A model generated the notes under the pieces. The model was not told the DNA's origin, ran no database searches, and was given only the letters and a program-made list of their open reading frames with translations. Positions 1 to 64,000 of a stretch of 64,000 bases of DNA are shown here, piece after piece. Position numbers and translations under genes: made by a program. The stretch comes from Coriobacteriia bacterium (lineage in GTDB: Bacteria > Actinomycetota > Coriobacteriia > Coriobacteriales > Eggerthellaceae), in assembly GCA_030537355.1 (NCBI GenBank), contig JAUNNF010000004.1:62001-126000 (forward strand), in the 5' to 3' direction. Positions within the stretch are counted from its first letter, which is position 1. The number at the start of each line of letters is the position of its first letter.

Positions 1-780
1 AGCTTTTGTAAAATCTCTATTGTCGATTGCATTACCTTCTGTACGAGTCATATTGACGGTCACAACTCCAGGCTGTAATGTAGTACAAAACCAAGGCCCA
101 CCAAACTCACCAATATCAAGTTCAAGTAACTTTTCTCTTACTGGTAAGCAATGGCAGTTCTCACCTGTTTTATTATGACACATTGCCTCTTTGAGCATAG
201 GCGAATCCGTATCACATCCACCTAAAATAAAGTAACTAGACATTGGCTGTAATGTATCTCCTGGATCTTGCATATCGCAACCTGCCATATAAGCAACATC
301 AGCATCGCCTGTACAATCAATAAATTTCTTTGCGCTCAGCGCTTCAGTGCCATTTTTATTTTCAAAAACAACATATGTGACACATCTCCCATCAACAACC
401 ACATCGCTAATGTAGCTGTGCATATACATGTCAATATTTTCTTCTTGCATATAACGTTGGCATAAAAGTTTATACATTTCAGGTTCAAAAGCAACATTAC
501 CTAAAGGCTCCTCAATACGAGCACCTCCCATGTCAGACAGCTTATGCATGAACTCCCAAGGGATACCTCCAATAACTAGTTCACCTTTATATGTAAACAC
601 AGAAATAGGAGTAACGAAACTGCTTGTGGCCATACCGCCTAAGAATCCATATTCTTCGATAATGGCAGTCTTTGCTCCTTGCCTTGAAGCTGCAATAGCA
701 GCTATAAAACCAGCAGGACCACCACCACAAACTACAACATCATAATTACCTACAACATTTACTTGTTTTTTAATCTCCAA
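1..780 (-). CDS. FAD-dependent oxidoreductase (partial, runs off the left edge)
   Basis: Reading leftwards from 780 there are 260 codons with no stop before the window edge. The N-terminus carries a dinucleotide-binding loop (CGGGPAG near residues 18-24), then LGGMATSS, and an IDCTGDADVAYMAG motif near residue 153. This is the pattern of the FAD_oxidored (PF12831-like) family, soluble flavoproteins that oxidise small molecules; the substrate is unknown. I chose a TTG start at 780 because AGGGAG lies 6 bases upstream (787-792) and no in-frame ATG precedes the FAD-binding strand. It overlaps the 3' end of the upstream flavoprotein gene by 11 bases, so the two are co-transcribed and probably translationally coupled. 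Family assignment is firm, substrate is not. Confidence 0.85.
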   Translation of the reverse strand, partial: MEIKKQVNVVGNYDVVVCGGGPAGFIAAIAASRQGAKTAIIEEYGFLGGMATSSFVTPISVFTYKGELVIGGIPWEFMHKLSDMGGARIEEPLGNVAFEPEMYKLLCQRYMQEENIDMYMHSYISDVVVDGRCVTYVVFENKNGTEALSAKKFIDCTGDADVAYMAGCDMQDPGDTLQPMSSYFILGGCDTDSPMLKEAMCHNKTGENCHCLPVREKLLELDIGEFGGPWFCTTLQPGVVTVNMTRTEGNAIDNRDFTKA

Positions 781-2133
781 TATATGCTCCCTGATTTACT
801 AATTTTTCTCTTAATTGATCTGTGTTAACATTTTTAGGAGCAATGTTTTCTTTTATTGCCATAGCAGCTGCTGTACCTGCTGCCTCACCAAAAGCCATAC
901 AAGAAGGCATCATTCTGATAGCAGATGCTGCCATAGATTCTGCAGAAATAGAACGTCCAGCAACAAATAGATTGTCAACACCTTTAGCAACCAAACAAGG
1001 ATAAGGTACACCAAAATAAGGACCAGCTGTTGGAGGTACAAATGTTCCTCCCTCGTCTTCTAAATTGTGAGTATCCATGCAAGTTGCCATAACAGCAATA
1101 TCATCATCATGTAGCTTACAATCTGCAACTTCAGCACCTGTCAAAATGTACTCACCTTCAATATGCCTTGTTTCGCGAATTCCCATAGTATCCGCAATAT
1201 CCACTATTACAGAGTTCTCAAAGCCGACACAATGTTTTTTCATAAATTCATGAACTTTAAATGCTTGTTGCAAACACTCAATTTCGCCTCGTGTTAAATC
1301 TTCTGTTTTTGTACCATCGGCATTATTTATACGAGTAACATTTAAGTGATAAATACCCTCTTCAATATCTTTAAATACACAAATTTCAGCACGAGGAATA
1401 TCTCCCCAATCATCCTTATGTTCTTTAATAGTCCAACTAAATGGGCCAAAGAAAGGTCGAATTTCATCTTTATGTTCTGCCATATGAGCAGTTAATGCCT
1501 CTGTGTCAACATTACCAACTCTCAAAAACAAACTCATAGGTTGGATATTGCCTGTCTCTTCATTGCCGAGTACACATTTAACACCAGCTCTATAAGCAAC
1601 ATCAGCATCGCCTGAACAATCAATCACAAGATCAGCCTCAATTAAGCCCAGACCATCCTTGTTTGAAACAACGATACCAGTAATCTTTCCGTCTTTAACA
1701 ATAGTATCTACAAATTGAGTATTAAGAAGAATCTCAACACCAGCTTCTAATAATTTATTTGTACAAAGAAACTTAAAATATTCAGCACTAAAAGGTCCAA
1801 CATTGTTGTGTCCAATACGGAAAAACTGCTGTATGGCTCTCCATTATGAACATCTTTCGGATGAACGGCCTTACCTGCAGTTACCATATCATCTACTAGT
1901 TCTTCGAAAATACCACGAACAACCATATTTTCTGCGTTAGCATCAAATGAAGTCATGAAAGGGCCAACCATACCTATGGTTGCCATACCTCCAACACAAC
2001 CATTTTGGTCAAACAGAAAGGTTTTAGAGCCGTGTCTAGCACTGGCAAGTGCAGCACCAATACCAGCAGGTCCAGCACCTACTACTAAAACTTCAGTTTT
2101 TTTAATTACTGGAATTTCTTTTGTGTATTGCAT
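770..2133 (-). pseudogene. FAD-dependent oxidoreductase with a single-base frameshift
   Basis: The first 128 codons (from ATG 2133, with GGAG 8 bases upstream) encode a normal FAD-binding start (VVGAGPAGIGAALASARHG, CVGGMATIGMVGPF) and then leave the family pattern and hit a stop near 1747. The family sequence continues without any stop in the next frame from about 1826 (FRIGHNNVGPFSAEYFK) through IDCSGDADVAYRAG to a typical C-terminus (LFVAGRSISAESMAASAIRMM) ending at 770. The frames meet at a run of five A (1821-1825, plus strand); one extra base there restores a single protein of about 454 residues, the normal family length. Either a recent inactivation or a homopolymer sequencing error. 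It lies 4 bases after the sugar-kinase gene and overlaps the next flavoprotein gene. Confidence 0.8.
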
Positions 2134-2137
2134 AATT

Positions 2138-3694
2138 TTACTCCTTACTTAATAAGTCGTGGAACCTACACCAACGAGAATATATTTTAGCATATTCTGC
2201 CTTGTGGTCAAAATCAGGTTTAATAACATCATAATTATCATTAGTCATGTTCTTAACGACAGAACTTATGTCCATACCAGCGGCAGAAGCACCGAGCATA
2301 GCTGAACTTCTAGCTGTTATGTCTGTTGCATCAGAAATGTAGATTTCACGACCAACAATATTTGCATATTGTTGCATAGCAAATTTATTTTTCTTGGCAA
2401 TTCCTCCACAAACAATTATCTTGTCAAAATGAATTCCGTTTTCTTCTAAATGATCAATTATTCGTTTATTGCCACATGCAATGCCCTGTAACATTGCACA
2501 ATATATGTCTTCAGGACGAGTATCTAGAGAGTAACCTATAATTGAACCTCTAAGTGACAGGTCGTTCAATATTCCTCTATTACCGTTCCACCAATCAAGA
2601 ACCGTTAGTTTATTTTCCCAAGGATTTTTTTGCAGGCAAAAATTAGTTAGACAAGTATGAGGATCTGGATCACTATAAATTTCAGGAACTGAATAAGTCA
2701 CAAACCAGTCGAGCATATCTCCTGCACATGGTTGGCCCGCATCATAACTATAACAGCCTTCAACAATACCATCTTTTACTACACCATTAATTCCTGTTGC
2801 AGCATGTAATTTGTCATTAACAAAAGACATAGCAATGCTTGTACCATAAGTTAGTGCTAGAGCACCAGGTTCATTAATGCAGAAATAAATACCTGGAATT
2901 GAACCATCTCCCATAGCAGCTGCCACTGGTATATCTGGATTAAGGCCAAGAGTATTAGCCATCTCAGTGGTCAATGTACCACATGCTTTAAAATGGCTTA
3001 TAGGCTCTCCCCAAAACTTTTTATCAAGTTCATCAGCAAAACCTTCTGACAGACAGTCTAGTCCTTCTTTTGTAGGCTTCCCATATTCAGGAGTCCACAT
3101 ACACTTAAAACCTAAGGAATATAATGAGCTAGTAAATTTACCTGTAAGCATGCGAGTTATCCACTCGCCTAAGTCGCAAAATCTATAAGTGTCTTGCCAA
3201 AGTTCTGGAGCTAATTCATATGTCTCTAAAAGTTTAGGCAATGCCCATTCGCAATTTACTTTTCCTCCATATCGCTCAATTGCCGGAAAACCGCCAGTTT
3301 TATCATGAGCAGCTTGAATTCTGTCAGCTTGATCCTGAGCCGCATGATGCTTCCATAATTTAATGTAGGCCATAGGTTCATGAGCATATTTATCATGTTC
3401 GCACATAGCATTGCCCTGAGCATCACACGGAACCAATGTATAGGTTGTGGCATCAAGCCCGATACCAATAACCTCATCAGGTTTACAATTGCAGCCTTTA
3501 ATAATATTGACTAGAGCATCCTTATAATCTTGAGGATGTGCCAATGCATAGTTGTCTGGATAACCATCTTCCATAACGCCGTGAGGGTAAACATAAGTGG
3601 AACTACCACATAAAGCTCCTGTTTCTACATCTAGAGCAACCGCACGCGCAGATAAAGTTCCATAATCTATGCCTATTACTTTTTTAGTAGTCAT
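2138..3694 (-). CDS. FGGY-family carbohydrate kinase, ribulokinase-like
   Basis: 518 residues. The N-terminus (IGIDYGTLSARAVALDVETG, then PHGVM and ALAHPQDY) and the AYIKLWKHHAAQDQAD block are characteristic of the AraB/ribulokinase branch of the FGGY sugar kinases, which phosphorylate ketopentoses or related polyols with ATP in the cytoplasm. The ATP-domain glycine motifs are present (MGDGSIPGIY, ALTYGTSIAMS, VCGGIAKKN). No araA or araD lies in view; the neighbours are flavoproteins and an MFS transporter. I infer that it phosphorylates an oxidised sugar-like product made by them. Start ATG 3694 shares one base with the preceding stop (TAATG) with AAGGAT upstream, so translational coupling is likely. 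L-ribulose itself as substrate is unproven. Confidence 0.85.
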   Translation of the reverse strand: MTTKKVIGIDYGTLSARAVALDVETGALCGSSTYVYPHGVMEDGYPDNYALAHPQDYKDALVNIIKGCNCKPDEVIGIGLDATTYTLVPCDAQGNAMCEHDKYAHEPMAYIKLWKHHAAQDQADRIQAAHDKTGGFPAIERYGGKVNCEWALPKLLETYELAPELWQDTYRFCDLGEWITRMLTGKFTSSLYSLGFKCMWTPEYGKPTKEGLDCLSEGFADELDKKFWGEPISHFKACGTLTTEMANTLGLNPDIPVAAAMGDGSIPGIYFCINEPGALALTYGTSIAMSFVNDKLHAATGINGVVKDGIVEGCYSYDAGQPCAGDMLDWFVTYSVPEIYSDPDPHTCLTNFCLQKNPWENKLTVLDWWNGNRGILNDLSLRGSIIGYSLDTRPEDIYCAMLQGIACGNKRIIDHLEENGIHFDKIIVCGGIAKKNKFAMQQYANIVGREIYISDATDITARSSAMLGASAAGMDISSVVKNMTNDNYDVIKPDFDHKAEYAKIYSRWCRFHDLLSKE

Positions 3695-5598
3695 TAGTAA
3701 ATCCTTACCTCGAAAACGCGAACGTCATCATCACCATTTGTAGACGTGAAGCAAAGTTCAACTTTATCAGCCTCAACCGTTTCTGGTAAATCGAAAATTA
3801 AATGACGTTGATAATTACCTTCTACTTTAGTTTCCCATACAACATCATCATTGTTATAAGCCTTGACAGTAAAATCCTTAACAAGTTGTACTGGAACACC
3901 AATAGGCTGCTTTTCGATAAATGCCTTAGAAACAGTTATGCATCGCTCTTCTGAAAGGTCGGGATCAAGAGTAACACGAACTTGCTTAATTGACGTTTTA
4001 TCAAATTCAAAACTTAATGTCTCACCATTAGATGAAATTCCGTCGCTTACCCATTCATTGACTTCTGTATCAGTATTTCTGGCAATACCATTAATTACTT
4101 TTACAGCTTCATAACCAGATTTTTCAGAACTAGCGCTAACTTTAGATTTTCTAGCAATATCATTAGGATCTTGATTTTTGCAATCAATAATATAACAGTC
4201 ATCCTTCAATAACTCTTGACGCAGATCTTCTACATGCTCTTTGCCAAAATCGGTTGGATTTAAACCTAGTTTAGTAGCCATAGCAGCAGCAGTACCAGCA
4301 GCCTGACCACCAATAGCGCATGTTCCCATAACACGAGTAGAACCCATAGCAACTTTTGATGCACTAATATTGCGTCCTGCCATCATTAAGTTTTTGATAT
4401 TTTTGGAGCAATAACAACCATAAGGAATTGAATACAGTCCTGGGAAATTTCTAACCATTGAAGGGATGTCGCCTTTAGCAGCAAAACCACCAGCAGTGTG
4501 CTCATCCATTGGCCAACCACCAAAAGCAACTGAATCTGGACGATGTACGCGAGTATCTTCTCTGATGTCATTTTCTGTTAAGACATAATCTCCAATTAAA
4601 CGTCTTGACTCGCGAGTACCAGAAACATTACCTACCCAAATAAGTTCATAGTTTTCTGCACCATGATCTTCATAATTTTTAATATGATCCCAAACACCAT
4701 AGATTATTTTGTAGAGTTCCCAGCGGATGTCTTCGGCATCTTTAATGATGTCATCCCAGTCTCCTCCAAGTTCAATCCACCAATAACCAGATTGAACATC
4801 ATATTTTTCTACGAGCTGATCTGCATGGTCCTCGTAATCCTCACCTTCTTTGAGCACTACTACAGCATCATCAGTATGGTATGTAATTACATTACCATGA
4901 TATCTGTGAGCAAAGAATGAATCATCTAGAGATGGAGCCCAATCTGGCTTTGTAAACTTAACTGGATGGCCCATATCTTGAGCACAAAAATAAATGGTGT
5001 TGCCCATTGTAAAGCCATCTTCTTTCTCCGGTGCACTCTTCTCGTCATATTGAAGTCCACTCTCACGACCGATTGCATATTCAGCACCAGCAAAATAGCC
5101 AAGAGTTCCGTGTCCTGTACAATCCATGTAGATATCAGCTGTAAACTTATATCTGTTCTCGGTTGTCATTTGATAGCACTCAACAGCTTGGATTTCATCA
5201 CCGTCAGCAATAACTCTATCCATTGTCGTGTTCATATAACTATCTAAATTTTTTGTATGTAAAACCTTGTTCCACATAACTCCATCCCATATTGAGAAGT
5301 TATATGAATCGTTTAGGTATTTATTCTCGAGTTGAAGTTCCATTAAAATACCTGTCTCAGATGCATTTGTTTTGCCCCAATGGCAAGAAGCACCTGATAC
5401 ATGCATTCTTGTTTCACTGCTAGCGTTACCACCATAAACAGCTCTGTCTTGTACTAAGCATGTGTTAGCTCCGTGACGTGCCGATGCTACAGCAGCGCAA
5501 AGACCACTTAATCCTCCACCTATGATTACAACATCATAGTGCTTCTCAATTGGAGGGTTTTGAGAAGGCTTTGGTGTTTCTTGAATAAATTCTCTCAT
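3694..5598 (-). CDS. FAD-dependent oxidoreductase with C-terminal discoidin-like domain (paralogue A)
   Basis: 634 residues in two parts. Residues 1 to about 480 are a FAD_oxidored flavoprotein: VVIIGGGLSGLCAAVASARHG (about 25-45), the YGGNASSETRMHVSGASCHW signature, MDCTGHGTLGYFAGA, and a C-terminal FAD contact (LMMAGRNISASKVAMGSTRVM). Residues about 490-634 resemble an F5/8 type C (discoidin) beta-sandwich (VSASSEKSGYEAVKVING, WVSDGIS, VFEVRIY at the end), often a ligand-binding module. No signal peptide, so cytoplasmic. The gene directly downstream of its paralogue B has the same length and domain order; the two share their 3' ends almost word for word, indicating tandem duplication. Substrate unknown. 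Confidence 0.85.
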   Translation of the reverse strand: MREFIQETPKPSQNPPIEKHYDVVIIGGGLSGLCAAVASARHGANTCLVQDRAVYGGNASSETRMHVSGASCHWGKTNASETGILMELQLENKYLNDSYNFSIWDGVMWNKVLHTKNLDSYMNTTMDRVIADGDEIQAVECYQMTTENRYKFTADIYMDCTGHGTLGYFAGAEYAIGRESGLQYDEKSAPEKEDGFTMGNTIYFCAQDMGHPVKFTKPDWAPSLDDSFFAHRYHGNVITYHTDDAVVVLKEGEDYEDHADQLVEKYDVQSGYWWIELGGDWDDIIKDAEDIRWELYKIIYGVWDHIKNYEDHGAENYELIWVGNVSGTRESRRLIGDYVLTENDIREDTRVHRPDSVAFGGWPMDEHTAGGFAAKGDIPSMVRNFPGLYSIPYGCYCSKNIKNLMMAGRNISASKVAMGSTRVMGTCAIGGQAAGTAAAMATKLGLNPTDFGKEHVEDLRQELLKDDCYIIDCKNQDPNDIARKSKVSASSEKSGYEAVKVINGIARNTDTEVNEWVSDGISSNGETLSFEFDKTSIKQVRVTLDPDLSEERCITVSKAFIEKQPIGVPVQLVKDFTVKAYNNDDVVWETKVEGNYQRHLIFDLPETVEADKVELCFTSTNGDDDVRVFEVRIY

Positions 5599-7502
5599 TA
5601 GTAAATCCTTACCTCAAATACTTTTACATTTTCATCGCCGTTAGTGGCGTTGAATTTGATCTCAACTTTATCAGCCTCTACATCAGGTAAATCTACAATA
5701 TTAAGGCGCTGATAATTGTCAGTCACATCAATAGAAGCAACTTCAGCACCATTGTTGTATGCCTTAACTGTATAATCTTTAACAAGCTCAACTGGTACTC
5801 CTGGGTCTTGAGCCTCTCTTACAAAAGTAGATAATGAAATGCAATATTCCTTATCAAGATTTGGATCAAAAGTTAACCTTACTTGTTTGATTGTTGTTTT
5901 GTCAAATTCAAATGTAAGTTTTTCTCCAGATTCAGATATTCCATCACTAATCCATTCATGGGTTTCGTTATCAGTATTGCGAGAAACACCACTAATTACA
6001 CGCTTTGCCTCAAAACCTGACTTCTCTGATGAAGCAGTAACTTTAGCTGTCCTAGCAATATCATCAGGATCCTTGTTCTGGCAACCAATAATATAACAAT
6101 CATCTTTTAATAATTGTTGACGTAAGTCTTGAATATATTTCTTGCCAAACTCTGTAGGATTTAAGCCTACTTTAGAAGCCATTGCAGCAGCTGTTCCTGC
6201 AGCCTGACCTCCAATAGCACAAGTTGCCATAACGCGAGTTGAACTCATAGCTGCTTTAGAGCATGAAATGTCACGCCCTGCCATCATTAAGTTGTCAATA
6301 TTTTTAGAACAATAACAACCATAAGGAATTGAATACAAACCTTCAAAGTTGTAAACCATTGAAGGAATTTCGCCTTTTGCATAAAAACCACCTGGATTAT
6401 GCTCATCCATAGGCCATCCACCATATGCTACAGCATCGTCTGGTACAGTTCTAGTTTCAGGAGAAATATCGGTTTCCTTCAAAATATAATCACCAATAAG
6501 TCTTCTTGATTCACGAACACCCGCAACTGTTCCGAACCAAACAATGTCATAATTTTCAGCACCGTGATCGCCACCATTTTTAATGTGATCCCAAATACCA
6601 TATACAACTTTAAGCAGTTCCCATCTGAGATCTTCAGCCTCGCCAATAATATCTTTCCAGTCTCCCCCAAGCTCAATCCACCAATAGCCTGAGCAGTTAT
6701 CGTATTTTTCAATTAATTTATCCTCAGCGTCCTCAATAGGATTTTCTTTTGGATTAAAAACAACAACGGAATCTGGAGTATGATAAGTGCATACCTCACC
6801 ATGATATCTATGTTCAAAAAATGAGTCATCAAATGTATGAGCCCAAGCAGGTTTTTTAAACTCAACTGGATACCCTACATCTTGAGCAAAAAACATAATT
6901 GAGTCACCCATGGTCTCGCCATTGTTCTCATCAGGACCAATTTTTTCATCAAAGATAGATTTTGCTTCAGTACCAATTGCATATTCTGCACCTGCAAAAT
7001 AACCAAGAGTTCCATGCCCTGTGCAATCAATGTAAATGTCACCGTCAAATATAAATCTTTTTTCGGTAGACATTTGATAACACTGAACAGCTTTAATATT
7101 TTTACCGTCAGAAAATACAGTTTCCATTGTAGTGTTCATGTAGTTATCCAAGCCTTCTTGAGCCTGAATAAATCCCCACATAACACCATCCCAAACAGAA
7201 TAATTAAATGTATCATTGACTAGTTTATTCTCTAGCAAAAGCTCCATCATAAGTCCAGTTTCAGATGCATTCTTTTTGGCCCAATGGCAAGATGCACCCA
7301 TTATGTGCATACGTACTTCACTAGAACAATTGCCACCATAAACTGACCTATCCTGAACGAGGCATGTTTTAGCGCCATTTCTCGCAGCTGAAACTGCAGC
7401 GCACATACCACTTAAGCCCCCACCAATAACTACTACATCATAATGTTTTTTGATTCCAGGATTTTCAGATGGCTTAGGAGTTTCGCGAACGTACTTTAAC
7501 AT
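5598..7502 (-). CDS. FAD-dependent oxidoreductase with C-terminal discoidin-like domain (paralogue B)
   Basis: 634 residues, the same size and domain order as the neighbour at 3694-5598: FAD-binding loop VVVIGGGLSGMCAAVSAARNG, YGGNCSSEVRMHIMGASCHW, IDCTGHGTLGYFAGA, LMMAGRDISCSKAAMSSTRVM, then a discoidin-like tail from about residue 490 (VTASSEKSGFEAKRVISG) ending VFEVRIY. The stop of this gene shares one base with the ATG of paralogue A (TAATG) and the sequence around that junction repeats at the A/kinase junction, as expected from an in-place duplication. It overlaps the upstream flavoprotein gene by 7 bases. Both copies keep their FAD motifs, so both could be active, for instance on related substrates or as a heteromer. 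Confidence 0.85.
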   Translation of the reverse strand: MLKYVRETPKPSENPGIKKHYDVVVIGGGLSGMCAAVSAARNGAKTCLVQDRSVYGGNCSSEVRMHIMGASCHWAKKNASETGLMMELLLENKLVNDTFNYSVWDGVMWGFIQAQEGLDNYMNTTMETVFSDGKNIKAVQCYQMSTEKRFIFDGDIYIDCTGHGTLGYFAGAEYAIGTEAKSIFDEKIGPDENNGETMGDSIMFFAQDVGYPVEFKKPAWAHTFDDSFFEHRYHGEVCTYHTPDSVVVFNPKENPIEDAEDKLIEKYDNCSGYWWIELGGDWKDIIGEAEDLRWELLKVVYGIWDHIKNGGDHGAENYDIVWFGTVAGVRESRRLIGDYILKETDISPETRTVPDDAVAYGGWPMDEHNPGGFYAKGEIPSMVYNFEGLYSIPYGCYCSKNIDNLMMAGRDISCSKAAMSSTRVMATCAIGGQAAGTAAAMASKVGLNPTEFGKKYIQDLRQQLLKDDCYIIGCQNKDPDDIARTAKVTASSEKSGFEAKRVISGVSRNTDNETHEWISDGISESGEKLTFEFDKTTIKQVRLTFDPNLDKEYCISLSTFVREAQDPGVPVELVKDYTVKAYNNGAEVASIDVTDNYQRLNIVDLPDVEADKVEIKFNATNGDENVKVFEVRIY

Positions 7503-8860
7503 AATATACCGCCATTCTCTACAATTGCATCTTGCACTTTTTTAACATCAACTTCAGATACTTTTACTCCATCTTCAAGAGCAATTCTTGCAGCATTTCC
7601 AGCAGCCTCACCTAGCGCCATGCATGTTGACATTACGCGAGTACCAGCCATAGCCTCATGATCCATAGAGCTACAACGTCCTGCAACGAGTAAGTTTTCT
7701 ACCTTCTCTGGAACAAGTACTCTATAAGGAATGTCGTATGCATCCTCGCAAAATACCATTGTACAATCATCACCTGTAGAATGATGAATATCAACTGGAT
7801 AACCGCCTCTGCAAATTTTATCCTCAAATGGAGCTTGATTAATCATGTCATTTGCAGTCATTACGTACTTTCCTACAATTACACGGCTCTCTCTAATTCC
7901 AACAAATGGAGCTCTGTGAGATACCCATGCATCTTCAAAACCAGGAACGTATTCTTTTAAGTAACGAGTTACGTGTTTTAATTGCTCTACTGCTTTATGC
8001 TCAGCGCGAGTATAACTTTCAGGCTTTGTAGAATCAGTACCAGTAATACGTGTCATGTTAACCCAAATCTCATCATCGTTTAAGCCTGTAATTAAAATAG
8101 TACGAGCAACAGGAACATCAATACTATGTTCTTTAGCCTCGTTAATTCTACCTCTAAGCCCGACTGTAATAAATTTACCTTCAATAAATTGCTCTTTAGG
8201 CATTCTATCCATATCAAATTTTTCAGGCTCATTAACAATAGCGTCACGAAGTTTTTGAATGTTAACGCCTCTCATGCAATACATGAGTGTTGGTGGTTGC
8301 ATACCGCCATTTTCGTCCCCCTTATTACATTCAACGCCAGCACGAAATGCCACATCGCCATCACCCGTACAGTCGATAATATTCTTGGCGAGGATTGCTT
8401 CGCGTCCAGCTTTACTTTCAATTATTACGCCCTTTATCTCATTACCTTCCATAATAGCATCAGAAATAAATGTATATAGAAGAACATCTACACCAGACTC
8501 TTCCATTATCTCCCAAGCTATAGTCTTAACTTCTTCTGAATCAATAATCGTTAAGCTTTGATGAAGTTTACATGCTTTATGATCACTTGCTCCATTTCTC
8601 TCTTTTAATCTATCAATTAACTTTTGAGCACCTCCAGCAATTACCTGATTGCCTTTAGGCCCAAGAAACGCCAAAATAGGTAATCCAATAGTTAAATTAC
8701 CTCCCATGTAGCTTCTTTGATCTACGAGCATAACTTTTAAATTTTTATCACGAGCAGCAGCTTGTGCAGCCATAATGCCTGAAGGACCACCTCCACAAAC
8801 AAGAACGTCTACTTCTGCTCTTACTGGAATGTCACGTGCTTCTTCTCTAATTGTTTTCAT
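7496..8860 (-). CDS. FAD-dependent oxidoreductase
   Basis: 454 residues, the standard single-domain length for FAD_oxidored proteins. Visible motifs: VLVCGGGPSGIMAAQAAARD at about 20-40, YMGGNLTIGLPILAF, IDCTGDGDVAFRAGVEC, MTRITGTD, GIRESRVIVGKYVMTANDM, DIPYRVLVPEKVENLLVAGRCSSMDHEAMAGTR near the C-terminus (motifs quoted in pieces of the protein). The MTR and RESR blocks are shared with the other flavoproteins in this cluster and mark one subfamily. Start ATG 8860 has GAAGGTGAAG a short way upstream, inside the 3' end of the transporter gene, which it overlaps by 14 bases. Reaction and substrate cannot be read from the sequence. Confidence 0.85.
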   Translation of the reverse strand: MKTIREEARDIPVRAEVDVLVCGGGPSGIMAAQAAARDKNLKVMLVDQRSYMGGNLTIGLPILAFLGPKGNQVIAGGAQKLIDRLKERNGASDHKACKLHQSLTIIDSEEVKTIAWEIMEESGVDVLLYTFISDAIMEGNEIKGVIIESKAGREAILAKNIIDCTGDGDVAFRAGVECNKGDENGGMQPPTLMYCMRGVNIQKLRDAIVNEPEKFDMDRMPKEQFIEGKFITVGLRGRINEAKEHSIDVPVARTILITGLNDDEIWVNMTRITGTDSTKPESYTRAEHKAVEQLKHVTRYLKEYVPGFEDAWVSHRAPFVGIRESRVIVGKYVMTANDMINQAPFEDKICRGGYPVDIHHSTGDDCTMVFCEDAYDIPYRVLVPEKVENLLVAGRCSSMDHEAMAGTRVMSTCMALGEAAGNAARIALEDGVKVSEVDVKKVQDAIVENGGILC

Positions 8861-10166
8861 TTTTTACTTCACCTTCCTCGTTACGTTCAGGATGTACAAA
8901 GTACCACAAAATAAAGCAAGCTATAATATGTAAGCATCCCATAACAATAAATAATACTGTCCATGCACTCTCTGGAATAGATCCAACAAACTGATTAAAT
9001 ACAACACTACCAAGGGCTCCAGCTCCACAGCAAAAGCCTAATACACTAGCACCATTTTTAATTGGGAACTGCTCTACAACTGTAAGTGGTGCATTGTATA
9101 GCCAAGCATTACATACAGCTGACACAATGCAGAAAATAACAATTACACTTGCTACCCTAATACCGAATTCAAAATCAGCACCAGAAATAAACGGTACTAG
9201 AGCAACTAATGGAGCAAAAATTGTAACTGTAATTAAAGTCTTTTTACGAGAAAGTAATGGATCTCCACCGCCTCTAATTAATCTATCTGACCACATTCCA
9301 ACAAGGAGTCCGCCAATTGCTCCGAATAGATAAGGAAGACCACCAATCCATTGAATCATATCTAAGGTCATGGCTTCTGACAGTCCTTCAGCCTCACCCA
9401 TTGAGCGCAAAAAGCCTGGCAGCCAAAAACAGCAGAAATACCATACTGGATCACTTACTAATCTAATTAATATTCCGCCCCACATACTCTTACGTTTAAA
9501 CAATTGCTTAAACTTGAATGGTTTTGGAGCCTTAGCAATATCGCTTTTGTCTCTGTTTACTGTTAGAGCTAATACTTGCTTGTCAGGAGTTCTATAAACA
9601 AAAATCCAAACAAAACCAATAACAATACCTACAATACCTGCAAGCCAAAATACATGTTGCCAGCTGTCTAGCACGTTCATTAAAGCAGCAATTACAACAG
9701 GAGCAATAACGGCACCTAGGGCACCACCAGCTTGACATAGAGCATTTGGTAAGGCTCGCTCTTTTCGTTCATACCAAACAGAAATTGCAATCATCTGCGC
9801 TGCAAAAATTGTAGGTTCTGATACGCCTAGAAGGCCACGACACATTGTAAATAAGCCAACTTGATCTGGAGCACAACAACCACCACCAATACAGGCACAA
9901 GACCAGACAAAAATACCACACATAAGTACTTTCTTTGGGCCAAACTTGTCAACTAAAATTCCTGAAATAGGATACATAATTGCATAGCAAATCAAAAAGA
10001 CATTAACAATCCATGCGTATTCAAAATTGCCAATGCTAAAGTGGTCCAAAATTTCAGGTTTTAAAATAGACAGTAGCTGTCTATCTAGATAGTTGCATAC
10101 AATTGCTATAAACAATGTAGCAACTATAAACCACCTCCGATTGCTTACCTTGACATATTTACTCAT
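8847..10166 (-). CDS. MFS transporter, anion:cation symporter / hexuronate-type
   Basis: 439 residues with about twelve hydrophobic segments. The N-terminus (NRRWFIVATLFIAIVCNYLDRQ, with the DRQ after helix 1) is typical of the ACS family that includes ExuT, GudP and other transporters of hexuronates, aldarates and organic anions; the loop after helix 2-3 has DKFGPKKV. The C-terminal tail is charged (HPERNEEGEVKNENN). It lies between two flavoprotein genes and overlaps both, which suggests that it imports an acidic sugar or other carboxylate for this operon. The exact substrate is inferred only. SD-like AGAGGTG precedes ATG 10166. Confidence 0.85.
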   Translation of the reverse strand: MSKYVKVSNRRWFIVATLFIAIVCNYLDRQLLSILKPEILDHFSIGNFEYAWIVNVFLICYAIMYPISGILVDKFGPKKVLMCGIFVWSCACIGGGCCAPDQVGLFTMCRGLLGVSEPTIFAAQMIAISVWYERKERALPNALCQAGGALGAVIAPVVIAALMNVLDSWQHVFWLAGIVGIVIGFVWIFVYRTPDKQVLALTVNRDKSDIAKAPKPFKFKQLFKRKSMWGGILIRLVSDPVWYFCCFWLPGFLRSMGEAEGLSEAMTLDMIQWIGGLPYLFGAIGGLLVGMWSDRLIRGGGDPLLSRKKTLITVTIFAPLVALVPFISGADFEFGIRVASVIVIFCIVSAVCNAWLYNAPLTVVEQFPIKNGASVLGFCCGAGALGSVVFNQFVGSIPESAWTVLFIVMGCLHIIACFILWYFVHPERNEEGEVKNENN

Positions 10167-11449
10167 AATTCTACACCTCTCTCCTTTAATGCGTTTTGAA
10201 TTTCTTTTACATTGACCTCTCTTACTGCTATATTTGATTTAGATGCAAGAGCAGCTGCTATACCTACAGCTTCACCCCCTGCCATACAAATAGACATAAC
10301 TCTATATGAAGCATGTGCGCGATGAGTTCCTGATATGCAACGTCCTGCTACCATTAGATTGTCGAGTCCTCGTGGTAAAAAACATCTATACGGAATATCG
10401 TATGGTTTTACATACTGAATTTTATCATCAGCTTGTCCAGCTCCTTCAGGGTTATGGATATCAACAATAAACTCAGCATCATGCACAACAACATCATCAA
10501 ATTTAACGCCGTTTATTTCATCTTCTACTTGTAATACGTAATCGCCCATTACTCGTCTACTCTCTCTAACTCCAAGAGTAGTACCACTAGCTTTAATATA
10601 ACAATTTTCGTATCCTGGTACATGTTTTTTTAGGAAATCAACAATTTGATTCATTTGATGACGAAGTTCAAGTTGTGTCTTAAACAAACTCTGAACTTTT
10701 GTATTGTCTACACCATTAACCTGTGTAGTGTTAACTTGACGCTCTCCCACTCTTACTGTTGGGTGAAGCCTTACAGCAGCAAGACTCTCTGGTAATTCAC
10801 CATCATGTGCGAGCCTCTCACAATAGTCTAGAAATTTCTCATCACCAATCTTAACTTCGTCAACATCGCCGATACAAATAAGAGCACGTTCTTCGTCAAC
10901 TCCTGAAATTGTAAATTCAAGTGAAACTGGCTGACAAAGACCATCGTCTCTTCCTTTTTCGATATCTGCACCAGCCAGATAACAAACTTTACCATCGCCA
11001 GTGCAATCAATAATTGTATGCCCAAGAATAGCTTTAAGGTTTTCATTAGTACTTACAACTAAACCTTTTACTACATTATCTTCTTTTACAACATCGCAAA
11101 CATCAGTTTGCAAAAAAACATCAATATTGTCCATATCAACAAAATTAGCGAGTAAGTATTTAGCACTCTCAAAATCATGAGCGCGTCCGCTCTCGCCAAT
11201 CATGTCGTTTTCTGGAACACCTAAAAGATTAACTAGCTCATGCCTCATGCTGCCTGCACCTACCATACCCAGTATTGGGCCCACAAAACCAGTAGTTAGA
11301 GCACCACCAACATCGCCGTATCTCTCGATTAGTGCAACACTAGCTCCGGCCAACGCTGCTGATTTTGCAGCACATATACCTGCTGGACCAGAACCTGCAA
11401 TAACAACATCATAATTGCCTATTACGTCAATTTCATTCTGATATTTCAC
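10163..11449 (-). CDS. FAD-dependent oxidoreductase
   Basis: 428 residues, same subfamily as the gene at 7496: VVIAGSGPAGICAAKSAALAG, YGDVGGALTTGFVGP, IDCTGDGKVCYLAGADIEKG, GVRESRRVMGDYVL, YDIPYRCFLPRGLDNLMVAG and RVMSICMAGGEAVGIAAA. Start is a GTG at 11449, since the protein needs the residues just before the FAD-binding strand; GAGGTG lies about 12 bases upstream, so the start is less certain than the rest. The 3' end overlaps the transporter by 4 bases (ATGA). It is the first flavoprotein of the operon in the direction of transcription, overlapping the upstream PAP2 gene by 17 bases. Confidence 0.83.
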   Translation of the reverse strand: MKYQNEIDVIGNYDVVIAGSGPAGICAAKSAALAGASVALIERYGDVGGALTTGFVGPILGMVGAGSMRHELVNLLGVPENDMIGESGRAHDFESAKYLLANFVDMDNIDVFLQTDVCDVVKEDNVVKGLVVSTNENLKAILGHTIIDCTGDGKVCYLAGADIEKGRDDGLCQPVSLEFTISGVDEERALICIGDVDEVKIGDEKFLDYCERLAHDGELPESLAAVRLHPTVRVGERQVNTTQVNGVDNTKVQSLFKTQLELRHQMNQIVDFLKKHVPGYENCYIKASGTTLGVRESRRVMGDYVLQVEDEINGVKFDDVVVHDAEFIVDIHNPEGAGQADDKIQYVKPYDIPYRCFLPRGLDNLMVAGRCISGTHRAHASYRVMSICMAGGEAVGIAAALASKSNIAVREVNVKEIQNALKERGVEL

Positions 11450-12386
11450 GAGCGTTTTGGCACCTCTTCAAAATAAGTGGAACAATTACGAAAATGTATA
11501 CAAGTCTTAGCATTTTGACCACCATTCCAGCTAAGCTTTTATCCATAAACAAATTAAACAGCAAAGTAACTCCACTGTCCCAATAAAATAGTGGAATAAC
11601 AGCTATTAGGGCTACAATGATGCAAAGCTTAGTTCTTTTAATTTTGTAATGAATGAAATTGTGATTTATCCACCAGCCGATCACAAATCCAAAATATTCT
11701 CCGACACCAGCATAACCCGCTGCCTTCATAGATTCTGGATCAACTAATATTTTGCCATCAACATAATCCATAGGATAAGCACGAACATTAATAAACACTA
11801 TAAAAGCAATACCTACAGCAATTAATATAACTAAAACAATGTTAGACTTTTTAAAGTCTAAGCTGCTTAAATAATCAAAAATTTTAGGAGCCAACAAAAC
11901 AAACACAACACCAATCAATAAACCAACAATTACATCTTGTGGTGTATGTACGCTTAAATAGAGTCGCGAAAAACATGTTAATAACATAACAATCAGAAGC
12001 AAGACTGCAATTACTTTTCTTTTGTTCTTTAGCCAATAAGCAAGTCCACCAAAAAAAGTAGTTGCTGTTACAGCTGTAGTACTTGGAAAAGAATATCCTG
12101 CTGCTTTTTTCATAATATCCGCATCTGGCTTGAGTCTCGGCTCTCTAACCCAAGGTCTATATACGCATGCAATTAATTTAGCTACATTTAAAATAAACCT
12201 AGAACCAATAAAACCAATCCATAAAATCATGCCTCTTTTAGTACTGTAAATCCAATAAAAGAAAGCAAGAAATATAAAAACCCAAAATGAATCAGTAAAG
12301 TTAGACAACTCAACCATAGAAGGAAATAATGTATTAACTGTTCCTTCTCTGAAATTTTGCAATACTAGTAAAAAATCTAAATCCAT
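11433..12386 (-). CDS. PAP2-like membrane protein lacking the PSGH histidine
   Basis: 317 residues with about eight hydrophobic segments, closely similar along its whole length to the neighbour at 12396-13349. PAP2 lipid phosphatases need three motifs: K-x6-RP (here KLIACVYRP, present), PSGH, and SR-x5-H-x3-D (here SRLYLSVHTPQD, present). In the second motif this copy reads SFPSTTAVTAT where the neighbour reads SFPSGHAVTSG, so the proton-donor histidine is replaced by threonine. I infer an inactive or altered paralogue, perhaps a partner subunit or a duplicate on its way out. AAGGGG precedes ATG 12386. It overlaps the flavoprotein gene downstream by 17 bases. Confidence 0.85.
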   Translation of the reverse strand: MDLDFLLVLQNFREGTVNTLFPSMVELSNFTDSFWVFIFLAFFYWIYSTKRGMILWIGFIGSRFILNVAKLIACVYRPWVREPRLKPDADIMKKAAGYSFPSTTAVTATTFFGGLAYWLKNKRKVIAVLLLIVMLLTCFSRLYLSVHTPQDVIVGLLIGVVFVLLAPKIFDYLSSLDFKKSNIVLVILIAVGIAFIVFINVRAYPMDYVDGKILVDPESMKAAGYAGVGEYFGFVIGWWINHNFIHYKIKRTKLCIIVALIAVIPLFYWDSGVTLLFNLFMDKSLAGMVVKMLRLVYIFVIVPLILKRCQNAREISE

Positions 12387-12395
12387 ATTAACCCC

Positions 12396-13349
12396 TTAAT
12401 CTGATATTTCATTTGCGTTTTGACACCTCTTTAAAATCAATGGAACAAGAGCAAAAATGTATATTAATTTTAGCGCTCTTGTAATCATTCCGGCTACTCC
12501 TTTGGAGAAGAAAGAATTAAACAATAATATGATACCACTATCCCAATAAAATAGAGGGATAATTGCAATCAATGCAACAATAATACAAAGTTTAGATCTG
12601 CTTATTTTGTAATGTATAAAATTGTGATTTGTCCACCAACCGAGTATAAAGCCAATGAATTCACCAGCACTTATATAGCCAGATTCTTTCATAGTTTCAG
12701 GCTCAACTAATATTTTGCCATCTATGTAATCAATTGGATAAGTTTTAAGATTTATATACACAAGAAAAGCGATGGCTAATGCTAAACAAAAAACTAGCAG
12801 AATTGTAGATTTTTTAAAATCTAGCTTATCCATAAAATCAAAAATTTTAGGAGCCAAAAAAACAAATAACAAACCTAAGCCAAGTCCTACAAATACATCT
12901 TGTGGAGTGTGTACACTCAAATAATTACGAGAAAAACATACTAGCAACATTGCGATAATGCATAAAATAGCCACCCATTTTCTCTTTCTCCATAACCAAT
13001 AAGCAAGACCACCAAACAACGAACCGGATGTTACAGCATGTCCACTTGGAAACGAATATCCGTTAGCATGCTTCATTATGTCAGGATCAGGCTTCAGGCG
13101 TGGCTCTCTAATCCATGGCCTATAAACACAAGCTATAAGTTTTAAAACATTTAGAGCAAACCTTGAAGCAACAAAACCAATCCATAAAATCATGCCTCTT
13201 TTTGTGCTGTATAACCAGTAGAATACAGCCAAAAAAGCAAAAATCCAGAAAGTATTCATAAAGTCAGATGCCTGAGTTGCGATTGGAGTAAAAAAGCTTG
13301 TTGTAGCTTCTCTAAAATTTTGTAATGCGAGTAAATAATCGATATCCAT
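12396..13349 (-). CDS. PAP2 superfamily membrane phosphatase
   Basis: 317 residues, multi-pass. All three PAP2 motifs are intact: KLIACVYRP near residue 70, YSFPSGHAVTSG near residue 95, and SRNYLSVHTPQDVFVG near residue 140. The family removes phosphate from lipid phosphates such as phosphatidic acid or undecaprenyl pyrophosphate at the outer face of the membrane. A long C-terminal hydrophobic half (about residues 175-305) follows the catalytic core, ending in LILKRCQNANEISD, nearly the same as the degenerate twin downstream. It forms a tandem duplicate pair with that gene (9-base gap) and follows the InlB-repeat protein gene by 2 bases. Confidence 0.9.
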   Translation of the reverse strand: MDIDYLLALQNFREATTSFFTPIATQASDFMNTFWIFAFLAVFYWLYSTKRGMILWIGFVASRFALNVLKLIACVYRPWIREPRLKPDPDIMKHANGYSFPSGHAVTSGSLFGGLAYWLWRKRKWVAILCIIAMLLVCFSRNYLSVHTPQDVFVGLGLGLLFVFLAPKIFDFMDKLDFKKSTILLVFCLALAIAFLVYINLKTYPIDYIDGKILVEPETMKESGYISAGEFIGFILGWWTNHNFIHYKISRSKLCIIVALIAIIPLFYWDSGIILLFNSFFSKGVAGMITRALKLIYIFALVPLILKRCQNANEISD

Positions 13350-13351
13350 TA

Positions 13352-14746
13352 CTACTCCTTTGGCATAGAAATCTTAAATATTCTTGGATCAGGATCTGCA
13401 TTTGTATTCAAATAGATAAATCCATCTTTTATAAATATGTCTTCAGGCTCCATATTAATATCCAAGTTATACCCTGTGGTAATTCTTTTTGTGTTTGTGT
13501 CATATATTCTGATGCGAGGAGGCCTTGTAAGATCATTAGTGTTTCCTACGCCAAAGCAGTAATATATTTTACCATCAATCATATATCCAGCTTGAGTAAA
13601 GCAAGTTTCATAAGGAAAAATTGCCTGATCTAGAATATCATCAGCAGTTAAAGTAATGTTTTCACCATCAGATAATTTTGGCAACCTAAATTTGGTAGCG
13701 ATATATTCATTTTGCCAATTAGCTGTGGTTATTTGTGGAGTAGTACGCTGATATGCAGAGAAAATCCAAAGATCGCCTCTAGTTCTATCAATCATCCAGC
13801 TAGGAGCTCCAAAGATTGGAATGTAACCTTTTGCTCTCCAGGTATCTCGATGATTTTCTTCGATCCATATAGTTTGAGCTAATTCAGACTTGAAGGCACC
13901 ATCTTTTTCTGAAATACTTTCAACATAACAAACAAACTCTATTTTACTGCCTACTTTACCATTAGAAATATACATAAGAGGATAACTAGCGCCTGGCTTA
14001 GTTTCTAATCCAAATTCAATATTGTTAACATGATTGTCTTTTTCTGAAGATGCAAGCTCAAATCCTCCTATAGGATCAACAGGATCGTCCCCTTTGTCTC
14101 CGTCAGAAAATTTGTAAACATTTACATGTCCACCATCTTCGCCACTAAAAATTAATCCGTTGTAAATATCACATCCCTGCTGAGGCCCTCCTCTCTTGCC
14201 TTTTGTCATGAAATTGGAAATGGAATAATTTTCTTGCAGAGGTACAACTTTATCCTTGTAGTGAGCATAAACTGTTATGTCTTCAGTTAACGGGATACTC
14301 ATATCTATTGCATTACCATTCTTATCATGCCATCCATCAAAATCCCAATAATCAGGAGCTGTTCTTGGAGGAGGTGTTGCACTATTAGGCAACTCGTATG
14401 TTTCGCCTTTGTTTATGTAAACAGGCTCGCCTGCTTTTGATTCGTCAACATTTAATAAAGTAACTTTTACTTTTTCTTTTGCGATAAAATTAAATTTAAG
14501 AACATCTTTATCTATAAGACTCAGACAAGTATTAGCGCCATATGCAAAACCTATACAAATAACAGATAATAGTAATGGAATACATAATAAAGCTTTATTC
14601 TTTCGTTTATAAATAAGAAAAGCTGCCAATAAAATAGCAACTAATCCTAAAATAAAAACAAATGTATAGTCACTTGTGCTGGCTCCTGAACCTGAAATAT
14701 TCCAAGCTTCTGATTTGCAGAAATGAAGAGTCAGCTCTTGTGTCAT
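13352..14746 (-). CDS. Membrane-anchored surface protein with InlB-type repeat and propeller-like C-terminus
   Basis: 464 residues. Residues about 27-75 hold two hydrophobic helices separated by a basic turn (IYKRKNKALL), so the bulk faces outside. Residues about 95-170 look like a Listeria/Bacteroides (InlB B-type) repeat: VTLLNVDE, KGETYELPN, WDFDGWHDKNGNAIDMS, ITVYAHY. The remainder (to residue 464) is a beta-rich region with repeated short strands (GLIFSGEDGGHVNVYKF, YPLMYISNGKVG, YYCFGVGNTND) that could be a beta propeller; I do not recognise a named family there. The same two-helix N-terminal layout is seen in the GH99-like protein at 30550. Likely an attached surface protein that binds a ligand; function unknown. 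Confidence 0.75.
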   Translation of the reverse strand: MTQELTLHFCKSEAWNISGSGASTSDYTFVFILGLVAILLAAFLIYKRKNKALLCIPLLLSVICIGFAYGANTCLSLIDKDVLKFNFIAKEKVKVTLLNVDESKAGEPVYINKGETYELPNSATPPPRTAPDYWDFDGWHDKNGNAIDMSIPLTEDITVYAHYKDKVVPLQENYSISNFMTKGKRGGPQQGCDIYNGLIFSGEDGGHVNVYKFSDGDKGDDPVDPIGGFELASSEKDNHVNNIEFGLETKPGASYPLMYISNGKVGSKIEFVCYVESISEKDGAFKSELAQTIWIEENHRDTWRAKGYIPIFGAPSWMIDRTRGDLWIFSAYQRTTPQITTANWQNEYIATKFRLPKLSDGENITLTADDILDQAIFPYETCFTQAGYMIDGKIYYCFGVGNTNDLTRPPRIRIYDTNTKRITTGYNLDINMEPEDIFIKDGFIYLNTNADPDPRIFKISMPKE

Positions 14747-14747
14747 A

Positions 14748-15230
14748 TTACATCTCTTTTAAATAAACATTTCCTTGATATTTTGATTTTCCAAAACCAA
14801 GCATCATAATAAAGATGAAATTTAAAAAGATAAGGCCAACAGTCCATCCTCCACCATGGCCAAAAGCCTTGCAAAGCCTGTACTCGCTTATAATATAGAA
14901 TACAAACAAAGCGATGCTAAATACCAAAGTAGCAACAGCGCAAATGCCAGGAATAAGACCAAGCATTACTCTTGGATTATAATTTAGTTGAAAAATTACA
15001 TTGCATACTACATAACCGCACAAACATGCAATCATAATCCAGAAGAACCTAACATGCCATGTTAATTTGATTTGAACATAGTAGTTATAAAATGGAATTA
15101 ACGCTTTCCATCCTTTCTCGCCACCTTTCTTAAAAATTTTCCACCATGCAATGATTCTGAAAATTAAGAAAAAAGCAGCAACGCCTCCAGCGATAAAATA
15201 ATCTGATGCTTGAATAGGTACTCCGTTCAT
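14748..15230 (-). CDS. DUF5684-like small multi-pass membrane protein
   Basis: 160 residues with about four or five hydrophobic helices. The block WWKIFKKGGEKGWKALIPFYNYY after the first helix is the signature of the DUF5684 (signal-peptidase-associated or signal-transduction-like) family found in many Firmicutes and Actinobacteria; function unknown. The ORF stays open upstream to 15344, but I use ATG 15230 because AAAGGAG lies 5 bases upstream (15236-15242) and the upstream part overlaps a divergent promoter and gene. It is the first gene of the minus-strand run that continues into the InlB-repeat and PAP2 genes (1-base gap). Confidence 0.78.
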   Translation of the reverse strand: MNGVPIQASDYFIAGGVAAFFLIFRIIAWWKIFKKGGEKGWKALIPFYNYYVQIKLTWHVRFFWIMIACLCGYVVCNVIFQLNYNPRVMLGLIPGICAVATLVFSIALFVFYIISEYRLCKAFGHGGGWTVGLIFLNFIFIMMLGFGKSKYQGNVYLKEM

Positions 15231-15250
15231 GATTTCTCCTTTCGATATCT

Positions 15251-15280
15251 TTGTTATTATTATAATATATTTAGTATAAT
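15251..15280 (+). promoter_or_regulatory. Promoter with TTGTTA / TATAAT, likely leaderless start
   Basis: TTGTTA (15251-15256), an 18-base spacer, and a perfect TATAAT (15275-15280). The ATG of the small gene at 15287 begins 6 bases after the -10 box, so the transcript would start at or within a base or two of the start codon. The region also serves the divergent gene at 15230, where reverse-strand TATACT/TATAAT candidates are visible. Confidence 0.65.
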
Positions 15281-15286
15281 AAAAAT

Positions 15287-15454
15287 ATGGATTTTTCAAT
15301 ATTTGACAAAATAAATGAAGTAGTAAAAACTGTATTTGAAACACCGGTTGGTGTCATTATTCTTTTTGTTGCCTTCTTGTTGATATCGTTAATTGTTGCA
15401 GCTATTTTAGAAAAGCGTACTAAAAAACAATTTAAGGATAGAGATGAAGATTAA
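15287..15454 (+). CDS. Small single-pass membrane protein (55 residues)
   Basis: An ATG at 15287 opens a 55-codon frame ending TAA at 15454. The product has an amphipathic start (MDFSIFDKINEVVKTVFETP), one clear membrane helix (about residues 20-41, VGVIILFVAFLLISLIVAAI) and a charged cytosolic tail (EKRTKKQFKDRDED). It overlaps the pyridoxamine-kinase ATG (15444) by 11 bases and supplies that gene's ribosome site (AAGGATAGAG), which is strong evidence for a translated, coupled gene. There is no Shine-Dalgarno in front of it; the -10 box is directly upstream, so it may be leaderless. Function unknown. Confidence 0.7.
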   Translation: MDFSIFDKINEVVKTVFETPVGVIILFVAFLLISLIVAAILEKRTKKQFKDRDED

Positions 15455-16244
15455 GCGAGTAGCTGCAGTTCATGATCTAAGTGGATACGGTAAGTGCTCT
15501 CTAACTATTGCAATACCTGTCTTGTCTTCTTTCGGAATTGAAGTATGCCCTATTCCCACAGGAATCTTTTCTATGCATACAGCACTTGATAATTGGAAGA
15601 TGTTAGACACAGCAGATTTTATCGAAGAATACATAGATTCATGGAAGCGTGAAAACATTCAGGTTGATGCAATATATTCTGGTTTTTTAACTAATCAAAA
15701 ACAAGCAGACATCATAAAAAAGCTTTATCGATACAATGAATCAGCTTTAAGATTTGTTGACCCTGTTATGGGAGATAACGGAAAGCTATATAAAACATAT
15801 GACGAAGAGCTTGTTGAATCTATGAGGAATCTTGTGTCTTATGCCGACATAGCAACGCCCAACCTAACAGAAGCAGAAATACTAACAAAAACAAAAGAGA
15901 ATATCCTAGAAGAATTGCACAATATGGGAGCTAAAAATATAGTACTTACTAGCAATGTCACAGACGATACTATCTCAAATTTTACCTATGACGGTAAAAC
16001 GAAAACTGAGTTTAAGTACAAATATTACGATGAACAAATACACGGTACTGGTGATTTGTTTTCTTCATGTGTCCTTGGTATGTACTTAAATGGTTTTAGT
16101 TTAAATGAAAGTGTAAAGTACGCATCTGAATTTACGCTCGATGCAATCGAGCTTACAAAAACTCAAGATAACTATTCTTCACGAGGAGTTAGCTTTGAAC
16201 CTCTACTCGGCAAAAATACAGCAATGATAAGAGACAAGGCGTAA
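15444..16244 (+). CDS. pdxK: Pyridoxal/pyridoxamine kinase
   Basis: 266 residues. The start (RVAAVHDLSGYGKCSLTIAIPVLSSFG, in two parts) and PTGIFSMHTALDNW are typical of PfkB-fold vitamin B6 kinases, followed by VDPVMGDNGKLY, ATPNLTEAEIL and the catalytic anion hole/base HGTGDLFSS near residue 200. The enzyme phosphorylates pyridoxal or pyridoxamine with ATP for PLP salvage. It is the second gene after the 55-residue membrane protein. Its last 73 bases overlap, tail to tail, the 3' end of the Ser/Thr kinase gene on the other strand. The C-terminus GVSFEPLLGKN is the normal end of the family plus about ten residues. Confidence 0.9.
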   Translation: MKIKRVAAVHDLSGYGKCSLTIAIPVLSSFGIEVCPIPTGIFSMHTALDNWKMLDTADFIEEYIDSWKRENIQVDAIYSGFLTNQKQADIIKKLYRYNESALRFVDPVMGDNGKLYKTYDEELVESMRNLVSYADIATPNLTEAEILTKTKENILEELHNMGAKNIVLTSNVTDDTISNFTYDGKTKTEFKYKYYDEQIHGTGDLFSSCVLGMYLNGFSLNESVKYASEFTLDAIELTKTQDNYSSRGVSFEPLLGKNTAMIRDKA

Positions 16245-17899
16245 GCCAAAATTGTAGGGAGCAATTCCCAACCTTGTGGTTGCCACTCCACGAAACCACT
16301 AATAAAATAATTTGATAAACAAATACACACAATCATTATTACAAAGCCACCAGTTATGCCAAGTATTTTTGCTCCCCTAGATCTAGTTTTAAAAGAAAGT
16401 GACACGATAAGAGAACACAAAATCCAACAGATAAGCCATACATAAGTTTGTGGTTGAGCCATCAATTTAAACACGTCATCGGAGATTCCACTGAACATTT
16501 TCCAATTGCTTATTACGTCCCAACCAACTAAAGTGTTTGTTCCAAAGGAGGCTAACAAACAACAAAGTAGACCACCATATAATGTATTTATTACAGAATG
16601 TAGCGGACAAGAAAAAGTGCCTGATACGAAAGGAGCAAATTGCGTAAATCCAAAAGCTCCAAATAAAGGAAATGATCCTACAATGTTTGCATCCCTTGCC
16701 TGCGCTTTCCATGAATAGACACACCAAGGTATAGTAACCAGAACAAATATTATTGCAATAATATAATTACCATGTATAAATAAACTAATACACAATAAAC
16801 AAACAGAAAGCCCAAAACCAATTACAGGAAATGCGGCTGACATAACAACTATTGGTATAAGACTTAAATAAATAAACGGGTTATTAATATTTACACATCC
16901 GATAATTGCGAGAAAAGTTGAAACTAATACACTATATGCACGAGGCAGTACTTTTGAAACCCATGACATATCACGTTTCTGTTTTTTTTCTTCTACTTCT
17001 ATTTCCTCGTTATCTTTTTTTCTAAGCAAAGCACTAAGTTGTCTTTTACCAGCCTTAGCGCTACCTAAATGTGGAAGCAGATCATCAACAAATTCAGCTA
17101 CTGTCGAATATCGCTTTTCAGGATCAGGCTGTAATGCGCTAAATATTATGTCGTTAACGTCATCATCTAAGTCCTCCCAGGAATTTGTTGGTAACTCTAA
17201 ATTAGCATCATGGATTTTCTCTAGTGCGGAAGGTATATCTTTAGCTTCAAAGGGATTTTTGCCGACAAGCATTTCATATATTAAACAAGCTAGTGCCCAT
17301 TCGTCACTTCTTGCATCTAGGCCTTGACGTCGCATTTGCTCTGGTGGCATATAACCTAGGGTCCCAGCTTCAGCAGTACCATAACCAAATTCGTCAGCTA
17401 AAGTAGCTAAGCCAAAATCAGTAACTTTAACTTTCCCTTTTGTATCTATTAATATGTTGTCAGGTTTTATATCTAAGTGAAGAACATTCTCGTCATGACC
17501 AGCAACAACAGCATGAGAAATCTCTGTAATCAAACTGGTAGCCATGTCAAGTGTCATCTCATCACCATAAGAAAACAAAAACTGTGTCAACGTCATGCCT
17601 TCTACATATTCCATGATGATGTAGGCCATGTCACCTTCAATTTCAAAATCATAAACTGTAACAATGTTTGAGTCTTGAATCATGGCAGCAGTACGTGCTT
17701 CGGCAAGTCCAGGAACATTTTCTTCCCAATGCTCACCTGCTGCATCGACAATATTGCCAAATGTATTTGTATCAAGCTTAATACACTTAATGGCCACTTT
17801 ACGATTCACACGAGTATCCCAAGCAGCAATTACAGTTGCAAAACCGCCTGAACCAGCCTCATCTATAGGCTTATATCTATTTAATATCAACTCTGACAT
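16172..17899 (-). CDS. Membrane-bound Ser/Thr protein kinase
   Basis: 575 residues. Residues 1 to about 285 are a Hanks-type kinase: GSGGFATV glycine loop (about 16-23), VAIKCIK lysine, HLDIKPDN catalytic loop (about 141-148), DFGLA, then GTLGYMPPEQ activation segment and DARSDEWALACLIYEML. The HRD arginine is leucine (HLD), a non-RD kinase, so activation by loop phosphorylation may differ. After a charged linker (LLRKKDNEEIEVEEKKQKRD) residues about 325-565 form some eight membrane helices, so the kinase is tethered on the cytosolic side; there are no PASTA repeats. The start overlaps the preceding gene by 23 bases. It shares 73 bases at its 3' end with the convergent pdxK gene. Confidence 0.9.
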   Translation of the reverse strand: MSELILNRYKPIDEAGSGGFATVIAAWDTRVNRKVAIKCIKLDTNTFGNIVDAAGEHWEENVPGLAEARTAAMIQDSNIVTVYDFEIEGDMAYIIMEYVEGMTLTQFLFSYGDEMTLDMATSLITEISHAVVAGHDENVLHLDIKPDNILIDTKGKVKVTDFGLATLADEFGYGTAEAGTLGYMPPEQMRRQGLDARSDEWALACLIYEMLVGKNPFEAKDIPSALEKIHDANLELPTNSWEDLDDDVNDIIFSALQPDPEKRYSTVAEFVDDLLPHLGSAKAGKRQLSALLRKKDNEEIEVEEKKQKRDMSWVSKVLPRAYSVLVSTFLAIIGCVNINNPFIYLSLIPIVVMSAAFPVIGFGLSVCLLCISLFIHGNYIIAIIFVLVTIPWCVYSWKAQARDANIVGSFPLFGAFGFTQFAPFVSGTFSCPLHSVINTLYGGLLCCLLASFGTNTLVGWDVISNWKMFSGISDDVFKLMAQPQTYVWLICWILCSLIVSLSFKTRSRGAKILGITGGFVIMIVCICLSNYFISGFVEWQPQGWELLPTILAYALSLIIAVFLPSRGSKLTPREE

Positions 17900-18566
17900 C
17901 TAACCCCGAAGTTACGGCAACCATAACAGCTGCATGCGCTGGACGTGCATTGCCAATAGCACGCAAAAACTGCATACCTTTGCTGTGAGCCTCTAAACTT
18001 AAACTTTTCATATCGTCAGGATGTTCATCTTTAATGTCAAAAACAGCAAGCGACGGTATAGCACCAAATTCAGTAGCGATCGTGTTAGCTTCTGTAATTA
18101 TAGGTTTATCGCTTACCTGTCGAATTCCCATAAGTGCACATTTCAATTCAGTATCGTCTCTCATGTCAGACAATAAATATGCGTCAAACTTGTGATTCTC
18201 AAATATACGAGCAGACTTAACATATTGAACCTTGTTTTCAAGAAGTGAATTTTTAGAATCACCGTCAATTGGCAAACCCGTTGAACCTAGTTCTATAATA
18301 GTATGTTGAGGGGACAATGAATTTACGATATCTATGGCCGCCTTTGATATCTCCTCGATTTTATCATCTAGTTTTTTATGAGCGAGAATCGGCTTGAGAC
18401 AATTTTTAGTATTTGCTACTAAACACTGAACCCCACATGAAATGTAGGGTTCATAATAGTTTTTAATTGTATCAGACTCAATTATGTTGTCTAACTCACT
18501 AAACGAAGATGACACATCTCCGCTTAAGACCAACATATCTTTGCCGAGTCTTTTAGCTAGGTCCAT
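17877..18566 (-). CDS. Homocysteine S-methyltransferase-like barrel protein, probably without zinc site
   Basis: 229 residues. The sequence follows the N-terminal half of homocysteine S-methyltransferases: a first strand MLVLSGDVSSSFSEL where the family has a DGAMGT-type motif, then YISCGVQCLVANTKNC, DDKIEEISKAAIDIV, a GSTGLPIDG strand (family: GPTG), and a strand/helix LLSDMRDDTELKCALMGIRQ with PIITEANT. The paired cysteines and downstream cysteine that bind the catalytic zinc are not visible, and the protein is shorter than the usual 300 or so residues. I call it a relative of unknown reaction. Its ATG follows the galU stop with no gap (TAAATG), and it overlaps the kinase gene. Confidence 0.6.
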   Translation of the reverse strand: MDLAKRLGKDMLVLSGDVSSSFSELDNIIESDTIKNYYEPYISCGVQCLVANTKNCLKPILAHKKLDDKIEEISKAAIDIVNSLSPQHTIIELGSTGLPIDGDSKNSLLENKVQYVKSARIFENHKFDAYLLSDMRDDTELKCALMGIRQVSDKPIITEANTIATEFGAIPSLAVFDIKDEHPDDMKSLSLEAHSKGMQFLRAIGNARPAHAAVMVAVTSGLDVRVDIK

Positions 18567-19403
18567 TTAAGCCCATTGATCTTCTGCAGGCAATCTGCCG
18601 TTATCCTTAGCAAACATTGCCATATTAGTTGAAATCCAAGTTTCTATTGTACCAGTGTCATAAGCCTGATCGTGTCTTACAACCAGTGCATACATTTCTT
18701 CTTCGGCAAGTACTGCATCCAATGCGTCTGTTAATTGGATTTCTCCACCAACGCCTGGTTTAGTAGTTTTTAGAAGCTCCATAACCCTAGGGCTTAGTAA
18801 ATATCTACCTAATACAGCTTTATTAGAAGGAGCCTCATCTACTGGTGGTTTTTCAACTAGCTTGTCGATTTTCCAAACACCATCACCCAGGTCCTCACCA
18901 GCAATGACGCCAAATCTATCGACTTTTTCCATAGGCACTTCAACAACAGCAATAACGCTTGCACCATTATGTTCGTCAGAAATTTTCTTCATAGCTGGCA
19001 ATACATCATTATCAGGACAAATTACATCGCCTAGCATTACAAAGAAAGCCTCATCGCCTGTCTTAGGTGCAGCCATAAGTACTGCATGGCCTAGGCCTAA
19101 AGCTTCGTCTTGATAAACATATGAAACGTTTAAATCGCCAGCATGTTTAACAACATCATAAGCTGCATCTTTGCCAACTTCTTTTAAGTGAGTAAGAAGT
19201 TTATCATTGCTCGCAAAATGGTTTTCAATAACTTTCTTATCTCTGCTATTAACAATTACAACCTCGTCAGAGCATACTAGCCCTTCTTCCACTGCATATT
19301 GAATTACTGGTTTTTCGGCAACTGGCAACATTTCCTTAGGTTGCTCTTTTGTTGCTGGTAAAAATCTTGTACCAAGCCCTGCTGCTGGAATTACTGCTTT
19401 CAT
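18567..19403 (-). CDS. galU: UTP-glucose-1-phosphate uridylyltransferase
   Basis: 278 residues, the usual GalU length. The nucleotide-binding loop GLGTRFLPATKEQPKEMLPV is at residues about 9-28, followed by KPVIQYAVEE, GLGHAVLMA, MLGDVICPD and DRFGVIAG with KPPVDEAPSNKAVLGRYLL (parts). It makes UDP-glucose from UTP and glucose-1-phosphate for cell-envelope glycans and glycogen-like metabolism; a GlgA-type synthase is encoded at 55225. The ribosome site AAAGGA is 6 bases upstream of ATG 19403 and lies in the 16 bases between it and the 3' end of tRNA-Ala, so the tRNA and galU are probably on one transcript. Confidence 0.95.
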   Translation of the reverse strand: MKAVIPAAGLGTRFLPATKEQPKEMLPVAEKPVIQYAVEEGLVCSDEVVIVNSRDKKVIENHFASNDKLLTHLKEVGKDAAYDVVKHAGDLNVSYVYQDEALGLGHAVLMAAPKTGDEAFFVMLGDVICPDNDVLPAMKKISDEHNGASVIAVVEVPMEKVDRFGVIAGEDLGDGVWKIDKLVEKPPVDEAPSNKAVLGRYLLSPRVMELLKTTKPGVGGEIQLTDALDAVLAEEEMYALVVRHDQAYDTGTIETWISTNMAMFAKDNGRLPAEDQWA

Positions 19404-19419
19404 TCTAAATCCTTTCTTT

Positions 19420-19495
19420 TGGTGGAGATGATGGGGGTCGAACCCACGGCCTCAGCATTGCGAACGCTGCGCTCTCCCAACTGAGCTACATCCCC
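19420..19495 (-). tRNA. tRNA-Ala (anticodon CGC)
   Basis: The reverse complement folds as a full cloverleaf of 76 bases with an encoded CCA end. Acceptor GGGGATG pairs with CATCTCC, the D arm is GCTCAGTTGGGAGAGC, the anticodon stem CAGCG/TGCTG encloses loop TTCGCAA (anticodon CGC, reading GCG alanine codons) and the T loop is GTTCGACCC. It sits 3 bases after the veg stop and 16 bases before galU, inside an operon of protein genes. Confidence 0.97.
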
Positions 19496-19498
19496 AGC

Positions 19499-20032
19499 TT
19501 ACTCTTCAGTATCTTGTTTGGCTTCTTCAGCTTTACGTTTCTCGTCAAACTTTTTGCTGAGCTCCATAACAATTTCTTTGTTTTTGCTAGATCTATTTGT
19601 TGTTCCATTTCTGTTTGCTTCTGCTTTCATACGTTCAGCAAGCATAGCAACCTGAGTTGAATTAAGTCTAATACGTTGCTCTAATGGCTTAGAAGGTCTG
19701 AGACGCTTCTTAACCTTAGGTTGCTTAGAAGGCTCGACAAGTGGAGCATCAGGTTCAATATTAAAAGGTCCAAACATTGGTTTATGATGCTGATATACCT
19801 CAACTACGCCTGTTAAGATGTCTGCATATTGAAATGATTGTTTAGCAACTCTGCCTCGTCTATACTCAAGATCGCAGATAAAAACACTAGGATGTGCTTG
19901 AACTAGCGTTCCTGTATTCTCATTAATACGAGACCTTCCTAAATTAACTCGCACAAATAGCCTCTGACCTATACTTTCTTGCATTTTTGTTCTTATACTT
20001 GAAACAATCTTAGCTTGTTGTTGTAAATCCAT
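19499..20032 (-). CDS. veg: Veg-family protein with long C-terminal extension
   Basis: 177 residues. Residues about 8-80 match the Veg family: a helix (IVSSIRTKMQESIGQRLFVR), GRSRINENTGTLVQAHPSVF and YADILTGVVEVY; in Bacillus veg lies next to ksgA and influences biofilm formation. Veg is normally about 85 residues; here a basic, charged extension follows (KVKKRLRPSKPLEQRIRLNS to KRKAEEAKQDTEE) of unknown use. The frame is open to a GTG at 20071, but I choose ATG 20032 because GAGGGTG is correctly spaced in front of it and the upstream GTG would lie within the -10 box. First gene of the veg-tRNA-galU transcript. Confidence 0.82.
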   Translation of the reverse strand: MDLQQQAKIVSSIRTKMQESIGQRLFVRVNLGRSRINENTGTLVQAHPSVFICDLEYRRGRVAKQSFQYADILTGVVEVYQHHKPMFGPFNIEPDAPLVEPSKQPKVKKRLRPSKPLEQRIRLNSTQVAMLAERMKAEANRNGTTNRSSKNKEIVMELSKKFDEKRKAEEAKQDTEE

Positions 20033-20062
20033 TAAATCACCCTCTAATTCACACGGCGGGCT

Positions 20063-20091
20063 ATTATACACTCCTCAAAATTACTTTTCAA
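20063..20091 (-). promoter_or_regulatory. Consensus promoter of veg
   Basis: On the minus strand TTGAAA (20091-20086), a 17-base spacer and a perfect TATAAT (20068-20063). Transcription would begin near 20056, giving a 24-base leader with a good ribosome site before ATG 20032. It lies immediately after the ksgA 3' region and is the only strong promoter before the veg, tRNA-Ala, galU, methyltransferase-like and kinase genes. Confidence 0.8.
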
Positions 20092-20127
20092 GGGGTAAAT
20101 TAAAATTTTTTGCTATAATTTCGAAAA

Positions 20128-20250
20128 ATGAAGCCGTTTGGAATCAAGAACAAAATTGGATATGCGCTAGGGGAATTTGGGAAGCAATCTCAAAAAACTG
20201 ATGTGGCGTTAAACTTTCTGCTCGTAGGGACATGTCAATATTGCAATTAG
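20128..20250 (+). other. Possible remnant of a GPH-type sugar transporter start
   Basis: On the plus strand, antisense to the 3' end of ksgA, an ATG at 20128 opens MKPFGIKNKIGYALGEFGKQ before the reading becomes meaningless and stops at 20250. This string closely resembles the conserved first residues of GPH/MelB-type sugar symporters (pattern K-x-KIGYxxGxFG). A TATAAT (20114-20119) lies 8 bases upstream. Only about 18 codons look transporter-like, so it is at most a decayed or truncated gene start; chance resemblance remains possible. Confidence 0.35.
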
Positions 20251-20956
20251 TAAAAGCTTCTTTATATTTATCGTAAACATCAGCGAGCTTTAAATTGTTT
20301 TCTATAGTTTTGCGTCTATGAGCAAAACATATATCAACAAGATCACAATATTCTATAGGGGCATCTCCAATTCTGTCTAGTTTAATTACTGTACTGTCAA
20401 CATGCGGAGCTGGCATAAAGCAATCTGGGCTTACACCAAAAGAACCTACTGACTTTGCATAAAAGGCAAGCTTGACTGTAAAAGCTCCATAATTTTTTGT
20501 ATTAGGTTTTGCCAAAATTCTATCAGCTATCTCTTTTTGAACCATTACAATCTCGCTATCTAAATTTTTATTTTGTTGAAAATAAGTAATCATCAATGGA
20601 GCGGCTATATTATATGGAAGATTAGAAATCAACATTTTCCCTTCTGGAATTATTTTGAGTGCATCACCCTCTAATACCTCAACTTCAGGTAATGTTTCAT
20701 TTAAAACTTCAACAAGTCTAGAGTCTCTCTCAATGGCTATTACTTTTGCACCAGCATCTAATAAGGCACGTGTTAATGTTCCAATACCTGGGCCTACTTC
20801 AATTACTTCGTCGCCTGGTTCTATACGAGATAAATTAATAATCTTATTTAAAACTAGTTGATTAACCAAGAAATTCTGCCCCAACGAATATTTAGCTTTA
20901 AGGTCATATTTTTTTAGAAAATTTTGCGTAGCTTTTGGGGTAGCTAAGGTCTCCAC
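20144..20956 (-). CDS. ksgA: 16S rRNA dimethyladenosine transferase
   Basis: 270 residues. The N-terminus YDLKAKYSLGQNFLVN and the SAM-binding motif VIEVGPGIGTLTRALLDAGA (about residues 52-71) are followed by AIERDSRL, the catalytic ISNLPYNIAAPLMI (NLPY) and FMPAPHVDSTV, with the RNA-binding CFAHRRKTIENNLK. The enzyme dimethylates two adjacent adenines near the 3' end of 16S rRNA. Its start overlaps the tatD stop by 13 bases. The last dozen residues (QIPLAHIQFCS) are not conserved and are antisense to the transporter-like string, so the 3' end may be rearranged. Confidence 0.95.
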   Translation of the reverse strand: METLATPKATQNFLKKYDLKAKYSLGQNFLVNQLVLNKIINLSRIEPGDEVIEVGPGIGTLTRALLDAGAKVIAIERDSRLVEVLNETLPEVEVLEGDALKIIPEGKMLISNLPYNIAAPLMITYFQQNKNLDSEIVMVQKEIADRILAKPNTKNYGAFTVKLAFYAKSVGSFGVSPDCFMPAPHVDSTVIKLDRIGDAPIEYCDLVDICFAHRRKTIENNLKLADVYDKYKEAFTNCNIDMSLRAESLTPHQFFEIASQIPLAHIQFCS

Positions 20957-21837
20957 AATAACCTCCTTGCATTGTCCATTAATTGATTCAGATCTCTTCC
21001 TAAAAAGTTTGCAGTAAATATAACATAATCAGGATAACACACATCGCCTCGTAATGGTTCGGGAGCCATAAATGGTGCATCTGTTTCCGTAACTAATTTA
21101 TCTTCAGGAATATATTTTAAAGCTTCCCTTACGTTATCACTTTTTTTAAATGTAACAGGACCTCCAAGCGCAATATAACAACCAGCGTCAACCCATGGTT
21201 TAAGCTCTTCAGGACCTAAGTTAAAACAATGAAGAAGAGTTCCATATTTACTAAATTTAATGTTGTCGAGAGCTACATCATGAGCTTCTCTTATATGCAA
21301 GGAAACTGGAAGTTTTGCTTCTTCAGCAATTTTTAATTGTTTCTTAAAAACTTCAATTTGTACTTCTCTTGGACTTAAATCATAATGAAAGTCTAAACCT
21401 ATCTCGCCTACAGCTACACATTTAGGATTTTTAATTAATTCGTAAATATCATCATTAAAGTCTTTTGCATAATGAGGATGACAACCAATTATGTACCTAA
21501 GTTCAGGGATTTTGGGGTCATCACAAATAGAGTTTTTGTCTTGACAATAATCATCTAAATTTTCTAATACTTTAGGTAGTTCGCTCTTTGCTTTATCATA
21601 AGCTTCTTCTACAATATCTATACCGGCCTGACCATCATCAACAGAATCAATTACGCAACATACAAAAGTTACGTTATGAAGAGCGCATCTGATAAATGCC
21701 CATGCCGGATCTTCTAACATTTCTAGATGACAATGTGTATCTGCGACAGGTCCTAATTTAGGTGCAGAAACAAGGCGATATTTACCGTGCTTACGTCTCT
21801 GGTAAAAGTCAACAGTATTACTCGACGTTAAAGTCAA
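20944..21837 (-). CDS. tatD: TatD-family metal-dependent hydrolase
   Basis: 297 residues. Metal-binding motifs are ADTHCHLEM near residue 33, VAVGEIGLDFHYDLS, LHIREAHDVAL and a terminal ETDAPFMAPEPLRGD. TatD proteins are magnesium-dependent exonucleases/deoxyribonucleases or uncharacterised hydrolases. The N-terminus is about 30 residues longer than usual (RRKHGKYRLVSAPKLGPV) and the HCH motif comes correspondingly late. It overlaps metG by 20 bases and ksgA by 13, the common metG-tatD-ksgA order. Confidence 0.92.
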   Translation of the reverse strand: MTLTSSNTVDFYQRRKHGKYRLVSAPKLGPVADTHCHLEMLEDPAWAFIRCALHNVTFVCCVIDSVDDGQAGIDIVEEAYDKAKSELPKVLENLDDYCQDKNSICDDPKIPELRYIIGCHPHYAKDFNDDIYELIKNPKCVAVGEIGLDFHYDLSPREVQIEVFKKQLKIAEEAKLPVSLHIREAHDVALDNIKFSKYGTLLHCFNLGPEELKPWVDAGCYIALGGPVTFKKSDNVREALKYIPEDKLVTETDAPFMAPEPLRGDVCYPDYVIFTANFLGRDLNQLMDNARRLLWRP

Positions 21838-23353
21838 TCTCGTCCTCTTTTAATCGTGGAAATAAGGGCTCACACATATCAATTTGAGTTCCTGGCTCAA
21901 GTTCTCCCCAACTTGTGTTAATACTAGTAGCATCTACCTTAAGCGATTTGAGTACTATCTCAGATGTTTCAGGCATAAATGGTAACATATAAAGAGCGAT
22001 CACACGAATAGACTCTAACATGTTGTACATAACCTGGCTAAGTTCTTCGTTTTTGCCTTCTTTAGCGAGAGTCCATGGAGCACTCTCCTCTACATAATGG
22101 TTAACACGCTCTGCAAGAGCTAGTACTTCTTTTATAGCAGCGGTAAAATCAACCTTATCCATAGCTTCATTATATTTTTCGTAAAGTCCATCTACGATAT
22201 CCTTCATAGGACTATCATCAGATTTAGCTGGAACCTTACCATCAAAGTATTTATTTGTCATGTTAAAAACGCGGGAAACAAGGTTGCCCCATGTGTTAGC
22301 AAGGTCAGCATTGTAGACCTGAATCATACGTTCAAGAGAAATTGACCCATCTACGCCAAATTGAACATCACTCATAAAGTAATATCTATAAGCATCAAGA
22401 CCAAATACTCTAACCATATCTTCAGGTTTTACAGCATTGCCTTTAGACTTGCTCATTTTTTCGCCTTTAGTTAAAAGAAAACCATGACCAAAAATGCATT
22501 TAGGTTGAGGAAGTCCTGCTGCCATAAGCATTGCTGGCCAAATAACACAGTGGAATCTGATAATGTCCTTACCAACAAAGTGGTACTGCATAGGCCAACA
22601 TTCATTAAACTCCTTCTCGTTGTCAGGATACCCAATACCAGTCAAATAAGCCAAAAGCGCATCAGCCCAAACATAAGCTACGTGACCATCATCAAAAGGA
22701 AGTGGCACTCCCCAATCGAATGTCGAACGCGATATCGACAAATCTTTAAGCCCACTCTTAACAAAAGAGACGACCTCATTGCGCCTAATTTCAGGACGAA
22801 TAAAATCTGGGTGTTTTTCATAATAATCTAGAAGTTTATCCTGGAACTCAGATAATTTAAAGAACCAGTTTTCCTCGCCAGTAGACTCTTGTACTGGACG
22901 TCCACATTCAGGACATACATACAATCCATCCTCGTTTTTATCTAAGTCAGACTCAGCATAATATGTCTCTTCGTGAACGCAATACCAGCCTTCATAAGCA
23001 CCTTTATATAAATATCCTTTATCATATAAGTCTTGCCAGAATTTTTGTACAGAACGAGTTTGACGCTCTTCAGTAGTTCTAACAAAGTCAGTATAAGTAA
23101 TTTTTAGCCTGTCCCACTCATCACGGAATGCTGGCTCCATGCTATCACACCATTCCTGAGGGTTCATGTCATGCTCTTTAGCAGTATCAGCAACCTTTTG
23201 ACCATGCTCATCCATACCAGTTACAAATGCTACCTTGTTGCCGTTCATTCTCTGATAACGTGCTACACAGTCAGCAGCAATGGTAGTGTAAGCTGTGCCT
23301 AAGTGTGGAGCAGCATTTACATAATAAATTGGTGTCGTAAAAGCATAGGTCAT
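21818..23353 (-). CDS. metG: Methionine-tRNA ligase
   Basis: 511 residues, class I synthetase. The HIGH-type motif is YYVNAAPHLGTAYTTIAADC, the zinc knuckle includes VCPECGRPV near residue 144, the WADALLAYLTG block is present, and the KMSKS loop is LTKGEKMSKSKGNAV near residue 300. It charges tRNA-Met. The length fits the short form without a C-terminal tRNA-binding dimerisation domain. ATG 23353 overlaps the rluD stop by 4 bases. Confidence 0.96.
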   Translation of the reverse strand: MTYAFTTPIYYVNAAPHLGTAYTTIAADCVARYQRMNGNKVAFVTGMDEHGQKVADTAKEHDMNPQEWCDSMEPAFRDEWDRLKITYTDFVRTTEERQTRSVQKFWQDLYDKGYLYKGAYEGWYCVHEETYYAESDLDKNEDGLYVCPECGRPVQESTGEENWFFKLSEFQDKLLDYYEKHPDFIRPEIRRNEVVSFVKSGLKDLSISRSTFDWGVPLPFDDGHVAYVWADALLAYLTGIGYPDNEKEFNECWPMQYHFVGKDIIRFHCVIWPAMLMAAGLPQPKCIFGHGFLLTKGEKMSKSKGNAVKPEDMVRVFGLDAYRYYFMSDVQFGVDGSISLERMIQVYNADLANTWGNLVSRVFNMTNKYFDGKVPAKSDDSPMKDIVDGLYEKYNEAMDKVDFTAAIKEVLALAERVNHYVEESAPWTLAKEGKNEELSQVMYNMLESIRVIALYMLPFMPETSEIVLKSLKVDATSINTSWGELEPGTQIDMCEPLFPRLKEDEIDFNVE

Positions 23354-24234
23354 AATATCTCCTTTAAATCTTGCGGTAGCTCATCCTTGAACTCCATATA
23401 CTCACCCGTAATTGGATGATTAAATCCTAACACATAACAATGTAAAAATTGTCTTTTAATATCGTCTTTAAAACTTGAATATAGAGGATCACCTACAACA
23501 GGATGTCCAATAAATTCCATATGAGCTCTTATTTGATGTGTTCGTCCTGTATGTAACTTACAATCAAGTAATGTTGTGTCATTATATCTTTCAATTACTT
23601 TAAAAGTTGTAATTGCATCCTTGGCTGCAGCGTCATCCCTAACAATCATTTTAGGACGCCCTTTAACGCTTCTGAGAAGTGGCGCATCAATCTTACCAGT
23701 ATCAGGCTTTACAACTCCATGAACTAGGGCTAGATAATGTCTGTTTGGTTTATGTTCCTTCATGTCTGCCATTAGCTTCTCGCCAGCTTGCATAGTTTTA
23801 GCAGCAACAAGTAGTCCTGATGTGTCACCATCGAGCCGGTGCACTATGCCAGCTCTAGTCTTGTCTCCTTGAAGGTCTGGAAGCTCCCCACAATGATAAA
23901 GCAAGGCATTAACTAAAGTATGCGTTTCATGTCCAGTCGATGGGTGGCAAACAAGGCCTGCTTGTTTTGAAATTACAATGATATCATCATCTTCATATCT
24001 GATATCTAATGGAATTTTCTCAGGACCAAAAACTTCTTCAGGAGCAGGCTCGAAATCAATTATGTCACCAGATTTTAGCTTATAATTCTTATTTACAGAT
24101 TTTCCGTTAACTGTAATTTTATCTAAAAATTTGGTTGCTTGAGAACGAGACTTATAAGCGCCAATATCTGCTAAGTACGCATCTAATCGAACGTTATCTT
24201 TAGAGCACGTTTTTTTCAAGTAGCTTATCTCCAT
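23350..24234 (-). CDS. rluD: RluD-type 23S rRNA pseudouridine synthase
   Basis: About 294 residues. An S4-like RNA-binding segment ([20 protein letters not shown], then [18 protein letters not shown]) is followed by the catalytic motif [12 protein letters not shown] and the late motifs [12 protein letters not shown] and [11 protein letters not shown]. The family isomerises uridines in 23S rRNA. The start is uncertain: the frame extends to a TTG at 24255, ATGs lie at 24240 and 24234, and a TTG at 24222 has GGAG 9 bases upstream. I use ATG 24234, still overlapping trpB by 35 bases. Confidence 0.92.
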
Positions 24235-25465
24235 TGCCATATTCTCTATTGACAAAATCTATGTCTTTATCGCCTCTGCCACTCAAATTAACGAGTATGG
24301 AGCCTGTTTTCTCTTGTTTGGCATACTTAATAGCGTAAGCTACAGCATGAGCGCTTTCAACAGCTGGAATAATGCCCTCTAATTTAGACAATAAGAAGAA
24401 AGCTGTCATGGCTTCCTCGTCAGTAACGTAATCATATGTTACTCTTCCCTTATCACGCAGATATGCATGTTCAGGACCAACACCAGGATAATCAAGACCT
24501 GGAGCTATAGAATATACAGGTTGAGCTTCTCCTTTATCGTCAATTTGAACAATACTCTTAAAACCGTGGAGTATACCTTCAGATCCAAATTCCATGGATG
24601 CAGCATTATCACCAACGGCCTTACCTCTTCCCATTGGTTCAACACCAACAATATTAACTGGCTGATCTAAAAAAGGAATGAACATACCAATTGAATTTGA
24701 TCCTCCTCCAATACATGCACAAACAGTATCAGGAAGAAGTCCAGTTGTTGACTTAAACTGCTCTAGAGCTTCAGCACCAACAACTGCTTGAAAATCCCTG
24801 ACAATTAATGGAAATGGATGAGGTCCAACAACAGAACCTATACAATAAATGCAATCCTTATATTCCTTAGAATAAGCATCGAAAGCAGCATCCACGGCTT
24901 CTTTTAAAGTTTTTTGACCATGAGTCACAGGAATTACTTTAGTACCTAGCATCTCCATTCTAATAACGTTAGGATGTTGCTTTTCAATATCAACTTCACC
25001 CATATAGACATCGCATTCAAGACCAAAGAAGGCTGCGGCAGTAGCTAGTGCTACACCATGAGATCCAGCCCCTGTCTCAGCAATTATTTTCTTTTTACCC
25101 ATATATTTAGCAAGCAGAGCCTCACCCATGCAATGATTTAATTTATGAGCTCCTGTGTGATTTAAATCTTCCCTTTTCAAATAAATTTGACATGAACCAA
25201 ACTTATTTGATAAGTTTTTACAATGAGTTAGAGGCGTAGGCCGACCTTGAAATTCTCTGCGTATACGTCTTAATTCAGAAATAAATTCTGCGCTATGAGC
25301 AATTTTTTGATAGGCCTCAGTAATCTCAGCAAAAGCTGGCTTTAATTTATCTGGAATGTATGCACCACCATAATTGCCATAATATCCATTTTTATCTGGC
25401 ATTAACTTTTCGTGATTAACAAAATCCATATAGTTTTCTGAATTATGAAAATCTTTAATTGTCAT
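24200..25465 (-). CDS. trpB: Tryptophan synthase beta chain (no trpA nearby)
   Basis: 421 residues, TrpB1 type. Key features: [15 protein letters not shown] near the N-terminus, [13 protein letters not shown], the PLP lysine in [34 protein letters not shown], the phosphate-binding loop [12 protein letters not shown], and GRGDKD near the end. It condenses indole with serine, normally with TrpA supplying indole. No trpA or other trp gene is in the window, so it may salvage external indole or pair with a distant TrpA. It sits between lspA and rluD, overlapping both, an unusual place for this gene. Confidence 0.93.
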
Positions 25466-25934
25466 GATTTCTCTCTTTCTTCAACAATGCTATTATAAGC
25501 AATATTATGCCACATGTAACACCAATATCAGCGATATTAAATACTGGAAAACTAATAAAATCAAAACATATAAAATCTGTAACGTATTTATTTACGAGTC
25601 TATCGATGGCATTACCAATACCGCCAGCACAAATAAGGGCAATAGATACCGTATGAAGAATATTAACCTTATCTTTATTTAGTACATAAAGCACAATAAA
25701 TAGAACAGCTATAAGTATTGAAAACCCAGCGAGAAAATAAGTTGCATCACCAAGCAACCCAAATGCACCACCAGTATTATGCACTAAAGTAAAATGGAAA
25801 ATACCTAAGAAACTATCCGTAATTTTTTGACCGATAAAGAACTCACCAGAATCAAAATAAATTTTGGTAAGCCTATCAAACAATAACCATATTACAAAAA
25901 TAGTAGCGAGATAAATGTATTTCTTATTCTTCAT
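25455..25934 (-). CDS. lspA: Lipoprotein signal peptidase II
   Basis: 159 residues with four membrane helices. The two aspartic-protease motifs are present: [12 protein letters not shown] near residue 55 and [21 protein letters not shown] near residue 105-125. It cuts prolipoproteins after diacylglyceryl transfer; lipoprotein-like products in this window include those at 38259 and 48458. In many bacteria lspA follows ileS directly; here mtlA lies between them. It overlaps mtlA and trpB by 11 bases each. Confidence 0.95.
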
Positions 25935-27747
25935 TAAAAATCTTTAATACATCGTCTACGTCTTTTGTAGTCTTGAGCGTCTCAATTGTGTCAGGATCGT
26001 CTAATTGTTCAGAAATTTTAGCGAGTAGGTCTAGATGCTCGTCTCCTTGTCCGCAAATTCCAAACAAGAGATAAGCTTTCTCGTCTCCATAAGGTACACC
26101 TTGAGGAACCTGAATAAACACAATGCCCGCTTTTCTTACATGTGATCTTGCTTCATTGGTACCATGAGGAATAGCAATGCCCATACCCATATATGTTGAT
26201 GCGACCTTTTCACGCTCAAACAAAGCTTCCGCATATACAGCATCAGCGAGTCCTGCTAAGAACATCTCAAAACCCATTAGCTCTAAAATTTCTTTTTGCG
26301 TATTTGCAACAACGCCTAAATGCACACAATCAGCAGTCAATTTCAGATCAGAATTAGCTGTCTCTTCAACAGCTTCAGCATCATCTGCGTCCCCTTTGAT
26401 TAACTGTTCATAAAGACTATCCAGAGCAGGATCATCCAAAAAATTACCAATAGTTACAAGCTGAGCTTGTGGGGCACTGCTTGCAGCTCGATCTTTCAAT
26501 GTCGTTTGACAAACAACAATGTTTGCATCTTCTGGTACAGAGTCAACAGAAGAATGAACAACTTTAATATCTGGTCTTTCAGTCTTTAATCTCTTCTTAA
26601 ATTTTGTAGCACCCATAGCAGAAGAACCCATTCCTGCGTCACAAGCGAAAACTACCTTAGATACCTTACCTGTAATACCTTTACTCTCGGCCTTCATGGC
26701 ATCTTTCTGAGCTGTTGCTTCTTCTATACTTTTACCCTTTGTTAATTTTAAAATTGGTGAGGAAATAACAAAAGATACCGCCGCAGCAATAGCAACACCT
26801 ATAGCAGATACCCAAATAGTGTCTCTTGGTGACATCATTATAAAGGATATAATTGACCCAGGCGACGCCGGCCCCATGAGACCTGCATCCATAAAACTAA
26901 ACCATATAAGAGCACAAAAATTACCAACAATAGGCCCAATAATTACAGCTGGCCTAGATAAAATATATGGGAAATAAATCTCGTGAATACCACCAAAGAA
27001 ATGAATAATTACCGCCCCTGGCGCACTACGTTTTGCACTTTTATCTGGAGAGAATGCCCAGAATGCAAGCAAGACGCCCAAACCTGGACCTGGATTAGAC
27101 TCAATCATAAACATGATTGATTTACCAGTATTGGCAACATCATCTGCACCTAGTGGTGTAAAAATGCCATGATTGATAGCGTTATTCAAAAACAAAACTT
27201 TTGCTGGCTCTAAAAATATCGCTACAAAGGGTAACAAACTATGTTCTATTAAAAAAGATACTCCTGTAGCTAAAACGCTTAATATTGCATCCATAACAGG
27301 GGCTATTGCATAGTATCCTATAATGCAGAGGATTAAACCTAAAATACCAGCAGAGAAATTATTGATTAGCATCTCAAAACCAGCTGGCATATGTTTTTCC
27401 ATAAATTGATCGAATTTTTTAATAAGCCAACCAGAGAATGGTCCAACTATCATAGCTGCCATAAGCATCGTAGTTTCAGGTTTGCCACATATAACACCAA
27501 CAATGGCAATGGCACCGACCAGCGAGCCTCGTAAGCCCCCAACCATATAACCACCCTGGAATGCAATAAGTACTGGCAGCAAATAAGTTAAAATTACAGG
27601 TACTATAGCATAGAGATTTTCATTTGGAAACCAACCACCCGGAGTTAAGAACATAGCTGTCATTAAGCCCCATGCAATGAACACACCAATCAGAGGCATA
27701 ATCATTGCAGATAAAAATTTTCCAACTTTTTGTGCTGCAGCTTTCAT
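25924..27747 (-). CDS. mtlA: Mannitol-type PTS permease EIICBA
   Basis: 607 residues, a three-domain PTS permease. Residues 1 to about 340 are the membrane EIIC domain (LNNAINHGIFTPLG, HFFGGIHEIYFPYIL, NPGPGLGVLLA). Residues about 362-450 are EIIB with the phosphocysteine in VVFACDAGMGSSAMGA. Residues about 465-607 are EIIA with the phosphohistidine in GIAIPHGTNEAR. This order is that of MtlA, which imports and phosphorylates mannitol. No mtlD, mtlR or other sugar gene is adjacent; it is inserted between ileS and lspA with a 1-base and an 11-base overlap, so it should be expressed with housekeeping genes. Confidence 0.93.
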   Translation of the reverse strand: MKAAAQKVGKFLSAMIMPLIGVFIAWGLMTAMFLTPGGWFPNENLYAIVPVILTYLLPVLIAFQGGYMVGGLRGSLVGAIAIVGVICGKPETTMLMAAMIVGPFSGWLIKKFDQFMEKHMPAGFEMLINNFSAGILGLILCIIGYYAIAPVMDAILSVLATGVSFLIEHSLLPFVAIFLEPAKVLFLNNAINHGIFTPLGADDVANTGKSIMFMIESNPGPGLGVLLAFWAFSPDKSAKRSAPGAVIIHFFGGIHEIYFPYILSRPAVIIGPIVGNFCALIWFSFMDAGLMGPASPGSIISFIMMSPRDTIWVSAIGVAIAAAVSFVISSPILKLTKGKSIEEATAQKDAMKAESKGITGKVSKVVFACDAGMGSSAMGATKFKKRLKTERPDIKVVHSSVDSVPEDANIVVCQTTLKDRAASSAPQAQLVTIGNFLDDPALDSLYEQLIKGDADDAEAVEETANSDLKLTADCVHLGVVANTQKEILELMGFEMFLAGLADAVYAEALFEREKVASTYMGMGIAIPHGTNEARSHVRKAGIVFIQVPQGVPYGDEKAYLLFGICGQGDEHLDLLAKISEQLDDPDTIETLKTTKDVDDVLKIFNEE

Positions 27748-30461
27748 TATAACACCTCACTACATCTGTCACATACACCGTCATTGTTGAGGTTTCGATA
27801 ATTCCAGCAACGTGGGCATTTTTCACCATCCGCATCTTCTATTTCAATAGCTAGGTCACCTTGCTTAAACTCAACAGAAGAAACAATAAACAACTCTTCG
27901 TAAACTGACTTGTCAAATTTAGGTTCATCTGGCATAGTAATTATCAGTTTAACAGCTTGACTCTGTCTAATGCCTTTATCCTCTAATGCTTTAGTAACAG
28001 CATCACGAAGCTCCAGTGCGCTTTCAAACTCATCTATTGCATCCATATTAACCTTTGGCATAAAATCTTTTAGTTCTGGCCAACCAGCAAGCTGAACAGA
28101 TTCAATGTCAGATTTCATACCTTCTGGATAATGTTCCCAAACTTCCTCGCATGTAAAGCTGAGTATAGGACTCAAAATTCTAACTAACACCTCTAGAACA
28201 TTTGCGAGTACTGTTTGAGCACTTCTTCTGTTATATGAATCAGCAGCATCAGAATAAAGTCTGTCTTTTGCAACATTCATATAAATTGACGAGAGTTCAT
28301 TATTGATAAAATTAAATGTAGATCTAAAAATATTATGGAAGGAATATTTGTCAAAATTCTCCGTGACATCATCTAACAATTTAGCTGTTTTGGCCAACAT
28401 CCAAGAATCAATTGGTAGAAGCTCGTCAACAAAATCATCATTACTAAAATCGTATAAATTGCCGAGCAAAAATCTAAATGAATTTCTTATCTTTCTGTAA
28501 GCATCTGTAATACGTTGTAAGATTTCTTTATCAATACCAACGTCTTGAGAATAATCAACACTAGAAACCCATAGACGAAGCACGTCAGCGCCAAATTTAT
28601 CCATAACTTCATCAGGAGCAACAACATTACCTTTAGATTTTGATTGTTTTTTGCCTTCGCCATCGACGATAAAACCACAGTGCATTACTTGTTTGTAAGG
28701 AGCAGTACCATAAGCACCAATTGAAGTTAAGAGAGATGATTGAAACCATCCTCTATGCTGATCAGAACCTTCTAGATACATTTCTGCTGGGAAATGTAGG
28801 CCTTCTGACTCACGATGTTTCAAAACACTTGTATGCGAAACACCACTCTCCCACCATACATCTAGGATGTCACGTTCAGGTTCAACTTCCTCACAGCCAC
28901 AGTTCTGGCATTTTACTGGCGGTAAATAATCTTTTGGATCTGTTGTAAACCATGCATCAGAACCTTTTTCTTCGAAAAGCTTAATTACAGCATCAAAGGT
29001 TTCGGCATTAGCTACTGTTTCACCGCATTTGGAACACTTAAATACAGGAAGCGGAACTCCCCAACTACGCTGACGAGAAATACACCAATCAGGGCGTTCT
29101 TCAACCATACTTCCAATTCTGTTCTTTGCCCAGTCTGGAATAAATTCAACATCATTGTCAATTGCAGCTTTTGCATCTTGCCGCAAATGTGTTTTATCCA
29201 TATCAACAAACCACTGGTCTGTAGCTCTAAATATAACTGGCTCATGGCAGCGCCAACAATGTGGATATGAGTGAGAAATATCAACATGTGCCACAAGCAC
29301 ACCTTGTTTTTTTAACCATTCAATAATTTTTGGATTAGCATCGTCAACGTCCAGTCCAGCGAATTCACCTGCCTCATCAGTCAATACTCCATTGTCATCA
29401 ACAGGCATCAAAACCGGAATATTAAATTTTTGTCCAACTAGATAATCGTCAACACCATGTCCTGGAGCTGTGTGCACTGCACCTGTACCACTATCTAGAG
29501 TTACATGATCTCCCCAGATAATTGTACCTTTTAAATCTTGTCTAATCGGACATGTATAAGTATAACCTTCTAAATCGCGACCAGTACAAACACCATCCAA
29601 TATTTCATACTTGTCCCATCCAGCAGCCTCAGCTACTTCTTCAACCAAATCTCTGGCCATTAACATGTTTTTACCATCAGCCGAAACAACACAATATTCT
29701 GCCTGAGGAGCAAGAGAAACAGCAGTATTTGCTGGTAAGGTCCAAGGAGTAGTTGTCCAAATAAGAACATACAACTCATCTACATCAAAACAATCTGGAA
29801 CTTTATCCATTTTAAAATTAACAAAAATTGAAGGTGAAATCTCGTCGCCATATTCAATTTCTGCTTCTGCTAAAGCTGTATGACAATGTTTACACCAATG
29901 AATTGGTTTACGTCCTCGATAAATGGCACCGTCTAAATACATTTTCTTAAATATCTCAACATTGCCAGATTCATAATTTTTATGAATTGTGAGATAAGGA
30001 TGTTCCCAGTCTGCATTAACACCTAAACGTTTAAAACCATCACGTTGAACATCAACAAATTTTTCGGCATATTCACGGCAAATTTTTCTAAGCGTTGGAG
30101 TATCAATTTTAGACATTTTCTCAGGGCCTAAATCTGTTTCAACTTTATGTTCAATAGGCTGTCCATGACAATCCCAGCCAGGAATATAAGGCGTGTAATA
30201 ACCTTGTTGAGCCTTACTTTTAACTACAAAATCTTTTAGTATTTTATTGAAAGCATGACCTAAGTGAATTGGACCATTTGCATAAGGTGGGCCATCATGT
30301 AATACAAAAGGTTCTCCGTCCTTGTTTTTATCAAGAACCTGCTTGTAAATATCCATTTCATTCCATTTATCTAATCTTTTTGGTTCATTAATAGGAAGAT
30401 TTCCACGCATAGGGAAATCGGTCTTTGGTAAATTCATTGTATCTTTGTAACTTTGTGCCAT
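27747..30461 (-). CDS. ileS: Isoleucine-tRNA ligase
   Basis: 904 residues from the chosen ATG. Motifs: LPKTDFPMRGNLP, the HIGH motif GPIHLGHAFNKILKD, the editing domain (TTTPWTLPANTAVSLAP), DVWWESGVSH, the KMSKS loop as KKQSKSKGNVV (K-Q-S-K-S instead of K-M-S-K-S), and a C-terminal zinc knuckle CPRCWN..CDRC. The frame extends to 30479, but GAAGGAGATATA immediately precedes ATG 30461, so that is the start. No T-box leader is possible in the 88 bases to the divergent gene. It heads the ileS-mtlA-lspA-trpB-rluD-metG-tatD-ksgA run. Confidence 0.97.
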   Translation of the reverse strand: MAQSYKDTMNLPKTDFPMRGNLPINEPKRLDKWNEMDIYKQVLDKNKDGEPFVLHDGPPYANGPIHLGHAFNKILKDFVVKSKAQQGYYTPYIPGWDCHGQPIEHKVETDLGPEKMSKIDTPTLRKICREYAEKFVDVQRDGFKRLGVNADWEHPYLTIHKNYESGNVEIFKKMYLDGAIYRGRKPIHWCKHCHTALAEAEIEYGDEISPSIFVNFKMDKVPDCFDVDELYVLIWTTTPWTLPANTAVSLAPQAEYCVVSADGKNMLMARDLVEEVAEAAGWDKYEILDGVCTGRDLEGYTYTCPIRQDLKGTIIWGDHVTLDSGTGAVHTAPGHGVDDYLVGQKFNIPVLMPVDDNGVLTDEAGEFAGLDVDDANPKIIEWLKKQGVLVAHVDISHSYPHCWRCHEPVIFRATDQWFVDMDKTHLRQDAKAAIDNDVEFIPDWAKNRIGSMVEERPDWCISRQRSWGVPLPVFKCSKCGETVANAETFDAVIKLFEEKGSDAWFTTDPKDYLPPVKCQNCGCEEVEPERDILDVWWESGVSHTSVLKHRESEGLHFPAEMYLEGSDQHRGWFQSSLLTSIGAYGTAPYKQVMHCGFIVDGEGKKQSKSKGNVVAPDEVMDKFGADVLRLWVSSVDYSQDVGIDKEILQRITDAYRKIRNSFRFLLGNLYDFSNDDFVDELLPIDSWMLAKTAKLLDDVTENFDKYSFHNIFRSTFNFINNELSSIYMNVAKDRLYSDAADSYNRRSAQTVLANVLEVLVRILSPILSFTCEEVWEHYPEGMKSDIESVQLAGWPELKDFMPKVNMDAIDEFESALELRDAVTKALEDKGIRQSQAVKLIITMPDEPKFDKSVYEELFIVSSVEFKQGDLAIEIEDADGEKCPRCWNYRNLNNDGVCDRCSEVL

Positions 30462-30549
30462 TATATCTCCTTCATACAAGCAAATAATTGTATCAAAAAA
30501 ACAAAATAATATAATGTATAATTACAAATAAATTCTAAAGGAGGCCGTA

Positions 30550-34703
<4,154 letters not shown>

Positions 34704-34707
<4 letters not shown>

Positions 34708-36131
34708 TCAGACTTTGCCTGTTGCAATTCCTTGTCCTGCTTCAAAACTTTACGTCCACGTTTTTTCCAAAAGTCATATGTGTATCTTAATTGTTTGTGT
34801 AGTAATTTCTCTTCTTTGTTACGATATTCAGAGCTACACTCCTCAACAATGTTCGGGCAATTTGCCAGACGAAGACAACTAGGACAATGCTTACACGTTC
34901 TGCATTCTTCTTTATATGGGTACAACCTTTCCCATTCTTTAATAATATCCTGATTATAATCATTTGAATAAATGCTACCCCATGTAGGTAAAGCCTCAGT
35001 AAAATGTTCACATTTTGTAAGATTTCCATCAGGCAAAATAACGACAGACTGTTTTGAGTCAGCCATACAGTGATTCATCTTTATAGATCTAGGAAGAGCA
35101 TCTGCAGATGCGAGATGTTTATTAAATAGTAAATTCTGGATTTCCAACTCTCTATCATAGCATTCTTCTAAACTTTTATCAGACATTGCTCTTTTTGTGC
35201 CTACCTTTGATATTTCTTGAAATAACGTATGACAGTAAACATGTACGTATTTGTTGTTAGCAAATCTTTTTGATAAAATTTCAATTAAGTCTTTTATATC
35301 TTCTTCGTTCTCGGGAGATAAATTAAGACGAATTAAAACTTTAATTTTGGCCTTTATTAATAGATCGATATTGTCAAGTACTCTCGAAAAAGGATCTCGA
35401 GTGTCATTTTCATCTAAAACGGCATAAGATTTTGCATTGTTATATACATCTCGAGTCCCATCTAGAGTAATTTGTAGGGACTTAAGATTCCATAAATTAA
35501 CTGCTTGTTTAATTAATTTTTCATCAAACATATAGCCGTTTGTTATCATAGATGAAGTATAATCGTATCCGTCCCTTGAAAGCTCATTACAAATAATATC
35601 AATGGCCTCGTAATTAAAAAGAGGCTCGCCTCCAAACCAAGCTAAATGTATATTTTTTTTATCTTTTGAAGATTTTTTAATAAAATTAGCAACATCAAAC
35701 GCCATCTGCTTGTCCATTGTTGCTTTTTCGCAGCCGTTTTCATAACAATAATAACATCTAGCATTGCATTCAGTAGTTGTAAGTATAGTAAAACTTGTTA
35801 ATCCTGTATCAATATTGCTATTTTCATAGACAACATTATAGATATCTCTTACTTGCTGAAATGTTTTTAGCTCATCAAAATTTTTGGGGACCAAGTACCA
35901 ACCTTCTATAAGCTTTTTAATCGTAGGGTGATCTGTATCTAAATTTTCTAGAGCATCTTTTTCTGATTTGTTTAACACCCAAGCAGATTTTGTAAAATTA
36001 TTGTAAAGCACAAGGCCTCCATCGTCTGTATCGTCTTGTACTACAAAATTCATCATACGATAATCTGAAGATGGCTTCTGTTTGCCCAAAATAGACTTTA
36101 TATTGTTTCTTTCGTTATAAATTATTTCCAT
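34704..36131 (-). CDS. Radical SAM/SPASM peptide-maturase-type protein
   Basis: 475 residues. Residues 1 to about 105 are an N-terminal module (YNNFTKSAWVLNKSEKDALE) as in peptide-modifying radical SAM enzymes. The radical SAM centre is TECNARCYYCYE (C-x3-C-x2-C, about residues 118-129), followed by HLAWFGGEPLFN and LQITLDGTRD. The C-terminal SPASM region has MNHCMADSKQSVVILPDG, KCEHF and CRTCKHCPSCLRLANC for extra iron-sulfur clusters. Such enzymes install crosslinks or epimers in ribosomal peptides, or activate sulfatases. The preceding gene, 3 bases away, encodes a PqqD-like protein, the usual leader-binding partner, so I infer a RiPP role. No precursor gene is visible. Confidence 0.85.
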
Positions 36132-36134
36132 TGT

Positions 36135-36398
36135 CTACTCTATAACACCAGCATCAATCATTTGGTTTACAATGGCATCAATATCGCGTCTAGCGGATTC
36201 AGCTGACACATCGTAAACTTCTGTAAATTTTTCTACAATATCATCTATGGACTTACCCTCGTCAATCATGTCCCAAATTAATGAAGCTGAAGGGTTAAGT
36301 TTAATTATGCCTTCAAAATCCTTACTAGCATCTCCTGTTGGCACAACAACCATATCATCCATAATAGGTCGCTTTACAAAACCTTCTTTGATTTTCAT
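36135..36398 (-). CDS. PqqD-family peptide-chaperone (RiPP recognition element)
   Basis: 87 residues from ATG 36398, chosen because GGAGGTAATT precedes it directly (the frame extends to 36410). The sequence has the PqqD pattern: FVKRPIMDDMVVVPTG, a central FEGIIKLNPSASLIWDMIDEG, then SIDDIVEKFTEVYDVSAESA and a last helix DIDAIVNQMIDAGVIE. PqqD-like domains bind the leader of a precursor peptide and present it to a radical SAM enzyme, here the next gene with a 3-base gap. It follows mtaB with 14 bases between. Confidence 0.85.
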   Translation of the reverse strand: MKIKEGFVKRPIMDDMVVVPTGDASKDFEGIIKLNPSASLIWDMIDEGKSIDDIVEKFTEVYDVSAESARRDIDAIVNQMIDAGVIE

Positions 36399-36412
36399 AA
36401 TTACCTCCATGT

Positions 36413-37552
36413 CTATAGTATAACACTAATCAGCTCTCCAGGCTTAGAAGCTTTAGGAGAAGCTATAGTATGATAGCTCTCCGTTCTTGAAACCTCTTTT
36501 GACTCTACCAAAACAAGTTCTGAAGATCCTTTACGAGCATTAAAATCTTTAATTGCAAGATTTTTTGACAATTCGCGCAGATTTTTTGCTCGTTTCTGTT
36601 TAATGTCTTCAGGAATCTGATTAGGCATTATCGCTGCAGGTGTCCCTACGCGAACAGAGTAAGGAAAAACATGAATTTTCATAAAACCGCATTTGTTACA
36701 CAAATCAAAACTTTGTTTAAAATCGCTAGAGTCCTCTCCAGGAAAACCAACAATTATGTCTGTAGATAGTGCTATTGTTGGTATTTTTTCACGCAACTTA
36801 TAAACAAGAGAAAGATACTCATCAGCATTATAATGTCGCGCCATTTTTTTTAATATTCTAGAAGAACCTGATTGTAAAGGAAGATGTAGATGCCTACATA
36901 TTTTCCCATCTGAGTCAGCTATCAAATCAATAATGTCATCTGTTAAATTTTGTGGCTCTATGGAGGATAATCTAATTCTTGTGTCGGAATGTAAAAGCTC
37001 TGTTAAAAGACCACATAAATCATTATATGCACCAAGATTCACTCCTGTTAATACGACTTCTTTAACACCAGAATCAGAAAGTTCATTAAACCTGTTTATA
37101 ATGAATTTTTTATCTAGGGAAACACTTTTGCCTCTAGCAACATGTACTATACAATATGTACATGCATTATCACAACCATCTTGAATCTTAATTGAAGCAC
37201 GTGTTCTGAATTTTTCATTAGCGAGGATACTTGCACATCCTACATCCAAATCTTTTTTTGAAATAATCTCTATTCTTGAATCAAGCGATTTATAAAAATC
37301 TGAGTGTATTACACAAGAACAACCCGTTAATATAATTTTTGCTTTCTTATTTGTAGTACATAAGCTTTTTACTGCTTTCCTTGTTTTTTTCTCAGCCGTA
37401 TGCGTAACAGTACAAGTATTTATTAAAATCAAATCAGCTTCTTCAGAGGACGAAAACTCCCAGCCATTTTCAAGTAAATAAGCAGCAAAATCATCTGCCT
37501 CAGCTCTATTTACTTTGCAGCCAAGTGATTTTATGTAGAATTTCTTAGACAT
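36413..37552 (-). CDS. mtaB: tRNA (N6-L-threonylcarbamoyladenosine(37)) methylthiotransferase
   Basis: 379 residues. The N-terminal UPF0004 domain has SLGCKVNRAEADD, NTCTVTHTAE and GCSCVI cysteines for one cluster; the radical SAM motif is IQDGCDNACTYCIVHVARG, followed by LTGVNLGAY, RLSSIEP and HLHLPLQSG. The LGCKVN/THTAE variant marks MtaB rather than MiaB. It makes ms2t6A in tRNA. The C-terminus is short, with little of the usual TRAM domain (ends KPGELISVIL). It overlaps rsmE by 8 bases. Confidence 0.92.
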   Translation of the reverse strand: MSKKFYIKSLGCKVNRAEADDFAAYLLENGWEFSSSEEADLILINTCTVTHTAEKKTRKAVKSLCTTNKKAKIILTGCSCVIHSDFYKSLDSRIEIISKKDLDVGCASILANEKFRTRASIKIQDGCDNACTYCIVHVARGKSVSLDKKFIINRFNELSDSGVKEVVLTGVNLGAYNDLCGLLTELLHSDTRIRLSSIEPQNLTDDIIDLIADSDGKICRHLHLPLQSGSSRILKKMARHYNADEYLSLVYKLREKIPTIALSTDIIVGFPGEDSSDFKQSFDLCNKCGFMKIHVFPYSVRVGTPAAIMPNQIPEDIKQKRAKNLRELSKNLAIKDFNARKGSSELVLVESKEVSRTESYHTIASPKASKPGELISVIL

Positions 37553-38255
37553 GATTAAACTTTATCAATGTTGTAGCAACAATATTAGCAGTCTCTGTAC
37601 GAAGAATGTTTGATCCCAGAGAGGCAACATAAGTATTCTTATTAATCGATTTAATCTTATCGACCTCGTTATTAGTAATCCCACCTTCGGGACCAATAAC
37701 AATAGCGATATTTTTATGTTTTATCTCATGTATAAAATCTAGATTGTCTGCTTCTTCCCAAAACAGATATACAGCATCATATTTTTTTAAAAAATCAAAA
37801 TTATTTTGAATGTGATGTACGAATGGAATTGAATATCTACCAGATTGCATAGCAGCACTTTTAGCAATTTTTTGCCATCGCCTCTCACGTTTTTGTGACT
37901 TGTTGTTATCAAGCTTTACAACACAACGTTCAAATGAAATAGGATAAAAATCGTTTACTCCGATCTCAGTACATGATTTAATTACATCATCGAGCTTTGA
38001 ACCTTTAGCCAATCCAGGACAAAGCGTAATACTAAAATTGTCGATATGCTTATCGCGTTTACAAACTCTAACATTAAAATCATAATCAAGGATCTCGCAC
38101 TCAAAATAAATGCCTTTAGCATCTATAACACCAATATGTTCGCCAGGTGCTAACCTTAAAACTTTAGCATGATGTAAGTCTTCATCAGAAAGATTTAAGG
38201 TAAAACAACCACCTTCAATAATTTGTTCTTCAAGAAAAAAATGTTGTAGAGACAT
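37545..38255 (-). CDS. rsmE: 16S rRNA (uracil(1498)-N3)-methyltransferase
   Basis: 236 residues, normal length. DLHHAKVLRLAPGEHIGVID near the N-terminus belongs to the PUA-like domain, and the SPOUT domain has KGSKLDDVIKSCTEIGV, RWQKIAKSAAMQSGR, IVIGPEGGITNNEVD and the knot end SLGSNILRTETA. It methylates U1498 of 16S rRNA. It directly precedes mtaB, an order seen in many bacteria, and follows the binding-protein gene by 3 bases. Confidence 0.94.
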   Translation of the reverse strand: MSLQHFFLEEQIIEGGCFTLNLSDEDLHHAKVLRLAPGEHIGVIDAKGIYFECEILDYDFNVRVCKRDKHIDNFSITLCPGLAKGSKLDDVIKSCTEIGVNDFYPISFERCVVKLDNNKSQKRERRWQKIAKSAAMQSGRYSIPFVHHIQNNFDFLKKYDAVYLFWEEADNLDFIHEIKHKNIAIVIGPEGGITNNEVDKIKSINKNTYVASLGSNILRTETANIVATTLIKFNHV

Positions 38256-38258
38256 AAA

Positions 38259-39146
38259 TTATTGAGTATTTGTATGATCGTAAACAGCGCCTTCAACGTC
38301 ACTCATATTAGCTTGATTTCCAGCGCCTTCAGTTTTAGGTACGGCATCTAAAAGCAAGTTTTTAGCAAGATACTTACTCTCAATTACTCCAAATGTACCA
38401 TTTTTCTTAAGCTGTTCAAGAATTACAGCAATTTTAGTTTGAAGTAGGACATTGCTCTCATATACACCTACACAATACCCACTTGGATTGCTGAGAAGCC
38501 CAATAAGATAGCAGGACACATCAGAATTATTTGCTATATAAGTACCAACTACAGCATCTGCAGCAACATAATCAACTCTATTGTTGTTTAAGGAATCAAA
38601 GCATGCAGTCAAATTACTTTCGAGTTTAATATTAGATACGTCTAGCTGATTTTGAGCAGCAAGAGCGCCTGAAGAAGCCATTTGAGCACCGACCTTTTTG
38701 CCGTCGCCTTTTTTAGGTAGAGGAGCATTTGCACTTTTTGCAAAAAGAGCGCTAGCAGTATCAACGTATTTCTCAGATTTCCAGCAATTGGCTAAAGTAG
38801 CACTTTTATCAACGCCCATAACAATATCAACTTTTTTATCCTTTAGAGCTTTTGCTCCGTTGGTTCCCACATCTTGAATCTCAACATTTAGGCCAAGACC
38901 GTCACCAATAGCATAAGCAACATCAACGTCAATACCGCTCATTTTTGATGTCTCACCTGCTAATGGAGGATTGTCTGCATCTACTCCTACCTTTAGCGTA
39001 CCTGATTGGATAATATTAGGTGTATTAATTTGAGCATTTTTTAATTCTGGTTTATAGTTGCTTGAGCATGAACATAAAACAACAATAAGAGACATAAAAG
39101 TAGCTAAAACTACGATTCTTAGTATATTTTTCTTTACTTTAGTCAT
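38259..39146 (-). CDS. Family 3 solute-binding lipoprotein (amino-acid type)
   Basis: 295 residues. A signal peptide with lipobox-like LCSC (cysteine at residue 27) is followed by GTLKVGVDADNPPLAG, MSGIDVDVAYAIGDGLGL, DIVMGVDKSATL and YVAADAVVGTYI, the pattern of extracellular family 3 (SBP_bac_3) binding proteins for polar amino acids. No ABC permease or ATPase gene is nearby, so it is an orphan receptor or works with a distant transporter. GGAGGATAT precedes ATG 39146. A GC-rich foldable leader of about 190 bases lies upstream, suggesting RNA-level control. The C-terminal 25 residues (KTEGAGNQANMSD) are non-conserved. Confidence 0.88.
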   Translation of the reverse strand: MTKVKKNILRIVVLATFMSLIVVLCSCSSNYKPELKNAQINTPNIIQSGTLKVGVDADNPPLAGETSKMSGIDVDVAYAIGDGLGLNVEIQDVGTNGAKALKDKKVDIVMGVDKSATLANCWKSEKYVDTASALFAKSANAPLPKKGDGKKVGAQMASSGALAAQNQLDVSNIKLESNLTACFDSLNNNRVDYVAADAVVGTYIANNSDVSCYLIGLLSNPSGYCVGVYESNVLLQTKIAVILEQLKKNGTFGVIESKYLAKNLLLDAVPKTEGAGNQANMSDVEGAVYDHTNTQ

Positions 39147-39167
39147 ATATCCTCCATTTAATATCTA

Positions 39168-39336
39168 GCTTCTTCCCTGACCTAGTCTTTGCCCCCACAC
39201 TCGCGTGAAAATCACGACTTACATCTAGAACGCGCCATGCTCAGGTTTTAATACCCTTACGTGGGTCCTTTCGACCGCGTCTGCCATGGACTTGAGGAGA
39301 CTACACCGAATCCTCGCAACTACAGTCGGAAGAAGC
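39168..39336 (-). ncRNA. Candidate structured leader RNA of the binding-protein gene
   Basis: 169 bases that are clearly richer in G+C than the surroundings and carry no ORF. Read on the minus strand the ends pair perfectly (GCTTCTTCC at 39336-39328 with GGAAGAAGC at 39176-39168). Inside are CGTGA/TCACG with a three-base loop, ACCC/GGGT around ACGTAA, GGTC/GACC around GAAAG, GAGGA/TCCTC and CCATG/CATGG. A -10 box is placed so that transcription starts at the first base of the outer stem. The 3' end is about 8 bases before the ribosome site of the lipoprotein gene. I could not match it to lysine, cobalamin, SAM, TPP, FMN, 6S, SRP or T-box patterns from memory. The plus strand is possible but has no comparable promoter. 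Confidence 0.6.
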
Positions 39337-39342
39337 ATCTAT

Positions 39343-39348
39343 ATTCTA
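39343..39348 (-). promoter_or_regulatory. Extended -10 box in front of the structured leader
   Basis: Minus-strand TAGAAT preceded by TGC (TGCTAGAAT, an extended -10). Counting 7 bases downstream reaches 39336, the first base of the outer stem of the leader. No good -35 is visible, which an extended -10 can tolerate. Confidence 0.5.
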
Positions 39349-39392
39349 GCAAAAAATTATTAAATAATTGTACTTATTTATAGGTTTTTTGC

Positions 39393-39398
39393 TATAGT
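39393..39398 (+). promoter_or_regulatory. Promoter of rpsT
   Basis: TGCTATAGT is an extended -10 (TATAGT at 39393-39398) with TTGTAC (39368-39373) 19 bases upstream as a weak -35. The leader to ATG 39434 is about 28 bases and contains AGGAGG. Confidence 0.55.
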
Positions 39399-39433
39399 AT
39401 GCACCCGACGCTTAAAATGTATTAGGAGGAAAC

Positions 39434-40084
39434 ATGGCAAATATTAAAAGCCAAAAGAAAAGAATTAAAACAAACGAGAAAGCTCATATCAGAAATGTAG
39501 CTTACAAAAAGGAGATTAAAACTCAGACTCGTAAAGTTAAAGATGCAGTAGATGCTAAAAAGGCAGATGTAGCTCTTAAAGAAGCCTTAACTGCATGCAA
39601 ATTACTCGACAGAGCTGCTGCAAAAGGCATCATTCATAAAAATCAAGCCGCTAACAGAAAAAGTGGCATCATGGCTCTAGCTAACCAAATTGTTACTGAT
39701 AAAGAACGCACAGCATATAAGCCTGAACCAAAGAAAACTCCTGAAAAAAAAGGTGGCACAAAAAAGGCTAAGGCAAAGGAAGAACGCGAGAAGGCCATGA
39801 AAAAAGAATCCGAAGAAAAAGCAAAACGCCGTGAAAAGACTCAAAAAGCTCAAAAGGCTGCAGAAAAGAAAAAGGCAGCTGAAGAAAAAGCTGCTGAAGA
39901 AGCTACTCCAGAGACAGAGGCTCCAGCTGAGGAGGCTCCTGCTGCTGAAGAAGCACCTAAGGAAGAAGAAAAACCTGCTGAAGAAGCACCTAAAGAGGAA
40001 GAGCCTAAAGCAGAAGAACCTCCTAAAGAAGATCCTCCAAAAGAGGAAGAAGCACCTAAAGAGGAAGAGAAAAAAGAAGAGTAA
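39434..40084 (+). CDS. rpsT: 30S ribosomal protein S20 with a long charged C-terminal tail
   Basis: 216 residues, where S20 is normally 85-90. Residues 1-88 are a standard S20 ([45 protein letters not shown]) that binds 16S rRNA. From about residue 95 the sequence is a Lys/Ala/Glu helix-former ([20 protein letters not shown]) that then becomes an acidic Pro/Glu/Ala repeat region (units such as APKEEE, AEEAPK) ending KEEEKKEE. The tail is likely disordered. There is no stop between the parts and the transcription terminator follows 4 bases after the stop. AGGAGG precedes the ATG by 5 bases. Confidence 0.95.
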
Positions 40085-40088
40085 AATT

Positions 40089-40113
40089 AAAGCTCCCGAA
40101 AGGGAGCTTTTTT
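40089..40113. terminator. Bidirectional intrinsic terminator between rpsT and the methyltransferase gene
   Basis: An 8-base stem AAGCTCCC/GGGAGCTT with GAAA loop is followed by a T run on the plus strand (ending rpsT), while on the minus strand TTTAATTTTA follows the same hairpin, serving the methyltransferase gene that stops at 40112. It is one of the few clear terminators in the window. Confidence 0.85.
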
Positions 40114-41080
40114 ATGAAGCCTCTCTAATAGCTTCATAAATATTTCCAGCAATACGCTCAATCACAGAAACGCAAACTGAATTACCAGCTTGTTTGTATA
40201 GTCTAGCATCGCTCATATCTTTAGGCAATTTGTAATTTTTAGGAAAGCCTTGAGCATTAAAACATTCATGAGGAACCATTTTTCTAATTCCAAACTTCGT
40301 TTTCACAATACAAACATTGTGTCCGCCTTCTCCTTGATTTGCTGTTAAAGTAGGAACAACACCGCTTTTGTTTTTTCTGACATACTTTCTACGCCATTGG
40401 TAAACAGCACGATCGTCATCTATCGAATCTACAAGTTTTTCATAAATATTTCCCTTGTACTTACCTTTTGTGTAATAATATTTGTCATCAAATTTTTTAT
40501 CAAAATCAATAATATCACTAAGCTTAGTTTCTAATTTAACCGGATATGGAAATTCGAAATTTTTAAATATCTCTTTAGACTTAAAAGCAACAACGTAAAT
40601 GCGTTCTCTGTTCTGAGGGATATTTCCGTACTCCATAGCATTAAGCACCTGATATTTAACTTTATAACCTAAATTTTGTAATTGCTCTAGAATTACCCTA
40701 AAAGTATTACCATTGTCATGACTAACAAGATTTTTAACATTTTCAAGGAAAACAATATCTGGTTCTTTATCTTTTACGATACGAATAAGTTCAAAAAATA
40801 AAGTGCCACGCCCTTTATTATCCTCAAATCCTTCTCTAAGGCCTGCCTGAGAAAAGGGCTGACAAGGAAAACCAGCAAGCATAATATCGAAATCTGGTAT
40901 ATCTGAAGATTTAATATCTTTGATATCTCTTGTGTCGACCGAAATATCAAAATTCAATTCATAAGTGTTAGCTGGATAAGAATCAAATTCGTTAGCGTAA
41001 ACTGTTTTAAATTTACCCGTATTTTCGAAACCTAAATCAATACCACCAACACCAGCAAAAAAAGATGCAACCTTATACAT
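40112..41080 (-). CDS. DNA (cytosine-5)-methyltransferase of a type II system
   Basis: 322 residues with the C5-methyltransferase motifs in order: I FFAGVGGIDLGF (about 6-17), IV MLAGFPCQPFSQAG with the catalytic cysteine, VI FLENVKNL, VIII PQNRERIYVV, and X KQAGNSVCVS. The target-recognition region between VIII and IX (about residues 185-260) contains RWRRKYV-like and PTLTANQGEGGHN blocks. It methylates cytosine within the recognition site of the partner nuclease encoded just upstream. A GGAG site lies 6 bases before ATG 41080. The recognition sequence is not readable; GCNGC is a guess from the nuclease resemblance. Confidence 0.93.
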   Translation of the reverse strand: MYKVASFFAGVGGIDLGFENTGKFKTVYANEFDSYPANTYELNFDISVDTRDIKDIKSSDIPDFDIMLAGFPCQPFSQAGLREGFEDNKGRGTLFFELIRIVKDKEPDIVFLENVKNLVSHDNGNTFRVILEQLQNLGYKVKYQVLNAMEYGNIPQNRERIYVVAFKSKEIFKNFEFPYPVKLETKLSDIIDFDKKFDDKYYYTKGKYKGNIYEKLVDSIDDDRAVYQWRRKYVRKNKSGVVPTLTANQGEGGHNVCIVKTKFGIRKMVPHECFNAQGFPKNYKLPKDMSDARLYKQAGNSVCVSVIERIAGNIYEAIREAS

Positions 41081-41101
41081 TTAAACTCCATTCGTTAAAT
41101 T

Positions 41102-41113
41102 GCGGCACGCCGC
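41102..41113. promoter_or_regulatory. GC-rich palindrome in the methyltransferase leader
   Basis: GCGGC-AC-GCCGC, an inverted repeat of 5 bases separated by 2, in a very A/T-rich gap. It lies 7 to 18 bases downstream of the expected transcription start from a minus-strand TATAAT (41132-41127). Both arms are GCNGC motifs. It may be an operator or a self-methylated control site. Confidence 0.45.
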
Positions 41114-41149
41114 GATTTATCTATATATTATACAAAAAAATTTGAATAA

Positions 41150-41734
41150 TTATCTGTTGTCTTCAATAATTTTTACTCTTCTAATGTCAAAAACTACATC
41201 TGGAACAAGATTATTCGGCTCGATATAAGACTGAATTAAACTTAATCTAGGCCTTCTGCCTTGTTTACGTTGATCGTCAACTGTTTGTGTTTTACTGGCT
41301 TGAAATTTACCTAAATCATGTGAATTTATATGAAAATCGTATACATATAATCGATTTTCTTGGAGATTATAACGCAAAAAAACTAAATCATCAAAAGTGC
41401 TTTTTGGTGAAAATGAAGAAAGATCGTTCTCGAAATTTGAAGTAGCTTTAAATTCTATTTTTTTCTTTCCTTCTTTGTCAAAAGCATCACCTGTTTTTCC
41501 GCCTCTGTTCCATAACAGCCCTAGGCAAAAACACCCCATTGGTTCGCTAATTGCGTCTGGCATATTTAATCCACGTTTGCTTACACTTTTAATATAAGTA
41601 TTTAAATCCTTCCATTTGAAATATGCTTCACAAGCTTCATCAATTCTTGCATTATCTATTTTGACATGCCCGACAGTAGCATAGGTAATACTTTCTTTAT
41701 CTTTACTTGGTTTATTATTTTTTGGATATGTCAT
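41150..41734 (-). CDS. Type II restriction endonuclease, Bsp6I-like
   Basis: 194 residues. A cluster DAFDKEGKKKIEFKATSNF resembles a PD-(D/E)xK active site (acidic residue followed by E-F-K), with DLSSFSPKSTFDDLVFLRYN after it and a basic segment DQRKQGRRPRLSL near the C-terminus. Size and the D..EFK plus SFSP blocks recall the Bsp6I family (GCNGC), but this is from memory and tentative. The adjacent C5-methyltransferase on the same strand, 69 bases downstream, makes a restriction role very likely. GGAGGGG precedes ATG 41734. Confidence 0.7.
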   Translation of the reverse strand: MTYPKNNKPSKDKESITYATVGHVKIDNARIDEACEAYFKWKDLNTYIKSVSKRGLNMPDAISEPMGCFCLGLLWNRGGKTGDAFDKEGKKKIEFKATSNFENDLSSFSPKSTFDDLVFLRYNLQENRLYVYDFHINSHDLGKFQASKTQTVDDQRKQGRRPRLSLIQSYIEPNNLVPDVVFDIRRVKIIEDNR

Positions 41735-41802
41735 GTTCCCCTCCTACAACGCTCTCAAGAAAGCGATTTTTATAATAATATAATTATAATAATATACACC
41801 GA

Positions 41803-44800
41803 TTAGTTGAAAAACTTTACTGCAGACTCGAACATCTTATAATCATAATTGCCAGGAACATTTTTATACAAACCACTACACATACGTTCAGCATGTCCCA
41901 TCTTACCAAAAACTCGGCCGTCAGGTGATGTAATGCCTTCAATGGCAGCAATAGAACCGTTAGGATTAACTTGAATATCCATCGTAGGATTGCCATCGAG
42001 GTCAACATACTGTGTAGCAACATTAAGCTTGTCTGGATCCTCGCAAATAAAACGTCCCTCGCCATGGGAAATTGCAACATTGATAATGTCACCAATATTC
42101 AACTGCGACAGCCATGGTGAGCTGTTGTCAGCAATACGCGTACGTACAATCTTTGATTGATGTCGAGCAATTGTGTTATGAGTAAGTGTTGGACAAGTCT
42201 CATCTGTATCAATAATTTTTCCAAATGGCACAAGCCCAAGTTTAACGAGTGCCTGAAATCCATTACAAATGCCACCCATAAGTCCGCCTCTATTGTCGAG
42301 AAGATCTGTAACAGCATCTTTTACTTGAGCATTACGGAAGAAAGCTGTAATGAATTTACCGCTTCCATCTGGCTCGTCTCCTGCAGAAAAGCCACCAGGT
42401 ATAAATATCATTTGAGAATCTTTTACTAGCTTAGCAAAATTTTCTATTGAACGAGAAATGCCCTCAGAGCTGAGATTATTGATAACAAAAGTTTCAACTT
42501 TAGCTCCGGCATCCTCAAAAGCACGTGCTGTATCATACTCACAATTGTTGCCTGGAAATACCGGTATAACAACTTTTGGCTTCGTACCTATTTTGGCCTT
42601 TTGGCGAATTTGCTTCGGACTTTTTTTTGCTATTTGGCGAATTTGAGTCTGAAGCGTTTTTGTTGGGAAGATGTCTTCTAATGGTGATTCGTAAGCTTCA
42701 AGTAACTCATTCAAATTAATATCATTAATTCGAGGCTCCTCTATAGTCTCACCTATCACATTACTATCAGCATCCTCTACTTCAAGCAAGAAGGAACCAT
42801 ACGCATAATCAAAAATATCTTCTGTCTCGAGTTTAACACCAACACCATTACCAAAACTCATCTTCATAATAGCTTCAGCTAAGCCACCCATGCCTGGCGT
42901 ATAGCAAGCTAATGGTTTCAAAGCTCTGACTTTATCAAACAACTTTATTAACGATTCGGCTGTAGGCAAGCCATCCTCTCCATATTCAGGACGCAGCCAA
43001 ACAAGCTTATGTTCAGCAGCCTTAAACTCGGGACTAATAATTTCGTCAACATTTTCAGTTGTAACAGCAAAGGAAACAAGTGTTGGTGGAACATGAATAT
43101 CCTCAAATGAGCCACTCATAGAATCCTTACCTCCAATTGCAGCAATACCAAGTTCCTTTTGAGCACGATAAGCACCAAGAAGCGCACTTAGTGGCTTACC
43201 CCAACGCTCAGGGACACGGTCTAACCCCTCGAAATACTCTTGGAAAGTTAAATAAACATCCTCAAATTTAGCTCCTGTTGCAATCAATTTACAAACAGAT
43301 TCTACGACAGCCAAGTACGCGCCATGATACGGACTATTTTCAGAAACATAAGGGTTATATCCAAAAGCCATTAAACTGCAATCATCAGTATGACCGCGCT
43401 CAATTGACACTTTATTAACCATTGCCTGGATTGGAGTTAACTGATTTTTTCCGCCAAAAGGCATGAGTACTGTACCCGCGCCAATAGTCGAGTCAAAGCG
43501 CTCTGACAAGCCTCGCTTACTGCAACAATTTAAGCTACTAGCGACGTAAAGCATTTTCTCTTTAAAACTACCAGAAATTTCTTTTTTCAACATCTCAGCT
43601 TTACCAGTCACGATATCTATATGCTTTTCCGCACCATTTGAATTTAAAAACTCACGAGAAATATCTACAATTTTCTTGCCGTTCCAATTCATAACGAGTC
43701 GAGGAGATTCAGTAACTTTTGCCACAACACAGGCTTGCAAGTTTTCTTTATCGGCTAGCTCCAAAAACTCATCAACGTTCTCTGCCTCAACAACAACTGC
43801 CATACGCTCCTGAGATTCAGAAATTGCGAGCTCTGTGCCATCCAATCCTTCATACTTTTTAGGCACAGCGTTCAGATCAATATTAAGTCCATCGGCAAGC
43901 TCACCAATAGCAACACTCACGCCACCAGCACCAAAGTCATTGCATCGCTTTATCATGCGAGAAACACCTGGATTCCTAAAAAATCTTTGAAGCTTACGCT
44001 CTTCAGGAGCATTACCCTTTTGAACCTCAGCTCCACAAGTCTCAACAGACTTAGCATTGTGAGCCTTAGAAGATCCTGTAGCACCACCGATTCCGTCACG
44101 TCCAGTGCTGCCACCAAGATAAATTACGATGTCGCCTGGTTCTGGTCTCTCACGTCTAACATTACACGCAGGAGCCGCCCCTATTACAGCACCAATCTCC
44201 ATACGCTTAGCAACATAACCAGGATGGTAAATCTCGTCAACGATTCCAGTGGCAAGACCAATTTGATTTCCGTATGATGAATAGCCATCAGCAGCAGTAC
44301 GAACAATCTTTTTTTGTGATAGTTTTCCAGGTAAAGCATCCTCATCGCGCGGATCTCCAGCACCTGTTACTCTCATAGCGCCATAAACATAAGATCTACC
44401 AGACAGTGGGTCCCTTATGGCACCACCGATGCAAGTAGCAGCACCACCAAAAGGCTCGATCTCTGTTGGATGATTGTGAGTCTCATTCTTGAAAAGCAAC
44501 AACCAATCCTCGTCATTTACTTTCATCTTAACGGTACAAGCATTAATTTCTTCAGACTCGTCCAATTTATCTGGCTTTAAATACTTAACCGCAATGGTGG
44601 CAAGATCCATCAAACAAACTGGCTTTGTTCTTCCCAGCTCTTTGCGCACAGATAGGTAATCTTCATAAGTCTCCTGGATAAGCTCATCTTCAAATTCAAC
44701 ATTATCAATAATGGTAGAAAACGTAGTATGTCTGCAATGATCAGACCAATAAGTGTCAATCATCTTAATCTCGGTAATAGTTGGATCACGATGCTCAGTA

Positions 44801-45354
44801 TCACGGAAATATTTTTGACAAAACTGGATATCTCCTAGATCCATAGCAAGACCGTGTTCGTCAATAAATTCTTGTAAATTACTTAACTCACAAAATCCAT
44901 CTAAGGTCTCTACTTCAGTTTTAATTTCATAATCAACTTCCAAGGTTTCAGGCACATCAAGACTTGCTTCACGAGAGTCAACGGGGTTAATTACATATTT
45001 TTTAAGAGCATCTATATCGCCATCAACAACATATACTTTCGCAGAAGAAACCTTAGGTTTCTCACCTTGGCTTATAATTTGAATACATTGAGCAGCACTA
45101 TCGGCACGCTGGTCAAATTGACCAGGTAAATACTCGACAGCAAATGAATTAGGCTCATCTAAATCAAAATATACATTATCGACCTGAGGTTCAGAAAACA
45201 CATATTTAACAGCATAGTCAAATAATTTTTTGTCTACATTCTCAACATCGTATCGGTTAATTACGCGAACAGACTTGAGACCTAGCTCTGCTTTTAAAGC
45301 ATCAGCTTCATGAGCAAATTCTGGTTTCTTTTCTACATATACTCGATAAATCAT
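41803..45354 (-). CDS. purL: Phosphoribosylformylglycinamidine synthase, single-chain (PurL plus PurQ)
   Basis: 1183 residues. The synthetase part has YWSDHCRHTTF, KNETHNHPTEIEPFGGAATC, GGAVIRDP-like GGAIRDPLSGR and GGSTGRDGIGGATGSS; residues from about 925 are a class I glutaminase with VFPGNNCEYDTARAFEDAG, FIPGGFSAGDEPDGSGK, the nucleophile GICNGFQALVKLG and SHGEGRF. It converts FGAR to FGAM with glutamine. The linker before the glutaminase (about residues 905-925) contains a duplicated QIRQ-x-AKK/AKI unit. Last gene of the purine operon, overlapping purD by 4 bases (ATGA). Confidence 0.97.
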   Translation of the reverse strand: MIYRVYVEKKPEFAHEADALKAELGLKSVRVINRYDVENVDKKLFDYAVKYVFSEPQVDNVYFDLDEPNSFAVEYLPGQFDQRADSAAQCIQIISQGEKPKVSSAKVYVVDGDIDALKKYVINPVDSREASLDVPETLEVDYEIKTEVETLDGFCELSNLQEFIDEHGLAMDLGDIQFCQKYFRDTEHRDPTITEIKMIDTYWSDHCRHTTFSTIIDNVEFEDELIQETYEDYLSVRKELGRTKPVCLMDLATIAVKYLKPDKLDESEEINACTVKMKVNDEDWLLLFKNETHNHPTEIEPFGGAATCIGGAIRDPLSGRSYVYGAMRVTGAGDPRDEDALPGKLSQKKIVRTAADGYSSYGNQIGLATGIVDEIYHPGYVAKRMEIGAVIGAAPACNVRRERPEPGDIVIYLGGSTGRDGIGGATGSSKAHNAKSVETCGAEVQKGNAPEERKLQRFFRNPGVSRMIKRCNDFGAGGVSVAIGELADGLNIDLNAVPKKYEGLDGTELAISESQERMAVVVEAENVDEFLELADKENLQACVVAKVTESPRLVMNWNGKKIVDISREFLNSNGAEKHIDIVTGKAEMLKKEISGSFKEKMLYVASSLNCCSKRGLSERFDSTIGAGTVLMPFGGKNQLTPIQAMVNKVSIERGHTDDCSLMAFGYNPYVSENSPYHGAYLAVVESVCKLIATGAKFEDVYLTFQEYFEGLDRVPERWGKPLSALLGAYRAQKELGIAAIGGKDSMSGSFEDIHVPPTLVSFAVTTENVDEIISPEFKAAEHKLVWLRPEYGEDGLPTAESLIKLFDKVRALKPLACYTPGMGGLAEAIMKMSFGNGVGVKLETEDIFDYAYGSFLLEVEDADSNVIGETIEEPRINDINLNELLEAYESPLEDIFPTKTLQTQIRQIAKKSPKQIRQKAKIGTKPKVVIPVFPGNNCEYDTARAFEDAGAKVETFVINNLSSEGISRSIENFAKLVKDSQMIFIPGGFSAGDEPDGSGKFITAFFRNAQVKDAVTDLLDNRGGLMGGICNGFQALVKLGLVPFGKIIDTDETCPTLTHNTIARHQSKIVRTRIADNSSPWLSQLNIGDIINVAISHGEGRFICEDPDKLNVATQYVDLDGNPTMDIQVNPNGSIAAIEGITSPDGRVFGKMGHAERMCSGLYKNVPGNYDYKMFESAVKFFN

Positions 45355-46586
45355 AATAACGCACGCTTTCCTATATCGCTTCTCATATAAGCATTGTCAA
45401 AATGCACCTTATCAGCAATTGCGTAAGCCACGTCAATTGAACCTTTCAAAGTTTTGTCAATGCCAACACAACCCAAAACACGCCCACCATTTGTTACAAG
45501 CTTGTCGTCTTCGAGCTTTGCCCCTGCAATATAAATTAACTCATCTTCAGGATAAGTCAATTCAAAACCTTTGTCATATTTAACAGGATAGCCCGCGCTC
45601 GCCATAATGACGCATGTTGCACAATCATCGGTAAACTCAACATTGATTTCGGATAATCTTTCTTCAGTCACAGCTTGCATAATGTCGAGTAAGTCAGTCT
45701 TCAACAATGGTAGCACTACCTGTGTTTCTGGATCTCCAAACCTGCAGTTATACTCGATAACCTTAGGGCCGTCATTAGTTATCATTAAGCCAAAATATAG
45801 ACAACCCTTGAAAGTCCTATTCAAATCGTTCATAGCTTTAATAGTTGGAAGGAAAATTTCTTTCATACATCTATCGGCAATCTCGCTCGTATAATGAGGG
45901 TTAGGAGCAACAGTGCCCATGCCGCCGGTATTTAGACCGCGGTCTCCATCCAATGCACGTTTGTGATCCATTGAACTTACCATAGGTACAACAGTTTTTC
46001 CATCCGTAAAGGTGAGAACCGAAACTTCAGGACCTTCTAAATATTCTTCAATTACAATTTTATTGCCTGAGTCACCAAATTGCTTATCTTCCATAATAGA
46101 CCTAATAGCTGCTTGAGCATCTTCCCTAGTCTCAGAAATAATTACGCCTTTGCCTAACGCTAGACCATCAGCTTTAATAACGATTGGAATCTTGCAATCA
46201 GAAACATAAGCGAGAGCATCTTCTGCGTTATCGAAAATCTCATAGTCAGCAGTTGGAATGCCGTATTTTTTCATCATGTCTTTAGCAAAAGCTTTAGAAC
46301 CTTCAATGATTGCTGCCCGTCTATTCGGGCCGAAACAAGGAATGCCAACTTTTTCTAACGCATCAACACAACCCAAAACTAGAGGATCGTCTGGCGCCAC
46401 AACAGCATAATCTATTCCTTCAGATTGTGCAAACTTAACAATGTTCTCAATATCAGTAGCTGCAATATCAACGCAAGTTGCATCCTCGGCAATTCCACCA
46501 TTGCCAGGAAGAGCGTAAATGTCTCCTCGCAATGCTTTTATTATTGCATGTTCACGACCCCCACTGCCAATTACCATAATTTTCAT
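45351..46586 (-). CDS. purD: Phosphoribosylamine-glycine ligase
   Basis: 411 residues, ATP-grasp type. IMVIGSGGREHAII at the start, FGPNRRAAIIEGSKAFAKDMM, ADGLALGKGVII, EEYLEGPEVSVLTF, NTGGMGTVAP and YNCRFGDPETQVVLPLL are typical PurD blocks. It joins phosphoribosylamine with glycine to make GAR. AAGGAG sits 6 bases upstream of ATG 46586, and the gap to purH is 9 bases. Slightly short compared with the usual 420-430. Confidence 0.97.
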   Translation of the reverse strand: MKIMVIGSGGREHAIIKALRGDIYALPGNGGIAEDATCVDIAATDIENIVKFAQSEGIDYAVVAPDDPLVLGCVDALEKVGIPCFGPNRRAAIIEGSKAFAKDMMKKYGIPTADYEIFDNAEDALAYVSDCKIPIVIKADGLALGKGVIISETREDAQAAIRSIMEDKQFGDSGNKIVIEEYLEGPEVSVLTFTDGKTVVPMVSSMDHKRALDGDRGLNTGGMGTVAPNPHYTSEIADRCMKEIFLPTIKAMNDLNRTFKGCLYFGLMITNDGPKVIEYNCRFGDPETQVVLPLLKTDLLDIMQAVTEERLSEINVEFTDDCATCVIMASAGYPVKYDKGFELTYPEDELIYIAGAKLEDDKLVTNGGRVLGCVGIDKTLKGSIDVAYAIADKVHFDNAYMRSDIGKRALL

Positions 46587-46595
46587 TTTTACTCC

Positions 46596-47774
46596 TTAGT
46601 GATGGAATAATCTCATATGCGTAAAGCACATTACCATATTATATTTATCGCAAGTCTCAATAACCTGATCGTCTCTAATAGAACCGCCTGGTTCGGCAAC
46701 ATATTTAACGCCACTTGCAAAACCTCTTTGAATACTGTCTCCAAATGGAAAGAATGCGTCAGAGCCAAGTGCAACATTATCGCAAGTATCAAGATAAGTA
46801 CGTTGTTCTTCTTCTGTGAAATACTTAGGCTTTTCAGTGAAATACTTCTCCCAATTAGCAACAACATCTTCCTCATTTTTGTTGATGTAAGCATCAATTG
46901 CATTGTCGCGCTCAGCACGTTTTAAGTCTGGTTTAAACTTTAATCCCAACACTTTAGGCGATTGACGTAAAAACCAAGTGTCAGCCTTAGAGCCTGCAAG
47001 ACGAGTACAGTGTATACGGCTTTGCTGACCTGCACCAACACCAATTGCCTGACCATCAACAGCAAAACATACTGAGTTGCTCTGAGTATATTTAAGCGTA
47101 ATTAAACTTATAATTAGATCTCTAACAGCACTATCTGGTAAATCTTTATTTTTAGTAACAATATCGGCTAATAATTCTCGATTTATTTCAAAATTATTTC
47201 TACCCTGTTCAAATGTAATGCCGAAGACTTGTTTATGCTCTACCTCGTCTGGTACAAAATTCGGATCAATCTCTACAACATTATAATTGCCATTACGTTT
47301 AGATCGAAGTATATCTAGCGCTTCCTCGCTGTATCCAGGAGCTATAATTCCATCAGACACTTCACGTTGAATAATTGTGGCAGTAACAGCATCACAAGGA
47401 TCAGACAATGCGATAAAGTCACCAAAAGAGCAAAGCCTATCAGTTCCTCTGGCACGCGCATATGCGCAAGCTAATGGCGAATCATCTAAGCCTTCAATAT
47501 CATCAACAAAACAAGCACGCTTCAAATCGTCAGACAGAGGAATTCCAACAGCAGCACTTGTAGGACTTACATGTTTAAATGAAGTAGCCGCTGGTAAATC
47601 CAGCTCTCTTTTAAGTTCACTAACTAACTGCCATGAGTTAAATGCGTCTAAAAAGTTAATATAACCCGGGCGACCAGATAAAATTTTAATAGGTAAATTA
47701 GAGCCATCATGCATAAAAATTTTAGATGGTTTTTGGTTTGGATTACATCCGTATTTAAGCTCTAGTTCTTTCAT
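46596..47774 (-). CDS. purH: AICAR formyltransferase without the cyclohydrolase domain
   Basis: 392 residues, about three quarters of a full PurH. Present are the transformylase blocks LKYGCNPNQKPS, SFKHVSPTSAAVG, DRLCSFGDFIALSDPCD, LKYTQSNSVCFAVDGQAIGVGAGQQSR and DAFFPFGDSI; the N-terminal IMP cyclohydrolase domain is absent. It formylates AICAR to FAICAR. The missing last step is provided by the gene just upstream, a PurO-type cyclohydrolase, with a 20-base overlap of the two frames. This split arrangement is known in archaea and several anaerobic bacteria. Confidence 0.93.
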   Translation of the reverse strand: MKELELKYGCNPNQKPSKIFMHDGSNLPIKILSGRPGYINFLDAFNSWQLVSELKRELDLPAATSFKHVSPTSAAVGIPLSDDLKRACFVDDIEGLDDSPLACAYARARGTDRLCSFGDFIALSDPCDAVTATIIQREVSDGIIAPGYSEEALDILRSKRNGNYNVVEIDPNFVPDEVEHKQVFGITFEQGRNNFEINRELLADIVTKNKDLPDSAVRDLIISLITLKYTQSNSVCFAVDGQAIGVGAGQQSRIHCTRLAGSKADTWFLRQSPKVLGLKFKPDLKRAERDNAIDAYINKNEEDVVANWEKYFTEKPKYFTEEEQRTYLDTCDNVALGSDAFFPFGDSIQRGFASGVKYVAEPGGSIRDDQVIETCDKYNMVMCFTHMRLFHH

Positions 47775-48465
47775 TTATACACCTGTTTTCTGTCTCGTTT
47801 GTTTTTAAGTTTATATATCTAACATAAAGCGAAATTTTATTTTTTGAATCCAACGCATCCCATAATTCATTAGTAAATGCATCAATGTCGTCATTAGTCT
47901 CAATTATTTCAGGCTCTCCTTTAAAGCTTGGAATTGGATCACCGTCAGTAATATATGTATGAATAAAATGACCTATGCCAAGTTGACTTGGATAATCAAA
48001 TATGTATCGTCCACAATTATTGCCATCATTATCAAGACACTTTAATATACTCATTTGATAATTAAAGTCACCGTCATCAAATGTGAGCAAACCTGAAATT
48101 CTAGGTGTAAAGTTTGGTGCATCTGGTTCAAACTTTCTTGTTTTTAAAGCACACCTAAAACATTTGTCACGCTCAAGAAAATCATAAATAGTATCTGTTT
48201 GATTGCCGTTTGTTACGATTAAATTGTTCTTATATTGTCTAATAGCTGCATAAATAATAAGAGAAGGGTCGTCTACCTTAGATTCGTCATATGGCTCAGT
48301 GAATACTTCACCATCTCTCTCAACAAATATCCTATTCCTAGAATTTTCAGATCTGCCCATAATAAAATAAGCAGTAACAGCATATTCTCCGTTGGGGGTT
48401 TTCCCAATAATAATTCCGCGTCCTGGATATGGATTTCCCTTAATTAAGTCATTGACTTTATTCAT
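47755..48465 (-). CDS. purO: PurO-type IMP cyclohydrolase
   Basis: 236 residues from ATG 48465, preceded by GGAG at 9 bases; the frame extends to a TTG at 48483 but that has no site. NPYPGRGIIIGKTPNGEYAVTAYFIMGRSENSRNR (in parts), DPSLIIYAAIRQ, NGNQTDTIYDFLE, DAPNFTPRISG and GRYIFDYPSQLGIGHFIHTY match the archaeal-type IMP cyclohydrolase, which closes FAICAR to IMP. It completes the pathway with the formyltransferase gene downstream. Confidence 0.9.
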   Translation of the reverse strand: MNKVNDLIKGNPYPGRGIIIGKTPNGEYAVTAYFIMGRSENSRNRIFVERDGEVFTEPYDESKVDDPSLIIYAAIRQYKNNLIVTNGNQTDTIYDFLERDKCFRCALKTRKFEPDAPNFTPRISGLLTFDDGDFNYQMSILKCLDNDGNNCGRYIFDYPSQLGIGHFIHTYITDGDPIPSFKGEPEIIETNDDIDAFTNELWDALDSKNKISLYVRYINLKTNETENRCINERTRA

Positions 48466-49531
48466 GATTTTGAGCTCCTTCAATTCGTTTTAAATATTCT
48501 GTCAATATTACATTGAATTCATTTGGGCGTTCCATATAAGTATGGTGTGCCGCTCCAGGAATAACTGCAACTTCACCATTTGGAGTCTTTGAACAATAAT
48601 CAAAAGCCGCTTGTGGAGTACCCGAATCATATTGTCCTGATATATACAAAACAGGTACTTTAATTTTATTTAATAGCGGAGTTGAGTCATGATGCTGTAA
48701 TGTACCAGTACATACAAATTCTGAATTCCCCCACATATAATCATAAACATCTACACCTGCAATTTTTGGGCTAAATACATCTTCATTGTTCATATTAGGT
48801 TTGTCAAAACTATCTTGCTTATGACGATCGGTGAAATTCTGAGAATAGATTTCATTAATTTGATTATACCTGTCTGTGTAATTATGGGAACTCTCACACT
48901 GAACAACTTCTTGCCACATTTCATCCCCTCCGTCCAGAGACTTGATTAAACGCTCAGCGTCTTTCAGCCATGTATCTACATTCAAAAAAGGACCAATAAA
49001 GACAATTCCTTTAAGTCCAGAAGGATTATACTTTGCAGCATATTCAAGTTCTAGCATACATCCCCAAGAATATCCACCTAGAACAAAATTCTTAAAATTG
49101 AAATAGTTAACAACAGAATTTAATTCGTCACAATAACGGTCTATCGTGAATAAAGTTTTAACTTTTTCTTCGGTTTGAAATTCGGGAGAAATCTCAGATA
49201 AACAACTACCTAATTGGTCGTATAACACTACTGGACGATCCTCAGCTAAACATAATTGCTTATATAAGTAATTATAAGTGCCTCCAGGACCTCCATGAAC
49301 AAAAATAATAGGCACACCGGGCTTGTCTTTTCCATAAATTCTGTATGCAACCTTACCTCCGTGAACATCAATCATTCCAGTTTCGGAACCAGCAGGCCAA
49401 TCATAAATCTCTTTACCGTTATCGTCTGTGTACTTATATACAGGTTTATATTTAGTGTCTAGTGAAGAACACGAAATCCCTGAAAGACAAAATACAGCTA
49501 AAAGTACAAAAATTCCTTTCTTAAATCTCAT
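48458..49531 (-). CDS. Alpha/beta hydrolase, proline-iminopeptidase-like, probable lipoprotein
   Basis: 357 residues. An N-terminal signal with a lipobox-like GISC (cysteine near residue 21) is followed by the oxyanion motif FVHGGPGGTYNYLY and DQLGSCLS, the nucleophile elbow GGYSWGCM (serine near residue 155), and the late PVLYISGQYDSGT and GAAHHTYMERP with the histidine. This is the prolyl iminopeptidase/tricorn-F1 type hydrolase family; substrate unknown. It sits in the middle of the purine operon, overlapping purN by 11 and purO by 8 bases, though an exported hydrolase has no evident purine role. Confidence 0.85.
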   Translation of the reverse strand: MRFKKGIFVLLAVFCLSGISCSSLDTKYKPVYKYTDDNGKEIYDWPAGSETGMIDVHGGKVAYRIYGKDKPGVPIIFVHGGPGGTYNYLYKQLCLAEDRPVVLYDQLGSCLSEISPEFQTEEKVKTLFTIDRYCDELNSVVNYFNFKNFVLGGYSWGCMLELEYAAKYNPSGLKGIVFIGPFLNVDTWLKDAERLIKSLDGGDEMWQEVVQCESSHNYTDRYNQINEIYSQNFTDRHKQDSFDKPNMNNEDVFSPKIAGVDVYDYMWGNSEFVCTGTLQHHDSTPLLNKIKVPVLYISGQYDSGTPQAAFDYCSKTPNGEVAVIPGAAHHTYMERPNEFNVILTEYLKRIEGAQNHE

Positions 49532-50075
49532 AAATCTCCTTTGCTATCTTTTCAATTGCGCGAGGCAAAATAATCCATTCAGCCTCTTCCATAATACGCT
49601 TCTGTAGGGTTTCAGGTGTATCACCGTCTTTGATCCTTACAGCCTTCTGTTCGATAATCTGTCCACCATCAGGTACCTCATTTACATAATGAACAGTGGC
49701 ACCCGACACTTTAACTCCCTTAGCCAAAGCAGCCTCATGTACATGTAAGCCATACATACCCTTGCCACAAAAAGATGGAATCAAAGCTGGATGGATATTA
49801 ATAATCTTATACCTATCAACAAAATCCTTAGATAATATCTTCATAAAGCCAGCGAGAACAACAAGATCGATTCCTTCTAAATATTTATGTATCTCATTTT
49901 CGGACTTACAAACAACAGCTTTTACGCCAGCTTCTTTAGCTCTAGTTAATGCATAAGCATCTTCGTTATTAGAAATAACAATCTCAACACGCGCGTGTTT
50001 AATTTCAGGGGATGCGAGTATGGCAGCAAGATTTGTGCCGCCTCCAGAAACTAAAACTGCAACGCTCGCTAACAT
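49521..50075 (-). CDS. purN: Phosphoribosylglycinamide formyltransferase (PurN type)
   Basis: 184 residues. [16 protein letters not shown] at the start, [45 protein letters not shown], the catalytic [16 protein letters not shown] and [17 protein letters not shown] match PurN. It formylates GAR with 10-formyltetrahydrofolate. It overlaps purM by 7 bases. Confidence 0.96.
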
Positions 50076-51052
50076 AAAATAATCTTATCCTCTTGTTTTG
50101 CAATTTCTCCGATTATGTAAGCATCTTTTATAATTTCAAGAGCTACATTGACATCATTTGGACCAAGAACAACGCTCATACCAACACCCATATTAAAAGT
50201 ATTAAACATATCGTGTTCACTAATATTACCTGCCTCTTGAATACGATTAAATATCGGCAATACCTGAATATCATCCTTAAATATTTTCGCACCAAGACCA
50301 TCCGGAATACTTCTTGGTATGTTCTCATAAAATCCACCACCAGTGATATGAGATATTCCTTTTATTTTAGCCTTCTCCTTAAGTGCAAGTATATCTTTAA
50401 CATATATTCTTGTTGGCGTTAATAATTCAGCGCCAATTTCTCCTTTGAGTTCATCTTCAGAGAATACAGACCTAACTAGCGAGAAACCGTTTGAGTGAAC
50501 GCCACTTGAAGGAATGCCAATAATCACATCTCCTTCTTGCATGTCATGATTATAGATCATTTTGTTTTTATCAACAACACCTGTGGTATACCCTGCTAAA
50601 TCATATTCGTCCTCAGCATAAAATCCTGGCATCTCTGCAGTTTCTCCACCTATGAGCGCACAACCTGATTGTACACAACCCTCCGCTACACCTGCCACAA
50701 TTTGCTCAATTCTTTCAGGTACATTCTTACCACAAGCAATATAGTCAAGAAAATAAAGTGGCTTAGCACCTACGCAAATTACATCATTAACGCACATTGC
50801 AACACAATCAATTCCTATTGTGTCATGCTTATTCTGAAAATGAGCAAGCTTAAGTTTTGTGCCAACACCATCAGTACCTGAAACGAGTACTGGTTTTGTA
50901 ATACCTTCAAGGTCTAACTCGTAGCAACCCCCAAAACCACCAACAGTCTCAGTTGTAGTTCTAGCAATATGCTTTTTCATAAGCTCTACAGCCCTATATC
51001 CAGCCGTAATATCAACGCCAGCTTTTGCATATGCTTCGCTTTTAGATTCCAT
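50069..51052 (-). CDS. purM: Phosphoribosylformylglycinamidine cyclo-ligase
   Basis: 327 residues, a little short. [86 protein letters not shown] and [14 protein letters not shown] are characteristic. It cyclises FGAM to AIR with ATP. Its ATG 51052 shares one base with the purF stop, and it overlaps purN by 7 bases. Confidence 0.97.
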
Positions 51053-52476
51053 TATTCTTCACCTGTCCAACAGTAAGTACATAAATCTTCTTTGTTGAGA
51101 CCAATAGCCTCAATTACGCCTTCTAGGCTTTGGAATTCGAGACTCGAAAAGCCTAGTTTTTCAGCAATGGCACTGCGTAGTTTTTTTCCTCGTTCAGTAG
51201 AGCTATCAGCATACTCATCTAAGTGCTTATCGCCTTCCTCGCCTTCTAATTCATAAATTATTTTGCGAGAGATTAAATCTTGATCTTTTGTCATACGTGA
51301 GAAATTCAAAAACTTACATCCAAACATGATTGGCGGACAAGCAGAACGCATATGAACAGATTTTGCTCCAGCTTCGTACAAAAATTCGACTGTCTCTTGT
51401 AACTGAGTACCCCTAACAATTGAATCGTCTACAAAAAGTAGGTCCTTACCTTCAATCAATTCCCTAACAGGAATTTGCTTCATGTTTGCAGTCTTTTTTG
51501 ACTCAGATTGCTTTGGTGCCATAAAGCTTCTTGCCCATGTAGGAGTATATTTAATAAACGCGCGTGCAAAATTCATATGACGCTTATTAGCATATCCGAT
51601 AGCATGAGGGGTACCTGAATCTGGAACACCACCAACATAATCTATATGCGCATCAAAACCTTGCTTGTCATCGTTGTCAGCCATAATTCCGCCATTTGTA
51701 TAACGCATTTGTTCTACATTTCTACCTTCATAGGTGCTAGTAGGATAACCATAATAACTCCATAAGAAGGAGCATATCTTCATCTTTTTTCCAGGAGGTG
51801 TAACTTGCAAAACTTCATTTGGTCTTATTACTACAACTTCACCTGGGCCCAATTCACGTTCATCAACATATCCAAATTTTTCATAAGCATAAGACTCAAA
51901 CGAAACAGCTCGAGAATCTTGCTTTTTACCAATTTTGATTGGTAACCTTCCAAACTTATCACGAGCTGCAACTAGCTCGCCATCATCTTTTAAAATCAGA
52001 ATTGATGCTGTACCATAAATTTTTTCTTGAGCATAAGCAATACCCTCTTCAAAAGTATCTTTTTGATTAATGAGGGCGGCAACTAGCTCAACATCGTTTA
52101 CCCAACCACCAGTCATAGCATCAAAGTGTCCGCGAGTATTAAAAAGGAAATCTTCTATTAATTCACGAGCATTAAGAATAACACCAATCATAATAATGGC
52201 AAAGTGCCCGTGTTTAGAACGAATTGTAATAGGTTGCGGATATTTATCACTAATACATCCAATGGCAGAAGTTCCTGAGATTTCATTAAATATGTTTTCA
52301 AATTTTGTTCTAAACGGAGAATTTTCGATACTGTGAATTTTACGTTGAATACCAAGTTCGTTATTCCAAGCAGCAACACCAGCGCGTTTCATACCGAGGT
52401 GTGAGTGATAATCAACACCATAAAAAACTTCATCCATGCAATTAGTTTTAGAAGTTACTCCGAAAAAACCGCCCAT
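51052..52476 (-). CDS. purF: Amidophosphoribosyltransferase without the N-terminal cysteine nucleophile
   Basis: 474 residues. Glutaminase-type N-terminus [13 protein letters not shown], with [13 protein letters not shown]; the canonical form begins MCGIFG, where Cys2 is the nucleophile, but here residue 2 is glycine. An in-frame TAA lies directly upstream of ATG, so no longer form exists. The PRPP loop [15 protein letters not shown] is intact, and cysteines in [10 protein letters not shown] and CTYCWTGEE at the C-terminus resemble the 4Fe-4S ligands of the B. subtilis-type enzyme. AAGGAT precedes the start. A divergent class lacking Cys2 occurs, to my knowledge, in other anaerobes. Confidence 0.92.
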
Positions 52477-52485
52477 TATAAATCC

Positions 52486-53166
52486 TTAAGCAAAAAAGAT
52501 TTCAGAAAGCTTCATTGGCTCAATATATTCGCCATCCTTATATGCACGCATATTGCCTGATGCAATCTCATCAATAAGCATTACAGCACCGTTTTTATCA
52601 TAGCCAAACTCGAATTTAATATCGTATAAGTCTAAGCCTTTTTCTTTTAAGTCATCAGCAACAATACGTGTGATTTTTTGAGTCATACTAACGATATCAT
52701 CATATTGTTGCTCAGACATAACACCTAGAGCTACAAGACCTTCCTTAGTAACAAGAGGGTCACCTAAATCGTCGTTTTTAAATGTCATCTCGACATACTC
52801 AGGCAAATCTTGTCCCAGCTCACAGTACTCATTATATCTTTTATAAAAAGAACCGACAGCCTTATATCTGCAAATTACCTCAAGGCCATTGCCAAAAACT
52901 TTTGCAGGAAGTACTTCCATTGTAGTCTCATCCAAATCACAATCTACATAATGAGTAACAATTCCAGCTTTATTGATTTTGTCAAAGAAATGTTTTGACA
53001 TGCGAAGATTTACATCTCCAACACCCTCAATGGTCAATCCTACTGAATTCTCGCCAGGATCAAACTTTCCATCTTTACCTGTACAATCATCCTTAAATTT
53101 CAACAGGTAATTTCCATTATCTAATTCAAATACGTCCTTTGTTTTTCCGGTATAAACCTTTTTCAT
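52486..53166 (-). CDS. purC: Phosphoribosylaminoimidazole-succinocarboxamide synthase
   Basis: 226 residues, the short bacterial form. [23 protein letters not shown] near the start, [57 protein letters not shown] and [18 protein letters not shown] match SAICAR synthetase. It couples CAIR with aspartate. Its 3' end is 9 bases from purF and its ATG overlaps the purE stop by 4. Confidence 0.96.
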
Positions 53167-53639
53167 AACTTCTCGTCTTTCTTTAAAACTTGTTTTTTTG
53201 CTTCAGTTCTTATATTGTTTAATTTAGATTCTAAATCTTTATCTTCAACAGATAATATCTCTGCGGCAAGCAGTGCTGCATTTTTTCCAGCATCTACACC
53301 AACTGTTGCCACAGGAATCCCTGGAGGCATCTGCACAGTTGACAATAAAGCATCCATGCCTTCAAATGCTTTTGATTTGATAGGAACTCCGATAATTGGT
53401 AGTGTTGTGTTTGCAGCTATAGCACCTGCTAGATGCGCAGCCATACCAGCAAAACAAATAATTACACCAAAACCATTCTCTCTTGCTCCTAGTGCAAAAT
53501 CTCTAGCCTGCTCAGGAGTTCTATGAGCTGAATATATATGGGTTTCGTAATTTAGATTTAATTCATCGAGAATGGAGGTGGCTTTATTTACAACCGGAAG
53601 GTCGCTATCACTGCCCATAATTAATGCAATTTTTTTCAT
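53163..53639 (-). CDS. purE: 5-(carboxyamino)imidazole ribonucleotide mutase
   Basis: 158 residues. [16 protein letters not shown] at the N-terminus, the [19 protein letters not shown] loop with catalytic serine and histidine, [17 protein letters not shown] and [32 protein letters not shown] (in parts) are typical. I use ATG 53639; a TTG directly before it (53642) is the alternative. No purK is in the window, so this may be either a class I mutase needing PurK elsewhere or a class II AIR carboxylase. First gene of the purine operon. Confidence 0.95.
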
Positions 53640-53678
53640 CAATCCCCCAAAAAAAGATTGTTATTATTACGGGATTTT

Positions 53679-53687
53679 ATTGTAGCA
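53679..53687 (-). promoter_or_regulatory. Probable promoter of the purine operon
   Basis: Minus-strand TGCTACAAT is an extended -10 (TACAAT at 53684-53679) with TTGAAT (53709-53704) 19 bases upstream as a weak -35. The leader to purE would be about 33 bases, too short for a guanine or other purine riboswitch. Confidence 0.5.
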
Positions 53688-53722
53688 AAACTATTCTCTT
53701 ATGATTCAAAAAATTATAAATT

Positions 53723-55228
53723 TTAGCGAATATTTCCGGAGCGATCCTTCTTGATAACATCATGAGCGCCACCCTCAACAATACTTGTTGCAGACACAAG
53801 TGTTATCTTAGCCTTATCTCTAAGTTCGACAAGATTTAATGCACCACAATTACAAAGTGTAGATTTAATTTTTTGCAGAGAACGCTGGACATTTTCTTTT
53901 AAACTTCCAGCATAAGGAACATATGAGTCTACGCCTTCTTCAAAAGAAAGTTTTTTATCTCCTCCAAGATCATATCTTTGCCAATTACGGGCACGTGCAG
54001 AACCTTCTCCCCAATATTCTTTGTAAAACTTACCATCAATACTAACTCTGTTTGAAGGGCTCTCGTCAAATCTTGCGAAATAGCGTCCCAACATAACAAA
54101 ATCAGCTCCCATGGCAAGTGCTAATGTAATATGATGGTCATACACAATACCACCATCAGAGCATACTGGAACATATATGCCTGTTTTATCAAAATATTCG
54201 TCTCTTGCTTTTGCGACTTCAGTCAATGCTGTAGCTTGCCCGCGGCCTATACCTTTTGTTTCTCTTGTAATACAAATAGAACCGCCACCTATGCCAACTT
54301 TAACAAAGTCTGCACCGCAATCAACAAGATATCTAAAGCCGTCAGCGTCAACAACATTACCAGCACCAACCTTAACATCGTCACCATAATTCGCACGGAT
54401 CCAATCAATAGTAAGTTTTTGCCACTCAGAAAAACCCTCTGAAGAGTCAATACATAAAACATCAACTCCTGCATCAATTAAAGCTGGAACTCGGTCTTTA
54501 TAGTCTCTAGTATTTATTCCAGCACCAACAACAAAACGCTTATTATCATCTAAAAGTTCATCCGGATTGGCTTTGTGAGCCTCGTAATCTTTTCTAAATA
54601 CAACAGAATGAAGATTTCCATCTTTTGTAACAATAGGAAGTGTATTTAGCTTGTGCTCCCAAATAATATCATTTGCATCTTTAAGGCTTATACCTTCTTC
54701 GGCACAAACCAACCTATCAAATGGCGTCATAAACTCAGAAACTTGCAAATCTGGACTCATTCGACTAACTCTATAATCCCTGCTTGTTACAATGCCCATA
54801 AGCTTACCATGAGCAGAACCATCGTCAGTAACGCATATAGTTGAGTGACCTGTATTTTCTGTAACATTAAGCACATCAGCAAGTGTTGCATCAGAAGAAA
54901 TATTTGAATCGCTCTCAACAAAACCAGCCTTACATAGCTTTGCCTTTTTTACCATAGCAGCTTGAGACTCTATAGGCTGAGAGCCAAAAATGAAAGAAAC
55001 ACCACCTTGTTGGGCTAGCGCTACAGCCAGCTCATTACCAGATACTGACTGCATAACAGCAGACACCATAGGAATATTCATTGAAATTTTTGGGTCTTCG
55101 CCTACTTTGTATTTTACAAGAGGAGTTTTAAGTGAGACGTTATTAGGAATGCATTCCGAACTAGAATAACCAGGAATCAATAAATATTCATTAAAGGTGT
55201 GAGACGGCTCTTCTATAAATTCTTTCAT
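53723..55228 (-). CDS. guaB: IMP dehydrogenase
   Basis: 501 residues. The barrel begins [25 protein letters not shown]; residues about 105-225 hold two CBS repeats ([13 protein letters not shown] and [15 protein letters not shown]). The second half has [40 protein letters not shown] with the catalytic cysteine, CSDGGIVYD and the flap [11 protein letters not shown] with the arginine. It oxidises IMP to XMP for guanine nucleotides. It lies just upstream of the purine operon on the same strand but has its own 80-base gap before purE. It overlaps glgA by 4 bases. Confidence 0.95.
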
Positions 55229-56940
55229 TTTTTCTTTTTCTTACCCTTCTTTTTCTTCTTATCCTTGGTGTTATCTTTTTTCTGTTTTTCCTTCTTTTTC
55301 TTTTTCTTTTTCTTCTTTTCTCTAAGCTCTACGCTTCCATAAGCTGCACTTGCTTCTTCCTGCAATGATTTTAAAATTTGAGCTCTATCTTCGGCATGTC
55401 TTGCAGCCTTAGCAGCAGCAGCCATGGCTGCCTCTTCGGCACGCTTTACAGTCTCTAGCTCAAACTGTTCATTAAGCTGATCAATATGACCGGAAAGCAA
55501 GGCATCGTATAGTGCCATATATTTTCTACCAGATTCTTTCCAGCTGAAATCTTCCGACATTGCACGTTTTTGCATGCGAGTCCAATTCTTTTTGTCGTTG
55601 TTCCAAACATCAAAGACAGTATCTAGCGCACGTGAAAATTCTTTATAGTTATAGTTTTTAAACGAGAAGCCATTGCATACCAAACTCTTAGGTTGATAAT
55701 TGTGAACAGTATCACGAAGTCCACCTGTACTTCTAACGAGAGGAAGAGTTCCATAATGCATAGCCATCATCTGGGCAATTCCACATGGTTCAAACTTTGA
55801 AGGCATCAGAAGGACGTCTGCACCAGCATATACATTATGTGGAAGATGCGGATCAAATTGCAAGTGAGTTCCTACTGCACCCTTATATTTTTTCTTGAAT
55901 TCATTAATCTTTTCTTTGTATTTTTTATCTCCGTCTCCCAAGAATATAATCTGTCCGCCACCTTCCATAATCTTAGGAACAGCCTTTATGATTAAACTTA
56001 TACCCTTTTGCTCGTAAAATCTACATGCGACACAAAAGAGAGGCGCACGAGGATTTTCCGTAAGATGGAACTTCTTTTGTAAGTCGATTTTATTGCCAAG
56101 TCTTCTCTCAAGCAGATCCTTAGTATAATGAACGCGAATATTTATATCCCAAGCAGGATTAAAATCAACATAATCAATACCATTTAAAATACCATGCGTA
56201 ACATCCTTTTTAGTTTTCAATACTGCTTCTAGACCAACTCCATATTCGTAAGTTAGTATTTCTTTAGCATATGATGGAGAAGGTGTTGTTACGCAATCAC
56301 TTACTGTGATACCGCATTTCATTAAATTAACTTTGCCTTTATGCATAACAGCATTAATTGCTTTTCTATTTTTTAAAGCTAGGACATCCTTTATCTTTTT
56401 ATAATCAAATTTACCTTGATATTGCAAATTATGAATTGTAAACACAGTTTTAATATCATACTCACCTAACTGTTCCTCATACTCTTCATGTAAATATAAG
56501 TTAGTTAGAGCAGTATGCCAATCATTAACATGCAATATATCAGGTTTAAAGTCCTTTAGGCAGCTTATTGTTTCGAGTATAGCTCTGGAGAAAAATGCGA
56601 AACGCTCGATATCGTCTTTTTCACCATAAGCACCAGGTCTATCAAAATAATAATCATTTTTAACGAGATAGAATACAACTCCGCGCATTTTGACGTAATA
56701 TAGGCCAAATTCATGACGCTTACCAGCCGAAAAGACACTATAGTCACCAATATGCTGAAGACGCTTACGGTGTTCATTAGAAATCATCGAGAGATAGGGA
56801 ATTATTACTCTGATGTCGCATCCATGGCTTGAAATACTCATTGGAAGAGTCCCCGCAACATCACCTAGTCCACCTAGTTTTGTAAATGGAACAGCCTCAA
56901 ATGCTGCGTATAAAACTTTTGTTTTTTTCTTATCAGCCAT
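55225..56940 (-). CDS. glgA: Glycogen/starch synthase (GT5) with poly-lysine tail
   Basis: 571 residues. The ADP-glucose-binding start [26 protein letters not shown] (in two parts, KxGGL type), [42 protein letters not shown] and the C-terminal [23 protein letters not shown] with STGGLRDTV are GlgA features. It lengthens alpha-1,4-glucan. The last 75 or so residues are an alanine/glutamate helix ([17 protein letters not shown]) and then almost pure lysine (runs of 5-9 K), which is not part of GlgA. No glgB, glgC or glgP is adjacent; it sits between aroB and guaB. Confidence 0.92.
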
Positions 56941-57875
56941 TATTGCCCTTTCTCGTCACTTAAATATTCTAGCAAATAATGCTTGGTTTTTTCCATGTTC
57001 ATTGTTAATTTATTAGGAATTCCGAAATCATCTAATACAATAAAGTTAATATTTCCATTTGTGTTTTTTTTATCATTAAACATATAGCTTAAAACAGCTT
57101 CGTCAATATTGATGGCGAGTATGTCATTCAAAACATCATATTGTTTAAATATTTCTCTCTGTTCATGCTGTAATTTATGATTTATATATGCCGCAAAGTC
57201 CATACCTCTGGCAATAGCAATCCCATGAGGTATATGATATAGGGCCTCTATTGCATGACCTAAGGTATGACCATAGTTAAGCACTTCACGCTTTCCTTCT
57301 TTGTCAAAAACATCCTCATCAACAATAGATTGTTTTACTTCAATAGCGTCTTTAATAGAATCAACTTGCTTGTTGGTTATAAACTTTAATTTTAAGAGTT
57401 CACAAACTCCACTTTTTCTGTCTTTTTCCTCTAGAGTGTCTAATAGCCTCTCGTCTATAAATATATATTTTGCATCCCAAAACGTCCCAACCATATTTTT
57501 ACCTGCTTCTGTATTGATGGCACGTTTACCGCCAATAGCAGCATCTATCATCGCTAAATAAGTAGTAGGAACTGAAGCAAAATCTACTCCTCTCATATAA
57601 GTGGAAGCTGCAAAACCAACACTGTCGCTTATTGCTCCTCCACCTACGCTTACAACTAGTGATTTTCTATCAATATTAAATTTACTAAATGTTGCCCACA
57701 ACAGCTTAACAACTTCTAATTGCTTAGCGTCTTCGCCAGTAGGAATACTAATACTTTTAAATGGAAGCTTTTTTGCGGCAGCTATTTCAAACTCGTTCGA
57801 ACCACAGACAACAACTATGTTTTTGTAATCATTTAAATAATCAGAAACATTGTTTATGTCTGTAAAATAGATCAC
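56940..57875 (-). CDS. aroB: 3-dehydroquinate synthase (short form)
   Basis: 311 residues, some 40-50 fewer than usual. Key parts are kept: IPTGEDAKQLE, VVSVGGGAISDSVGFAASTYMRGV, SVPTTYLAMIDAAIGGKRAIN, GKNMVGTFWD, the zinc-ligand glutamate in GVCELLKLK and the histidines in NYGHTLGHAIE and HGIAIARGMD. The region between is trimmed. It makes 3-dehydroquinate from DAHP with NAD and zinc. GGKRAIN replaces the usual GGKTAIN. It shares one base with the glgA start and abuts aroK. Confidence 0.93.
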   Translation of the reverse strand: MIYFTDINNVSDYLNDYKNIVVVCGSNEFEIAAAKKLPFKSISIPTGEDAKQLEVVKLLWATFSKFNIDRKSLVVSVGGGAISDSVGFAASTYMRGVDFASVPTTYLAMIDAAIGGKRAINTEAGKNMVGTFWDAKYIFIDERLLDTLEEKDRKSGVCELLKLKFITNKQVDSIKDAIEVKQSIVDEDVFDKEGKREVLNYGHTLGHAIEALYHIPHGIAIARGMDFAAYINHKLQHEQREIFKQYDVLNDILAINIDEAVLSYMFNDKKNTNGNINFIVLDDFGIPNKLTMNMEKTKHYLLEYLSDEKGQ

Positions 57876-58415
57876 TTATTGCTGCAAAATACCTTTTCTG
57901 ATAAGAACTCGTTTAACTTCTTGAACAACATCATCAAGCTTTTTGCCATCAGTGTCTATTTCAACATTACTGCATTTTTCATATCTGTTGTTTCTCTGAG
58001 CGAGAACATTTTCGGCATTTTCTATGTCTTTAAACATAGGTCTTGAAGAAAAATCAATAATTCTATCAGCTGCAGTTTTACTAGAAACATTTAACCACAC
58101 TACAAAACAATTTTTCAATGCACCTCTAGATACGGCAGATTCAACACATCCACCACCAGTGGCAACAATAATCTTTTTATCACGAGTTACTTCATCGAGA
58201 ATATCTGCTTCAATTTTCCTAAACGCAGACTCGCCTCTTGAATTAATAATCTCAGAAATTGTTTGCTTACAACGCTGAACTACTAACTTGTCAGTATCAA
58301 CAAACTCAATACCAGTTTGTTCAGACAATAATTTTGCAACGCTAGATTTGCCAGAACCCATAAAACCAATTAAAGCGATAGGTTTTTTTATATAAAATTG
58401 TTGCCCAACTAACAT
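57876..58415 (-). CDS. aroK: Shikimate kinase
   Basis: 179 residues. P-loop IALIGFMGSGKSSVAKLL, FVDTDKLVVQRC, the SERGESAFRK-like NSRGESAFRKIE, VATGGGCV and SRPMFKD lid are present. It phosphorylates shikimate. The frame extends to 58433, but AGGAGGAAAG precedes ATG 58415, so that is the start. It follows aroC and abuts aroB without a gap. Confidence 0.95.
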   Translation of the reverse strand: MLVGQQFYIKKPIALIGFMGSGKSSVAKLLSEQTGIEFVDTDKLVVQRCKQTISEIINSRGESAFRKIEADILDEVTRDKKIIVATGGGCVESAVSRGALKNCFVVWLNVSSKTAADRIIDFSSRPMFKDIENAENVLAQRNNRYEKCSNVEIDTDGKKLDDVVQEVKRVLIRKGILQQ

Positions 58416-58446
58416 CTTTCCTCCTAATAACAAAAACTATTATACA

Positions 58447-59532
58447 TTATTTGAAGCTTTTTATACGCTGTTTGTAAGCATCAAGTGCATATACAATCTC
58501 AGATACAGAATCTCTGCCAAATTTGTTCATATATTCATTGGCGAGCACTATTGCAGCCTGTGACTCTGCTATAACGGCAACATTAGGAACAACACATACG
58601 TCGCTTCGCCTTGAAGACTGATGCTTTTCTAATTCGTAAGTATCAAGATTTATAGTAGCCACATTTTTCTTAATTGTAGGAATTGGCCTGCTTAAACAAC
58701 CAATAACAATTGGCATACCGTTTGTCATGCCACCCTCAATACCTCCACTATAATTTGTGCTACGGGTCAAATCTGACTCTATATTATCAACGACACTCGA
58801 ACCTACATTTTGGCTCATATATTCAGCATCTCCTAGCATAACTCCTCTTATTGTCGGAATAGATGATATTGCTCCCATAAACTTAGAATTAATTTTATTA
58901 CCAATACCAGGAACAGTACCAACACCAATTAGCTTAAAACTTCCACCTAATGTATCCCCTGCATCTTTAGCGCGTTCTATTTGAGCAATCATTTTTTTAG
59001 TTGCCCCCGCATCAGGACACATAAGCTCACTCATGGCAATATCAGTCATGCTTGGTAGATCTTTAAAATTTGTACTTACAGAGCCTATCGAGGTAACGTA
59101 AGAGTAAACTTCACATCCGAGCATGCCGAGCATTTCTTTTGCTATAACACCAGCAGCACATATTCCAGCGGTTTTTCTTGCACTAAACATCTCTGCTACA
59201 TTATGACAATCGTCAAAGTTATATTTAATTACACCATTTAGGTCAGCATGTCCAGGGCGAGGAAACTTGTCTTCGTCTTCGTCATAATCTCTAACATCGT
59301 TATTAATCTCAATACAAACAGGAGAGCCTATAGTTTTTTCATTTATTACGCCCGCAGAGATAAAGCATTTATTGCTCTCGGCATCTTGACGCTCGCTCCT
59401 GCCAATACCAGCTGACCTTCTTTTTAATTCATAATTAATAGCTTTTTCTGTTAGTGGAATTCCTGCTGGAACATCTTCAATTATTACGGTAATTTTTGGC
59501 CCATGGCTCTCGCCTGCTATGCTATATCTCAT
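58447..59532 (-). CDS. aroC: Chorismate synthase
   Basis: 361 residues. SIAGESHGPKITVIIEDVPAGIPL, RRSAGIGRSERQDAE, PRPGHADLNGVIKY, MFSARKTAGICAAGVIAKEM and SNYSGGIEGGMTNGMPIV-like TNYSGGIEGGMTNGMPIV are diagnostic. It converts EPSP to chorismate with reduced FMN. The typical GESHG histidine and FSARKTA motifs are intact. The start overlaps the aroE 3' end by 11 bases. Confidence 0.96.
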   Translation of the reverse strand: MRYSIAGESHGPKITVIIEDVPAGIPLTEKAINYELKRRSAGIGRSERQDAESNKCFISAGVINEKTIGSPVCIEINNDVRDYDEDEDKFPRPGHADLNGVIKYNFDDCHNVAEMFSARKTAGICAAGVIAKEMLGMLGCEVYSYVTSIGSVSTNFKDLPSMTDIAMSELMCPDAGATKKMIAQIERAKDAGDTLGGSFKLIGVGTVPGIGNKINSKFMGAISSIPTIRGVMLGDAEYMSQNVGSSVVDNIESDLTRSTNYSGGIEGGMTNGMPIVIGCLSRPIPTIKKNVATINLDTYELEKHQSSRRSDVCVVPNVAVIAESQAAIVLANEYMNKFGRDSVSEIVYALDAYKQRIKSFK

Positions 59533-60211
59533 TAATCCTCCTCCAAGCTATGTCAAATAATACATCAAAGTCTAGCCTTTTTTTGCAAATTTGCTGAATG
59601 CAAAGAATAGCTTGAGAAACCAGCATACCACGACCATCATAAGCACAATCAAAAATATCGCTATAATCGTAGTTATCAAAGTATTTTAAGTCCATAAAAA
59701 TTTGTTTTTTGTTATAGCAATTTTGGTATTTTAGAGCAGTGTTAACAGGCGTAGCATCAATAAGAAGATCTGCATCTGCTATTAAATTTTCAGGATTTTT
59801 ATATTTTCTTCCAACAAGTGTAGCTGGAATAAATTTAGATATTTCATGTGCTGTAACACCTGTTCCAAAAATCACAACTTTAGAAGCTAGTGCCTTTTCT
59901 CGTTTAAGAAAAGCATATGCGCCCTGACCATCAAAATTAAAATATTCATCTCCGACAATTAAATTAGAATTTTTAAAATATTGTTTATAAGGATAGGTTA
60001 TATTTGCTGCAACAAATTTATGTGTTGAAATAAAAGACTTTAATTCTTTAATACTTCCAAAATTTAGGGCAGAATATTTAAGATCCAGTCCTAGCTTCTT
60101 GTATATTGTATTATGAATTACTGGTGATAGCGACTTGGAAACATTTTTTCCAAACAGAAATACATCGTTAGGACGCTTTTCTGATTTTGGCAATTTTTCC
60201 AATGTGTTCAT
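59522..60211 (-). CDS. aroE: Shikimate dehydrogenase (short, divergent)
   Basis: 229 residues against a usual 270. VFLFGKNVSKSLSPVIHN is the shikimate-binding start, ANITYPYK holds the catalytic lysine, and FNFDGQGAYAFL the catalytic aspartate. The NADP-binding loop is degenerate (GTGVTAHEI) and the stretch after it is shortened, but the tail DGRGMLVSQAILCIQQI is typical. It reduces 3-dehydroshikimate. The start is uncertain: it overlaps the small upstream gene by 44 bases, and a TTG three codons later (AAGGG upstream) could be used. Confidence 0.85.
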   Translation of the reverse strand: MNTLEKLPKSEKRPNDVFLFGKNVSKSLSPVIHNTIYKKLGLDLKYSALNFGSIKELKSFISTHKFVAANITYPYKQYFKNSNLIVGDEYFNFDGQGAYAFLKREKALASKVVIFGTGVTAHEISKFIPATLVGRKYKNPENLIADADLLIDATPVNTALKYQNCYNKKQIFMDLKYFDNYDYSDIFDCAYDGRGMLVSQAILCIQQICKKRLDFDVLFDIAWRRINEI

Positions 60212-60350
60212 CCCTTTTTGCAGCCATAGCTCTACGTTTAATGTTTTTATTGAATTTTTCAGATTCTCGTTTGAATGAATATTTAATCATGTAGCTAATT
60301 CCTACATAAACAGCAAGGCCAACTAAAATTTTCTTTATTGCACGATTCAT
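60168..60350 (-). CDS. Small basic single-pass membrane protein
   Basis: 60 residues: one hydrophobic helix (about 7-23, KILVGLAVYVGISYMIKY) followed by a strongly basic tail (SFKRESEKFNKNIKRRAMAA to GKIAKIRKAS). The ATG overlaps the yqeG stop by 4 bases (ATGA), the usual coupling in this operon, which argues that it is translated. It overlaps the aroE start by 44 bases. I do not recognise a family. Confidence 0.6.
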   Translation of the reverse strand: MNRAIKKILVGLAVYVGISYMIKYSFKRESEKFNKNIKRRAMAAKRDEHIGKIAKIRKAS

Positions 60351-60853
60351 GCACTGCTCCGTTCTGGTTGTCTGTTTCTTAGTATAACACTTTCTAGACG
60401 TCTCAACACTAAAGTATGAATTAAATCAGCTTTAACTAATGGATTTAGTAAATAACATTTAAGACCTACTAAATGAGCTCCTAGGACATCAGTTAATAAT
60501 TGATCGCCAATCATTAAAGTGTGTTTTTTTTCAGCACCAATCTTTTTCATAGCACGAACAAATGCATGAGGTAATGGCTTTAAAGATTTAACAACAATAG
60601 GCAAATTAAGATCTTTTGCTGTATCCACAACATTACTGTGCCAATCGTTTGATATTAAGCAAATTTCAAGACCAGACTGTTGAGCAGCATAAATCCACGA
60701 TTTAATATCTGTGGGAACAATGGATTTATCCCTAGTTAATATAGTATTATCGACATCTAAAAGAAGATACTTATATTTTAGATTCAATATATCTTTTTTA
60801 ATACTGATATCAGATAATCTTGTAAAGTATCTGTCTGGATAAAAAAATGCCAT
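60347..60853 (-). CDS. yqeG: YqeG-family HAD-IIIA phosphatase
   Basis: 168 residues. LLLDVDNTILTRD (DxDxT nucleophile motif, residues about 31-43), CLISNDWHS, a lysine in VVKSLKPLPHAF and IGDQLLTDVLGAHLVG complete the HAD motifs. The product resembles YqeG, a cytoplasmic HAD phosphatase of uncertain substrate, possibly phosphatidylglycerophosphate phosphatase-like. It abuts mltG by one base and overlaps the small gene downstream by 4. Confidence 0.92.
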   Translation of the reverse strand: MAFFYPDRYFTRLSDISIKKDILNLKYKYLLLDVDNTILTRDKSIVPTDIKSWIYAAQQSGLEICLISNDWHSNVVDTAKDLNLPIVVKSLKPLPHAFVRAMKKIGAEKKHTLMIGDQLLTDVLGAHLVGLKCYLLNPLVKADLIHTLVLRRLESVILRNRQPERSSA

Positions 60854-61878
60854 TAACGTAATCTAACTATATTATCCTGGTGCTCTTCAAATGTCTTTGA
60901 AAATGCGTAATCATTACCTTTAAAAAAGAAGAAAAAATAATCAGTTTCCTCAGGATGACAAACAGCATCAATTGCTACTAGTCCTGGAGAGCAAATTGGT
61001 GTTGGAGGTAATCCATAGTTTGTATATGTACTATAAGCATTATCTGCATGAACTTCTTCCGGACTTGGGTCGTGTCCTACATAATATGCAGTTGTCGCAT
61101 CAGAATTAAGTTGCATGTGAGCAGCTAATCTATTATAAAATACACTAGCAACTTTTTTCTCAACACCTGGCTGAGACTCTTTTTCAACAATAGAAGCCAA
61201 GATAACAACATCATAGAAGTTTAAATTTTTGCTCTGAGGATAACTTAAGTCCAAGTCCTGAGTGTCAAGCTTAAATTGATCTAACATCATTCTTACAATA
61301 TCTTCAACTTTGTCACTAGCTTTATAGTTATAGGTTTTTGGCATTAAGAATCCTTCTAAAGATTTATTACCAGCATCTTTTAAGAATGGGTAATCGGAAG
61401 CATATTTTGAGGCATCTTTTGTAGCTTCAATAAAGCTACTTGAACTTATTCTATTATGACTAACATTTTTTACAGTATCTGCAATGTCCTTTAGTCTCAT
61501 ACCTTCGCTTACAACTATTTTTGGCGAAGCCGCATCTGAGCCACTGATAAGTATATCTGCATACTCGTCTACACTCTTTCCTCCTTCAAAATTATATGTA
61601 CCAATTTTAATTTTTGAAGCAGCGTCCTTTGAATTAATGCTGTCAACAAGCTCTCTTGAACTTAATATTAAACGAGCACGCTCCATATCGTTGCCAACAG
61701 AAGACACAGTGGCACCAGCATCAACTGTAATTTCGGCAAATTCGCCGGGCTTTAATAAACAAGAACATCTATAGATATTAAAAATTAGAATAAAGACAGC
61801 AACAAAAGCAACTATCGCAGCAATAATTAGAACAGGTCTTTTACGTGACTTATATGTAGTGTGTTTAGCACTTGTCAT
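60853..61878 (-). CDS. mltG: Endolytic murein transglycosylase MltG
   Basis: About 341 residues from ATG 61878. One membrane helix (VLIIAAIVAFVAVFILIFNI, about 17-36) after a basic start, then a LysM-like region (VSEGMRLKDIADTVKN) and the catalytic domain with GFLMPKTYNYK, ILASIVEKESQ (catalytic glutamate), NSDATTAYYVG and NTYGLPPTPICSPG-like NYGLPPTPICSPGLVAIDAV. It cleaves nascent peptidoglycan. The frame is open to 62091, but that stretch is antisense to comF and lies upstream of the comF start, so I reject it; 61926 is an alternative ATG. Confidence 0.9.
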   Translation of the reverse strand: MTSAKHTTYKSRKRPVLIIAAIVAFVAVFILIFNIYRCSCLLKPGEFAEITVDAGATVSSVGNDMERARLILSSRELVDSINSKDAASKIKIGTYNFEGGKSVDEYADILISGSDAASPKIVVSEGMRLKDIADTVKNVSHNRISSSSFIEATKDASKYASDYPFLKDAGNKSLEGFLMPKTYNYKASDKVEDIVRMMLDQFKLDTQDLDLSYPQSKNLNFYDVVILASIVEKESQPGVEKKVASVFYNRLAAHMQLNSDATTAYYVGHDPSPEEVHADNAYSTYTNYGLPPTPICSPGLVAIDAVCHPEETDYFFFFFKGNDYAFSKTFEEHQDNIVRLR

Positions 61879-61942
61879 TACTTTAATTATTTTATCATAA
61901 ACGGCTAATTCTTGAGCTATAACCATGTAACATTTCTTTAAA

Positions 61943-61948
61943 TACAAT
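61943..61948 (+). promoter_or_regulatory. -10 box of comF
   Basis: TACAAT at 61943-61948 with ATG of comF 6 bases later and no Shine-Dalgarno sequence, the same layout as the leaderless candidates at 15287, 34046 and 34066. No convincing -35 is seen. Confidence 0.45.
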
Positions 61949-61954
61949 ATAACT

Positions 61955-62620
61955 ATGTTAGAAATACTTAAATCAGCTATTGTCGAAAACTTATGGCCAA
62001 CCCGTTGCGTAATATGTGACAGGCCAGGATTGTCTATTTGTAAAAATTGCCTCCGTAAGCTTTTGTACATAGACACAAACAAAACATGCAAGATCTGTGG
62101 TGAACCTTATGGTTCCATTCAATGTTGTGGAAATCATGAAAATATAAATAGATGTATCAGTGCTACAATATTAAACGAATTATCTGGACGAATAGTAACT
62201 GTATACAAAGATGCTGGCGAACTACAATTAAGCATACTAATTGCGAATATTCTTTTTAGCTATATGCCTAGAAGCTGGAGAGGTCTGCCAATTACTTTCA
62301 TTCCTTCAACAAAACAAGCTTACAGAAAACGTGGCTATGACCACTCTGAAATACTTGCCAATAAAGTCGCAGAACTTTGTCAAAGTAAGTGCTATAAACT
62401 ATTCAATAGACCTAAAAGTGCTGATCAACGTATCTTAAACAGAGATGAACGTAAACAAAATATAAAAAAATTTGAACTAATCGACAAGGCAAATATAGAA
62501 TCTGTTGTAATAATAGATGACGTATACACAACAGGAGCAACACTCAACTCTGCTGCGAATACTTTAAAGAAAGCTAATTACAACAACGTTTATGCTCTTA
62601 CTTTTACTCGTACTTTTTAA
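61955..62620 (+). CDS. comF: ComF-family phosphoribosyltransferase-like protein
   Basis: 221 residues. An N-terminal zinc finger RCVICDRPGLSICKNCLRKL with CKICGEPYGSIQCC is followed by a PRTase-like domain: FIPSTKQAYRKRGYDHSEILA, DQRILNRDERKQN and the PRPP-binding VVIIDDVYTTGATLNSAA. ComF family proteins help take up single-stranded DNA in natural transformation, or have unclear roles elsewhere; no other com gene is here. Divergent from mltG and possibly leaderless. Confidence 0.92.
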   Translation: MLEILKSAIVENLWPTRCVICDRPGLSICKNCLRKLLYIDTNKTCKICGEPYGSIQCCGNHENINRCISATILNELSGRIVTVYKDAGELQLSILIANILFSYMPRSWRGLPITFIPSTKQAYRKRGYDHSEILANKVAELCQSKCYKLFNRPKSADQRILNRDERKQNIKKFELIDKANIESVVIIDDVYTTGATLNSAANTLKKANYNNVYALTFTRTF

Positions 62621-63126
62621 CTTTATTAAAAAACTTGTGAATCGCAAACAAATATTTCTCAAAATATTATTTACGCTTTTAATTGTTGGCACATATTACA
62701 ACTAGTTTAACTATGTAATTACAAATTTGGACAAAATTTAATTAATAGGGTTTACTAATTTTTGCTAACAGGTCTAACGATGCTTTATTGTTTTATAGAT
62801 GGACAAAACCTATTTAATAGGGTTTACAAATCCTTTTTTTGAGAAAAATTGTAAGAATTACAACTTCTACTATAACAAAAGACCAGGTCGTAAAATTTTA
62901 TTTTTTTTAAGAGACCCTATTAATTGAATTTTGTCCATTTCGAGAAGCTATTTGCTAACATTTATGCAGATCGCCATAATTATATGACCCTATTATTGGG
63001 ATTTCGCCCACAACCAATATAAAATTGCATGTCTTCATAATTTTATTGAGGGACATTGTCCCTTTCGATTAAGCGGGACATTTCCCTTACGATTCTCGTA
63101 CTTTTTAAATTTTATTAAAAAAACTT
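62607..63126. repeat. Non-coding stretch framed by near-identical 30-base direct repeats
   Basis: The 560 bases between comF and tRNA-Ala hold no plausible ORF. A segment over the comF stop (62607-62636) recurs nearly unchanged at 63095-63126 (starts CTCGTACTTTTTAA, ends AAAAACTT). The interval contains an inverted-repeat element (62729-62936) and two palindromic units (63050-63062 GGGACATTGTCCC; 63075-63086 GGGACATTTCCC) spaced 25 bases apart. The pattern suggests insertion or duplication of a mobile-like sequence beside comF. Confidence 0.55.
62729..62936. repeat. MITE-like 208-base element with 26-base inverted ends
   Basis: The left end 62729-62754 (begins GGACAAAATTTAATTAATAG) is inverted at 62911-62936 with about 22 of 26 bases matching. 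A third related copy in the same orientation as the left end lies inside at 62801-62827 (begins GGACAAAACCTATTTAATAG). No transposase ORF is present. A decamer TTTGCTAACA occurs at 62761-62770 and again at 62951-62960, just outside the right end. Confidence 0.5.
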
Positions 63127-63181
63127 ATATATATTATGTATAATAAACGCCAAACGCCGTAACGAATCGAACTAACAACTA

Positions 63182-63257
63182 GGGGCATTAGCTCAGCTGG
63201 GAGAGCGCATGGCTGGCAGCCATGAGGCCAGGGGTTCGAACCCCCTATGCTCCACCA
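63182..63257 (+). tRNA. tRNA-Ala (anticodon GGC)
   Basis: A 76-base cloverleaf with encoded CCA: acceptor GGGGCAT pairs with ATGCTCC, D arm GCTCAGCTGGGAGAGC, anticodon stem CATGG/CCATG around loop CTGGCAG (anticodon GGC), T arm with GTTCGAACC. A TATAAT lies at 63139-63144. The following protein gene begins 18 bases downstream and may be co-transcribed. Confidence 0.97.
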
Positions 63258-63275
63258 TATATAATTGGAGGAATT

Positions 63276-63749
63276 ATGCTAAACAAATTGCTTAAAATTT
63301 TTGGTAAAACTTTTATCGATAGCGCAAAAAGCTATTGTGATAATGTAACTGAGTATTACGAAAAAACACAACCAAAAATTATTGAACTTGGTTCAAATGC
63401 TGTAAGCTCTGCTATTGAAGGAATCAAAGATCTTGTTACATACAAATCGCAAATTAAAAAAGCAAAAGAAGAAGCAGAGAAGAAACGTCGCGAACAAGTA
63501 AATAAGGCAAGATGTGCAACAATAGTAGCAGGCAGTGTCGCACTTGTTGCGGGTGGAGTAGCTGGTTTTTCCTTAGCTAAAAAATGCTCCATAAAACAGA
63601 GCGATTATGTGTTTAAAGATTCGGAAGTTTTAAGCTTAGAAGATAATTATTCTAAACAAAAATTTGTTGTCAAACCAAAAATGTTCACTGAAGAGTTTAA
63701 TGGGTTTAAGCTATCAAGTGACGGAACAACAATGCTAAAGAAGGCTTAA
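63276..63749 (+). CDS. Hypothetical protein with coiled coil and one membrane helix
   Basis: 157 residues from ATG 63276, preceded by TTGGAGGAATT; the ORF also stays open into the tRNA, which cannot be coding. Residues about 60-88 form a charged helix (SQIKKAKEEAEKKRREQVNK), residues about 90-112 a small-residue membrane helix (TIVAGSVALVAGGVAGFSLA), and the rest (KKCSIKQSDYVFKDSEVLSL to SDGTTMLKKA) has no recognised domain. It lies between tRNA-Ala and dxs, and its last 15 bases overlap the dxs end. I do not recognise the family. Confidence 0.7.
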   Translation: MLNKLLKIFGKTFIDSAKSYCDNVTEYYEKTQPKIIELGSNAVSSAIEGIKDLVTYKSQIKKAKEEAEKKRREQVNKARCATIVAGSVALVAGGVAGFSLAKKCSIKQSDYVFKDSEVLSLEDNYSKQKFVVKPKMFTEEFNGFKLSSDGTTMLKKA

Positions 63750-64000
63750 GACAGCTTCTTCTATTACTTTAGAATCTATCCCAACAAGCTCTTTAAGCTC
63801 ATCTATTTGTCCATGAGAAACAAATTTATTATCTATGCCTAATGACTTAAACTTTGGTTTACAACCCAAACTGTAAAGTTCACAGAGTATGGACTCCCCA
63901 ACTCCGCCTTGTAAAATTCCATTTTCAACAGTCACAATAACCTTAGATTTTATCTTTTTTAAATCAAGAGGCGACACGTACTTCATATCGCAAACGCCTA
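63735..64000 (-). CDS. dxs: 1-deoxy-D-xylulose-5-phosphate synthase, C-terminal part (runs off the right edge)
   Basis: 88 codons reach the window edge without a stop in the frame, so the gene continues beyond 64000. The end GVCDMKYVSPLD, VIVTVENGILQGGVGESILC, LGIDNKFVSHGQIDELKELV and SKVIEEAVLSLL matches the C-terminal transketolase domain of DXS (family: RFVKPLD, TVEEG, GG-G, D-F-HG). DXS makes the first isoprenoid precursor of the MEP pathway. It converges with the hypothetical gene, overlapping it by 15 bases. Confidence 0.85.
   Translation of the reverse strand, partial: GVCDMKYVSPLDLKKIKSKVIVTVENGILQGGVGESILCELYSLGCKPKFKSLGIDNKFVSHGQIDELKELVGIDSKVIEEAVLSLL

Follow-up and report, generated by a model that had tools for sequence, protein, structure and literature searches.

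What is the G+C-rich, riboswitch-like element that lies just ahead of a binding-lipoprotein gene in this Eggerthellaceae genome? The original prediction, made for positions 39168-39348 of the 64,000-nucleotide stretch of DNA analysed here (the window), suggested that it may be a new or divergent noncoding RNA, metabolite-sensing or of another kind. When the whole window was compared with Rfam 15 by cmscan, three matches rose over threshold: two tRNAs and a raiA RNA (ModT; RF03072). The raiA match has an E of 5.6e-32 and a score of 123.5 bits, where the curated cut-off is 101.3; it spans model positions 1-209 of 209, the full length, and no second Rfam 15 family matched in the region of the RNA. 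A strong Rfam match, named beforehand as the result that refutes novelty, was thus obtained, and the claim of an unrecognised class therefore fails; the idea of a new metabolite-sensing class unrelated to known families, which has a riboswitch-like position and layout in its favour and nothing else, is ruled out by this full-length match above the cut-off and keeps next to no probability. As judged from its sequence, the element is a raiA/ModT noncoding RNA in a compact, short-P6 form, and the host genome carries one copy of it (Table 1).

Table 1. Features of the raiA RNA locus, in coordinates of the window
Feature	Position	Strand	Basis
raiA (ModT) RNA, full length, 169 nt	39168..39336	-	cmscan RF03072
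P1 closing helix, 5' arm GCTTCTTCC	39328..39336	-	sequence, Rfam structure, covariation
P1 closing helix, 3' arm GGAAGAAGC	39168..39176	-	sequence, Rfam structure, covariation
Short hairpin CGTGA-TTT-TCACG replacing the long P6-P8 domain of relatives	39204..39216	-	model, structure mapped on sequence, alignment
Extended -10 promoter element TGCTAGAAT	39343..39351	-	TA...T box near RNA 5' end in 31/31 loci
Lipoprotein-gene ribosome binding site, GGAGG	39151..39155	-	sequence, spacing
Gene for the SBP_bac_3 solute-binding lipoprotein, with its start codon 21 nt past the RNA	38259..39146	-	Pfam PF00497, E 1.6e-14

The Rfam match, the promoter and the order of the genes together assign the RNA to the minus strand, with its 5' end at 39336 and its 3' end at 39168. 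A plus-strand RNA, which does fold (z -2.9), was rejected on the same three grounds. Folded on its own, the minus strand is moderately more stable than shuffled sequences (z -2.1, 6/200 as good); it is the covariance model and covariation that argue for structure, single-sequence folding being weak evidence. Laying the Rfam structure on a MAFFT alignment of 25 relatives revealed changes on both sides of 22 pairs, against 14.8 +/- 1.6 in shuffles, and a covariation score of 0.304, whereas shuffles gave 0.188 +/- 0.009 and no slid version of the structure exceeded 0.164. The perfectly paired 9-base outer stem described in the original prediction is P1 (helix 1), 10 of whose 12 pairs had changed on both sides among the relatives. 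Cells were paired in 98.3% of cases for helix 1, 98.4% for helix 2 and 89.1% for helix 4, each with double changes, and many columns of the core are invariant. Because the window copy is much shorter in that part, helices 5, 6 and 8 were badly aligned and their covariation counts are uninformative. Two pseudoknots, pk-1 and pk-2, are seen by cryo-EM in raiA RNA; neither appears in Rfam's structure line. The covariance-model match and the covariation thus uphold a structured noncoding RNA that has the anatomy and riboswitch-like position originally described. Its raised G+C content is confirmed too, at 0.53 versus 0.27-0.45 in most surrounding windows.

How this RNA is likely to be transcribed can be read from its flanks. 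Its 5' end falls 6 nt past an extended -10 box, and a TA...T box lies no more than 20 nt from the RNA 5' end in all 31 loci fetched from the order, mostly in the extended form TGnTAnnnT; the window's box was not among the output of a simple two-hexamer promoter scan. Since the box sits 6 nt upstream and has a counterpart in every one of these loci, transcription plausibly begins at the first P1 base or close to it. The originally proposed interval accordingly divides in two: the first 169 bases stand as RNA, and the last 12 (39337-39348) are promoter. On the other side, the predicted binding-lipoprotein gene is indeed immediately downstream, and at each of the 31 loci from the order a homologue of it comes next on the same strand. 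The gap from RNA to start codon is 21 nt in the window and has a median of 34 nt across the 31 loci, where start codons were picked by rule and a few gaps (e.g. 1-2 nt) are probably misassigned. No terminator-like hairpin was found between RNA and lipoprotein gene in 30 of the 31 loci (L030 being the sole exception), nor is there a terminator in the window's own gap. Given the conserved -10 box, the constant same-strand neighbour and the short, terminator-free gap, we consider it very likely that the RNA of this lineage has its own promoter and forms the 5' leader of the lipoprotein mRNA.

The lipoprotein itself has amino-acid-binding proteins as its nearest solved relatives, is most similar to the lipoproteins of named Eggerthellaceae/Eggerthellales loci (L051, L075, L095, L146), which makes a host from that group probable, and reached the cut-off of no specific NCBIfam model. 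On the plus strand nearby, 39434-40084 encodes ribosomal protein S20 with a C-terminal extension of ~130 residues rich in lysine, glutamate, alanine and proline. Beside the S20 gene is a type II restriction-modification pair on the minus strand (40112-41734), a C5-cytosine DNA methylase adjoining a Bsp6I-like restriction endonuclease. Further along the minus strand (34704-36410), a PqqD-like protein is encoded with a radical SAM/SPASM protein that is similar to peptide maturases, and a RiPP-type pathway is possible there.

At 169 nt, the window copy is the shortest of those listed, against 215-274 nt in 30 fetched relatives, and its score is among the lowest, the relatives mostly reaching 130-170 bits. 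Sixty positions of the RF03072 model are reduced to 3 nt in it, and alignment reading indicates that P1 has lost two nucleotides per arm relative to the nearest relatives (GC-TTCTTTCGG...). One might read the small size and low score as signs of a decaying, non-functional copy, yet the core nucleotides are intact, the -10 box is retained and the P1 losses fall symmetrically on both arms, removing two base pairs, so that the helix is kept. Moreover, the small hairpin that stands in for P6-P8 resembles the short-P6 'variant 1', which is described as making up 32% of raiA RNAs (PMC11751092). Decay is accordingly an improbable explanation of the compact form.

The RNA is widespread around this genome. 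RF03072 was matched in 55 of 60 relatives from the family and order and in 189 of the 199 sampled genomes of the class (169/172 of the good-quality ones), and in none of 14 well-known control genomes. A search with the raiA core pattern gathered ~100 loci in named genomes, chiefly from Coriobacteriia, other Actinomycetota and Clostridia, a distribution with which the range published for raiA RNA agrees (PMC11706538). The genes that follow differ among these groups. An SBP gene is next in 24 of the 26 Coriobacteriia-type named loci; an exception within the class is an Olsenella MAG (L105), where an HPF/RaiA gene is downstream instead. Among the other named loci, the first recognised gene encodes HPF/RaiA in 27, a treble-clef zinc-finger protein in 22, an SBP in 3 and none of these in 22. 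The three SBP cases belong to Veillonella (L084, L090, L132), outside Actinomycetota, with the homologue 224-271 nt downstream of the RNA. The zinc-finger protein, ~93 aa long with two treble-clef domains (PF13451, PF23477), comes directly after the raiA RNA, its gene starting at a near-constant ~50-64 nt past the core in many rumen-type Clostridia (L035, L041, L044, L056, L057, L085, L136 and others), and no mention of this context was met in the available portions of the raiA literature.

The window RNA has neither comFC nor raiA (HPF) as a neighbour; the SBP lipoprotein gene takes their place, and the HPF gene lies on a different contig. Figures quoted in PMC11706538 put comFC beside 74% of raiA RNAs and raiA beside 66%, which makes this the commonest context and not a requirement; many family members must therefore lack these neighbours. 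A position upstream of periplasmic-binding-protein genes has itself been reported (PMC11477304, citing an earlier motif paper), and the arrangement there does not differ substantially from the window's, with the same RNA and the same type of downstream gene. Since the RNA is a member of RF03072 and its setting has already been published, neither is new.

What, then, might the RNA do? Rfam types RF03072 as 'Cis-reg; riboswitch', but raiA RNA is described as working in trans in C. difficile and C. acetobutylicum, where a role as a cis riboswitch was excluded (PMC11706538), so the metabolite sensing originally suggested finds no support. C. difficile ModT is further described in that source as highly abundant, transcribed from a sigma-A promoter and raised in G+C relative to its genome. 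The window RNA is like these clostridial RNAs in its full covariance-model match, conserved core, 5'-end promoter and elevated G+C. It differs from them in length (169 nt versus ~210-215), in having the small, variant 1-like hairpin for P6-P8, and in being followed, without a terminator, by the SBP lipoprotein gene at 21 nt, whereas raiA or a PTS operon comes next in the two Clostridia. Taking these features together, we favour as probable the reading in which the lipoprotein transcript begins with this raiA/ModT RNA and the RNA, separated from the mRNA or accumulating beside it, acts in trans. According to this reading, RNA polymerase would start at or beside the first P1 base, make the raiA RNA and then read into the lipoprotein gene, which would thereby use the raiA promoter. 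The folded RNA, protected by P1, may then be cut or trimmed from the lipoprotein mRNA or accumulate beside it, and would take part in growth-phase control as an abundant, trans-acting structured RNA, the role demonstrated for its clostridial relatives.

The main rival of trans action is a cis role in Coriobacteriia, with the RNA as a riboswitch-like or protein-sensing leader that controls translation of the SBP_bac_3 lipoprotein or the stability of its transcript. Near-constant synteny and a short gap are equally expected from such a leader and count against the trans reading. Further points for a cis leader are the ribosome binding site just past P1 and the recurrence of the SBP gene in Coriobacteriia-type named loci and downstream in Veillonella. 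Clostridial copies are often hundreds of bases away from the following gene and end in a terminator of their own, so trans action there need not extend to this lineage. Against a cis leader, no expression platform is visible: the window has no terminator or obvious element that would sequester the ribosome binding site between P1 and the start codon. In the Rfam structure, the one fold considered, the RNA has no pairing with that site. The same core also precedes unrelated genes elsewhere, those for HPF/RaiA and the zinc-finger protein, and trans complementation in Clostridia is reported to exclude a cis riboswitch there (PMC11706538). We therefore think a cis leader unlikely overall. Only tentatively would we suggest the stronger version, that the Coriobacteriia RNA is a fixed 5' leader tuning the SBP lipoprotein of the same transcript, the two acting as a single functional unit for which the Clostridia studied so far offer no parallel.

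The raiA RNA family is of general interest for its high abundance and structural complexity. To it the window copy contributes only a naturally compact variant and the clear finding, for the order, that the RNA nearly always leads an SBP lipoprotein mRNA. What is added to the reported periplasmic-binding-protein context (PMC11477304) is that the arrangement is nearly constant across one order, where a role of the RNA in cis or in processing could be tested.
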